Source of the DNA: a virus
Length of the DNA stretch: 33,790 bases
Direction: 5' to 3' (one strand)
Virus record (IMG/VR): IMGVR_UViG_3300026116_000074
Location: 1 to 33,790 of that record
Shown: piece after piece, positions 1 through 33,790 of the stretch
Layout of the letters: the number at the start of each line of letters is the position of its first letter
How positions within the stretch are numbered: the first letter of the stretch is position 1
Notes under the pieces: generated by a model
Seen by the model: only the letters and a program-made list of their open reading frames with translations
Database searches by the model: none
What the model was told of the DNA's origin: nothing
Program-made: the position numbers and the translations under genes

Positions 1-75
1 CTCGGCTTCGCCTTTTAAAATCCGCCACAGGGAGCTGACGCTTGCTGGCGATTCATTAATCAATGCTGGCATGCA

Positions 76-107
76 AAAGCCCCGGACCAATTAAGGTCCG
101 GGGCTTT
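76..107 (-). terminator. Strong hairpin terminator after the 387-aa gene
   Basis: A perfect 13-bp stem (76-88 with 95-107) encloses a 6-nt AT loop. It lies 13 nt beyond the stop codon of the minus-strand gene ending at 120. Read on the minus strand the GC-rich stem ends in TTTT, as expected for an intrinsic terminator. The A-tract on the other side would also let it work in the plus direction. Confidence 0.85.
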
Positions 108-119
108 GCTGGCTAATGC

Positions 120-1283
120 CTAGGCGACTTCTCGAATCACCTTAAGCTGCGCGCTCTTGTCATTGGCAGGATTGGTGAGAGTGAACTCAACCGCATTGTC
201 CTTGCCAAGTCCCGTCTTGGTCCAGTCACTAATGCCAGCGGCATCGAGCCACATCTTAGTGATGTCCTCCGACTTAAGGTCTTCCCATTCAAGCAAAGAC
301 TTGAGCTTGAGAATGGCCTTAGTGAATGACGGCTCGCGGTTGGCCTCGTCATCATTGATGATAATGCCGCCGCCGTTCTCGAAGCCGAGCCGCGCACGAA
401 TCTTTGTCTCGCCAGTAGAGGCACCAATCTTGCGAGTGGTAGAAGTGCCCCTAGCAGTGACGGGCGGAAGTGCGGGAAGCGACTCGACATATTCAATAAG
501 CGGCGTGACAAACTTCGTCGCGTTCGACTCATTGGTCTGCTTCATAATGCGAATCTGAGTGTCGATCTGACCGAGCTTAGCCTTTGCGTCTTCGACGTAA
601 GCCTTACGATCGTCGTCACTGAGAGGCTTAATGCCAAGCACAGACTTAAGCTCGTCGCTAAGCAGAGTCATAAGGCGCTCATACTCTGCCTTTGCCTCCT
701 TAGCCTTTTCGAGCTTGAACTTAACGAGATCGTAGTTGTCTGATTCCTGCTCAGCGCGCGTAAAGACGTCGTCGTGCGCTTCGCTAAAGTGCGCTTTGTT
801 AAGTGCGTCGACAATGTCGAGAACACTGTTACGTGCCGAGTGAATCGGCAGAATGAAACCAGTAGCGAGAGACGCGCCCATCATTTTGGCCGTGTCGTCA
901 AGCTCAGTTGCGGCATAAAGCTCATTGCCGAACTGAATAACTTCCATCACTTCTTCAGTGAGGGGAACAGCCTTAGGCTTTTCGACTTCTGCCACAGGAG
1001 ACTCATTGCTTTCCGACTCGTCAGATTCGAGATCGGTACCTTCTGCGTCTTTTGCAGCGTCTTCAAAAGCGCGCTGCATTTCCTCTGCGTCAGGCTCGTT
1101 AACTTCGGCCTCGTTAGTGAAGTCGCCGAATTCGCTAGACTCAGTGTCATTGTCAACGTCGAAGGTGTTGTCCAGCATTTCGGTGACCTCATTTTCCGAG
1201 TCATTGTTGGGGGCGGCATTGTCGGTCTCGTCGTTTTCGACGGACTTGGAAAGGAACCGACGGTTTTTGTTCGAGCTAGCCAT
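120..1283 (-). CDS. Acidic 387-aa hypothetical protein
   Basis: The function is not recognised. The first ~95 residues are a low-complexity acidic tail rich in Asp, Glu, Asn and Ser. Residues ~175-255 are charged and helical, probably coiled coil (Lys/Glu/Ala-rich). A more folded C-terminal part follows, with a glycine-rich turn (GFENGGGIII) and Trp-containing segments. The start is supported by GGGAGA seven bases upstream of the ATG, and a strong terminator follows the stop. It is the largest gene of the left arm and appears monocistronic, with its own long leader (1284-1457). An acidic tail before a folded domain would fit a DNA mimic or a protein-protein adaptor, but that is speculation. 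The gene contains one 8-mer form of the dispersed motif at 991, read as SPVAE. Confidence 0.8.
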   Translation of the reverse strand: MASSNKNRRFLSKSVENDETDNAAPNNDSENEVTEMLDNTFDVDNDTESSEFGDFTNEAEVNEPDAEEMQRAFEDAAKDAEGTDLESDESESNESPVAEVEKPKAVPLTEEVMEVIQFGNELYAATELDDTAKMMGASLATGFILPIHSARNSVLDIVDALNKAHFSEAHDDVFTRAEQESDNYDLVKFKLEKAKEAKAEYERLMTLLSDELKSVLGIKPLSDDDRKAYVEDAKAKLGQIDTQIRIMKQTNESNATKFVTPLIEYVESLPALPPVTARGTSTTRKIGASTGETKIRARLGFENGGGIIINDDEANREPSFTKAILKLKSLLEWEDLKSEDITKMWLDAAGISDWTKTGLGKDNAVEFTLTNPANDKSAQLKVIREVA

Positions 1284-1334
1284 TTTGATTCTCCCAGTGA
1301 TCTTGATCCGCGTATGCGGAGGCCGACAACGTCT

Positions 1335-1364
1335 ATGGTACTACAGGTGGTGCCTGACTGCCAA
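1335..1364 (-). promoter_or_regulatory. Candidate promoter for the 387-aa gene
   Basis: On the minus strand, TTGGCA (1364-1359) and TACCAT (1340-1335) are separated by 18 bases, about 50 bases upstream of the ATG at 1283. The -35 matches five of six consensus positions and the -10 matches four. The leader between promoter and gene also carries a TCCGC-GTAT-GCGGA inverted repeat (1307-1320) and a GTGATCT heptamer (1297-1303) that recurs in other left-arm control regions. Confidence 0.35.
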
Positions 1365-1400
1365 GCTATTCGGGGGTCGATTTGACGGAGATCTCACTTT

Positions 1401-1444
1401 GGCGGCATGCGGCTTCTGCGTGACCTGTCAAGCCGCATGCCGCC
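1401..1444. terminator. Perfect 15-bp inverted repeat between minus-strand genes
   Basis: Positions 1401-1415 and 1430-1444 are exact reverse complements, with a 14-nt loop and a very GC-rich stem containing GCATGC. It sits 14 bases past the stop of the gene ending at 1458 and upstream of the next gene's promoter. There is no U-tract on either strand, so it may be a non-canonical terminator, an mRNA-stabilising hairpin or a protein-binding palindrome. Confidence 0.6.
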
Positions 1445-1457
1445 GCGATCATTGATC

Positions 1458-1802
1458 CTAAAGGTCCGCCACAGGGAGGCCGTGATTGATGTGTACGAGC
1501 TTAATGGTCTCGACAATGCCAACCATCAATGCGTCCCTGTCCAGCTGGTTAATGAATGCGTCCGTGAGATTGTTCCATGCGAGAACCTTAATGTCATTGC
1601 CGCATCGGTCACAATCATTGATGTGGTCATTGTTGCGGTCGTGAAGCATTGACGCCCGAAGACATTCAACGTTGCGCGCAAGCATTTGCGGCATTATAGA
1701 CCGCTTAACGTTGGTGGTGATGTTAATGAAATTGCGGAAGCCGTGATGCTTAGAGGAGTACGTCTTAATGATTCGCCCGTTGGGGAAGTAGTGAGTGGTC
1801 AT
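1458..1802 (-). CDS. Small hypothetical protein (114 aa)
   Basis: Not recognised. The protein is rich in His, Asn and Asp and contains one CxxC (CDRCGND) about two-thirds along, which could bind a metal with nearby histidines, but no complete zinc-finger or HNH pattern is visible. ATG at 1802 is preferred because AAGGGA lies eight bases upstream. An in-frame GTG at 1808 would give a 4-nt GTGA overlap with the upstream gene but only a 2-nt spacing to the same Shine-Dalgarno. The last codons (LPVADL) are built on a copy of the dispersed CCCTGTGGC motif at 1468-1476. Probably co-transcribed with the 61-aa gene just upstream. Confidence 0.65.
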   Translation of the reverse strand: MTTHYFPNGRIIKTYSSKHHGFRNFINITTNVKRSIMPQMLARNVECLRASMLHDRNNDHINDCDRCGNDIKVLAWNNLTDAFINQLDRDALMVGIVETIKLVHINHGLPVADL

Positions 1803-1804
1803 TG

Positions 1805-1990
1805 TCACTGTCCCTTCGAAACGTCTTTGAAGTTGCCTTCAGCGTCTGCATAAATGAATATCGGCTGTTGTTTCATGCACAGAATGCAGAAGTCATAATG
1901 CGCTAGTGCTTCATCGTAATGGTCGTCTGCGAATACCCAGTAGTCGGGAGTGCCGTCGCTTTTCATTGCGGCTGCGATGAAGTAAGGCAT
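1805..1990 (-). CDS. Small hypothetical protein (61 aa)
   Basis: Not recognised. It is a compact 61-aa protein with several aromatic residues (YWVF, HYDF, IFIY) and a single CxxC (CILC) near residue 37. It ends two bases before the ATG of the next minus-strand gene, so the two are probably translated from one message. CGGAGC lies a suitable distance upstream of its ATG. Left-arm position and small size suggest an early or accessory protein; there is no direct evidence for a role. Confidence 0.6.
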   Translation of the reverse strand: MPYFIAAAMKSDGTPDYWVFADDHYDEALAHYDFCILCMKQQPIFIYADAEGNFKDVSKGQ

Positions 1991-2085
1991 TTGCTGTGCT
2001 CCGTTCGGTTTCGATTGACTAGCTACGCTTAGTCTTCCCTTAATTTGAGATCCCTAAACATGTGACTTTGAAAAGCTTAGCCACA

Positions 2086-2112
2086 GGGAGGCAAGCATTT
2101 AGCCTGCCTCCC
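2086..2112 (-). terminator. Hairpin after the winged-helix gene
   Basis: An 8-bp GC-rich stem (2086-2093 with 2105-2112) has an 11-nt loop, just past the stop at 2126 of the upstream minus-strand gene. There is no U-tract. On the minus strand the 3' arm runs straight into a CCCTGTGGC motif copy (2088-2080), so motif and hairpin overlap. Confidence 0.45.
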
Positions 2113-2125
2113 ACTCCATCAATGC

Positions 2126-2740
2126 TCAGCTCTTTGACTTCGGATCATTGGTGCGGCGATTGTCCAAGGCATTTCTAATTTCCCTGGGAGTCGTCATGCC
2201 ATTTTCGATAATGAGCTTGTCGACTAGCCTTGTGGGATGCCAGAGTTCTTCTGTGTTAAGCAGAGTGTGAGCTGACTTTGAGATTGCATCCAGCCGCCTG
2301 GCGAATGTTGCCAAAGCTGCGTACATTTCTTTTAGCTCAACGATTTTGTCTGAGAATGACTTGTCTTCGTTGGTGGTATCGTCTGCATTCCCGCTCGCCA
2401 CAGAGAAAAGGTTAATGACTTGACGAGCGAAAATTGCGTTGATTGGCTCACGAGGCGGATAATCAAGCCACTCCAGGAAAAGAGTTTTGAGCGGCATTCG
2501 CTTGTCGCCCCACGGAATGCAGTATTCATTTGAGAGTGAGTCTGGGCTAGCAAACAGTTTAGCGCGATTGATTGTTTTGCCTGTGTCTACTGCGAAGCCG
2601 CGATTGATTGCTTCTGCCATGTTATTGAAGATGGTTTGCTTAGTGACACGCCGCTCTGTTTTCTTTGCGATTTGCTCGTAAGTCATTGGCTCGGGCGATG
2701 CTTTGAGGATTGCGCCAATTTCCTCAACGATAATGTTCAT
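2126..2740 (-). CDS. Putative winged-helix DNA-binding protein (204 aa)
   Basis: Residues ~1-50 read like a winged-helix domain: a helical start, then MTYEQIAKKTE followed by a TKQTIFNNMAEAI recognition-helix-like segment and a short beta wing (GFAVDTG, AKLFA). The middle contains an aromatic stretch around EWLDYPP and then a helical, coiled-coil-like region (~120-160). The C-terminus is basic. The family is not identified, so a regulator role is inferred from the fold. It is the first gene behind a near-consensus sigma-70 promoter (2805-2832) with an AGATCAC heptamer overlapping the -35, which would suit autoregulation. AAGGGA precedes the ATG. A replication-initiator-like role is an alternative because the gene borders the main non-coding region. 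Confidence 0.6.
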   Translation of the reverse strand: MNIIVEEIGAILKASPEPMTYEQIAKKTERRVTKQTIFNNMAEAINRGFAVDTGKTINRAKLFASPDSLSNEYCIPWGDKRMPLKTLFLEWLDYPPREPINAIFARQVINLFSVASGNADDTTNEDKSFSDKIVELKEMYAALATFARRLDAISKSAHTLLNTEELWHPTRLVDKLIIENGMTTPREIRNALDNRRTNDPKSKS

Positions 2741-2804
2741 TGCTCGGTCCCTTCATTGTGATTGTCATTGTTATTTGACGTGCTTTTACGACGTTTCCAT
2801 GGAT

Positions 2805-2832
2805 ATTATACCAAATTCTGAGATCACGTCAA
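2805..2832 (-). promoter_or_regulatory. Near-consensus sigma-70 promoter
   Basis: On the minus strand, TTGACG (2832-2827) is followed after 16 bases by a perfect TATAAT (2810-2805). It lies about 65 bases upstream of the ATG at 2740. AGATCAC (2821-2827) overlaps the spacer and first -35 base, and further GTGATCT/TGATCAC copies lie just upstream. This is the best promoter in the window and should be read by host housekeeping RNA polymerase. Confidence 0.85.
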
Positions 2833-3239
2833 ATCCATGATCACTAACTCCGTTTCCGCAGGTCACAGCCCTGGTGATCTTGGATTAACGATCTACCGTG
2901 ATCTTTATCTAGATCTCCTAATCCTAATAGATCTCCTTTGATATCTAAAACAGCGTAAAGGACGGGAGAAACCGCAGGTCAGACGTCAAGTATCGTACTT
3001 TACATTTTTTTATGCTGTGCGACGATTTTGATTGGGAAGGGTCTAGGATAGACGGAGTCCCTAGACCCCCCACAATGCACAGACAATGATTAAGATCAAA
3101 AGCAATAAGCAGACAGGCATTAACAAACAACAATAGCAACTATGGATTTTCCATCCGGCTCGTTATTCAAAAGCGCGGAGACTCTCCCTGTGGCTAATGA
3201 TTAACCCAATTAACATCCAACAGTTTGATCTTGGAAGGC

Positions 3240-3423
3240 TGAGAGGCTCAAGATCGCCACCCCAGTCCTGGCCTACCCTCGGCACGAGATCGCAGCTCAG
3301 CGTGGATCTGAGGGCCTTCCAGGGCTGTGCTGGCTGGACCGGGCGGCTGGCGGGGTGGTACGATGATGATCTAGATCACACAATAGCAAAAGGGGCGGAT
3401 CAATGATGATGATCCGCCCCTTT
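3240..3423 (+). ncRNA. Candidate structured RNA with terminator-like end
   Basis: Positions 3241-3360 have 82 G+C in 120 bases, far above the flanking DNA. CCACCCC (3257-3263) and GGGGTGG (3352-3358) could close a multi-branched fold that also contains CTCAG/CTGAG and CCTGG/CCAGG pairings. A 13-bp hairpin followed by TTT (3389-3423) would end a plus-strand transcript. No clear promoter was found upstream, so transcription is unproven; a GC-rich imported fragment or an origin structure are alternatives. Confidence 0.3.
3389..3423. terminator. Bidirectional hairpin terminator
   Basis: A 13-bp stem (3389-3401 with 3411-3423) with A-run and T-run edges encloses a 9-nt loop of repeated ATG/GAT triplets. 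On the minus strand it follows the small gene ending at 3466; on the plus strand it follows the GC-rich structured stretch. Confidence 0.75.
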
Positions 3424-3465
3424 GGATTAATCATTAGTCGGCAGCACTAATGATTAAGGTTGTGG

Positions 3466-3690
3466 CTAATGCTGAATGCTTTTGAACGACTCGATTGCGA
3501 GTTCGAGCCGACGCGCATTCTGCTCGGCGTGAATGACAGCGACATAAGAGCTGATGTCGTTGCGGAGGTAAGTCGCGTGCAGCGGGAAAGTCTCGGCGTG
3601 GTAAGCGGCGAGCTTGGCATTGAGCCATTCGTCGTCAGTGCAGTCGCTGCAATTTGCGATGTGGTTGAGAATGCTGGTGAAGCTAATCAT
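3466..3690 (-). CDS. Small hypothetical protein (74 aa)
   Basis: Not recognised. The sequence is helical, with histidines and a single CxxC-like pair (CSDC) near the N-terminus. GAAAGG lies about nine bases upstream of the ATG. It is the second gene of a short minus-strand pair that starts from the promoter at 4204-4231, and it is followed by the terminator at 3389-3423. Small size and left-arm position fit an early accessory protein. An uninterrupted plus-strand frame (3460-4218) covers the whole pair but lacks a ribosome binding site and is taken as a shadow. Confidence 0.55.
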   Translation of the reverse strand: MISFTSILNHIANCSDCTDDEWLNAKLAAYHAETFPLHATYLRNDISSYVAVIHAEQNARRLELAIESFKSIQH

Positions 3691-3720
3691 TGTCGTGAGC
3701 CTTTCGATTGTTGGGTTGGA

Positions 3721-4167
3721 TTAGATGCCGAAGTGGTAACCGCAGCAGGGACACGCGTTGTACTCGTGAATGCATTCGTAGGGGTTTTCGCACCCGCAGT
3801 AGTGCTCGCAAAGGTCTCCTGTCTCGTAATCGAAGCCAGGACACGGGCAACCGTGGTCATAAACCCACGGGTTAGCGGATTGGTCGATAAGCAGTTCTTC
3901 TGCTTTTGCTCGGTCGTCTTCTGCTTTGCGCACGGCTATTGCGAATTCGGCGGAGCTAAGAGGAATGCTCACAGTCCATGTCCTTTCGATGATTCCGGCG
4001 AATACTGCATTGACGTCGGCACAGTGTGCGACTTCGATTTCCGCCTTAATGTGACGGGCGAAGTGATTGACGTTCGGCCACCAATAGCAGCCGAGCTCGT
4101 CAGTAAGCGCATTATGCATTGCGTTAATGCTTTTGCCCGGCTTAAAGAGCGGGGATTCGTTGTTCAT
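3721..4167 (-). CDS. Cysteine-rich C-terminal hypothetical protein (148 aa)
   Basis: Not recognised. The N-terminal ~100 residues look globular, and the region 70-95 is helical and charged. The last ~40 residues hold nine cysteines, including CPCPG, CGC and CPCC, plus histidines, consistent with one or two structural zinc sites. ATG at 4167 is chosen because GAGAGG lies six bases upstream; the earlier in-frame ATG at 4173 directly abuts that Shine-Dalgarno. The gene heads a minus-strand pair under the promoter at 4204-4231. It is divergent from the plus-strand small-gene operon that begins at 4252. Confidence 0.6.
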   Translation of the reverse strand: MNNESPLFKPGKSINAMHNALTDELGCYWWPNVNHFARHIKAEIEVAHCADVNAVFAGIIERTWTVSIPLSSAEFAIAVRKAEDDRAKAEELLIDQSANPWVYDHGCPCPGFDYETGDLCEHYCGCENPYECIHEYNACPCCGYHFGI

Positions 4168-4203
4168 GATCATCCTCTCGGGTCGGTTTTGTGGTGCGAT
4201 CTC

Positions 4204-4231
4204 AAAGTAGCGCATTAAGGAATGCTGTCAA
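4204..4231 (-). promoter_or_regulatory. Sigma-70-like promoter for the 3466-4167 gene pair
   Basis: On the minus strand, a perfect TTGACA (4231-4226) is followed after 16 bases by TACTTT (4209-4204), about 37 bases upstream of the chosen start at 4167. Its back edge lies only ~20 bases from the ATG of the divergent microprotein at 4252, so both directions may share control. Confidence 0.65.
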
Positions 4232-4251
4232 TAGCAAACGAGGAAACCGTT

Positions 4252-4347
4252 ATGATAATGTTACATTGGCCTCAGTGGCTTGTCATTTACCTAAATGCCT
4301 GGCTCGTCATTGTTGCAATTGCCCTGACTGCGCACGATAAGCATTGA
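4252..4347 (+). CDS. 31-aa single-span membrane microprotein
   Basis: A short frame starts at an ATG seven bases after GAGGA (4240-4244). The product is mostly hydrophobic: after MIMLHWPQW comes one predicted transmembrane helix (about residues 9-26, rich in Leu, Val, Ile, Ala), ending in a short His/Lys/Asp tail. No homologue is recognised. It is the first plus-strand gene, directly divergent from the promoter at 4204-4231. Tiny early membrane proteins in phages can act on the host envelope or in superinfection exclusion, but nothing here shows that. The next frame begins at an overlapping ATG (4347) without a ribosome binding site. Confidence 0.5.
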   Translation: MIMLHWPQWLVIYLNAWLVIVAIALTAHDKH

Positions 4348-4457
4348 TGGAATTGCAGGCAGGGAATGTGCATTTATCCCTGTGGCAATGTTGTGACCTT
4401 TTATTTTCCACTCGGGTTTCAGGTAACTTCCAATTCCAAAAATTTTTTGGAGCAAAA

Positions 4458-4655
4458 ATGCCTTCCCCATCAATCAAACAAATTCGTGAGAAAATGCTAA
4501 GGTACGCAAATGATGCTGAAATACTTATCGAAGAGTCACGTAGAAGTGGCTTTCTCAAGCAATCAAAATACGACGCAGCAGACATCTGCATTAGAATGGC
4601 TAACATGTACTCTCAAATGCTCATAGCAGAAAGCATCAACGAATCATGTCAATGA
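4458..4655 (+). CDS. 65-aa helical protein, paralogue A
   Basis: Not recognised by family. It is predicted all-helical with a C-terminal MYSQMLIAES segment. It aligns with the product of 4803-5000: both are exactly 65 aa and share an Ala-Asp-x-Ala pattern, then MYSQ followed by a hydrophobic residue and Ala. ATG at 4458 is chosen because TTGGAG lies just upstream; the same frame stays open back to 4347, but those codons lack a Shine-Dalgarno and include a dispersed-motif copy (4378). Its stop overlaps the start of the cysteine-rich gene by 4 nt (ATGA), so the two are probably translationally coupled. Confidence 0.65.
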   Translation: MPSPSIKQIREKMLRYANDAEILIEESRRSGFLKQSKYDAADICIRMANMYSQMLIAESINESCQ

Positions 4656-4795
4656 GCTGTGGACATTACGGAAATGGCCAGTTCTTTTGCAGAACATGCG
4701 GCCAAATGACCTGCGAAGAATGCTCGTGCATTTGCTTCAAGATTAAGTGTCCTTCCTGTGGCCATGAATTTGAAAAAGACTCAAGCGAGGAGTGA
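4652..4795 (+). CDS. 47-aa cysteine-rich zinc-ribbon-like protein
   Basis: Nine of 47 residues are cysteine. They form CRTC, CEEC with a following CIC, and CPSC followed by GH, so two CxxC knuckles could hold one zinc and the CEEC/CxC cluster another. The frame overlaps the previous gene by ATGA and ends seven bases before the next ATG, filling the space between two paralogous 65-aa genes exactly. It ends in an acidic tail (EKDSSEE). Zinc ribbons this small usually act as adaptors to nucleic acid or RNA polymerase; the role here is unknown. A motif 8-mer at 4755-4762 is read as Ser-Cys-Gly. Confidence 0.7.
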   Translation: MSCGHYGNGQFFCRTCGQMTCEECSCICFKIKCPSCGHEFEKDSSEE

Positions 4796-4802
4796 TCTCA
4801 AA

Positions 4803-5000
4803 ATGACTAAGCGAGTTTTCACTAACAAAGATGAAGTGCTAGACCGGGCCATTTACTACGCAGAAGAAGCTCAAAAAGAAGCAAATAAACCACGATCAGA
4901 TTCAGTGACACTTAGCGCAGTCAGCAACTTGTCAATTATGTACTCTCAACTTTACGTAGCAATGAGGACAGCCGAAAATGATTCCAAGCCAAGTAATTGA
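4803..5000 (+). CDS. 65-aa helical protein, paralogue B
   Basis: Similar in length and pattern to the product of 4458-4655, sharing a charged helix with repeated Ala/Asp/Glu and a C-terminal MYSQLYVAM in place of MYSQMLIAE. This points to an old tandem duplication around the cysteine-rich gene. ATG at 4803 follows GAGGAG by about ten bases; an upstream in-frame ATG at 4758 lies inside the preceding gene and lacks a clear site. The 3' end overlaps the next gene by 23 bases. Function unknown. Confidence 0.65.
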   Translation: MTKRVFTNKDEVLDRAIYYAEEAQKEANKPRSDSVTLSAVSNLSIMYSQLYVAMRTAENDSKPSN

Positions 5001-5256
5001 AAATGAACTCGGCCTCAACATAGATTCAATCGAAATCATTAGGAGTCCTCAGGACTTTTCAATGTTCCGAGTAATCGCAACAAAAGGAAGCAATCAAGTC
5101 ATCATCCCAGTAAGTGCTGACCACATTTTAGATTTGGATTACCTCCTGTGGCTAGCGAAAGAAATCAAACGTCAATTGGGAATCGATTCCTCAAACACTG
5201 TTAGTGAACTCAAGCCACTTCTAGAAGAATACGATCGAAGGAATAGAAATGCATGA
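4978..5256 (+). CDS. Hypothetical protein (92 aa)
   Basis: Not recognised. An alternating hydrophobic pattern (SIEIIRS, FRVIATKG, QVIIPVS) suggests a small beta-sheet domain, followed by a helical C-terminus with LLWLAKEIKRQLG. It starts inside the end of the 65-aa gene and overlaps the following gene by exactly 8 nt. Part of the early plus-strand small-gene operon. A copy of the 8-mer motif at 5144-5152 is read here in an unusual frame (LLWL), one of the cases showing that the motif is not held by protein sequence. Confidence 0.65.
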   Translation: MIPSQVIENELGLNIDSIEIIRSPQDFSMFRVIATKGSNQVIIPVSADHILDLDYLLWLAKEIKRQLGIDSSNTVSELKPLLEEYDRRNRNA

Positions 5257-5524
5257 CGACGAAGTTCCTAAAAACGCTAAAGGCGAACCACTAGTTAGTC
5301 TCACTGACATCTTCAATAAAGGCGTTCTACCTAACTGGGTCAAAGCCGATAATGCCTGGCGGGAAGTTCATTTCCTAGAGCCAGTTATTAATGAAGAATG
5401 GCCGGAGGGTGGTTTTCTCCCTGTGGCAGATTTTCAGCGTAAGTGCCCAATCGGTTGCGATTTTGGCAGAGTGATTTGCCAAAACAAAGAATGCTCTAAT
5501 TTCGGAAGGAACTACAGTGTCTAA
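5249..5524 (+). CDS. Hypothetical protein with C-terminal Cys cluster (91 aa)
   Basis: Not recognised. The first ~60 residues are acidic and Trp-containing (NWVKADNAW). The last ~30 hold four cysteines in the pattern C-x3-C-x7-C-x4-C (CPIGC ... CQNKEC), plausibly a zinc site. GAAGGA precedes the ATG. It overlaps its neighbours by exactly 8 nt on both sides. An exact motif copy (5419-5427) is read as LPVAD between the two halves, looking like a permissive linker. Confidence 0.65.
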   Translation: MHDDEVPKNAKGEPLVSLTDIFNKGVLPNWVKADNAWREVHFLEPVINEEWPEGGFLPVADFQRKCPIGCDFGRVICQNKECSNFGRNYSV

Positions 5525-5858
5525 CTTCGACAAAATCGTCGGAAAACTCTACGAAAATCAAATCAGTCAGCAACTAGGAGCAGAAGTAAAAGCTCCGAAA
5601 GAGCGAGTCGAAAACGAGGAGAAAAATAAAACATTCGACGCTAAATTCATTGCCGGAGCAGTAGCTGTAAACGGATGGCGCAGAAAGCCAAAATATCCCG
5701 AGTGGCACATTAGTGTTGCTTTTGGTGACACTGGCTATGAAAATGACCCTGGAATCTACGGAGAAAAAGACAAGACAAAAGTAATAGAAATTCTAGAAGA
5801 ACATCAGCGACAGATAGCGCTGGCTATTCAATATATTAAGGATAACTTCAATGATTAA
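5517..5858 (+). CDS. Hypothetical protein (113 aa)
   Basis: Not recognised. The N-terminus is charged and helical, the middle (AGAVAVNGWRRK, WHISVAFG) looks like beta strands, and the C-terminus is a long helix (KVIEILEEHQRQIALAIQYI). It starts with GTG at 5517; AAGGA six bases upstream supports this. It overlaps the genes on both sides by exactly 8 nt, so ribosomes finishing one gene are well placed to start the next. Confidence 0.7.
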   Translation: MSNFDKIVGKLYENQISQQLGAEVKAPKERVENEEKNKTFDAKFIAGAVAVNGWRRKPKYPEWHISVAFGDTGYENDPGIYGEKDKTKVIEILEEHQRQIALAIQYIKDNFND

Positions 5859-6387
5859 TCCAATAGCTGAGTACCGAACTAGTCGAAAAGTAAGTCGCCG
5901 AGGAATGGCAGAAGTAATCAACAAAAGCGAATCAGCTATTCGCCAAGTAGAAGAAGGCCAGTTTATAAACATCCCTCCGGCCATTCATGCATTTTTCGAA
6001 GCTAATCTTAGAATAGACGGCTATAGTCGAACTCAGGTTAATCAGCTTTACCGAGAGTTTGTTCTATGGAAAAGACACCAAGTAAAAGAAGGCAAAGCAG
6101 ATTTCAAGCTCAAGCCGTTCGTCAAAGAAAGAATACTTCCTTATATTAACAATGAACATCCATTCTACGCATACCTGGACTATATCGAAACTCTGCCAAC
6201 TGTTTTCAGCCAGCAGTTGTGTATTCCAAAAAGCTCATTCTTTAAGTATCTCGGTGCTCAGCAAAGAGCTATGCCGCATGTGATGCGCGTAGCATTGCAC
6301 GATGCTGGTCTTTCATTTGTCGCAGATATAGACGAGCTTGACAGTCTTGGTAAACACTTCTACGATAATAAGCGTGGTAGAAGATGA
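5851..6387 (+). CDS. HTH (XRE-like) protein (178 aa)
   Basis: Residues ~5-40 resemble an XRE-type helix-turn-helix: EYRTSRKVSRRGMAEVI followed by KSESAIRQVEEGQ, the usual scaffold and recognition helices. The remaining ~130 residues are helical with aromatic patches and may be a dimerisation or second DNA-binding module; SKSSFFKYLGAQ near residue 140 could be another helix-turn-helix. Likely a phage transcriptional regulator, or a packaging partner given the next gene. AAGGA lies eight bases upstream of the ATG, which overlaps the previous gene by 8 nt. Confidence 0.6.
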   Translation: MINPIAEYRTSRKVSRRGMAEVINKSESAIRQVEEGQFINIPPAIHAFFEANLRIDGYSRTQVNQLYREFVLWKRHQVKEGKADFKLKPFVKERILPYINNEHPFYAYLDYIETLPTVFSQQLCIPKSSFFKYLGAQQRAMPHVMRVALHDAGLSFVADIDELDSLGKHFYDNKRGRR

Positions 6388-7117
6388 GACCGATAGCTCA
6401 AACATTAATAAGCGGCAGTGGGGCGTAGTTTGTTACGTTGAAGAATTTTGGTGCGAGCGGAAAAAAATGCCGACGTACCAAATGATTCGCGAGAACGTCA
6501 ATGGCTTCAAAACTGATGAAGAAGTCGAGCTAGAGCTTTATAGTGCTCCCGTTCGCGTGCGCCTGACAAATAGGGGTGTTAGTTACCAAAAGCAGCTTAA
6601 GCGAAGCGATCCGGAATATATCAATCCGAGTCGGCTAAGTGACAAGCAGCTTGCGGTAATTAACACCCTTCTTAATCCCTTTGATAGGAGATCTCAAACT
6701 AAGAAATTGGCCGAATTGGGGATCGGTCATTCCCAACTTCATGGTTGGATGAAAGACAAGCGCTTTAGTACCTATTACAATGCGCGCGCTGAAGAATTGT
6801 TTGGAGCCGAGGGTCTCCCTGTGGCTCATGAAGCGCTTATGCGCAAAGTATCTGAAGGAAATCTCGGGGCGATTAAGCTTTACTATGAGGTTTCCGGGCG
6901 CCATACGGGTGTTAATAAGCAAGAGGTAATGAATCTTAAGCTCCTCTTTGCTAGATTTACTGAGATCCTCCAAAAGTATGTAACTCCTGACGTCATGCGT
7001 AAAATCATTAACGAGCTTAATGTGGCATCAATGAGTACGGGAGCAGTTACTTTTAATGACCCGGCCAGACCTGATTTCCCTGTGGCCGAGATTGAACGAA
7101 GTGAGTATGAAATCTGA
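6374..7117 (+). CDS. terS: Putative terminase small subunit (HTH, phBC6A51-like)
   Basis: The central part (LSDKQLAVINTLLNP ... KLAELGIGHSQLHGWMKDK) resembles the helix-turn-helix of phage small terminases, which bind the packaging site and hand DNA to the large subunit. The next segment, EALMRKVSEGNLGAIKLYYE then GRHTG, is typical of the small-terminase family that includes B. cereus phBC6A51 gp. The start is uncertain: GTG at 6374 is used, a TTG at 6338 also fits the frame, and none has a strong Shine-Dalgarno. Two exact dispersed motif copies (6817, 7078) are read as LPVAH and FPVAE. The large subunit lies four genes downstream, separated by the fibre genes. Confidence 0.6.
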   Translation: MVEDETDSSNINKRQWGVVCYVEEFWCERKKMPTYQMIRENVNGFKTDEEVELELYSAPVRVRLTNRGVSYQKQLKRSDPEYINPSRLSDKQLAVINTLLNPFDRRSQTKKLAELGIGHSQLHGWMKDKRFSTYYNARAEELFGAEGLPVAHEALMRKVSEGNLGAIKLYYEVSGRHTGVNKQEVMNLKLLFARFTEILQKYVTPDVMRKIINELNVASMSTGAVTFNDPARPDFPVAEIERSEYEI

Positions 7118-7824
7118 TGGCTACAACTACGCGTCTTTTACTTTTTAAACCAGCAGGTTCTGATCTAGCTACTGTAGTTTCATGCATTTCAGATCAGATG
7201 AATGCTATAGATAATTCAGCATGCAAAAGTCTTGTTACTCTAGAAGCTAGCCCCCCTGTGGCCGAATTTACAGGTCAGGAGTGGTTTACTAAGGACACCA
7301 AAAAATTCTTCTACTGGACAGGAAGTGCTTGGCAGCAGATAAGTCTTCCATCATCTGGTAATGCAGCAGCAGGAAGATTAGCATTTAACAAACCTCCCCT
7401 GTCTAGTTCTAATACTTTTAACACCGCAGCGAATCAAGAAAATGGACCGCAGCTTCACGCAGAAGTGAATGTTACCAATGGCAACACCTATATAGTTTAT
7501 GCTTCTATTTCTGTATTTGGAACTGCCACTCCCCCACCTTCTGGTTTTAATGATTGTTTTCTTCGTATGCGTGTGTCGTCGGGTGCAAGTGTAGTAACTA
7601 CAGCGGGTACACAATTTGCTCAAAACAATATAGGCTTTGGCCATATTGATTCTGGTTTTTCTCCTCAGAGTGACAGGTTTATGATTGGAAGATGGACAGC
7701 TAATTTTACAGGCGCAGCTTCTTTTGGTGTTTTTCTAGCCAAAGCTTCAGGTACTGAGGGAACCACCGCATTTGAAAGAACTAGTGGATCTTATCAATAT
7801 ATAGCTGTTGAAGAGGTGTCTTAA
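7117..7824 (+). CDS. Fibre/receptor-binding-like protein, paralogue 1 (235 aa)
   Basis: First of three tandem genes of similar size that share an architecture: an N-terminal ~75-residue segment ending in a Trp-containing hairpin (FFYWTGSAWQQI), then a C-terminal beta-rich domain with regular hydrophobic strands. This resembles short tail-fibre or spike proteins, with a small virion-anchoring part and a variable binding domain. The start overlaps the previous stop by one base (TGATG). A motif copy at 7254 is read as PPVAEF; this is the last copy before a ~4-kb motif-free stretch. A head-fibre or decoration protein is the main alternative. Confidence 0.5.
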   Translation: MATTTRLLLFKPAGSDLATVVSCISDQMNAIDNSACKSLVTLEASPPVAEFTGQEWFTKDTKKFFYWTGSAWQQISLPSSGNAAAGRLAFNKPPLSSSNTFNTAANQENGPQLHAEVNVTNGNTYIVYASISVFGTATPPPSGFNDCFLRMRVSSGASVVTTAGTQFAQNNIGFGHIDSGFSPQSDRFMIGRWTANFTGAASFGVFLAKASGTEGTTAFERTSGSYQYIAVEEVS

Positions 7825-8483
7825 TGAGTACTACTAGTCCAAGACTAGCTCTCACATTGCCTGTCAATACTGATAGCATGTCAAGTGCTGATAATATGCT
7901 ATCAACGAATTACGATAACATAGACACAAATTGTCATTGTAGATTGGTTGCTAATCAGGCCGCAGTAACCACTCCTTTTAATGGTCAACATATTAGAAGT
8001 GCGGCAGACAGTGCTAACTTTTTTAGAAAGAACGGAGTATGGGTAGCCAGCAATAGTGCCCCAGCTAGTTTGACTCCCTTTAAGGGCAGCGCAAATAACG
8101 CTAGTGCTATTACTGTTAATGCTAGTGAACTTGAAATTACTCAGGTAACATTTACGGCTGTTGCTGGAAGAAAGTATTTGGTTCGTTGTTGTATTGATTA
8201 CGCTTCAGACAATCTAGTATCTGAAACGTCTGTGGAAATTACACAACGAATTAGGTATGCAGCAGGTGCTGATGTTACTACGTCAGGAACATTGCTTCAT
8301 ACTAAGATATTCCATTCGTTTCTGGGATATGCTCCAGCTATTACTATTGCAGAATTTTTTCCAAATGCTAATGCACAATACACTGTAGGAGTTTATGCAT
8401 TGCGAACAGCAGGAACTGATGCAATAGTAGTAAGTAAAAATAGCAGAGATAGCAATATTGTTGTTATGGACTGGGGAACGTAA
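7824..8483 (+). CDS. Fibre/receptor-binding-like protein, paralogue 2 (219 aa)
   Basis: Shares with its neighbours the N-terminal pattern R-L-x-L, then a polar region with Asp/Ser, then Asn-x3-IDxN and a PF-x-G step before a Trp (KNGVWVAS). The C-terminal part has VTFTAVAGRKYLVRC, matching IVFTAEVGRRYWIEF in the next gene, so the three arose by duplication. Likely trimeric beta-structured virion proteins that contact the host surface; this is inferred from form and position only. Coupled to both neighbours by TAATG overlaps. Copy number may allow combinations of receptor specificity. Confidence 0.5.
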   Translation: MSTTSPRLALTLPVNTDSMSSADNMLSTNYDNIDTNCHCRLVANQAAVTTPFNGQHIRSAADSANFFRKNGVWVASNSAPASLTPFKGSANNASAITVNASELEITQVTFTAVAGRKYLVRCCIDYASDNLVSETSVEITQRIRYAAGADVTTSGTLLHTKIFHSFLGYAPAITIAEFFPNANAQYTVGVYALRTAGTDAIVVSKNSRDSNIVVMDWGT

Positions 8484-9178
8484 TGGCAACGGAGTCTGCT
8501 AGACTAAACCTTAATATTTTTTCAACCTCCGACATAGTAAGTGCAGAAGATGTTGCGGAGAATTTTTCTATAATTGATTCCTATATAGGATTTGCTCAAG
8601 TCAATTCCTTGACTGATATCAGTAATCCTTTTGAGGGATTGAAGGCAATGCTCCCTACAGGAGCAACCTATATTTATATTGATGGAGATGGTTGGGTAGC
8701 TATTGGCGTTGCTACAGTAGACGGTGCCAAAGGTAAAAAAGCAGATCTGGTAATAACTAGTGATAGCACGGCTATTGGTCTTACTGAAGCGATGTCGAAT
8801 ATTAAAATCGTATTTACTGCGGAAGTAGGTAGGAGGTATTGGATAGAATTCTGTGGACAGTTTATCATTAATGGAGATAATGCAAATATTGCTGGTGTTG
8901 ATGTCAATATGAGATGGGCGTCGGGCTCATCAGTTTCTCTTACTGACCCCCAGCTCAGCAGTGGAGACATTTACAGAGTACGTCGTCTTTACATGGAAAC
9001 AGTATCTGTTCTTGAGCCTATTGCTGCCTATTTTGTTGGAGAGCTAGTTCCTAACATTGCGGGAAATGTAGCAATAGGTTTGTCTTATAGAAACATTTTT
9101 GACACTGGTAATGTTTACGTAAGAGCAACTTCTACCAGTCCAGCTTATATGATCGTGAGAGATGTAGGTCCGGCATGA
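8483..9178 (+). CDS. Fibre/receptor-binding-like protein, paralogue 3 (231 aa)
   Basis: Third member of the tandem family. The N-terminus (ESARLNLNIFSTSD, then NFSIIDSYIG and NPFEGL) aligns with paralogue 2, including the PFxG step and a Trp-containing hairpin (DGDGWVAIG). The C-terminal half has IVFTAEVGRRYWIEFCG and further strands typical of a jelly-roll-like domain. No enzymatic motif for polysaccharide cleavage is visible. The 3' end overlaps the next small gene by 4 nt (ATGA). The three genes lie unusually far from the tail genes, just upstream of the large terminase. Confidence 0.5.
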   Translation: MATESARLNLNIFSTSDIVSAEDVAENFSIIDSYIGFAQVNSLTDISNPFEGLKAMLPTGATYIYIDGDGWVAIGVATVDGAKGKKADLVITSDSTAIGLTEAMSNIKIVFTAEVGRRYWIEFCGQFIINGDNANIAGVDVNMRWASGSSVSLTDPQLSSGDIYRVRRLYMETVSVLEPIAAYFVGELVPNIAGNVAIGLSYRNIFDTGNVYVRATSTSPAYMIVRDVGPA

Positions 9179-9348
9179 ATGAACAAACCTCTACAGGCGA
9201 TCTTTTTGAAACAGCAGAAGGAAATATTAGGCCGCTAAGTGGTATGGGTATTACAGGTGACTATACTGCCGATCCGCTAGCTGTAATTAAATCATGTGTT
9301 AAACTTCTCGTCGCTCTAGGGGCAAAAGACAGAACTACGGAATCTTAA
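9175..9348 (+). CDS. 57-aa hypothetical protein before terminase
   Basis: A short frame fits exactly between the third fibre gene and the large terminase: its ATG overlaps the previous stop (ATGA at 9175-9178) and its TAA overlaps the terminase ATG (TAATG). The product is acidic and Thr/Gly-rich in the first ~35 residues, then has a helical end (AVIKSCVKLLVALG). Both coupled ends argue that it is real. Similar short helical tails occur at the ends of phage fibre-assembly and head-fibre proteins, but the function is unknown. Confidence 0.65.
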   Translation: MNEQTSTGDLFETAEGNIRPLSGMGITGDYTADPLAVIKSCVKLLVALGAKDRTTES

Positions 9349-10922
9349 TGGCTAAAGATATCTTTTCATTTCAAGACATGATGGGCGAGCTAGTTTCGAG
9401 TTTGAATAACTCACTATCTCGCCCTTCAGTTAAACAGTATATTCCGCACCAGAAGCAGCTTAAATTCCATCAATCTAAAAAAGTTGGTCGCCTGTATATT
9501 GGAGGTAACCGTTCAGGTAAAACAGTAGGCGGTATTGTAGAAGATGTTTGGTGGCTTACAGGAACCCATCCTTATATAGAGACTCCTCCCCCACCTATTC
9601 GAGGTCGAATCGTAACGGTTGACTTTGAAAATGGTTGGGAACTAATCATTAAACCTGAGCTTCAGAGATGGCTACCTGCCACAGAATTAGTAAATGGTTC
9701 ATGGCAAGATTCATGGTCAGAGAAATACAAAGTTCTGACTTTAGCAAACGGTTCTCGTCTAGACATTATGTCTTACAGTCAGGCCACAGAGAAGCAGGCT
9801 GGAACTTCTCGTCATTTCATTCATTTTGACGAAGAACCTCCGTCTGTGCTTTTTGATGAGAACATGATGCGTCTTATGGATACAGAGGGTTCGTGGTGGA
9901 TAACCATGACTCCTGTCGAAGGCGCTACATGGACAATGGACAGACTTTACGAAAAAGGTCTGGATGGAAAACATCCTCATATTGATGTAATTACAGTTAA
10001 TACTCGTGACAACCCTTATATTAGTGACGATGCTCCAAACATCTACACTGAGGGAATGAGCGAGGAATCTAGAAAGGCTCGTGAAGAAGGTGAATTTGTT
10101 CACCATGGTGGATTGATTTATAAATCCTTCGATTACAATTTTCATGTTAGAGACGAGTTCATTCCTCCACTCGACTGGCAATGGATTAGAAGTTGTGACC
10201 ATGGATACAATAACCCGACTGCGTGGCTTTATCATGCAGTCGCACCAGACGGTACTATCTTCACTTTCTACGAGCACTATCAATCACACTGGACTGTGGC
10301 AGAGCACGCTAAACGTCTACACGAAATCGATAGTCAGCAGGGCTTTAAAAAGCCTGAAAGAACAGTGGGTGATCCTGCAATTAAGCAGAGAACGGCAGAG
10401 ACAGGAAAATCCGTTCATCGACTCTATCTTGATAACGGAATTGCCATTCAAACATCCAATAATGATGTTAAAGCCGGAATCGACCAAGGCAACAATTACA
10501 TCAGATCAGGCAAATGGTTCGTAACTCGTAATTGCCGTAAATTTATCTGGGAGATGAAACGCTACAGATGGAAGACGCGCAATAATCGCAAGCTCCAAGA
10601 GATGCACGGCAATTACGACGAGCCACATAAGAAAGATGACCACGCCATGGATTCATGGCGGTATACACTAATCAATTATCCTATCCCCAAAAGGATAGAT
10701 GATTTGACTGCTGAGCAAAAGCGAATGGTTATGGCTCACGTTGAATCGCTTATCAAACCAACTACGCCAACTTCAATTCGTTTTGGTCGGCTTGACACAG
10801 GTATTAAGGCACCTTACGATAATCGCATAGGACGTGAAGAGGCAGGCAATTTCCTGGACACGCCTCTTATTAGAACTGAGTGGTCTGGGATTATCGACGA
10901 GCATCTTGGAGGGATTTGGTAA
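9348..10922 (+). CDS. terL: Terminase large subunit (524 aa)
   Basis: The ATPase-nuclease motor that pumps DNA into the prohead and cuts it. Walker A is GNRSGKT (residues 53-59), followed by the adenine-side region, and Walker B is IHFDEE (158-163) with the catalytic glutamate. The nuclease half shows three acidic positions expected of the RNase H-like fold: CDHGYNNPTAW (~residue 283), VGDPAIK (~340) and DDHAMDSWRY (~435). Full family length. It starts at the TAATG junction with the 57-aa gene and ends at TAATG with the next gene. It contains no exact copy of the dispersed motif, only 7-mer partial matches. Confidence 0.95.
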   Translation: MAKDIFSFQDMMGELVSSLNNSLSRPSVKQYIPHQKQLKFHQSKKVGRLYIGGNRSGKTVGGIVEDVWWLTGTHPYIETPPPPIRGRIVTVDFENGWELIIKPELQRWLPATELVNGSWQDSWSEKYKVLTLANGSRLDIMSYSQATEKQAGTSRHFIHFDEEPPSVLFDENMMRLMDTEGSWWITMTPVEGATWTMDRLYEKGLDGKHPHIDVITVNTRDNPYISDDAPNIYTEGMSEESRKAREEGEFVHHGGLIYKSFDYNFHVRDEFIPPLDWQWIRSCDHGYNNPTAWLYHAVAPDGTIFTFYEHYQSHWTVAEHAKRLHEIDSQQGFKKPERTVGDPAIKQRTAETGKSVHRLYLDNGIAIQTSNNDVKAGIDQGNNYIRSGKWFVTRNCRKFIWEMKRYRWKTRNNRKLQEMHGNYDEPHKKDDHAMDSWRYTLINYPIPKRIDDLTAEQKRMVMAHVESLIKPTTPTSIRFGRLDTGIKAPYDNRIGREEAGNFLDTPLIRTEWSGIIDEHLGGIW

Positions 10923-11398
10923 TGGCTGAAAAAGTTGAACCTGCTGATGGAATTATGGCCCATCTTAAGCGAGCTTTTGACTGGCTCGATAAACTAGCAG
11001 ATGATGAAACTAAAGCTGCACTTATGGAGCGAGTTTTTGAATTTCTCGAAGACAAGCTCATTGATGGATATGATGTTCAGCTAGTTCCAGACCCTAAAAG
11101 TAATCTTCAGGAGATGAAGCCTGGGTTTAACCTCAATGCCATTATCCGCGATATTGGTTCATCTAAGCGTATGCGAATGGATGAAGCCGACGCGGTTAGG
11201 CTACAGGAACGGCAAGGCACGCCACAGGAAGAAATCAATCTTAACACTGCAACTGCACGCGATGTTGCTCAGCTAGTAGTGGATCGTGCAGTTATTCAGA
11301 GTGATTTTGTTAAAAACACTCTGGTGGACGCACTAACTGTCGGACTTAACATTCTTATCCCTGATCCCGCCGAATGGCAGAGGAGCCGTTCCGAGTGA
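10922..11398 (+). CDS. Hypothetical protein between terminase and portal (158 aa)
   Basis: Not recognised. Predicted mostly helical and charged, with an amphipathic N-terminus (HLKRAFDWLDKLADDE) and an acidic middle. ATG at 10922 overlaps the terminase stop (TAATG), and the end overlaps the next start by 4 nt (GTGA). Position suggests a head-assembly or packaging accessory. One 8-mer motif at 11221 is read as TPQEE. Confidence 0.7.
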   Translation: MAEKVEPADGIMAHLKRAFDWLDKLADDETKAALMERVFEFLEDKLIDGYDVQLVPDPKSNLQEMKPGFNLNAIIRDIGSSKRMRMDEADAVRLQERQGTPQEEINLNTATARDVAQLVVDRAVIQSDFVKNTLVDALTVGLNILIPDPAEWQRSRSE

Positions 11399-11937
11399 TT
11401 AACATGCAGCCGGGCGGAAGATTTAACGTCTCTAAAACCCCTTCCGCACTTCCGTCAAAATGCGTTGTTTGTGGTGCATGGGGTGGAGACGGTAGGGACT
11501 TCGTAGATTTCGGCATGGACATTGATTTCTACGGTGCTATTTACTTCTGCTCGGTCTGCCTTACTGAATGTTGCAATAAGCTCGGTTACATTAGCCCAGA
11601 CCAGTGGCAGTCAGTTAACACAATGAATGACGAGCTTATTCGTCGCATTCAAATTCTAGAGGCTGATAATGTTAGTCTACGAACTGCTCTTGTTGCTACT
11701 GATTTTCTGCGCGGCGGCTACAGTGATGATTCTCTTGTGGCGAATGAGCAGAAGTCAGATAGTTCTGATGAAGGAATCTCACCAGAACCAGATCTATTTC
11801 ATGGAAAGGACAATAAGCGAACGGAATCAGACGATTCAGAATTTGATGGATCGTCTGATGAGCGAGGATACGAGAACGTACCGAGTTATGTCGGACGTGA
11901 CAGCGAAAACCTCGGCGGGTTCGGTTTCGAACTCTGA
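11395..11937 (+). CDS. Zinc-ribbon-like hypothetical protein (180 aa)
   Basis: The N-terminal part contains two cysteine knuckles, CVVCGAWG and CSVCLTECC, separated by ~35 residues, a good pattern for one treble-clef or ribbon zinc site. A short coiled-coil-like helix (DELIRRIQILEAD) follows, then an acidic, Ser/Asp-rich tail of low complexity that coincides with the out-of-frame overlap with the next gene. GTG at 11395 is chosen: AGAGGAG lies about nine bases upstream and the codon makes a GTGA overlap with the previous stop. The tail (from 11669) may exist mainly because the second frame is also coding. Confidence 0.6.
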   Translation: MINMQPGGRFNVSKTPSALPSKCVVCGAWGGDGRDFVDFGMDIDFYGAIYFCSVCLTECCNKLGYISPDQWQSVNTMNDELIRRIQILEADNVSLRTALVATDFLRGGYSDDSLVANEQKSDSSDEGISPEPDLFHGKDNKRTESDDSEFDGSSDERGYENVPSYVGRDSENLGGFGFEL

Positions 11938-12094
11938 CGTTGCTTATGTTTCAATGAGTGACGAATCAGAGTTGTCACGAATGATGGCAATGCAGCCTGG
12001 CATTGGTGATGCCATTTATGATGATGAAACTCTGAAATTTGCTGCGGACATGGGTATTATCACAGAAGTGATTAACAATGGTGGTCCGTCATGA
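11669..12094 (+). CDS. Membrane-anchored coiled-coil protein in overlapping frame (141 aa)
   Basis: Starts with ATG seven bases after AGAGG, inside the preceding gene and in the +1 frame; 269 bases are shared. Residues ~3-24 are a clear transmembrane helix (ELLLLLLIFCAAATVMIL), followed by a positive Arg/Ser stretch and a coiled-coil-like helix (~35-65). The C-terminal part, after the overlap, is acidic and ends four bases into the portal gene (ATGA). Inverse layouts of this kind are known for Rz/Rz1 spanin pairs, but those are Gram-negative systems and no lipobox is visible here. A membrane-tethered virion or lysis accessory is possible. Confidence 0.65.
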   Translation: MLVYELLLLLLIFCAAATVMILLWRMSRSQIVLMKESHQNQIYFMERTISERNQTIQNLMDRLMSEDTRTYRVMSDVTAKTSAGSVSNSDVAYVSMSDESELSRMMAMQPGIGDAIYDDETLKFAADMGIITEVINNGGPS

Positions 12095-14133
12095 GCCTTA
12101 TGGATTCGCTAACTTCTCTGCCACAGATGGAGATGTTTAGTGGTAAGTCCAAAGCATCTCGCGACCAAATCAAAAAGTACACGGTTTGGGCACACGATAT
12201 GCAATCGAGCATCAAAATGGCTCGTGCAAATATCGAACGTAATTGGTACCTTAATCTTTGCTTTTACTTTGGTCGTCAGTATGTTGTTTATAGACAGAAC
12301 TCTGGCCAAATTATTGGAACTACAGGAGGTCTTATCGTCCCTCCTGCTCCTTACTATGTTTCCCGACCAGTAATCAACAAAATTCGACCAATTATCCGTA
12401 CTGAGATTTCTAAACTGACATCACAGAAGCCTAGTGCTTATGTAGTGCCTGCTAGTTCTGAAGATAAAGATTTGTTCGCTGCCCAAGCAGGCGAGCAAAT
12501 TTGGGATAGCATTTACCGACAGTACAAGTTGCATACTGTTTTTAAGCGCGCAGTGTGGTGGAATCAGACTTGCGGTAATGGCTTTATTAAAGCCTATTGG
12601 GACGCGGACCAGGTCGACTACACTACAAATCCGCCACAGCAGGGCAAATTCTGCTTCTCACCAGAAACGCCGTTTCATATTTTTGTGCCTGATTTTCGTG
12701 AGCAGGAACTAGAGAATCAGCCGTTTGTCATTCACGCACAGCTGAGATCTAAGAATTGGGTTAAAGTCAATTATCCGGGCGTTGATTATAACAATGTAGC
12801 CGGAGCAGAAGAAATTCTGGAAGATACTTGGCTCAATTTGGTTGGCGCCACAGGGGTTAAAGGTCATGAACAAGTTCTAATCCTTGAATGCTGGGTTAAA
12901 CCGGGACATGATCCTGATTTTCCCGAAGGCGCTATGTTTACTGTTATTGGTGATAATGTTGTTCAAAGTTTCGACACTTGGCCTTATATACACAGGAATT
13001 ATCCTTTTGTTAAGCTTGATCATATTGAAAGCGGTAAGTTCTATAGTGATAGCACTATCGTCGATCTGATTCCTCTACAGAAAGAACTTAATCGCACACG
13101 CGGCCAAATCATTGAAGCTAAAAACCGAATGGCTAAGCCTAAGCTTTTGGCTGAGCGCGGTTCTGTTGTTCCACAGCAAATTACTTCTGAGCCTGGCCAG
13201 GTTGTTGAGTACGAGCAGGGTTTTAACCCCCCTGTGGCGCTAAAAATGGAGCCGCTTCCATCTTACGTCACTGAGGAACTAGAGCGCATTAATGCTGACA
13301 TGAATGACATTTCAGGTCAGCATGAGATTTCGCGCGGTCAAAACCCTACAGGTGTTACAGCTGCAACTGCTATCAGTTATTTGCAGGAACAGGACGACAC
13401 TAAGCTAGCTTCAACATTTAGTTCCATTGAATCAGCTTACGAAAAGATTGCATTTCTGACACTGTCTTATGTTCAGCAGTATTGGAATGTTGAACGCACA
13501 GTTAAAATTGTCGGCAATGACGCTAACTTTGATGCAATGAGCTTTAAAGGCTCAGACCTTGCTGGTAACACTGATATTCGTATTGAAGGAGGCTCAGCAC
13601 TTCCAACTTCTCGTGCTGCTAAGCAGGCATTCATTATGGATCTTATGAAAATGGGATTCATTGATCCTGCTAAGGGTCTGGAAGTTATGGAAATTGGCGG
13701 ACTTCAGAAGATTTATGAGTCAGTACAGCAAGATGTGCGTCAATCCCAGCGTGAAAATCTGAAAATGGCTGCTGTTACTCCTGACATAATGATGCAGTAC
13801 AGCCAGCAAGTTGCTATGCAACCGCCACAGATAGACAAAAATACAGGAATGCCTATTCCTCCTCCTCTAGTTGTTCCTGTCAATACGTGGGACAATCATC
13901 AAATGCACGTTGAGATTCACAATCGCTATCGAAAGTCACAAGCTTTTGATATGCTTACTCCAGAGGCAAAAGCTCTATTTGAATCTCATGTCAATGCTCA
14001 CCAGCAAGCAATGGCAATTCAGGCATTCCAACAAATGCAAATGGCCGGAGGAATGCAGCAACCCCCTGTGGCGGATTCTCAGTCAGCCACTCCCCCGCCC
14101 TCGGAAGGAATGAATCCAAATGCCCCAGCCTAA
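12091..14133 (+). CDS. Portal protein (680 aa)
   Basis: The dodecameric ring through which DNA enters and leaves the capsid, and the platform for the tail adaptor. Identification rests on length, order (terminase, portal, scaffold, capsid) and characteristic segments: an N-terminal helical region with a basic stretch (RPVINKIRPIIRTEISKL), a helical stem region (IPLQKELNRTRGQIIEAKNRM split by Ala and Arg, about residues 325-345), and a Gln/Pro/Met-rich C-terminal extension. It overlaps the preceding gene by ATGA and the next by 14 bases. Three exact motif copies (12847, 13230, 14064) are read as ATG, PVA and PVA peptides. Confidence 0.85.
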   Translation: MSLMDSLTSLPQMEMFSGKSKASRDQIKKYTVWAHDMQSSIKMARANIERNWYLNLCFYFGRQYVVYRQNSGQIIGTTGGLIVPPAPYYVSRPVINKIRPIIRTEISKLTSQKPSAYVVPASSEDKDLFAAQAGEQIWDSIYRQYKLHTVFKRAVWWNQTCGNGFIKAYWDADQVDYTTNPPQQGKFCFSPETPFHIFVPDFREQELENQPFVIHAQLRSKNWVKVNYPGVDYNNVAGAEEILEDTWLNLVGATGVKGHEQVLILECWVKPGHDPDFPEGAMFTVIGDNVVQSFDTWPYIHRNYPFVKLDHIESGKFYSDSTIVDLIPLQKELNRTRGQIIEAKNRMAKPKLLAERGSVVPQQITSEPGQVVEYEQGFNPPVALKMEPLPSYVTEELERINADMNDISGQHEISRGQNPTGVTAATAISYLQEQDDTKLASTFSSIESAYEKIAFLTLSYVQQYWNVERTVKIVGNDANFDAMSFKGSDLAGNTDIRIEGGSALPTSRAAKQAFIMDLMKMGFIDPAKGLEVMEIGGLQKIYESVQQDVRQSQRENLKMAAVTPDIMMQYSQQVAMQPPQIDKNTGMPIPPPLVVPVNTWDNHQMHVEIHNRYRKSQAFDMLTPEAKALFESHVNAHQQAMAIQAFQQMQMAGGMQQPPVADSQSATPPPSEGMNPNAPA

Positions 14134-14623
14134 TCAAATTTCACCGCCAAATAAAGAATTTACAAACCGCAATCGCTCGGCGACTACTTCCACAGCTAGT
14201 CCCCTAACTAATGACGTCGATTATGATAGCATTTCTAATATTGACGCTCGTCTTGCTGCTATTAATCTTGGGAAGCTAGCAACTGCTGTAGCCACAGGGA
14301 GCACGACTACTGCGGTTATTAACAGCAACGAAGCATTTAGAGTTCCCAACGGTTCTCTTATTGAAATTCGAGACAGTTCTAATGCGGTTAAGTCATCTGG
14401 CTCAGGCAAAACTGTTACTGCCGTAGATGCTGACACGCCAAGTGTTGGCCTCACGCGTATTACATTTACGACTGCTGCTGCAGGAAACGTGGTTGCCGGA
14501 GATTATATTGCTCTTACTACTAAGCCATTTGGTGGGAGCTACGATAGTACTCAGCTTTCGAAAATGACTGTTAACGATAAGCTTTTTGCTCTTCGCAAGG
14601 CTGATGATTCTGCTACATTCTAA
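14120..14623 (+). CDS. Decoration-like protein sharing a domain with the major capsid protein (167 aa)
   Basis: Residues ~52-134 form a beta-rich domain that matches a region inserted in the major capsid protein (its residues ~141-222): both have the GSTTT, DSS-x-A-x-K, ITFT-x-AA-x-G and GDY steps in the same order and spacing. The first ~50 residues are a polar tail, possibly for capsid attachment. A capsid decoration or stabilising protein is therefore likely, but this is inference from the shared domain and position. The start lies within the end of the portal gene, about ten bases after a GGAAGGA. An exact motif copy (14291) is read as ATG. Confidence 0.65.
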   Translation: MPQPNQISPPNKEFTNRNRSATTSTASPLTNDVDYDSISNIDARLAAINLGKLATAVATGSTTTAVINSNEAFRVPNGSLIEIRDSSNAVKSSGSGKTVTAVDADTPSVGLTRITFTTAAAGNVVAGDYIALTTKPFGGSYDSTQLSKMTVNDKLFALRKADDSATF

Positions 14624-14625
14624 GG

Positions 14626-14725
14626 CAGCTTGACAGCCTGAGTTAGTATTTTAATCAAGAACCGCCTAGGGCCGAAAGGTACGGGCGATTAGCGGCTAGG
14701 GCCTTAAGGGGTACGGCGCAAATGA
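14626..14725 (+). promoter_or_regulatory. Intergenic segment with TTGACA box and 30-bp imperfect repeat
   Basis: The 98-nt gap before the scaffold gene starts with CAGCTTGACAGC (14626-14637), a 12-mer repeated exactly at 28517-28528 before the WhiB gene. No good -10 follows: TAATCA after 16 bases is weak. Further on, two 30-base units (14666 and 14696) share CTAGGGCC and a TACGG step, the second running into the start codon at 14722. A promoter or translational control element is plausible. Confidence 0.35.
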
Positions 14726-15507
14726 CAGAAGGTGCACCGGAAATTCAGCCACAGCAGGATGCTAATCCTAGTGGTGGTATTAATCCGGCGTGGAATGATG
14801 CTCTTAATGACATTCCTAGAGAGTATCATGAAAAAGTGATCCCGCACTTCAAAAACTGGGATACTGGGTTTAATACTCAGCTTCAGAAAGTGCACTCTCA
14901 GTACGAGGCTTACAAGCCGTACGAACCCTTTGTGCAGAATCAAGTTCCTTTTGAGGAAGTGCAACAGGGTTACGGACTTCTTCGGGCCATTTATGAAAAC
15001 CCGCAAGGAGTGATTGGCGCCATCCAGCAGGCGTTTAATCTAGGTGAGCCCGTAGATGACCAGGGTGTAGCTGAAGAAATCCCTGACGAAACTGCTTATG
15101 CGCAACTTCCGCCTAATGTAGTTGCACAATTGCAGCGTCAGGACCAAATGCTTAACACCATGGCGCAGATCATGGCTAAGGAACGTGAGCAGCAACTTGC
15201 TTATAATGAAGGCATTAAGCTAGATAAGTATTTGGCTAGTCTTCACGAACAGCATGGTGATTTCGATGAGGGCATAGTTCTTCAGTTGGCTGCACAGATG
15301 GATGGCAACATTGATAGTGCTTTTCAAGCATATCAGAATGCTATTCAGCAAGAAGTGTCACGAAGAAATTCCCCTGTGGCCCCGCGTTTGATTAGTCCTG
15401 GCGGTTCTGCGCCCAGCAATGCAATTGATCCCCGCAAGCTTAATTCTCGTCAGACTAAAGATCTGATTGTGGATATGCTTAAGGCAGCTCAGTCTGCTAA
15501 GGGGTAG
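14722..15507 (+). CDS. Capsid scaffold protein (261 aa)
   Basis: Directly upstream of the major capsid gene, of typical scaffold length and composition: acidic, Gln/Ala-rich, largely helical, with a coiled-coil-like centre (~residues 135-165) and a short basic helical C-terminus (DPRKLNSRQTKDLIVDML) of the kind that contacts the capsid shell. Scaffold proteins direct correct prohead assembly and then leave. No protease motif is seen, so cleavage of the scaffold is not indicated. A motif copy (15372) is read as SPVAPR between the coiled coil and the C-terminal helix, a likely flexible linker. Confidence 0.75.
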   Translation: MTEGAPEIQPQQDANPSGGINPAWNDALNDIPREYHEKVIPHFKNWDTGFNTQLQKVHSQYEAYKPYEPFVQNQVPFEEVQQGYGLLRAIYENPQGVIGAIQQAFNLGEPVDDQGVAEEIPDETAYAQLPPNVVAQLQRQDQMLNTMAQIMAKEREQQLAYNEGIKLDKYLASLHEQHGDFDEGIVLQLAAQMDGNIDSAFQAYQNAIQQEVSRRNSPVAPRLISPGGSAPSNAIDPRKLNSRQTKDLIVDMLKAAQSAKG

Positions 15508-15535
15508 CCCCTTAAAGCATTAGTTGGGAGTTATT

Positions 15536-16780
15536 GTGGCTAGCTCAGTCACTATGACCACTGTTGACAACATTCTTAAAGAAGTTTACGAGGGTCAGCT
15601 TAATGACCAGCTTCAGAGTGAAGCTATTACCATTAAGCGAATTGAATCGACATCTGAAGGCGTAACTGAAGATGTCGGCGGTAAGTATGTGCGATTCCCT
15701 ATCCGTGTTAAGCGTAATCACGGTATTGGTGCTCGTAATGAAGGCGAAGTTCTGCCGGACGGACTTTCTCAGGGTTACGCATCTGCTCAGCTTAACCTGA
15801 GCTATCAGTACGGTACTGTTAAGCTTAATGGTCAGGTTTTTGAACTGGCTGAGCGTAACTTCCAGGCTTTTGCTTCTGCACTTCAGGAAGAACTCGACGG
15901 ACTTAAAGAAGGTCTTCGTAAAGATACTAACCGTCAGACTTATGGAACCGGCAAGGGTACTCTTTGTACTGCTACCGCTTCCGGTTCTACTACAACACTA
16001 GTCACTACTGATGCCGATGCCATTTATATGGAAGTCGGTATGGTTTGTGACTTGTACGACTCTAGCGATGCGCTTAAAACTACTGGTAACGCAAAAGAAA
16101 TCACGAACATTTCTTCGTCTGGTGGAAACACGACGATTACGTTCACTCCTGCGGCTGGTGGTTCTACTGCATCTGGCGACTATCTTGTTCGAGATGACAA
16201 CCTTAATAAGGAAATTCTCGGATTCGGTAAAATCGTCAATAACACGGGTTCGCTTTATGGAATCGACCCTGCTACTCAGCCAGTGTGGAAGTCAGAAATG
16301 GATGCGCCAGTATCTGCGCGTAACATTTCTGAAGGCTCTATGATTAGCATGATTGACCGAGTTCGTAAAAATGGCGGTCGCACGACTGTTATGTTCACGA
16401 CTCTCGGTGTTCGTCGTGCTTACTTCCAGCTTCTTACGCAGCAGCGTCGTTATAACAACACTCAGCAGTTTGAGGGTGGGTTCAACGGGCTCGCATTTAC
16501 CACTGACTGGGGCGACATTCCCCTAGTGACTGACTTTGATTGTCCGTCAGGCACTATCTGGTTTATGAACGAGAAGCAGCTGAAGATTTACCACACTGGG
16601 CAGTGGTCGTGGATGAACCGAGACGGCTCTAACTGGACTCGCGTTTATAATGTCCCGTCTGGTGGCGGTAATGCTGGATTCGTAGATGCCTACATGGCGA
16701 CGATGTTCCGTTATTGGCAGATCGGAACTAAGCGCCGTAACTCGCACGGCAAGATGACTAACATCAACGAAGCGAGCTAA
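15536..16780 (+). CDS. Major capsid protein, HK97-like, with inserted beta domain (414 aa)
   Basis: Forms the icosahedral shell. Placement after the scaffold, length and overall pattern fit an HK97-fold capsid: N-terminal helical arm, a beta-rich E-loop-like region (YVRFPIRVKRNHG), spine helix (~105-130), and a C-terminal A-domain with Trp/Gly segments (YHTGQWSWMNRDGS). Residues ~141-222 are a Thr/Ser/Gly-rich domain homologous to the product of 14120-14623, presumably a surface-exposed insertion. GTG at 15536 is chosen because GGGAG lies six bases upstream. A strong terminator follows at 16798. No copy of the dispersed motif lies in this gene. Confidence 0.85.
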   Translation: MASSVTMTTVDNILKEVYEGQLNDQLQSEAITIKRIESTSEGVTEDVGGKYVRFPIRVKRNHGIGARNEGEVLPDGLSQGYASAQLNLSYQYGTVKLNGQVFELAERNFQAFASALQEELDGLKEGLRKDTNRQTYGTGKGTLCTATASGSTTTLVTTDADAIYMEVGMVCDLYDSSDALKTTGNAKEITNISSSGGNTTITFTPAAGGSTASGDYLVRDDNLNKEILGFGKIVNNTGSLYGIDPATQPVWKSEMDAPVSARNISEGSMISMIDRVRKNGGRTTVMFTTLGVRRAYFQLLTQQRRYNNTQQFEGGFNGLAFTTDWGDIPLVTDFDCPSGTIWFMNEKQLKIYHTGQWSWMNRDGSNWTRVYNVPSGGGNAGFVDAYMATMFRYWQIGTKRRNSHGKMTNINEAS

Positions 16781-16797
16781 GCTTTTCCGGTAAACGC

Positions 16798-16851
16798 AAA
16801 GCCTCCGGTACCAATAACCGCTCCCACTCCCGGTTATGTACCGGAGGCTTT
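16798..16851 (+). terminator. Terminator after the major capsid gene
   Basis: A 13-bp outer stem (16798-16810 with 16839-16851) and an inner 7-bp stem (16814-16820 with 16831-16837) form a long hairpin ending in TTT, 17 bases after the capsid stop codon. It probably sets higher capsid than tail expression by partial termination, since no clear promoter was found just downstream. Confidence 0.8.
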
Positions 16852-16871
16852 GCCATAATCTAGGAGTTAAA

Positions 16872-17387
16872 TTGGGAACTAAAAGAGCTATCGATGAATT
16901 GGCTTACGCATTTTTCGCACAGGTTATGCCTGCTGCGTATCTTGACGGCACCGCTGAGTACACTGCTGGCGCAGGACTAACCACTATTGGCGGAGCTGCC
17001 ACTTACGGCAACAGTGTTGGAGCTGTAAACGTTCTAGTTGTTCCTAGCGCGGCAGCTGCAGTTATTGTTAGTATTGCCGCCGCAAGCCTTCCGGCAGGGC
17101 TTTATAATATTGATGTCATTGCTGGTTTTGGTGCTACTCCTGAAGGAACAACCGATTTTAATATGCAACTTGTTGTAGGTGGTACTAACGCAGGTTCTCC
17201 CCCGCTCAATTCTGGAGGCACTGCCGTTTCTAAGCTAATGGTTTCTGGGGCTAACGACAGGCGAACTTTTCAATTTAAAAGAACTCTAACTGGCTCTCAG
17301 GATTTGGCTATTACTACAACCACAGCGGGTGGTTCTGCAGGGTCAGTTTACTTGGCACAGATTATTGCTACAAAGCAGGGGTCTTAA
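16872..17387 (+). CDS. Putative virion protein (171 aa)
   Basis: Not recognised by family. After a short helical start, the protein is rich in Ala, Gly, Thr and Val, with alternating strands (NVLVVPS, LYNIDVIAGFG, FNMQLVVGG, LAITTTTAGG), suggesting a jelly-roll-like decoration or head-tail protein. TTG at 16872 is chosen: AGGAG lies seven bases upstream, and the only upstream ATG (16836) lies inside the terminator stem. It ends with a TAATG overlap to the next gene. General resemblance of its strand pattern to the C-terminal halves of the three fibre-like genes is noted but is not strong. Confidence 0.6.
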   Translation: MGTKRAIDELAYAFFAQVMPAAYLDGTAEYTAGAGLTTIGGAATYGNSVGAVNVLVVPSAAAAVIVSIAAASLPAGLYNIDVIAGFGATPEGTTDFNMQLVVGGTNAGSPPLNSGGTAVSKLMVSGANDRRTFQFKRTLTGSQDLAITTTTAGGSAGSVYLAQIIATKQGS

Positions 17388-17860
17388 TGGATCTGCGAAA
17401 CAGTGCTCTATTGACAGAAACTGGCCATTTTGTAAGTGAAAATTGGTCACATCTTAATGAATTGCTTCAGGGTTTTGACCCTGGCCTAGAACTTCACTGG
17501 ATCCCTACGGATAAGCGGATGACGGATGAGAAGTATCCTTACCGCATTATACATCGCCCGCCTGCAACTTCGAGTATGGCACCTTACATTGTCATGTACT
17601 GTAGAGAAACTGATTCGCCACAGGAGGTCTTTGCAAAAATCATTGCTGGCGACAATTGGAAGACTAATGTTCAAGCACAATTGGACGCTCGCATTACAGC
17701 ACAGCGGCTATTCGAGAGGAAAAAGCAGCTTGACGAAATGGCAGAAGCTGCTGATCTTGCTCATTTCCTGCTCGTACGTGGTGGCAATTACACTACTATT
17801 CGTCACCCAAAAACTAATGAACTAGTGAAATTCGATAGCCACAGGTTTAGGATGCGTTGA
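17387..17860 (+). CDS. Hypothetical protein (157 aa)
   Basis: Not recognised. The first ~80 residues look globular with several prolines and aromatic residues (ELHWIPTDKR, YPYRIIHRPP). The C-terminal half is a long charged helix (ITAQRLFERKKQLDEMAEAAD) followed by a basic end (RHPKTNELVKFDSHRFRMR). It starts with a TAATG overlap and ends one base into the amidase start. Between capsid and tail genes, it might be a head-completion or chaperone protein. 8-mer motif copies at 17617 and 17838. Confidence 0.7.
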   Translation: MDLRNSALLTETGHFVSENWSHLNELLQGFDPGLELHWIPTDKRMTDEKYPYRIIHRPPATSSMAPYIVMYCRETDSPQEVFAKIIAGDNWKTNVQAQLDARITAQRLFERKKQLDEMAEAADLAHFLLVRGGNYTTIRHPKTNELVKFDSHRFRMR

Positions 17861-18531
17861 TGTACGTAACTGTTCTCAGATCAGTTTTGGGTTGGCCTGA
17901 TACAAAGAACATCCCCAATGCTCCAACTAATAAGGGCATTGTGATTCACTACGATGGCGGCTCGCGAAATCTGACGGCCAAAGAGCACCCAGCCTGTCTA
18001 GATTACTGGAAATGGTGTAGAGACTTTCACATCAAAACCAATGGCTGGAAAGATATAGGCTACTCTTACGGAATTTGCCCTCACGGCGTTCTTTTTGAAG
18101 GACGTGGATTCGGCAGAGAGCAGGCCGCTCAACCTGGCGGAAATAGGGACTGGCTTAGCGTTACACTAATGCTAGGTAAAAAAGAATCGCCAACTGAAAA
18201 GCAAATCGCCGCCTTTAATGAGTTTAGAACTAAACTAGTTCGTACTAAGAAAATCGCCGAAGCTGTCTCTTTTCACTCAATGTTCTTTGCCACAGATTGC
18301 CCTGGAGACATTGTTAGAAATAAAATCGCTCACGGTGAGTTTTCTAAGCTTCTCCCTGTGGCTGACGCCGACCAATATTGGTCGGCGTTGCAAGAACTTC
18401 CGTTGCTAAACGATCTTGGCCCTAACGCAAAAGCTGTTGTAAAATCAATGCAGCGTGCGCTAAATCTTGACGATGATGGCGATATTGGTCCTAATACATG
18501 GTCGGCAATCATTAAGAAGGTTCTTAAATGA
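17860..18531 (+). CDS. Endolysin: N-acetylmuramoyl-L-alanine amidase with PG-binding domain (223 aa)
   Basis: Cleaves the bond between muramic acid and L-alanine in host peptidoglycan to release progeny. The N-terminal amidase_2-type domain shows the expected zinc ligands: VIHYDGG (His30), SFHS (His139) and DCPG (Cys147), plus the GYSYGICPHGVLFEGRG strand around residues 67-83. Residues ~184-223 form a peptidoglycan-binding repeat (VKSMQRALNLDDDGDIG). There is no signal peptide, so a holin or other export route is needed. ATG at 17860 is preceded by AGGATG and overlaps the previous stop by one base. It sits inside the virion operon, so a virion-associated role is also possible. A motif copy (18354) falls in the linker (LPVAD). 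Confidence 0.92.
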   Translation: MYVTVLRSVLGWPDTKNIPNAPTNKGIVIHYDGGSRNLTAKEHPACLDYWKWCRDFHIKTNGWKDIGYSYGICPHGVLFEGRGFGREQAAQPGGNRDWLSVTLMLGKKESPTEKQIAAFNEFRTKLVRTKKIAEAVSFHSMFFATDCPGDIVRNKIAHGEFSKLLPVADADQYWSALQELPLLNDLGPNAKAVVKSMQRALNLDDDGDIGPNTWSAIIKKVLK

Positions 18532-19187
18532 ATCTTGGTGATGTAAGGACCAGAGTTAAACGCCAATTTGGTGATGAATCTCAAGTCCAAATTAATGATA
18601 GCGATATTACTCGGTGGGCTAATGATGCTCAACGGTTTATTGTTATGCAAAGTGAAGGACTACTACAAAAATCTGCCACAGCGGACTTAGTAGCTAGCCA
18701 ACAGGAATACAGTGTACCGAGTGATTTGCTAATTCTGCGTTCAATTAGTACACGTCTAACAACTTCGACACCTTACTTTCCACTAATTGGTCTTTCGCCA
18801 CAGGAATTTGACCAAAAGATTGGTGATTGGGAAGGTGGCTCAGGCGTTAATAGCGGTTATGCAGGTTACTACCACATTTACGGCGCATTAATCAAGCTGT
18901 GGCCTATTCCTGTGGCTAGTCTTACTGCTGGTTTGAAAATCTACTACAGTAGACTTCCAACTGACGTTGCTGTTGACGCTGATGTTCTTGATTTGCCTAT
19001 CACTTATCATAGTGCTGTAGTGAATTATTGCTTGCAGCAGGCTTACGAACTTGATGATGCATCATGGGATGCGGCAAAAGTTAAAAGTGATCAGGTATTG
19101 ACTGACATTCATTTTAATAAGGGGCGTGAAAACAGGAGTCCTTCAGGCACTTATGGTCGCATTACTGTACTGCCGGAGGATATGTAA
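18528..19187 (+). CDS. Tail adaptor, T7 gp11-like (219 aa)
   Basis: Resembles the tail tubular protein A/adaptor of podoviruses, which forms a ring between the portal and the nozzle. Typical features are the N-terminal helix (DVRTRVKRQFGD) with IxRWANDAQRFI, the YSVPSDLLILRSI strand, and a C-terminal helical part with HSAVVNYCLQQAYELD. Length is close to T7 gp11 (about 200 aa). It overlaps the amidase stop by ATGA and the nozzle start by TAATG. Order adaptor-nozzle matches T7-like phages. 8-mer motif copies at 18797 and 18908 are read in different frames. Confidence 0.85.
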   Translation: MNLGDVRTRVKRQFGDESQVQINDSDITRWANDAQRFIVMQSEGLLQKSATADLVASQQEYSVPSDLLILRSISTRLTTSTPYFPLIGLSPQEFDQKIGDWEGGSGVNSGYAGYYHIYGALIKLWPIPVASLTAGLKIYYSRLPTDVAVDADVLDLPITYHSAVVNYCLQQAYELDDASWDAAKVKSDQVLTDIHFNKGRENRSPSGTYGRITVLPEDM

Positions 19188-20734
19188 TGCCTGCTGACGC
19201 CATTGTTATGGGACCATTTGCAGGAGGTCTCAATAATGTCTCAGACCCGTCTGCTATTGCTGATGATGAACTTCAAGAGTGCGTTAATTTTGAGCTCGAT
19301 CTTAATGGCACCCTTGTGGCTCGTCCTCCTTTTGTTGCTAGTGCTGGGCCTGGTGCATCCCATGTTCGGGCTATTGGTAATTGTATCTTCGGTAATGAGT
19401 CTTACGTCATTTTTGCTAATGCTGCAGGCGTTTGGGCGCAAAAACTGAGTGACAGTTCGTTTGTCACAATCACTGCCACAGCTCCAAACCCACTTGTGGC
19501 TATTCAATACGCTGGCTTTTTGTGGATTATTCCTTCGCCTGGCTCTAGTGCTAACGGAGGTAAGTGGGACGGTACTACGTACACTGCTGTCTCTGCCATA
19601 CCTAAAGCAGGATCAGCAATCATTTATAAAGAGCGCATGTATCTTGCACCAGGATATTTTGCGACGACTAATACGTCCCGTCTACTTTATTCTGCTATTG
19701 GAGATCCTACTTCTTGGACTACTGGTAGTGATTTCTTTGACGTCAGTCCTGGTGACGGGCAAAAGCTAATAGACCTGGTCATTTACAACAACAACTTGAT
19801 TCTTTTCAAGGATGACTCAACGTATGCATTGAGCTATTCTACTGCGCCAGCAGATGCTACGTTGATTAAAATCAACAACACAATCGGAGTATCTCGCCAT
19901 TATTGCATGGTACCTTATGAGCGAACTATTTATGTTCTTCACGAGGGACGCGCATACGAGATCGTTAATTACAACTGGAATGACATCTCTCTCAAAGTGT
20001 TCTTTACGGCCGCTAGTTTGACGCCAGGAACATTCACAGAAGATATGTGTATGAGTCTGATTGGAGACAGGCTACTTATACGACACTTTGAAAATGTGTG
20101 GGTTTATGGGATCAAAACTAGAACCTGGTCACAATGGACATCGGCCGATTCATCGCTCAACAATCTTGGTCCTTTTGTTGAGCACCCTAATGTTTTGTCT
20201 TCTCTACCATTTCGTGTATATCGCGCTGGCATAAGTCTTACTAGTCCGACTCATATTGTCAGCATTAAGGAATTTGCAGACGCCACTACACTAGAGAAGA
20301 ATTCATCAGCGGCCAACGTTACAATTACTAGTTATGCTACAAGTAAAAACTACGACTTTGGAGTGAGTTACGTTTATAAGCGACTCAGTTATTGGGGCGC
20401 AGATGTACTCACTACTAATTCAGTAGTATGCACAGCTAGCCCAATAACTTTTGGTGTTACTGTTGCGTGGGGAGATTTGGCGCTTAGTACATGGGATAGC
20501 TTGGGTTCTTGGGCTTCACCCCTTACAGTGAATCCAGACGTCACGACCACCGTAGCAGGAGCCACAGGCACCCTTAGACGGTTCATTAAGGCTAAGACAG
20601 GTCTTAGGTTTCGTCAGATCAAATTCAAAGTGCAGATGACTACAGGAGGTTCTACGACAGACGGACCTTGCAAACTGTATTCAATGACAGCTTTTGCAGC
20701 GTCCAAGCAATTTACTTCAAAGAGCGTGAGTTAA
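19187..20734 (+). CDS. Tail nozzle, T7 gp12-like (515 aa)
   Basis: Follows the adaptor as in T7-like phages. The N-terminus (GPFAGGLNNVSDPSAIADDE ... ECVNFELD) is the typical opening of tail tubular B/nozzle proteins, followed by repeated beta blades (GNESYVIFAN, AGFLWIIPSPG, NNLILFKDDSTYAL, YERTIYVLHEG) consistent with a propeller. It is shorter than T7 gp12 (about 790 aa), as in other small podoviruses. It forms the channel through which DNA is ejected. Starts and ends with TAATG overlaps. The gene has only 7- and 8-mer motif partial matches. Confidence 0.85.
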   Translation: MPADAIVMGPFAGGLNNVSDPSAIADDELQECVNFELDLNGTLVARPPFVASAGPGASHVRAIGNCIFGNESYVIFANAAGVWAQKLSDSSFVTITATAPNPLVAIQYAGFLWIIPSPGSSANGGKWDGTTYTAVSAIPKAGSAIIYKERMYLAPGYFATTNTSRLLYSAIGDPTSWTTGSDFFDVSPGDGQKLIDLVIYNNNLILFKDDSTYALSYSTAPADATLIKINNTIGVSRHYCMVPYERTIYVLHEGRAYEIVNYNWNDISLKVFFTAASLTPGTFTEDMCMSLIGDRLLIRHFENVWVYGIKTRTWSQWTSADSSLNNLGPFVEHPNVLSSLPFRVYRAGISLTSPTHIVSIKEFADATTLEKNSSAANVTITSYATSKNYDFGVSYVYKRLSYWGADVLTTNSVVCTASPITFGVTVAWGDLALSTWDSLGSWASPLTVNPDVTTTVAGATGTLRRFIKAKTGLRFRQIKFKVQMTTGGSTTDGPCKLYSMTAFAASKQFTSKSVS

Positions 20735-20949
20735 TGAGTTACATTGACAGAGATGGATTTAATCCTTATGCGGCCGGAGCTAAAGCTTACGGATCAGGAC
20801 GTTCATTTCCTACTATTGGTCCTGTAGATCCTCTGGGCTACAGAGAGCGGGATCTGTCTAGGAAGGCTCGAATGTCTGCTATTTTGCAGCGACTTAAGGC
20901 AATGCAGAGCGGTAATTATATGTCTAGCTCTTATTTGGGAGGTAAATAA
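20734..20949 (+). CDS. 71-aa hypothetical virion protein
   Basis: Not recognised. It is rich in Gly, Tyr, Arg and Ser, with a helical centre (RKARMSAILQRLKAMQSG). The ATG at 20734 overlaps the nozzle stop (TAATG) and the next gene starts three bases after its stop. A small tail or internal component is likely from context. No membrane segment or cysteine is present. Confidence 0.65.
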   Translation: MSYIDRDGFNPYAAGAKAYGSGRSFPTIGPVDPLGYRERDLSRKARMSAILQRLKAMQSGNYMSSSYLGGK

Positions 20950-20952
20950 CTA

Positions 20953-21708
20953 ATGGCACCGCAGCTAAGAGTCAGTAACCAGGCCATTATGAATCGCCTT
21001 AATGGTGTAATGCCTGGAGCTGCAATGCAGCCTAGCAATTCAATTATTGATCAGATGCTAGCTTCTTACGCCACAGGAGCTGCAATTCCCGACCAAGTGC
21101 TAGACGGCAATTCACCTCTCCCTGTGGCTGACGATAGTGGTGAGCTTAATGCTATGCCTACTATTAGTGCTCCTCCCACTAGTTCCGGGCCTAATTGGAT
21201 CCCTCCTGTGTCTTATGGACAGGGATTTACTCCTGTTGGTATTCCTGACGACGATAACTGGCACAATCTCGGTGGGTCTGTTATGGAACACCAGCTCAAT
21301 GCTGGAGCAAATCACCCGCTAGATGTTGTTAGATACTGGGCACAGAATAATGGCGAGCATCTTAAGAATGCTGAGCCTTATGGAGCTGATGGACGTTTTA
21401 CTGTCAGCTACAATTATCCTAATCTTGAAGCTTACAAAAAAGATGCTGCAAAACAAAGTCAACTTCCGCCACAGGCTTATAGTGGAAATGGAGCTGGTCA
21501 AATTTCCGGCGATACTGGCGGATCTAACGGCAATATTAGTCAGGGCACTTATGCTCCGCCATCAATGCCAGCGACGGCCACAGGGAGTTATGGCGATACT
21601 AGCGGTCTGCTAAATCAGTACACTAGCAGTGCACCTAGAGTTAATCCCGGAACTGTTTCTACTGGAGCTATTCAAAGCAGGCTCGCTAAGATGCGAGGTG
21701 CTCGCTAA
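20953..21708 (+). CDS. Putative virion protein (251 aa)
   Basis: Not recognised. Pro/Gly/Ser/Asn-rich and probably largely flexible, with a more folded centre (HQLNAGANHPLDVVRYW, then a Tyr-rich NYPNLEAYKKD). The ends resemble each other in having NR/SRLAKM or MNRLNG short helices. Context suggests an internal virion or tail protein. It contains two exact motif copies (21120, LPVAD; 21577, ATG) and two 8-mers, one of the densest motif regions. Ends with TAATG onto the next gene. Confidence 0.65.
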   Translation: MAPQLRVSNQAIMNRLNGVMPGAAMQPSNSIIDQMLASYATGAAIPDQVLDGNSPLPVADDSGELNAMPTISAPPTSSGPNWIPPVSYGQGFTPVGIPDDDNWHNLGGSVMEHQLNAGANHPLDVVRYWAQNNGEHLKNAEPYGADGRFTVSYNYPNLEAYKKDAAKQSQLPPQAYSGNGAGQISGDTGGSNGNISQGTYAPPSMPATATGSYGDTSGLLNQYTSSAPRVNPGTVSTGAIQSRLAKMRGAR

Positions 21709-22247
21709 TGGCTACCGCTAAAAAGCCGGTTAAGCCTCCTGCTCCCCCGGCACCTAAAGGTAAGTCCGGCAAAACTACAATCACCAATAAGAAGTCGTCT
21801 AAAGGTCAATTGTCAGGGACGCTGACAACGAAGCCGAATAAGAACGATCCCAACAGTTTTGCTGACTCTACTTATTGGGATACTCTTAATGGGTTGCTGC
21901 GCGATTCTGACTTGTATAAGCAGAATATGGCGCTTCAAAATTCACGAACCAATGAAGACTATGGAATCAGCACTCAAAAGCTAGCTAAGCAACGCACTCG
22001 TGACCTAGATTCAATTGAGAACGACTTTGCTGCGCGCGGTATTGTTAAGTCTGGTCCTTATGGGACTAGGGTCGGTCAGTACGAAGATGACTACCAAACT
22101 GCGCTTTCTGATTTGGCCCGCGCTAAGAATCGTTCATTGCAAGATGTCAGTATGGGCTATCAACAGTATCTTGAGCAATGGAGACTTCAAAAGCAGCAAG
22201 CCATTCAAGATGCAATTCAGCGCAAACTAGCTAGACTTAAGAAGTGA
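21708..22247 (+). CDS. Putative internal virion protein (179 aa)
   Basis: The first ~45 residues are basic and Pro/Lys-rich and probably disordered; the rest is helical (residues ~60-179), ending in a basic amphipathic helix (QKQQAIQDAIQRKLARLKK). This form suits an ejected internal protein or a DNA-associated virion component. No enzymatic motif is seen. It starts with TAATG and stops two bases before the ATG of the next gene. Confidence 0.65.
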   Translation: MATAKKPVKPPAPPAPKGKSGKTTITNKKSSKGQLSGTLTTKPNKNDPNSFADSTYWDTLNGLLRDSDLYKQNMALQNSRTNEDYGISTQKLAKQRTRDLDSIENDFAARGIVKSGPYGTRVGQYEDDYQTALSDLARAKNRSLQDVSMGYQQYLEQWRLQKQQAIQDAIQRKLARLKK

Positions 22248-22249
22248 TA

Positions 22250-23581
22250 ATGGCTACGAACTGGGTTGATAAGCAACTTCAAGGGAAAAAGAAAACTGGC
22301 CCGATGCCAATGCCGCATCCGGGTGACCCTGGCTATTCTCTTAACGAAATTGCCCAGCGACAAGCACTAGGCTACAAACCCCCTGTGGCGAGCAATAGTC
22401 CTGGCAGTGGCATTGATGCGTCTGACAGAATGAAAATAGCGGGAGGAACTCATGACATTGTTTCTCCCCCTGTGGCTGGTTCTCAGCTTCCGACTATTGA
22501 TCCGCTTGGCGATCTCAATGAGATTTACAAGCAACTATTGACTTCACTAAGCCAGTCCCCAACTGTTCTTAGTGACAAGCAGATTCGTAAACTGGCCGAG
22601 GATCAAATCAAAATGCAGTTCGATCCTCAGATTAAAGCACTTAAGCAAGACATGGCTGAGCGTAAGCAGCGCTATGCTTCAAACAAAGCTGAAGTGCAGG
22701 ATCTTTATTCTGACCTGGCTAATCAGTACAGATCTGAGCGTGGCAATTCTACTAATGCTTACAATGATGCGCAGGCTTATAATGATTCATTGCGTACGAA
22801 CACTGATGCAGAAATGCAGCAGAATTACCAAAACTCACTAGATTACCAGACCAATGAATTTAATAAGCTCGGTATTGGCGACGTTGCTCAGGTTAATTTT
22901 CCTCAACAGCAACAGGATCTTCAGTATCAGCAAACTCTTAACAATGCTGAAGCCGATGCTTTCGACCGTTATCTTGCAGGCGGCGAAGCATCAGCTCAGG
23001 ACTATTTTTCTAAAATGGCAGCTAACGCAGGATACCACGGCGCGGAAACTATTGAAGATTTGCTTAATGAGCTTAATAGTAATCTTGACAATAGTTCTTC
23101 TCAAATAACGCAGCTACGAGGACAGAGCGGAACTGCTCTTAATTCGCTCATTCTTCAAATACAGCAACAACAGCAGCAAAGATTGGCTGAAGCTCAGCAG
23201 CAGCAATTTCAGAATCTGCTCAATGCTGGCAAGTTTGGCATGGACATTAGTCAGCAACGTTGGGCAATGGATCCCAATAATCCGTCTAATCAAAAAGCTG
23301 CATCTCAAAGAGTTCCGACTTCTGGTTTGCTTGGAGCTACTCAGCAATTCGCTAATTTGCCTGATCCGCAGAAAATGCTCGGAGTTTTCCAGCAACTTCT
23401 AGCTACTCAGCCATTTCTTGAGAACAACGTAATGAGCAAGGGTGGCGAAAGCATTAAGCTTAGTCCGCCACAGGCAGCTCAGTACGCCGTGCAAATGGCT
23501 CAGCAAATGGGCTTGTCGCCACAGGAGACTTCGGCTCTTTATAACGCAGTATTCGCATACTTTGGTCAGTTGGGTAGATAA
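22250..23581 (+). CDS. Gln-rich coiled-coil virion protein (443 aa)
   Basis: Mostly helical and very rich in Gln and Asn, with long coiled-coil-like stretches (~100-200 and ~255-330) and a Gln run near residue 305. The N-terminal ~90 residues are Pro/Gly-rich and carry two exact motif copies (22381, PPVAS; 22468, PPVAG) 87 bases apart; two 8-mers lie near the end (23467, 23518). Likely an ejection or internal core protein next to the giant protein that follows; that is inferred from form and order. ATG at 22250 follows AAGAAG; an in-frame GTG lies six bases earlier. Confidence 0.65.
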   Translation: MATNWVDKQLQGKKKTGPMPMPHPGDPGYSLNEIAQRQALGYKPPVASNSPGSGIDASDRMKIAGGTHDIVSPPVAGSQLPTIDPLGDLNEIYKQLLTSLSQSPTVLSDKQIRKLAEDQIKMQFDPQIKALKQDMAERKQRYASNKAEVQDLYSDLANQYRSERGNSTNAYNDAQAYNDSLRTNTDAEMQQNYQNSLDYQTNEFNKLGIGDVAQVNFPQQQQDLQYQQTLNNAEADAFDRYLAGGEASAQDYFSKMAANAGYHGAETIEDLLNELNSNLDNSSSQITQLRGQSGTALNSLILQIQQQQQQRLAEAQQQQFQNLLNAGKFGMDISQQRWAMDPNNPSNQKAASQRVPTSGLLGATQQFANLPDPQKMLGVFQQLLATQPFLENNVMSKGGESIKLSPPQAAQYAVQMAQQMGLSPQETSALYNAVFAYFGQLGR

Positions 23582-23583
23582 GT

Positions 23584-26500
23584 ATGGGAAATAACTTCGA
23601 CGTTAATAAGGTAATAAAAGCTCTCGATGCTTCACGTACTCAGCGCGCACTGACCACTAACCAATCCCCTACTAGTCAGAATCTTAACGTTGCTCAGTTT
23701 ATTTTGAGCAATTCTAATGTTGATTGGAACAAGATAGCAACTAGTAAACTAGTTGCAGCAGACAGAGATAGTTCTGGCCCGTCGGTTATTTCGCGTATTT
23801 TTGACATTCTGTCACGGCCAAATTATGCTGTAGCAAATATGTTTAATGATGCGCTAGCACCTAAGGGTACTCAAACTGAGCAACCTAATCTACTTAATTC
23901 CCTGTGGCAAGGCTTTAGCGGAAAAGATAAAACCACTTTTGCTGACGTAATTGAGACTGCTGCAAATCGCCAACCTGAGATCTCCCAAGGCTCTGTAGTC
24001 AACCCTGTCGCCAAGTACGGCGGAGGGTTCCTCTTGGACGTAGCGCTGGATCCTCTGTCTCTGATAGGTCCTGGGGCTCTCCAGAAGGGGGCGAGGGCGC
24101 TTGGTCTGACTTCCCGAGCGGAGAAGCTAGCGGCGGTCCCGAGTCAGCCTCAAAATCTCCTTATTAATAGACTGCCAAAAGACTTGTCACCAATGAGTGG
24201 CGAAGGAGCAAAACCATTAACGCCTAATCTCTACTATAAGTCAGAACAACTTCCTCTTGCATCTTCTCCTGCGCCTGAGCTTAATCCTCTTGGAGGCAAC
24301 CCGCTAAATCTGCCACAGAAAGTAACTGATGTTGATGTTCCGTTCATTAAGACATCGCCTGAATATGAGCAGCAACTAGGCAAAATTGACTTCACTACCA
24401 AGAATATGGCACGCCGTCGATTTAAGACGGAAGCTCTTGATATGCTTGCCCAGAATGCTCCTGATCTTTCCAAAGATGCACGAATGAAACAGCTTAATCT
24501 TTGGTTGATGGAGAATTTTCCCAAAGCAGGCACAGAGAAATTCAAACAAGTTAGTGAAGGCGTAATCGGCCCTGAGCCGCTAGGAAAACCCCCTGTGGCT
24601 GAAGGAGCTATTAAGCCTGAGGAAAGTGTTCTTTCAAATCTGCCACAGGTGAGCGCTTCCGACATTGTTAATAAAATTCAAAAGGGCGACCCTGCGACTA
24701 TTGCCGAGCAGCAGGTAACTAATACTACGCGCGAACAAATTCTACAGTCATTTGGCCCTGTGCGTGCATCAGAACAACAGCGCGCTCTAGAAATCACAGA
24801 CAAGTATATTGACAGTGTAGTTAGCCAGCCGAACAAATTCCCAAAGGATCCTCTTAAAGCTCCGTCTCCTGCTAACCCAGCGCAAATGGCTAACCTGGCT
24901 ACGCGTATTAACAACTTCGTGCGCATGGTTGGCAAAAAAGCACCTGGCAAATTCAACACTTTCCAGATGTTGCGCGCAGCAGAAGATAGGCTAATTGAGC
25001 GAGGCTTTCATCCTACATTCTGGGATGGCTCACAAATTCGGCCGACAGATGTTTTGCTACAAATTGCTAGTTCTGCTGAAGATCTGCCACAGGTGATGAA
25101 AAGCCATTTGACTCAGGTCATTACGGCTTTCAAAAACAAAGATTCTTCAAAGCTGACTGATCCTCTTGTAGTGCAGGCGATTGAAGAACTTCGTGCTAAG
25201 AATGCAATTACTGAGGCTCCTAAAGTTTCTCATGTAATTGATCAGGCTTCAAACATTGTTCCTCAGGCCGAGCAGTCGCTTAGCAATCCGAAGTACAACG
25301 AGTTTCTTAAGCAGGTAGCAAAAGAAGCTGAGATTTCGCTTAACGCGGCAGGCGCTAGTCAGTCAGCAGTGAAAGCCGCCCGGTCTGCAATTGATTCTGT
25401 CTTCACGCTTAATAAAACCACTCCCCTACAGCAAACCTACATTAAACGTAATTACATCCAGAGCTATATGCAAAATGGCCAGCGATCAGCTTGGTTCCCT
25501 GTGGCTAAAGCGCAGTCAAAAGGCATTGAAGATGAGCTAGGATTTAAGTACTCGAATCTTTCATCTGCTATTGGCGATAATAAAGCAGTAGCAGGAATGA
25601 TGTCCCGCATGGCTACTTGGTGGGGACAGAAAGATTTGCGTCCTGAAGTGCTCATTAAAACTCAGGGAGCATTTGCTAAAACTGCTGCACGCGCTAGAGT
25701 CTGGAATGCAATTGCCAAGCAGTACGGTCCCGAGGAAATTGATGAGGCTTTTAAGCTAGCTCAGGCTAAGTTGCCCATGGGAGCTTCTACTGACAGAGTT
25801 AATGAGCTTGGAGGTATTTTTGAGAAGGCTATTCAAAATCTACTAGACTCTACTGGTTTGACAAAGGAAGCTAGTAAGGCGTCTACTGTTGCCATGCGTT
25901 CCGGGATGCTGCTTAGAGACATCAATAAGCAGCTCGACATAGTCAAGTCGCCATTTAGATTCGAGGCGACTAGATTTAAGAACGCCACAGGAAGTACAGT
26001 TGACCTAACTAAGGGAACCGATTGGCTTAAGTCCTGGCAATTTGCTAATGTTGAAAAGCCGCTTGAATTTATGTATAACATGGAATCTGCGGTTGAACAA
26101 CTTATGGCGAAATATGCATTTATGGATGAACTAGCTGCTCGTTGGGGATCAAATATCAGGTCTGCTGAATTCAGCACTCCTATCAAGTTCGATGCAGGCA
26201 CTTCTGTAGTTCAGCCACAGAAGTATGCAGATGGAATTACTAAGGTAACTAAAACTGGAAAGGAGATTAAAGCTCGTGAGCGGGCTGCTGTCGTTAGTAG
26301 ACTAGATGGTTTGTATTTTCCTAGTGAAATTGCTCCGCAGATTCAAAAAGCACTTCAAAGCTGGGATCAGATTTACGATCCTAAGTCGGAACTAGTTAGA
26401 CTTTTCGACAAGGTCACCCGATTTTGGAAGTCAGGTGTGACTATTTATGCACCTTCTCATCATATCCGAAATCTTATTGGTGATGTGTTCTTGTCGTGGA

Positions 26501-27687
26501 TGGCCGGTGTTAATTCTCCTAGGTCTTATACTAAGGCTGGAAGAGTCCTTTATTCACAAAAGAAACGTTACAAAGACCTTGAAAGTGTGGAACAGCTCGT
26601 CTCGAAGAATGCCCTTTCTGTAGCTCTGACTAAGCCTGGCGATATCATTACTCAGACTCGTTACGGAAAGCAGTTAACTGCCGAGCAAATCTACATCGCT
26701 GCTCACAGTAATGGCGTTCTGCCTGACGTTAATGTGATTGAGGATCTGTTTGGTGACTCACTTTTTAGTGGTCGTCTAGGAAAACCTCTTAAAGGATGGG
26801 CAGGCAAAAAGGTTCGTGGTCTTGCCGAGAATCGCGAACACTTTACTCGCCTAGCTCACTTCATTAACTACATTGAAAAGTCCTCTGAGAGTGATCTGCC
26901 GAAGCTCTTTAGAGACGCAGCAAAAGAAGTTCGCAAATGGCACCCTGACGGTTCTGACCTGACCGACTTTGAGCGCAATGTTCTCAGGCGACTAATGCCG
27001 TTCTATTCTTGGACTAGAAAAGCAATTCCACTTCTTGTAGAGGGTGCTGTTACTAGACCAGGTAGAATAGTTGGACCTGACAAATTTGCTCAGGCTCTTC
27101 AAGGCATGATGGGAATTGATGCTCCTAGCAGAGACGACCCATTTCCTTATGACCAGCTTTTCCCTGACTGGATTAAGGAAAAGGGAATCGGTCCAATTGC
27201 AGCTCACGGAATGGCTGGCATTCCTGGCTTTATCGCTAGTCTTTCTAGAAGCACTCCGGGGTACACTGGTGAGCCTTCTGGCTACACTGTTGTTAACCCA
27301 TCTAATCCATTCATTGATGCTGTTGCTCAGTTTGGCGGAATGGGAAATCCTAGCGATCCGCTTAAAGGAATTGGCCAGCTAGCACATCCTGCTTTTAAGA
27401 TTCCTTTTGAACTAATCCAGGGCCGCACGCTTAACGACGTACCGATTGAGCCTGGACGTTATGCTGCGGAAAACATTCCCATTGCCGCTATGCTAGAGCG
27501 CATTACCAATGTTGGACTAGGCGGACTTACAAAACGCGGCCAGGAAGAAGGCTTCGGCAATATTGAAGCTTTGCTCAACTTGATTAGTGCTCTTGGCATT
27601 CAAGGAACTGGCCCGTACATTAAGACATCTGAATTCCAGGAAAGGGACAGGAGGCGAGCGGCTAATGCCCAGAGGAAGCAACAATAA
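23584..27687 (+). CDS. Large internal virion-type protein (1367 aa)
   Basis: The largest protein in the window. An N-terminal region contains a hydrophobic segment YGGGFLLDVALDPLSLIG (~residues 140-160), which recurs in large virion-associated proteins of other phages. Pro-rich linkers follow (~190-330), then helical regions, and around residues 940-1000 a segment FWKSGVTIYAPSHHIRNLIG followed by LSWMAGV, typical of polyvalent or ejected proteins. The C-terminal part has Gly/Pro-rich loops. It probably enters the cell with the DNA as in T7 gp14-16, but no transglycosylase or polymerase motif was found. A GC-rich patch lies at ~23990-24150. It carries three exact motif copies and several partial ones. 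Confidence 0.75.
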   Translation: MGNNFDVNKVIKALDASRTQRALTTNQSPTSQNLNVAQFILSNSNVDWNKIATSKLVAADRDSSGPSVISRIFDILSRPNYAVANMFNDALAPKGTQTEQPNLLNSLWQGFSGKDKTTFADVIETAANRQPEISQGSVVNPVAKYGGGFLLDVALDPLSLIGPGALQKGARALGLTSRAEKLAAVPSQPQNLLINRLPKDLSPMSGEGAKPLTPNLYYKSEQLPLASSPAPELNPLGGNPLNLPQKVTDVDVPFIKTSPEYEQQLGKIDFTTKNMARRRFKTEALDMLAQNAPDLSKDARMKQLNLWLMENFPKAGTEKFKQVSEGVIGPEPLGKPPVAEGAIKPEESVLSNLPQVSASDIVNKIQKGDPATIAEQQVTNTTREQILQSFGPVRASEQQRALEITDKYIDSVVSQPNKFPKDPLKAPSPANPAQMANLATRINNFVRMVGKKAPGKFNTFQMLRAAEDRLIERGFHPTFWDGSQIRPTDVLLQIASSAEDLPQVMKSHLTQVITAFKNKDSSKLTDPLVVQAIEELRAKNAITEAPKVSHVIDQASNIVPQAEQSLSNPKYNEFLKQVAKEAEISLNAAGASQSAVKAARSAIDSVFTLNKTTPLQQTYIKRNYIQSYMQNGQRSAWFPVAKAQSKGIEDELGFKYSNLSSAIGDNKAVAGMMSRMATWWGQKDLRPEVLIKTQGAFAKTAARARVWNAIAKQYGPEEIDEAFKLAQAKLPMGASTDRVNELGGIFEKAIQNLLDSTGLTKEASKASTVAMRSGMLLRDINKQLDIVKSPFRFEATRFKNATGSTVDLTKGTDWLKSWQFANVEKPLEFMYNMESAVEQLMAKYAFMDELAARWGSNIRSAEFSTPIKFDAGTSVVQPQKYADGITKVTKTGKEIKARERAAVVSRLDGLYFPSEIAPQIQKALQSWDQIYDPKSELVRLFDKVTRFWKSGVTIYAPSHHIRNLIGDVFLSWMAGVNSPRSYTKAGRVLYSQKKRYKDLESVEQLVSKNALSVALTKPGDIITQTRYGKQLTAEQIYIAAHSNGVLPDVNVIEDLFGDSLFSGRLGKPLKGWAGKKVRGLAENREHFTRLAHFINYIEKSSESDLPKLFRDAAKEVRKWHPDGSDLTDFERNVLRRLMPFYSWTRKAIPLLVEGAVTRPGRIVGPDKFAQALQGMMGIDAPSRDDPFPYDQLFPDWIKEKGIGPIAAHGMAGIPGFIASLSRSTPGYTGEPSGYTVVNPSNPFIDAVAQFGGMGNPSDPLKGIGQLAHPAFKIPFELIQGRTLNDVPIEPGRYAAENIPIAAMLERITNVGLGGLTKRGQEEGFGNIEALLNLISALGIQGTGPYIKTSEFQERDRRRAANAQRKQQ

Positions 27688-28270
27688 CATTCGTCTTCAG
27701 CTTGCTAATCAGTATCCATTTTTAAGCCAAGCTTCAGGGTTTGGAGCTGACGATTCAAATCCTATTGAGCAGATTCTCTCTAATTCTGGCTACTCCCCTA
27801 CCTCTGGTTTTTCCCCTGTGGCGAATACGGGTTCCATTGGTGCCGACAATGGAACCCTAGCAAATAACACGCGTGACGCAGTTCAAAATATTTTTGCACT
27901 AGTCAGAAATGCTTCTACAGATGCGACTAATCGAACCAAAGAAGCGGCTGCAAAAAGAGCGGCAGAAGAAGAAAATGCAAAAGCTGTTGCCATGCAAGCG
28001 AGAATTTTGGAAGCACAGAAAAAGGCAGCGCTCGCGTCGCTTAAAACTTTGCCATCTGGTTCTAGCTCATCTAGCGTATCTCGGCCACAGGGGAATTATC
28101 CACTAACTCCAATGCCTAAGTTGCCAAGCAATGGTGTTAAAGCTCCGAAGAAGCAACCAAAATTGGTATTGCCGCCTGCTCTTGATTTGCCAGATGCTAG
28201 GCCGCCAGTTATTGCGCCAACTAAGAAAGTTGCTAAGCGTGACCCCCGTAAACCGGGAATCCAGAACTAG
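27665..28270 (+). CDS. Hypothetical virion protein (201 aa)
   Basis: Not recognised. An N-terminal polar part, a central charged helix rich in Ala, Lys and Glu (NRTKEAAAKRAAEEENAKAV and onwards, ~85-145), and a Pro/Lys-rich C-terminus. The start ATG at 27665 lies inside the end of the 1367-aa gene and follows AGGAGG by ten bases. Two exact motif copies: 27814 (SPVAN) and 28084 (RPQG), the latter in a different reading frame. Last virion-type gene before the holin candidate. Confidence 0.65.
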   Translation: MPRGSNNNIRLQLANQYPFLSQASGFGADDSNPIEQILSNSGYSPTSGFSPVANTGSIGADNGTLANNTRDAVQNIFALVRNASTDATNRTKEAAAKRAAEEENAKAVAMQARILEAQKKAALASLKTLPSGSSSSSVSRPQGNYPLTPMPKLPSNGVKAPKKQPKLVLPPALDLPDARPPVIAPTKKVAKRDPRKPGIQN

Positions 28271-28271
28271 T

Positions 28272-28511
28272 ATGACAGCACTAGACGACCTTAAGGTTAT
28301 TAGAGAGTCTGTCAAAAAGCTAGAAGAAAAAGTCGAGAAACTTGAAACGAAACTTGAAAGTGTAAAAACTGACGTTGCTACCTTCCGTCTTAACGAAGCA
28401 ATCAGCAAAACGGAGTTCAAGTACATAAAGTGGTCTACTGGAGTTATCATTGTAATGCTAGGAGCTATTGCGCTAAAGCTAGGAATACCTATCCATCTTA
28501 ATGTTCCTTAA
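28272..28511 (+). CDS. XhlA-like membrane protein, holin candidate (79 aa)
   Basis: The first ~50 residues form a heptad-patterned coiled coil (ESVKKLEEKVEKLETKLES). A single transmembrane helix (about 54-71, STGVIIVMLGAIALKL) follows, with a short polar end. This is the arrangement of the haemolysin XhlA family, which works with holins and endolysins in several Gram-positive phages. The amidase lies ten genes upstream and lacks a signal peptide, so an export or membrane partner is expected. It starts two bases after the previous stop and is the last gene of the virion operon. Confidence 0.65.
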   Translation: MTALDDLKVIRESVKKLEEKVEKLETKLESVKTDVATFRLNEAISKTEFKYIKWSTGVIIVMLGAIALKLGIPIHLNVP

Positions 28512-28621
28512 TGCTCCAGCTTGACAGCTCATTGTTACCGAACTGTGTCAAACCGGTTATGGACCGGCCAACCCCCGCTTGTTAGGCTGTCTTATCGGTT
28601 CCAGCAAAGGGGGGAATCTTT
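28512..28621 (+). promoter_or_regulatory. WhiB upstream region with TTGACA box
   Basis: CAGCTTGACAGC (28517-28528) repeats exactly the 12-mer upstream of the scaffold gene. No clear -10 is present at 16-18 bases. A CCGGT-TATGG-ACCGG inverted repeat lies at about 28553-28567 and GTTACCGAAC-like half sites flank it, possible operator DNA. AGGGGGG just before the WhiB ATG is a strong ribosome binding site. Confidence 0.35.
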
Positions 28622-28954
28622 ATGACACACAAAAACCGGAAAGGCTTGTCACTTGTTAGTGACAAGCCTTCTCGCGTTGTGGACCACAGTTATTACGAGT
28701 GGGCAAATCGGGGGACGTGTCGTGACACTAACTATGATCCAGATCTCTGGTTCACACAGGGAAAAATACCTGAGCTTAGTGCTAAGAGAATCTGCAACAC
28801 GCTGTGCCCTGTCCGTCAGCAATGTCTGGCGTTTGCTCTTAAATACTATCAAGATGGTGTCTGGGGAGGTACCACAGATAAAGAGCGCCGTCAAATAATG
28901 CTACGAGACAATCTCGAAGGAATTAAGCTAACGACTTTGGATCTATCAGCTTAA
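28622..28954 (+). CDS. whiB: WhiB-family [4Fe-4S] transcription regulator (110 aa)
   Basis: Actinobacteria-specific regulators that bind the housekeeping sigma factor and hold a [4Fe-4S] cluster through four cysteines. Here the set is Cys33, Cys58, Cys62 and Cys68 (RGTC, then ICNTLCPVRQQC), followed by the family's GVWGG turn at 79-83 and a short basic segment (KERRQ). All key features are intact. Phage WhiB proteins such as WhiBTM4 are known to act against host WhiB2 and can block septation or superinfection. It has its own leader, a strong Shine-Dalgarno and a terminator at 29001-29040, so it is likely a separate transcript. Its 3' end overlaps the convergent RuvC-like gene by 32 bases. Confidence 0.93.
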   Translation: MTHKNRKGLSLVSDKPSRVVDHSYYEWANRGTCRDTNYDPDLWFTQGKIPELSAKRICNTLCPVRQQCLAFALKYYQDGVWGGTTDKERRQIMLRDNLEGIKLTTLDLSA

Positions 28955-29417
28955 AACCTGCCACAGGAGAAGTGGTTCTAATACCATTCTCTACCGCATA
29001 GAATGTCCCGTGTGCAATAGCGCTCGGGACATTCGTTTTTATGTGGTTAGTTTTCGAAGTTCTTACAAACCACTTGTAGTCAATCCCCGCAAAGGTGCAT
29101 CCTGGTTCTAGGTTTTTGCTCTCGGACATTACTAGTTCAATTTTGTTGAGAACAGCAAATGTCCTAACAACTCCAATCACTTCTGATGCGATTATCCGCT
29201 GGCCATTTGTTTCTCCTCCTGGCCTGATTCTAAATTGCTCACAGACAATTGTTTGCGGTTTGTTCTTAAGTGTTCTGAAAAAATTTATGTGATGACTTAG
29301 GTCTGCTCCTTTTAGACCTCCAGGCTCTTTTATCATCCCTGTGGCGAAGTAGAAACCTTTATCGTTAAAGGCAGCCCATCCAGTATTTAGACCTGGATCA
29401 ATTGCCAGGATTCTCAT
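28923..29417 (-). CDS. ruvC: RuvC-like Holliday junction resolvase (164 aa)
   Basis: An RNase H-like nuclease that resolves branched DNA from replication and recombination before packaging. The first strand AIDPGLNTGWA (Asp7) and the VCEQF step with the second acidic residue are clear. The region where the final acidic residues are expected reads TNVPSAIAHGTFYAVENG, with no Asp or Glu at the usual helix start, so activity is uncertain. Those codons also form the WhiB terminator hairpin on the other strand. ATG at 29417 is chosen because it begins directly with the RuvC fold (MRILAIDPG); a GTG at 29447 is an alternative. The 5' end overlaps the upstream gene by 20 bases. Confidence 0.75.
   Translation of the reverse strand: MRILAIDPGLNTGWAAFNDKGFYFATGMIKEPGGLKGADLSHHINFFRTLKNKPQTIVCEQFRIRPGGETNGQRIIASEVIGVVRTFAVLNKIELVMSESKNLEPGCTFAGIDYKWFVRTSKTNHIKTNVPSAIAHGTFYAVENGIRTTSPVAGFKLIDPKSLA
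29001..29040 (+). terminator. Intrinsic terminator for WhiB, antisense within the RuvC-like gene
   Basis: A perfect 10-bp inverted repeat (29001-29010 with 29025-29034, GAATGTCCCG/CGGGACATTC) with a 14-nt loop is followed at once by GTTTTT. It lies 46 bases after the WhiB stop codon on the plus strand. It falls entirely inside the coding sequence of the minus-strand RuvC-like gene, so the same bases serve as a terminator and as codons. Confidence 0.8.
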
Positions 29418-29676
29418 CGGGAACAGATTTAGAGCTGCGCTTGACACTTACAATCATCGCCTTTCTGATAACTAGTCTTCTTCGGCCTATTTGATCGTCC
29501 ATTGTTTCGCCAGGAGCAAACGTAACTTTTATTTTGCCGGGTGCCGGATTGGGGTCGAATACCACTCCCCTAGTTAGCCAGCCTCTTGTAGTTGCCCACT
29601 GGACAATGTCTTTTTCCTGGAATACATAATCAGCAAATTTCCCTAGGTCTGGATGCTTAGATCTCGGCTGACTCAT
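29398..29676 (-). CDS. Hypothetical protein (92 aa)
   Basis: Not recognised. Basic, with Trp/Gly-containing N-terminal part (IVQWATTRGWLTRG) and alternating strands (GKIKVTFAPG, RRRLVIRKAMIVSV) that suggest a small beta-barrel such as an SH3- or OB-like fold. ATG at 29676 is chosen since GGAG lies nine bases upstream; another in-frame ATG is at 29691. It overlaps its neighbours at both ends, within the polymerase-resolvase operon, so a nucleic-acid-related role is plausible but unproven. Confidence 0.6.
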   Translation of the reverse strand: MSQPRSKHPDLGKFADYVFQEKDIVQWATTRGWLTRGVVFDPNPAPGKIKVTFAPGETMDDQIGRRRLVIRKAMIVSVKRSSKSVPDENPGN

Positions 29677-29794
29677 TTTCGATAACTCCATAATCAGGAT
29701 GAGGGACTCCGGCTATTACCATTTCGTCACAGGAAGGACAATGAAACATACCCCCTGTGGCCGAAGCTGGATCATATTCACACTGTGATTTCAT
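29657..29794 (-). CDS. 45-aa zinc-knuckle-like protein
   Basis: A short frame overlapping the end of the DNA polymerase gene by 17 bases and the next gene by 20. It has MFHCPSCDEMVIAG, a single CPSC knuckle, plus one more Cys near the N-terminus (SQCEYDP) and two His residues, enough for one zinc site. Fully coupled position argues that it is real. The motif copy at 29753 is read as ATG on this strand. Confidence 0.55.
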   Translation of the reverse strand: MKSQCEYDPASATGGMFHCPSCDEMVIAGVPHPDYGVIENESAEI

Positions 29795-31529
29795 CTTTTG
29801 TGCCCCACTTTTTGATAGCCACAGGGAAACGAACCTTAAAATTCGGGTGTGGTTGGCGCTGCATGATTTCCTTGATAATAGGCAACCAATAACCTTCAGT
29901 ACCATTGCGGATTTCAAAGACTACAGAGTCGTGAACCTGCAAAACCATACGGCAATCAAGCCAATCAATAGTGCGCCCGAGTTGAATAATGTTCTTTTTG
30001 ACTATCTCTGCTCCCCCACCCTGAGCTAGATAATTCATGGCTGCATGTGGCTTATCGTCTACACGGTTTTTTACTTCGTGCCCTGTCCACAAAATCACAT
30101 AGCCGCGCTCCCGCCACTTCTCTTTGCATTCGTTAAACAACTTGCCGATTTTTGGATAAGTGTGAACCATGAATTGGTCTTTCATGGATCGTGCAGTAAA
30201 TGCATCTACTCCAAAAATCTCACGGATACGATTGACTTCCGCGCCGTACGAAACACTATAAACGAATGTCTTAGTCTTATCGTAATCCCAACGAAGACGA
30301 GCAGACATTTCTTTAAACAGACTTCTTAGAGGGTCATTAAGAATAGCCATCAAGTGTTGGTCTTGAGCATAATGAGACAGGATTCTTAGTTCGAGCTGAC
30401 TATAGTCAACATCCCACAGAGTAAAACCAGGAGCAGCAATAAATGCATTACGTAGATTGCCGTTCCATTCCTGTGGCGAAAGACGTGGTATTTGCTGAAG
30501 TGCTGGCTTTTCAGCAGACAATCTAGTGGTTGGCGTAATATGAAAATTGAACTTAGGTCTAAGTCTGCCATCAGGGCCAAGCAATTCTAGGTAAGGTTTG
30601 TAGTTAGAGCTAATAGTTTTCTGCCAACCTCGAAATTCCTTTACCATCTTTGCCACAGGGGAATTAGTACTGGCTAGTTCGATGTCATATTCCGCTAGTG
30701 CTGATTTGTCAAAACTAGGCTTACCTCCTGGCGTTTTCTTTTTAACTCCAAGCTTTAGCTTTTTGACAAACAACTCATACATATCTGTAGGACTGGCCGG
30801 ATTAAGCTCAAGTTCAAACTGAATCTGTTCCATTACGTCAATGCCATACTCCATCTGGTCTTCACAAAGCTTCTTGTTCAAGCGAATACCCGCGCGTTCC
30901 ATTCTTATGATGTATCGAATGAACTCCTGCATTTCAAGCCAACGAGACTCATGACGTCTAAATGGAGGCAGCAACTTCAAAAATAGTTCGTGAGTTATTA
31001 GTGAGTCATTCACACCGTACATCTTCATCATGAAGTAAGGGACGTTGGCCCATCCTTTATTTTTGCCAGGAGCATCAATAATCATCCGCATCTCTGGCGG
31101 CATGTCTTTAGGATTACCTCCTCTCAGTCTACTAATAGTGTCTAGTGACATATTGAAATACTTTCCATAAAGCCAGTGCTCCATAAGCATTGGGTCATAG
31201 AAGTTGCCGTTATAGTAAATGCCAAGATCGGCCGCAGTTACAAGGTCGTTCTTGGCATTATACATTATTAGATTTTGAACTTTGTTGTTAATGAAGTCTC
31301 TGAGCTTTTCTCCTGTGGCTGAAGGAACATTAACATCGAAGTGTCGGAAAGGATAATAATGGCCTATAAATTCATTGCTACCTATCTCTCGACCAACTAT
31401 TGAAACTCCTAGGGATGCTCCATTACCAGGAATCCTAGTCTCAATATTTGCGTCATGCTCAACGTCGAGGGTTACGTACTTAGGGTCCATCCTGTCAATA
31501 GTTTCATCCCAATCATATTTCAAAACCAC
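29778..31529 (-). CDS. DNA polymerase, family A, T7-like with 3'-5' exonuclease (583 aa)
   Basis: Replicates the phage genome. Exonuclease motifs are intact: LDVEHD (Asp22/Glu24), YNAKND (~residue 90) and YGVND (~171). Polymerase motif A is WDVDYSQLELR (~372), motif B KTFVYSVSYGAE (~420), motif C LQVHDSVVFE (~530). Motif B follows T7 polymerase (Tyr rather than Phe four residues after the Lys). The Arg usually found four residues before that Lys is Tyr. No 5'-3' exonuclease domain is present. GTG at 31529 is chosen because TCCTT complement AAGGA lies five bases upstream; ATG 31559 lacks a site. It overlaps the primase gene by 17 bases. Confidence 0.93.
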   Translation of the reverse strand: MVLKYDWDETIDRMDPKYVTLDVEHDANIETRIPGNGASLGVSIVGREIGSNEFIGHYYPFRHFDVNVPSATGEKLRDFINNKVQNLIMYNAKNDLVTAADLGIYYNGNFYDPMLMEHWLYGKYFNMSLDTISRLRGGNPKDMPPEMRMIIDAPGKNKGWANVPYFMMKMYGVNDSLITHELFLKLLPPFRRHESRWLEMQEFIRYIIRMERAGIRLNKKLCEDQMEYGIDVMEQIQFELELNPASPTDMYELFVKKLKLGVKKKTPGGKPSFDKSALAEYDIELASTNSPVAKMVKEFRGWQKTISSNYKPYLELLGPDGRLRPKFNFHITPTTRLSAEKPALQQIPRLSPQEWNGNLRNAFIAAPGFTLWDVDYSQLELRILSHYAQDQHLMAILNDPLRSLFKEMSARLRWDYDKTKTFVYSVSYGAEVNRIREIFGVDAFTARSMKDQFMVHTYPKIGKLFNECKEKWRERGYVILWTGHEVKNRVDDKPHAAMNYLAQGGGAEIVKKNIIQLGRTIDWLDCRMVLQVHDSVVFEIRNGTEGYWLPIIKEIMQRQPHPNFKVRFPVAIKKWGTKDEITV

Positions 31530-33384
31530 GATCGTCCTTACCTTTCTTGTCGTCAACATCGAAGTTGGTAGCCATTTCGATTTCTTCGTCAGTTATCTCA
31601 GCTTCGGTTCCGTCGCCTACTAGTTCAAAACCAAGTGGATCAGTTCGCTTAATACGGAAGCCTTTGAAATTTGGCGCAAGAGTAAGCTTTAGACAGTCAA
31701 CTTCAATGTCGCTAAAAGCATTGTTACCGGTCCGCCACAGGCCGACAATCGTTCGGACATTGTTGACAATATAGGCCGAACCGTAAATGTCAGAAATCTT
31801 GTTCGGCTTCTTATTGCCTATCTGTGCTTTGACGTTGTGGTGAATGAATCCTACATGGCAGTTGCGGTCTACATTCAAGTCCTTTTTAAGATAGTTGAAC
31901 ATATTGTTAATTGGCTCAGCGTCATTCATGTTGTCACCAATAGACATACCGAATGAGTCGAACACAATGCCCGTCGGTTGGTGCTTGTCCATAATGGCAT
32001 TTACAATGTCTTGATTCTTTCGCTTATCTAGCTGGACTGCGTAGCCTAGTGGAATGATGCGGAAGTTTTCGTTGATTAGTTGCTGTTCCTCTGATGTGAA
32101 ATGTTTAACCATCTCCATTCCGATTTCTTTTACTTCAATGCGGTTCATTTCTCCTGAGAAGAATATGACTTTCTGTGGCGCTCCTGCTGACCATTTACCT
32201 CCTAGCATTGGCTTACCTATAGCAATGTGCATCAACATCCATATAACTAGCTGAGACTTTCCGGATTGAGAAGCTCCCGTAATCATCCACAGTCCGTTTT
32301 TATGAATTAGGCCAGGAATGATCCATTCAATATGCTCCTCTGTGGCGAGCAAGTCCATAAAACCCATGACGGGAAAGTCAATTGTAAGATCTTCAGGCAA
32401 AGTGTACGGATGCTTTTTACGGACTATGTTGATGATTTTGACTAGTTCTTTTTGCTGCCTACCTTTATGCGGAGGAGTTTTTCCTTTAGGAACATTGCGC
32501 AGTTCGCTGTACTTGCCCCAGTAATCATCTCTGTTTTGAAGAATCGAATAGATTTCTTCATTAGTCATTCCTATTTCTGCGCATTGATGCGCCAGTCTTA
32601 GGAGTGTTGTTGAGCGACGACCTGGCTTTCCGTCTTTAGGAGCTAGCTCATCTTTTGTACGAGAAAGTATTTCAATTGTTGTTTCATCTAGCCTATGCCG
32701 CCAGAGTGTCTTATTGACTTCTGGAATAGGCCCTAGGTCTACATCTTCAAGTTGCTTTCTTTCAACTTGTGGTACATTATCAAAAGCCTGATACGAATTC
32801 CGTCCAGCTCCTGCATACAAAAGCTGGACTGACATTTTCGTATCGTGATGGATCGTATACGGAACGCGAAGAACGCGCCCCCAATCGAAGCACGTATCCG
32901 CGTTGAAGGCGTACGCAAGGCGCTGTGTGACCTCTCTGAGAGCCTCGGGGTCCTCCTGCCAAGTCCCTATACGCCAGTACCAATGTTCGTGCCCTGGCTC
33001 GCTTGTACGGATGCGGACCTGTGGTTGAGGCACTCGATATTCAATTAGCTTTTCTGGTTTTGGAATACCATAATCGAATTCACACCATACCCAATATGAT
33101 CCTGCAAAGTTCTCGGGCTTATCTCTTTTAGGCACGTCTTTGCCGTGCAAAAGAATCGGAGCATAGTACACCTCATGAGTTGGTGTCTTTTCCTCTACGT
33201 GATCTAGTAGCTTTTCTTTCTCTCTAGGCCATTGAAAGAAATGAACGTCCCATCTAGGGTCAGCGGCATAAAGCTTAGTAGGTGCATAAACATACCCCGA
33301 CTGTGTCCCAAACATAGTGTCAAAGAACACGCCGAGGTCACGTCTTGTGTTTTGCAACTTCTGAACTTCAGCCATTGCGGCCAC
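31513..33384 (-). CDS. AEP-type primase fused to RecA-like helicase/ATPase (623 aa)
   Basis: Bifunctional replication protein. The N-terminal half shows archaeo-eukaryotic primase/prim-pol signatures: WCEFDYG (residues 100-106, metal-binding), RTSEPGHEH (126-134, the SxH-type motif) and CFDWGRVLRVP (165-175). The C-terminal half is a RecA/AAA-type ATPase: Walker A GASQSGKS (370-377), SGEM (410-413), Walker B GIVFDSFG (472-479) and GFIHH (512-516). It probably unwinds DNA and makes primers for the polymerase gene downstream. GTG at 33384 is about 11 bases after GAGGGAGGG; ATG at 33375 is an alternative. A GC-rich patch (about 32845-32975) encodes the third primase motif. Confidence 0.88.
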   Translation of the reverse strand: MAAMAEVQKLQNTRRDLGVFFDTMFGTQSGYVYAPTKLYAADPRWDVHFFQWPREKEKLLDHVEEKTPTHEVYYAPILLHGKDVPKRDKPENFAGSYWVWCEFDYGIPKPEKLIEYRVPQPQVRIRTSEPGHEHWYWRIGTWQEDPEALREVTQRLAYAFNADTCFDWGRVLRVPYTIHHDTKMSVQLLYAGAGRNSYQAFDNVPQVERKQLEDVDLGPIPEVNKTLWRHRLDETTIEILSRTKDELAPKDGKPGRRSTTLLRLAHQCAEIGMTNEEIYSILQNRDDYWGKYSELRNVPKGKTPPHKGRQQKELVKIINIVRKKHPYTLPEDLTIDFPVMGFMDLLATEEHIEWIIPGLIHKNGLWMITGASQSGKSQLVIWMLMHIAIGKPMLGGKWSAGAPQKVIFFSGEMNRIEVKEIGMEMVKHFTSEEQQLINENFRIIPLGYAVQLDKRKNQDIVNAIMDKHQPTGIVFDSFGMSIGDNMNDAEPINNMFNYLKKDLNVDRNCHVGFIHHNVKAQIGNKKPNKISDIYGSAYIVNNVRTIVGLWRTGNNAFSDIEVDCLKLTLAPNFKGFRIKRTDPLGFELVGDGTEAEITDEEIEMATNFDVDDKKGKDDRGFEI

Positions 33385-33416
33385 TTTCCATTTTGCCCTC
33401 CCTCACTAAACAATAG

Positions 33417-33538
33417 TGGGAGACAGAAGGATTCGAACCTTCGCCGCACCCCTTTTCACTAAGCGAGCAACGCATCTCTAAATGACAAACTCAACTTAGT
33501 TACTCAGTTAATGGATCGGCTTCCGTTTATTTGTCTCC
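33417..33538 (-). tRNA. tRNA-like element with canonical T-arm, anomalous length
   Basis: The minus strand has a perfect T-arm (GAAGG-TTCGAAT-CCTTC, 33442-33426) and an acceptor stem of eight pairs (GGGAGACA at 33538-33531 with TGTCTCCC at 33425-33418), then A as discriminator. But the span is ~122 nt, about 30 more than a long-arm Leu/Ser tRNA, and I could not find a proper D-arm or anticodon loop. It may be a decayed or insertion-bearing tRNA-Ser/Leu, or a tRNA mimic. No CCA is encoded. Confidence 0.35.
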
Positions 33539-33543
33539 CTTAA

Positions 33544-33600
33544 GAGTGACGGGCCATTGTTAATCACTGGTGTGAATTGTCGGCCTCTGACCCGTCACTC
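33544..33600. repeat. 10-bp inverted repeat between tRNA genes
   Basis: GAGTGACGGG (33544-33553) and CCCGTCACTC (33591-33600) are exact complements with a 37-nt interior that has short CC/GG pairings. It fills the space between the tRNA-like element and tRNA-Lys. It may be a processing hairpin, a terminator without U-tract or a recombination scar. Confidence 0.55.
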
Positions 33601-33602
33601 AG

Positions 33603-33675
33603 TAGGTCCTATGGGACTCGAACCCATAACCCGCAGATTAAAAGTCTGCTGCTCTGCCAATTGAGCTAAGGACCC
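33603..33675 (-). tRNA. tRNA-Lys (UUU)
   Basis: A clean cloverleaf on the minus strand: acceptor GGGTCCT paired with AGGACCT (one G-U), D-arm GCTC-AATTGGCA-GAGC, anticodon arm GCAGA-CTTTTAA-TCTGC with anticodon TTT, T-arm ATGGG-TTCGAGT-CCCAT, discriminator A. CCA is not encoded, so it is added by the host. A phage tRNA for AAA codons makes sense if phage genes use AAA more than an actinobacterial host does. Confidence 0.95.
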
Positions 33676-33678
33676 AAA

Positions 33679-33762
33679 TCCGCCACAGGGAAAGGCATTC
33701 ACATTGGTGGATGGATAATGAGTTTTGTGATTCCGGCACTGACTCATTTTCCCTGTGGCGGA
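33679..33762. repeat. 15-bp inverted repeat built on the dispersed motif, right end
   Basis: TCCGCCACAGGGAAA (33679-33693) and its exact complement (33748-33762) flank a 54-nt AT-rich interior without a gene. The left arm extends to a 16-bp match (33676-33691) with positions 18-33 at the other end of the window. This is the only place where two full motif copies face each other closely. Confidence 0.85.
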
Positions 33763-33790
33763 AGTTTAGTTAATCACTGCTTCCTGCATT

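Follow-up and report, generated by a model that had tools for sequence, protein, structure and literature searches.

Does a single stretch of DNA between the terminase and portal genes of this phage encode two proteins at once, and if so, why would a membrane protein be one of them? The window, by which we mean the whole 33,790-base stretch analysed, runs from the terminase large subunit through three small genes to the portal, and the open reading frames of the last two small genes overlap. The terminase large subunit (9348..10922, + strand), recognized by phrog_5653 (E 1.6e-22) and by tblastn to the Jasmine terminase, is followed by a coupled gene with no assigned role (10922..11398, +), for which Pfam gave nothing at E<=1 and PHROG a single weak match (E 0.0045), and whose stop overlaps the GTG at 11395 that opens the first overlapping gene (11395..11937, +). 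The frame of this gene is open from an ATG at 11374 to 11937, and GTG 11395, the start adopted in an earlier note on this DNA, has the best Shine-Dalgarno match, a Shine-Dalgarno-like AGAGGAG (11379..11385, +). The second overlapping gene (11669..12094, +) begins with an ATG behind a Shine-Dalgarno-like AGAGG that lies within the first gene (11658..11662, +), and it ends in a stop codon that shares bases with the portal ATG at 12091 (ATGA); the portal gene itself (12091..14133, +) is identified by phrog_156 (E 1.8e-50) and by Pfam P22_portal (E 5.2e-24). The dual-coding stretch shared by the two genes is 269 nt long (11669..11937, +), with the second gene in the +1 frame of the first. The earlier note had claimed as much, namely two coding frames sharing this interval, each gene with its own Shine-Dalgarno and a coupled junction, and an acidic low-complexity tail opposite a transmembrane helix in the overlap; its description is borne out on every one of these points and, where the overlap itself is concerned, turns out to have been understated. 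Elsewhere in the window lie an endolysin gene (17857-18531), about 6 kb from the overlapping pair, and, apart from it, a 79-aa coiled-coil protein with a C-terminal transmembrane helix (28272-28511, +), a holin/XhlA-like candidate.

Relatives, host and conservation of the overlap

The portal served as the query for gathering relatives because no stretch of the protein alignments A1 and A2 was conserved enough for direct searching. The loci comprise 40 from the portal search, the best 80 of 364, two genome contigs, further branches, six annotated records and the window; 122 loci hold the whole interval and make up the sample, with 93 distinct sequences, and outside it stand 12 loci that end before the interval, together with three (L122, L136, L137) that are later copies of contigs or phages already included. 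By portal and terminase, the best named relatives are Arthrobacter phages of the genus Jasminevirus, Microbacterium phage Shocker and Cellulosimicrobium phage DS1, and complete relatives are about 45 kb long. The whole module is also found on a Streptomyces griseosporeus contig (NZ_BNBR01000011.1, 46,429 bases; locus L119), where the phage may be a persisting episome or a carried-over lytic phage. Taken together, these actinobacterial named relatives, the Streptomyces griseosporeus contig and a WhiB-like gene present in the window make it very likely that the host of the window phage is an actinobacterium, and the overlapping pair, as judged from sequence comparison, belongs to a large group of short-tailed actinobacterial phages (podoviruses).

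Across this group the arrangement is constant. The overlap is present and in the +1 frame in all 93 distinct sequences (122 loci), with a length of 74-332 nt (median 227), and the stops in close relatives that the earlier note had named as evidence against it were looked for without refuting it, both frames being open in 93/93. Among the controls, 227-nt windows read in the portal +1 frame (29 windows) are free of stops in 3% of relatives at the median and never in more than 13%, the portal +2 frame is open in at most 3%, and a chance +1 ORF in the portal gene of the window (12140-12373, 77 aa, with a hydrophobic stretch) is open in just 7 of 93 relatives; because the portal frames are so rarely open, composition does not account for how deeply the overlap is conserved. 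Within the window alone, the first frame is open in 0.3% of synonymous shuffles of the second gene and the second frame in about 25% of synonymous shuffles of the first, so this genome by itself would not prove the second gene. Two variants of the layout were seen: one locus (L101) has an extra small ORF between the second gene and the portal, and two that form one lineage (L046 and L121) keep the overlap with a second ORF that has no transmembrane helix. We considered that ORF as a member of the same family and rejected it, no relation being detectable by comparison.

In none of the six annotated relatives' records is the full second gene annotated. It is absent from the annotation of Jasmine, Brad, Casserole and DS1 (in the gp13 region of Jasmine, NC_041875.1, the second ORF lies unannotated at record positions 7005-7460), and it is annotated short in ctEqG8 and in Shocker, where gp19 begins 99 nt late. 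Nor did we find a description of the overlap in the open-access literature, a search outside which most subscription journals fall. All six annotated relatives examined illustrate how gene callers can miss a conserved head-operon gene, and the second frame adds to these cultured, laboratory-tractable phages a gene that is missing or truncated in their records.

Selection on both frames and the start of the second gene

Which of the two frames does selection see? The earlier note had proposed examining codon-position substitution patterns in homologues, and we ran this comparison on 16 disjoint pairs, leaving out pairs at >=97% identity. Divergence at codon positions 1/2/3 of the first gene is 0.22/0.15/0.47 in the part before the second gene, 0.38/0.25/0.23 in the overlap and 0.38/0.25/0.17 in the unique part of the second gene. 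Because the first codon position of the first frame coincides with the third of the second, the overlap diverges in the pattern of the second gene. This switch at the point where the second gene begins is present in 16/16 and 15/16 pairs, the exception being L124/L125; with substitutions moving to the third positions of that gene, its frame is the better conserved of the two. To this extent the suggestion that the second frame is the constrained one holds; it fails insofar as the first frame is also selected in the overlap. Holding the membrane protein constant and redrawing its synonymous codons leaves the first frame open in 0.6% of trials at the median for 78 loci, or 1% for 93 loci, and the tail of the first protein is more acidic than in synonymous shuffles of the second gene in 91/93 sequences (median z 3.2). 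In 89/93 sequences the second protein, for its part, has a higher hydrophobicity than synonymous shuffles of the first gene produce (median z 2.2). We are therefore nearly certain, on these patterns of substitution and composition, that both frames represent translated products under selection, and the locus would be a clear case in which the synonymous freedom of each protein is used by the other frame. As far as sequence comparison reaches, this pair of overlapping same-strand genes is an old feature of the head-gene operon in actinobacterial podoviruses.

How the second frame is entered is suggested by the sequence around its start. The nearest upstream stop in the second frame lies a median of 12 nt from the start, and within 60 nt in 86/93 sequences. 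At the first candidate start, 70/93 sequences have a Shine-Dalgarno match of 4 nt or more, compared with 282 of 1032 control starts taken from the third frame, and with the best of three starts the counts are 86/93 against 184/316 controls; scoring the best of several starts gave 97% of 78 with a Shine-Dalgarno, a figure that looks stronger than the matched control allows. This closure of the second frame just upstream, together with the Shine-Dalgarno enrichment, favours internal initiation of the second gene over a frameshift product. A programmed +1 frameshift, fusing both frames into one longer protein, would find the frame always +1 and overlap to spare; it is nonetheless very improbable, because the second frame is closed just before its own start codon and because a Shine-Dalgarno is commoner at that start than at control starts. 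That the second frame is an unexpressed compositional by-product of the first, an idea to which the shuffles of the window alone lend something, is hardly credible for a frame that is kept in every distinct sequence, encodes conserved motifs and takes its substitutions at its own third positions.

The two proteins

The first protein is zinc-ribbon-like, with a Cys4 pattern followed by a helix and a disordered acidic, Ser-rich tail. In the window its cysteines form two CxxC-type knuckles (C30/C33/C59/C62), and AlphaFold2 gives a confident small beta/zinc domain, a helix at 75-113 and a low-confidence tail over most of the overlap. The Cys4 pattern is found in 76 of the 93 distinct relatives. 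Among the 17 without it are the Jasmine and Shocker branches, for whose aligned family a profile comparison still shows a relation to the first protein (prob. 99.2). Loss of the zinc-binding cysteines was noted in L123-L132, L134, L135, L044, L042, L043 and L047 of the Shocker and Jasmine branches, and their retention in L133, of the Shocker branch. A separate subgroup (L014, L018-L021, L023-L025, L028, L032, L035, L037) carries an N-terminal addition with a YGRLPTExDPDY-like motif. The first protein has no PDB fold match at E<=0.001, and the weaker matches were rejected: the best, at Z 3.5, covers the helix only, and PARP-1 zinc fingers and RING domains follow at Z 2.0-2.9. A fold search of BFVD returned one match (E 1.2e-6), an unnamed 175-aa protein, A0A898KB96, which may be the protein of that length in Cellulosimicrobium phage DS1. 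For neither overlapping protein did we find a convincing PHROG, Pfam or NCBIfam family (1-2 members per family, E no better than 1e-4, and for NCBIfam weak single matches at most), and profile searches of PDB sequences gave nothing better than E 0.03.

The second protein is mostly one long helix. Its start site, its N-terminal transmembrane helix and the first part of its coiled coil are all encoded in the +1 frame of the first protein's tail, and its conserved core consists of a motif after the coiled coil, with a consensus of approximately SxDxxTFQxL, and a later DDxxE-like motif; the AlphaFold2 model has a helix at residues 2-64 and three shorter helices, with less certain stretches between. 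The relatives' second proteins are 15-31% identical to that of the window. A transmembrane helix (hydropathy >=1.6) is present in 91/93 second proteins, with L046 and L121 as the exceptions, and the helix, at the very N-terminus, is strongly hydrophobic (median KD19 2.6). The second gene very probably encodes a small, single-pass membrane protein. Lysine and arginine are richer after the helix than before it in 75/91 proteins when the 5'-most start is used, the asymmetry being missing in the other 16/91, and in 74/78 when the start with the best Shine-Dalgarno is used. This excess of positive charge after the helix leads to a predicted N-out/C-in orientation with a cytoplasmic C-terminus, that is, by prediction, a membrane anchor with its soluble part in the cytoplasm.

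A possible role beside the portal, and known systems

Why place a membrane protein directly before the portal? A candidate portal start lies within 30 nt of the stop of the second gene in 74/93 sequences, with the candidate nearest that stop taken as the portal start, a choice that biases toward short distances. We suggest a partner in head assembly, because the second gene stands before the portal and is coupled to it, is present almost universally and encodes a protein of predicted C-in topology. The second protein would start from its own internal ribosome-binding site, enter the cytoplasmic membrane so that the N-terminus faces outward while the coiled coil and the conserved acidic C-terminus stay on the cytoplasmic side, and tether the portal, or the portal together with the first protein, to the membrane during procapsid nucleation. 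We give this explanation as a whole (overlapping pair, internal start and membrane-tethered portal during procapsid nucleation) slightly less than an even chance; the role itself, that of a tether in the membrane whose coiled coil extends into the cytoplasm and which acts with the portal in head assembly, we put forward tentatively.

There is precedent for portals at membranes. According to an excerpt of PMC4493910, assembly of the T4 portal takes place on the inner membrane and involves gp40 and YidC; an excerpt of a cryo-tomography study (PMC13212656) places the formation of SPP1 procapsid precursors, together with the portal, at the membrane and calls the attachment mechanism presently unknown. 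In a wider comparison, which was a small and non-random sample, predicted small single-pass proteins directly precede the portal in the Bacillus Pagevirus phages (Pascal, Pony) and in the Paenibacillus phages SV21/API480. Terminase and portal adjoin, with nothing annotated between them, in Stenotrophomonas, Chlorobiaceae and TM7 phages and one environmental podovirus, and the gene before the portal is not clearly a membrane protein in archaeal MetMV and three environmental phages; the Megaira and Rhizobium records were unused, having no portal neighbourhood (the Rhizobium record is cut), and the Silvanigrella record carries no annotation. In the podovirus ct52p938 (L145, 1727-2044) a cysteine-rich 105-aa protein, annotated as RNA polymerase, stands before the portal; it is perhaps a zinc-ribbon protein without a membrane partner. 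A more speculative extension of the tether proposal, and one we consider rather doubtful, is that the second protein is a dedicated anchor that nucleates the portal or procapsid at the membrane, and that the Bacillus and Paenibacillus single-pass proteins do likewise, supplying the SPP1-type attachment. If the tether is real, the question of how portals reach the membrane, raised for SPP1 in the same excerpt of PMC13212656, would have an answer in molecular terms that can be tested.

The strongest rival of the tether is an ejection (pilot) protein, packaged near the portal and inserting into the cytoplasmic membrane of the next cell as the DNA goes in. Its gene adjoins the portal in a podovirus, and such a role fits the apparent Gram-positive link: small single-pass proteins precede the portal in both of the other Gram-positive-host groups examined, and none lies between the terminase and the portal in the Stenotrophomonas and Chlorobiaceae relatives, as a role specific to the envelope predicts. 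The lack of a similar gene in these relatives, whose hosts have an outer membrane, fits entry through the envelope as well as it fits a role in assembly. A strongly hydrophobic helix at the extreme N-terminus would, however, be expected to enter the membrane during synthesis, and the charge pattern fits insertion from the cytoplasm, which leaves the ejection role unlikely. We think it improbable that the second gene encodes a membrane exclusion or host take-over protein carried in the head operon: it is small and changes fast among relatives, as such proteins might, but in 91/93 distinct loci it occupies the same place before the portal, where accessory genes would come and go. A lysis protein (a holin, a spanin-like protein or a single-gene lysis protein resembling phiX174 E) would account for a single N-terminal helix and for overprinting, as in the phiX174 D/E pair outlined in an excerpt of PMC8227390, but seems more improbable still, given the endolysin elsewhere at 17857-18531, another holin-like ORF at 28272-28511, the conserved endolysin and holin genes reported for cluster AV phages in an excerpt of PMC12628072, the lack of annotation of the second gene in three Jasminevirus records, and the lipobox searches described below.

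How, then, does the pair compare with known systems? The Rz/Rz1 spanins likewise combine overlapping or nested frames with a coiled coil and a transmembrane helix and are often overlooked by gene callers, as stated in an excerpt of PMC6139136. The earlier note had remarked that the locus recalls spanin-type nesting, of which only the bare nesting holds, against the location, the predicted topology and the missing lipobox, and a spanin identity for the second gene product is not supported. A spanin would have its coiled coil outside the cytoplasm, and the predicted orientation here is N-out/C-in in the 75/91 and 74/78 proteins with the charge asymmetry; a spanin would sit in a Gram-negative lysis cassette, and the present gene sits between terminase and portal in a phage with actinobacterial relatives and a WhiB gene. 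A lipobox-like match within the first 40 residues was found in 0/93 first proteins and in just 6/93 second proteins, with none in the window. Thus, unlike Rz/Rz1, the pair has another location, the opposite predicted topology, no lipoprotein partner and a host without a Gram-negative outer membrane.

In phiX174, gene E is nested within gene D. As in our pair, a transmembrane protein is there encoded in the +1 frame of a same-strand gene, and T at the third positions of one frame supplies second positions of the other and hence hydrophobic residues, according to the excerpt of PMC8227390. The contexts differ, since E is the lysis protein of a tiny phage, whereas here the overlap is partial and lies in the head operon of a tailed phage with a separate endolysin. 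Closer in its proposed function is T4 gp40, which acts with YidC and, in the excerpt of PMC4493910, is proposed to aid portal assembly on the inner membrane; for the second protein, in contrast, such a function is suggested by position and topology. Pagevirus gp3 (Pascal, Pony; phrog_14137) also has an N-terminal transmembrane helix and a coiled coil and lies upstream of, and coupled to, a related portal, but it shows no detectable sequence similarity, which limits the parallel to position and layout, and no zinc-ribbon gene overlaps it; a homology suspected by eye (xDP..xQA..AM) was rejected by profile comparison. In the gp13 region of the Jasminevirus genome, that of Jasmine (NC_041875.1), the first protein has lost the four cysteines and the second gene is unannotated, but the gene pair is the same.

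Follow-up and report, generated by a model that had tools for sequence, protein, structure and literature searches.

Phage particles are known to carry accessory domains that have moved from one protein to another, usually with only a fold, the Ig-like one, in common. Ig-like accessory domains of tailed phages occur as insertions in coat proteins, in decoration proteins and in tail proteins, and are regarded as modules of the particle surface (Fraser et al. 2006, as cited in PMC7602432 and PMC7385642). On phi29, the coat-protein domain BIG2 and the head fibre, gp8.5, work on the same capsid surface and touch (PMC7602432). SU10 has a gene for a candidate minor capsid protein of Ig-like type, gp10, which is absent from its capsid map (PMC9509320). 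The closest described relatives of the major capsid protein (MCP) analysed here, at 39–44% identity, are those of Arthrobacter phage Jasmine and its kin, Microbacterium phage Shocker, Cellulosimicrobium phage DS1 and the metagenomic podophage ctEqG8; Jasmine, a podovirus, has a head of 60 nm (PMC5513430). The window, which is the whole stretch of DNA analysed, is a linear IMG/VR virus record of 33,790 bases from an uncultured tailed phage. Within it, a small, barrel-like beta domain was matched in two places only, the MCP and a 167-aa protein encoded two genes upstream, here called the carrier. We consider it fairly probable that the carrier belongs to a small portal–scaffold protein family, that its insert came from the MCP insertion domain and that the insert serves as an accessory surface module.

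Head module of the window

The head module runs in the order portal, 167-aa carrier, probable scaffold and MCP, all on the plus strand. The portal protein (680 aa; 12091–14133) matched Pfam P22_portal (E 5e-24) and phrog_156 (E 2e-50), and its 3′ end overlaps by 14 nt the start of the carrier gene (14120–14623), which has a ribosome-binding site, GGAAGGA, just upstream. The carrier and MCP genes lie at the positions originally given for them and flank a 261-aa protein (14722–15507), a probable scaffold judged from its location between the portal region and the MCP, with a weak match to phrog_33339 (unknown function; E 5e-7). The N-terminal part of the carrier (residues 1–49; 14120–14266), delimited by its model and by a profile alignment of short family members to residues 5–49, is predicted to consist of a disordered tail and a helix at residues 36–47. 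It is followed by the inserted beta domain at what we call site B (residues 50–137; 14267–14530), delimited by excision scoring and by homology to the MCP insertion domain, and then by a C-terminal part (residues 138–167, YDSTQLSKMTVNDKLFALR...; 14531–14623), which was recognised by phmmer with residues 131–167 and is the best-conserved stretch of the family.

The MCP, 418 aa long from its listed TTG start (15524–16780), probably begins instead at the GTG at 15536, since GGGAG precedes this codon and the resulting start fits the relatives. The protein is an HK97-fold MCP of the SU10/phrog_14242 type, scoring 29.3 bits against SU10_MCP (cut-off 24.1) and E 4e-95 against phrog_14242, and its AF2 model (pLDDT 84) has the HK97 fold, with the capsids of cyanophage A-1(L), Pa223, SU10 and Mic1 as its best PDB matches (E down to 6e-12). 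The MCP insertion domain (residues 145–222, counted from the TTG; 15956–16189), delimited by BLASTP, the model and the relatives, directly follows the spine helix at residues 113–140 of the model. Further downstream lies a tail-nozzle-like structural protein assigned by profile to phrog_33544 (19187–20734, plus strand).

Several features around these genes were also recorded. Two plus-strand ORFs in different frames, 11374–11937 and 11669–12094, overlap by about 270 nt and encode a zinc-ribbon-like protein (CxxC...CxxC) and a membrane-anchored coiled-coil protein; the same pair precedes the portal gene in related contigs L078, L084, L091, L133 and L135, and the overlap seems to be conserved. 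The gap between the carrier and scaffold genes (14624–14721) contains an imperfect direct repeat (CTAGGGCC..AAGG..GTACGG), in place of which relatives (L013, L105 and L132) often have small basic ORFs, one or two in number. An amidase with a peptidoglycan-binding domain (17857–18531, plus strand) is encoded among the structural genes, as is the Jasmine amidase, and this placement suggests that it may act in entry rather than in lysis.

Homology of the two beta domains

The original prediction that the MCP and the 167-aa protein share a series of motifs in the same order was confirmed by alignment. BLASTP paired carrier residues 51–130 with MCP residues 145–221, with 34 of 80 positions identical (43%; 40 bits; E 8e-9), and both proteins contain, in common order, GSTTT, DSSNAVK or DSSDALK, ITFTTAAAG or ITFTPAAGG, and GDY. 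Both segments are rich in Thr, Ser, Ala and Gly, and the likeness might accordingly reflect convergence or a shared low-complexity composition rather than descent. However, the Smith-Waterman score of 155 stood far above 4000 shuffles (2000 composition-preserving and 2000 dipeptide-preserving; means 39 to 43, z 15–18), the best of which, at 81, reached only about half of it. The remaining window proteins scored 28–53 against the MCP, those likewise rich in Thr, Ser, Ala and Gly gave no match, and the profile matches span the full domain in order. Chance or composition was rejected on the shuffles, and we regard this origin as barely credible.

Profile searches, named at the outset among the possible refutations, likewise found a relation. 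The head-protein profile phrog_14242 matched carrier residues 38–127 at its insert positions 123–210 (E 8.8e-4), and hhalign of the MCP inserts with the carrier gave E 1.4e-9 at 45% identity. The predicted secondary structures also agreed: the AF2 models place strands at residues 146–149, 158–162, 174–178, 191–199, 202–208 and 220–223 of the MCP and at residues 52–58, 64–68, 80–84, 98–104, 111–116 and 129–132 of the carrier, with equal strand and helix order and a nearly constant offset. The carrier model, confident in the beta domain (about 90) and of low confidence at its ends, was computed from an alignment of MCP inserts and of carriers bearing the domain at another site only; mixed alignments of short and long carriers were misaligned. 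Sequence, profiles and predicted secondary structure thus support homology between the carrier domain and the MCP insertion domain. Between the two DNA segments, nucleotide similarity did not rise above chance, and the copies are therefore old; scanning viral contigs with each of the two proteins as a single sequence returned no matches.

Among viral structures, the carrier model matched a tail collar fibre protein best, then several tail fibres, with the Jasmine MCP in fourth place (E 2.3e-3), and the fibre matches suggest that the fold is widespread on phage particles. Against PDB structures, nothing fell below E 0.001, no decoration protein was among the listed matches, and none of the decoration-protein folds (beta-tulip, beta-tadpole, OB and Ig-like) was matched.

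The carrier family and the origin of its domain

Relatives comprised 80 contigs from an MCP alignment search of viral contigs, together with further close relatives from a second search. About 50 related contigs encode, at the same place in the order portal, small protein, scaffold and MCP, a protein of 60–110 aa that lacks the domain. These short proteins align to carrier residues 5–49 and 139–166 with nothing between; phmmer with residues 131–167 recovered them in more than 30 relatives, and the N-terminal part of the carrier (residues 5–49) matched the short-family profile with an hhalign E of 8e-14. Among all deletions tried around the insert, excision of residues 50–137 was the best, raising the short-family score from 60.5 to 79.7 bits and leaving a typical short family member. 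The window carrier has the other features of the family as well, namely its gene position between portal and scaffold and an N-terminal tail and helix followed by the motif YxxxxLxxMTxNDKxxAxR. Because short carriers are common in the relatives and excision restores one, the 167-aa protein is, on this sequence evidence, an older small carrier (family about 80 aa) with an in-frame insertion of about 88 aa between two helices. The original notion that the capsid domain is duplicated as a separate protein, or free form, did not hold on the same grounds; a free-standing domain protein was rejected, the domain being inserted in a conserved carrier that most relatives have without it. No Pfam family, PDB sequence, fold match or well-supported PHROG was found for the carrier family. 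A profile of the conserved end found the short carrier in phages DS1 and Shocker and no carrier in Jasmine, Casserole or ctEqG8, and no domain-bearing carrier was found in the isolates of the phage collection.

Other insertions were found among the relatives. In about 20 contigs, a related beta domain, profile-related to the MCP inserts at E 1e-12, occupies a different site in the carrier, before the conserved helix rather than after it as in the window. In L032 (4639–5124), the C-terminus of the small carrier bears a fused IPT/TIG domain (PF01833, E 1e-12). In L037 (4501–6285), the beta domain is inserted in the homologue of the window's tail-nozzle-like protein, which itself has no such insert. 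This nozzle-like protein is an insertion hotspot: in L019, L020, L023, L024, L031, L062 and L113 about 200 unrelated residues are inserted, in L037 the beta domain takes this place, and most relatives have no insert at all. A single domain thus recurs in the MCP, at two sites of the carrier and in the tail-nozzle-like protein; it has the look of a movable accessory module of virion proteins, and phages apparently copy such surface modules from one part of the particle to another.

The original prediction had left the direction of transfer open, allowing the domain to have entered the capsid protein or to have left it, and only the latter route fared well. The domain is present in all 88 of the MCP relatives aligned and, judged by this distribution, is ancestral in the MCP, whereas the window's carrier arrangement is so far a single case, the relatives having yielded only the other-site or the short form. 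Since every MCP relative has the domain and only the window's carrier has so far shown it at this position, movement likely ran from the MCP lineage to the carrier; the reverse is disfavoured and unlikely. The carrier domain scored 71 bits against the MCP insert of L105, 64–65 against those of L015–L017, 58 against that of L013 and 48 against that of its own MCP, compared with 23 bits against the other-site carrier domain. In a focused tree, it fell inside an MCP subclade with 97/89 support, beside L105, L015–L017 and L132 at 87/88. The donor phylogeny has only 88–95 columns, too few to point to one exact donor; the carrier domain has DSSxAxK in common with the window MCP, and shares a DTPxxG loop and a gap-free alignment with the L105 and L015–L017 inserts. 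In L132 (4489–5713), the MCP sequence passes from one reading frame to another immediately ahead of the insertion domain, through either a frameshift or an assembly error.

The trees favour, without proving, an insertion of its own at the window's site, with its source in the MCP-insert lineage; this is the best reading, and two other histories were weighed against it. Each protein could have acquired the domain on its own, out of a wider pool of beta domains found on phage surfaces, such as those of tail fibres, nozzles and spikes, with the MCP not the donor; the fibre proteins heading the structural matches and the nozzle-like protein of L037 fit such a pool, and an AU test that split all MCP inserts from the carrier domains did not reject it (p 0.18–0.36). 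This history is nonetheless unlikely, as the window's domain nests in the MCP subclade and scores far higher against the inserts of that clade than against the other-site domain. Alternatively, the two carrier sites could descend from one ancient insertion, after which the domain or the helix around it shifted, given that the same carrier and the same type of domain are involved and that forcing all carrier domains into one clade was not rejected either (AU p 0.18–0.29). We find a single event very unlikely, because the domain stands on opposite sides of the helix in the two forms, the other-site domains form their own clade, excluding the window's domain, with 100/99–100 support, and the window's nearest MCP relatives with a readable carrier (L013, L015, L016, L105 and L132) all have the short form. 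On the MCP-core tree, the other-site form has a patchy distribution with 7 changes, a pattern consistent with repeated loss or horizontal exchange.

Possible function and comparison with known systems

If the insertion indeed came from the MCP lineage, the beta domain would be a descendant of this phage group's MCP insertion domain, copied in frame between the helices of the carrier by illegitimate recombination. The carrier would then be a small protein of the virion, attached to the head, and its domain, exposed on the particle, may add contacts that contribute to capsid stability or to surface adhesion while being dispensable for the basic role of the carrier. We infer that the carrier sits on the head or capsid surface with its extra domains facing outward in the manner of Ig-like decorations (PMC7602432), because its gene lies in the head module, bulky domains are tolerated at three places and the kinds of domain accepted point the same way. 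The carrier might instead be an internal or assembly factor, such as a scaffold partner or a portal-associated or pilot protein, given that its gene is located between portal and scaffold and that neither a family nor a fold could be matched to the short form. Yet the bulky domains it accepts include an Ig-like one, IPT/TIG, of a kind usually displayed on the surface of phage particles (PMC7602432), and we regard an internal role as the less likely alternative, though one to be taken seriously. A broader reading, in which the MCP insert is a mobile module with at least two independent insertions into the head protein and one into the tail nozzle, and in which the carrier docks like-to-like on the MCP, is conceivable but doubtful.

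Relatives without the insertion provide a clear before-and-after contrast, the second insertion site is a near replicate, and donor, timing and docking thereby become testable. The analysis also defines an undescribed family of small head-region proteins, which could serve as a display platform.

Compared with the described systems, the window MCP shares the HK97 fold of the SU10 and cyanophage A-1(L)-type capsid proteins, together with a match to Pfam SU10_MCP. The gp10 of SU10 is Ig-like, whereas the window carrier had no relative in Pfam or PDB sequence searches, and the absence of gp10 from its capsid map is a warning for the surface reading of the carrier. MCPs of the phrog_14242 family, including those of Jasmine, Shocker and DS1, carry the same insertion domain as the window MCP, but DS1 and Shocker have the short carrier and the window a domain-bearing one. 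The arrangement resembles phi29 in pairing an accessory domain of the coat protein with a separate head protein; in phi29 gp8.5 and BIG2 touch, whereas in the window the MCP and the carrier share the domain itself. With the Ig-like domains, the window domain has in common that one type of domain occurs across several virion proteins, and they are a known precedent for its mobility. It differs from them in having no recognised Ig-like fold, no Pfam Ig-like match and no Pfam family of its own, its weak structural matches being to other small beta barrels and fibres, and in that recognisable sequence identity ties the MCP's own insertion domain to the domain of a small neighbouring head-region protein of the same phage.
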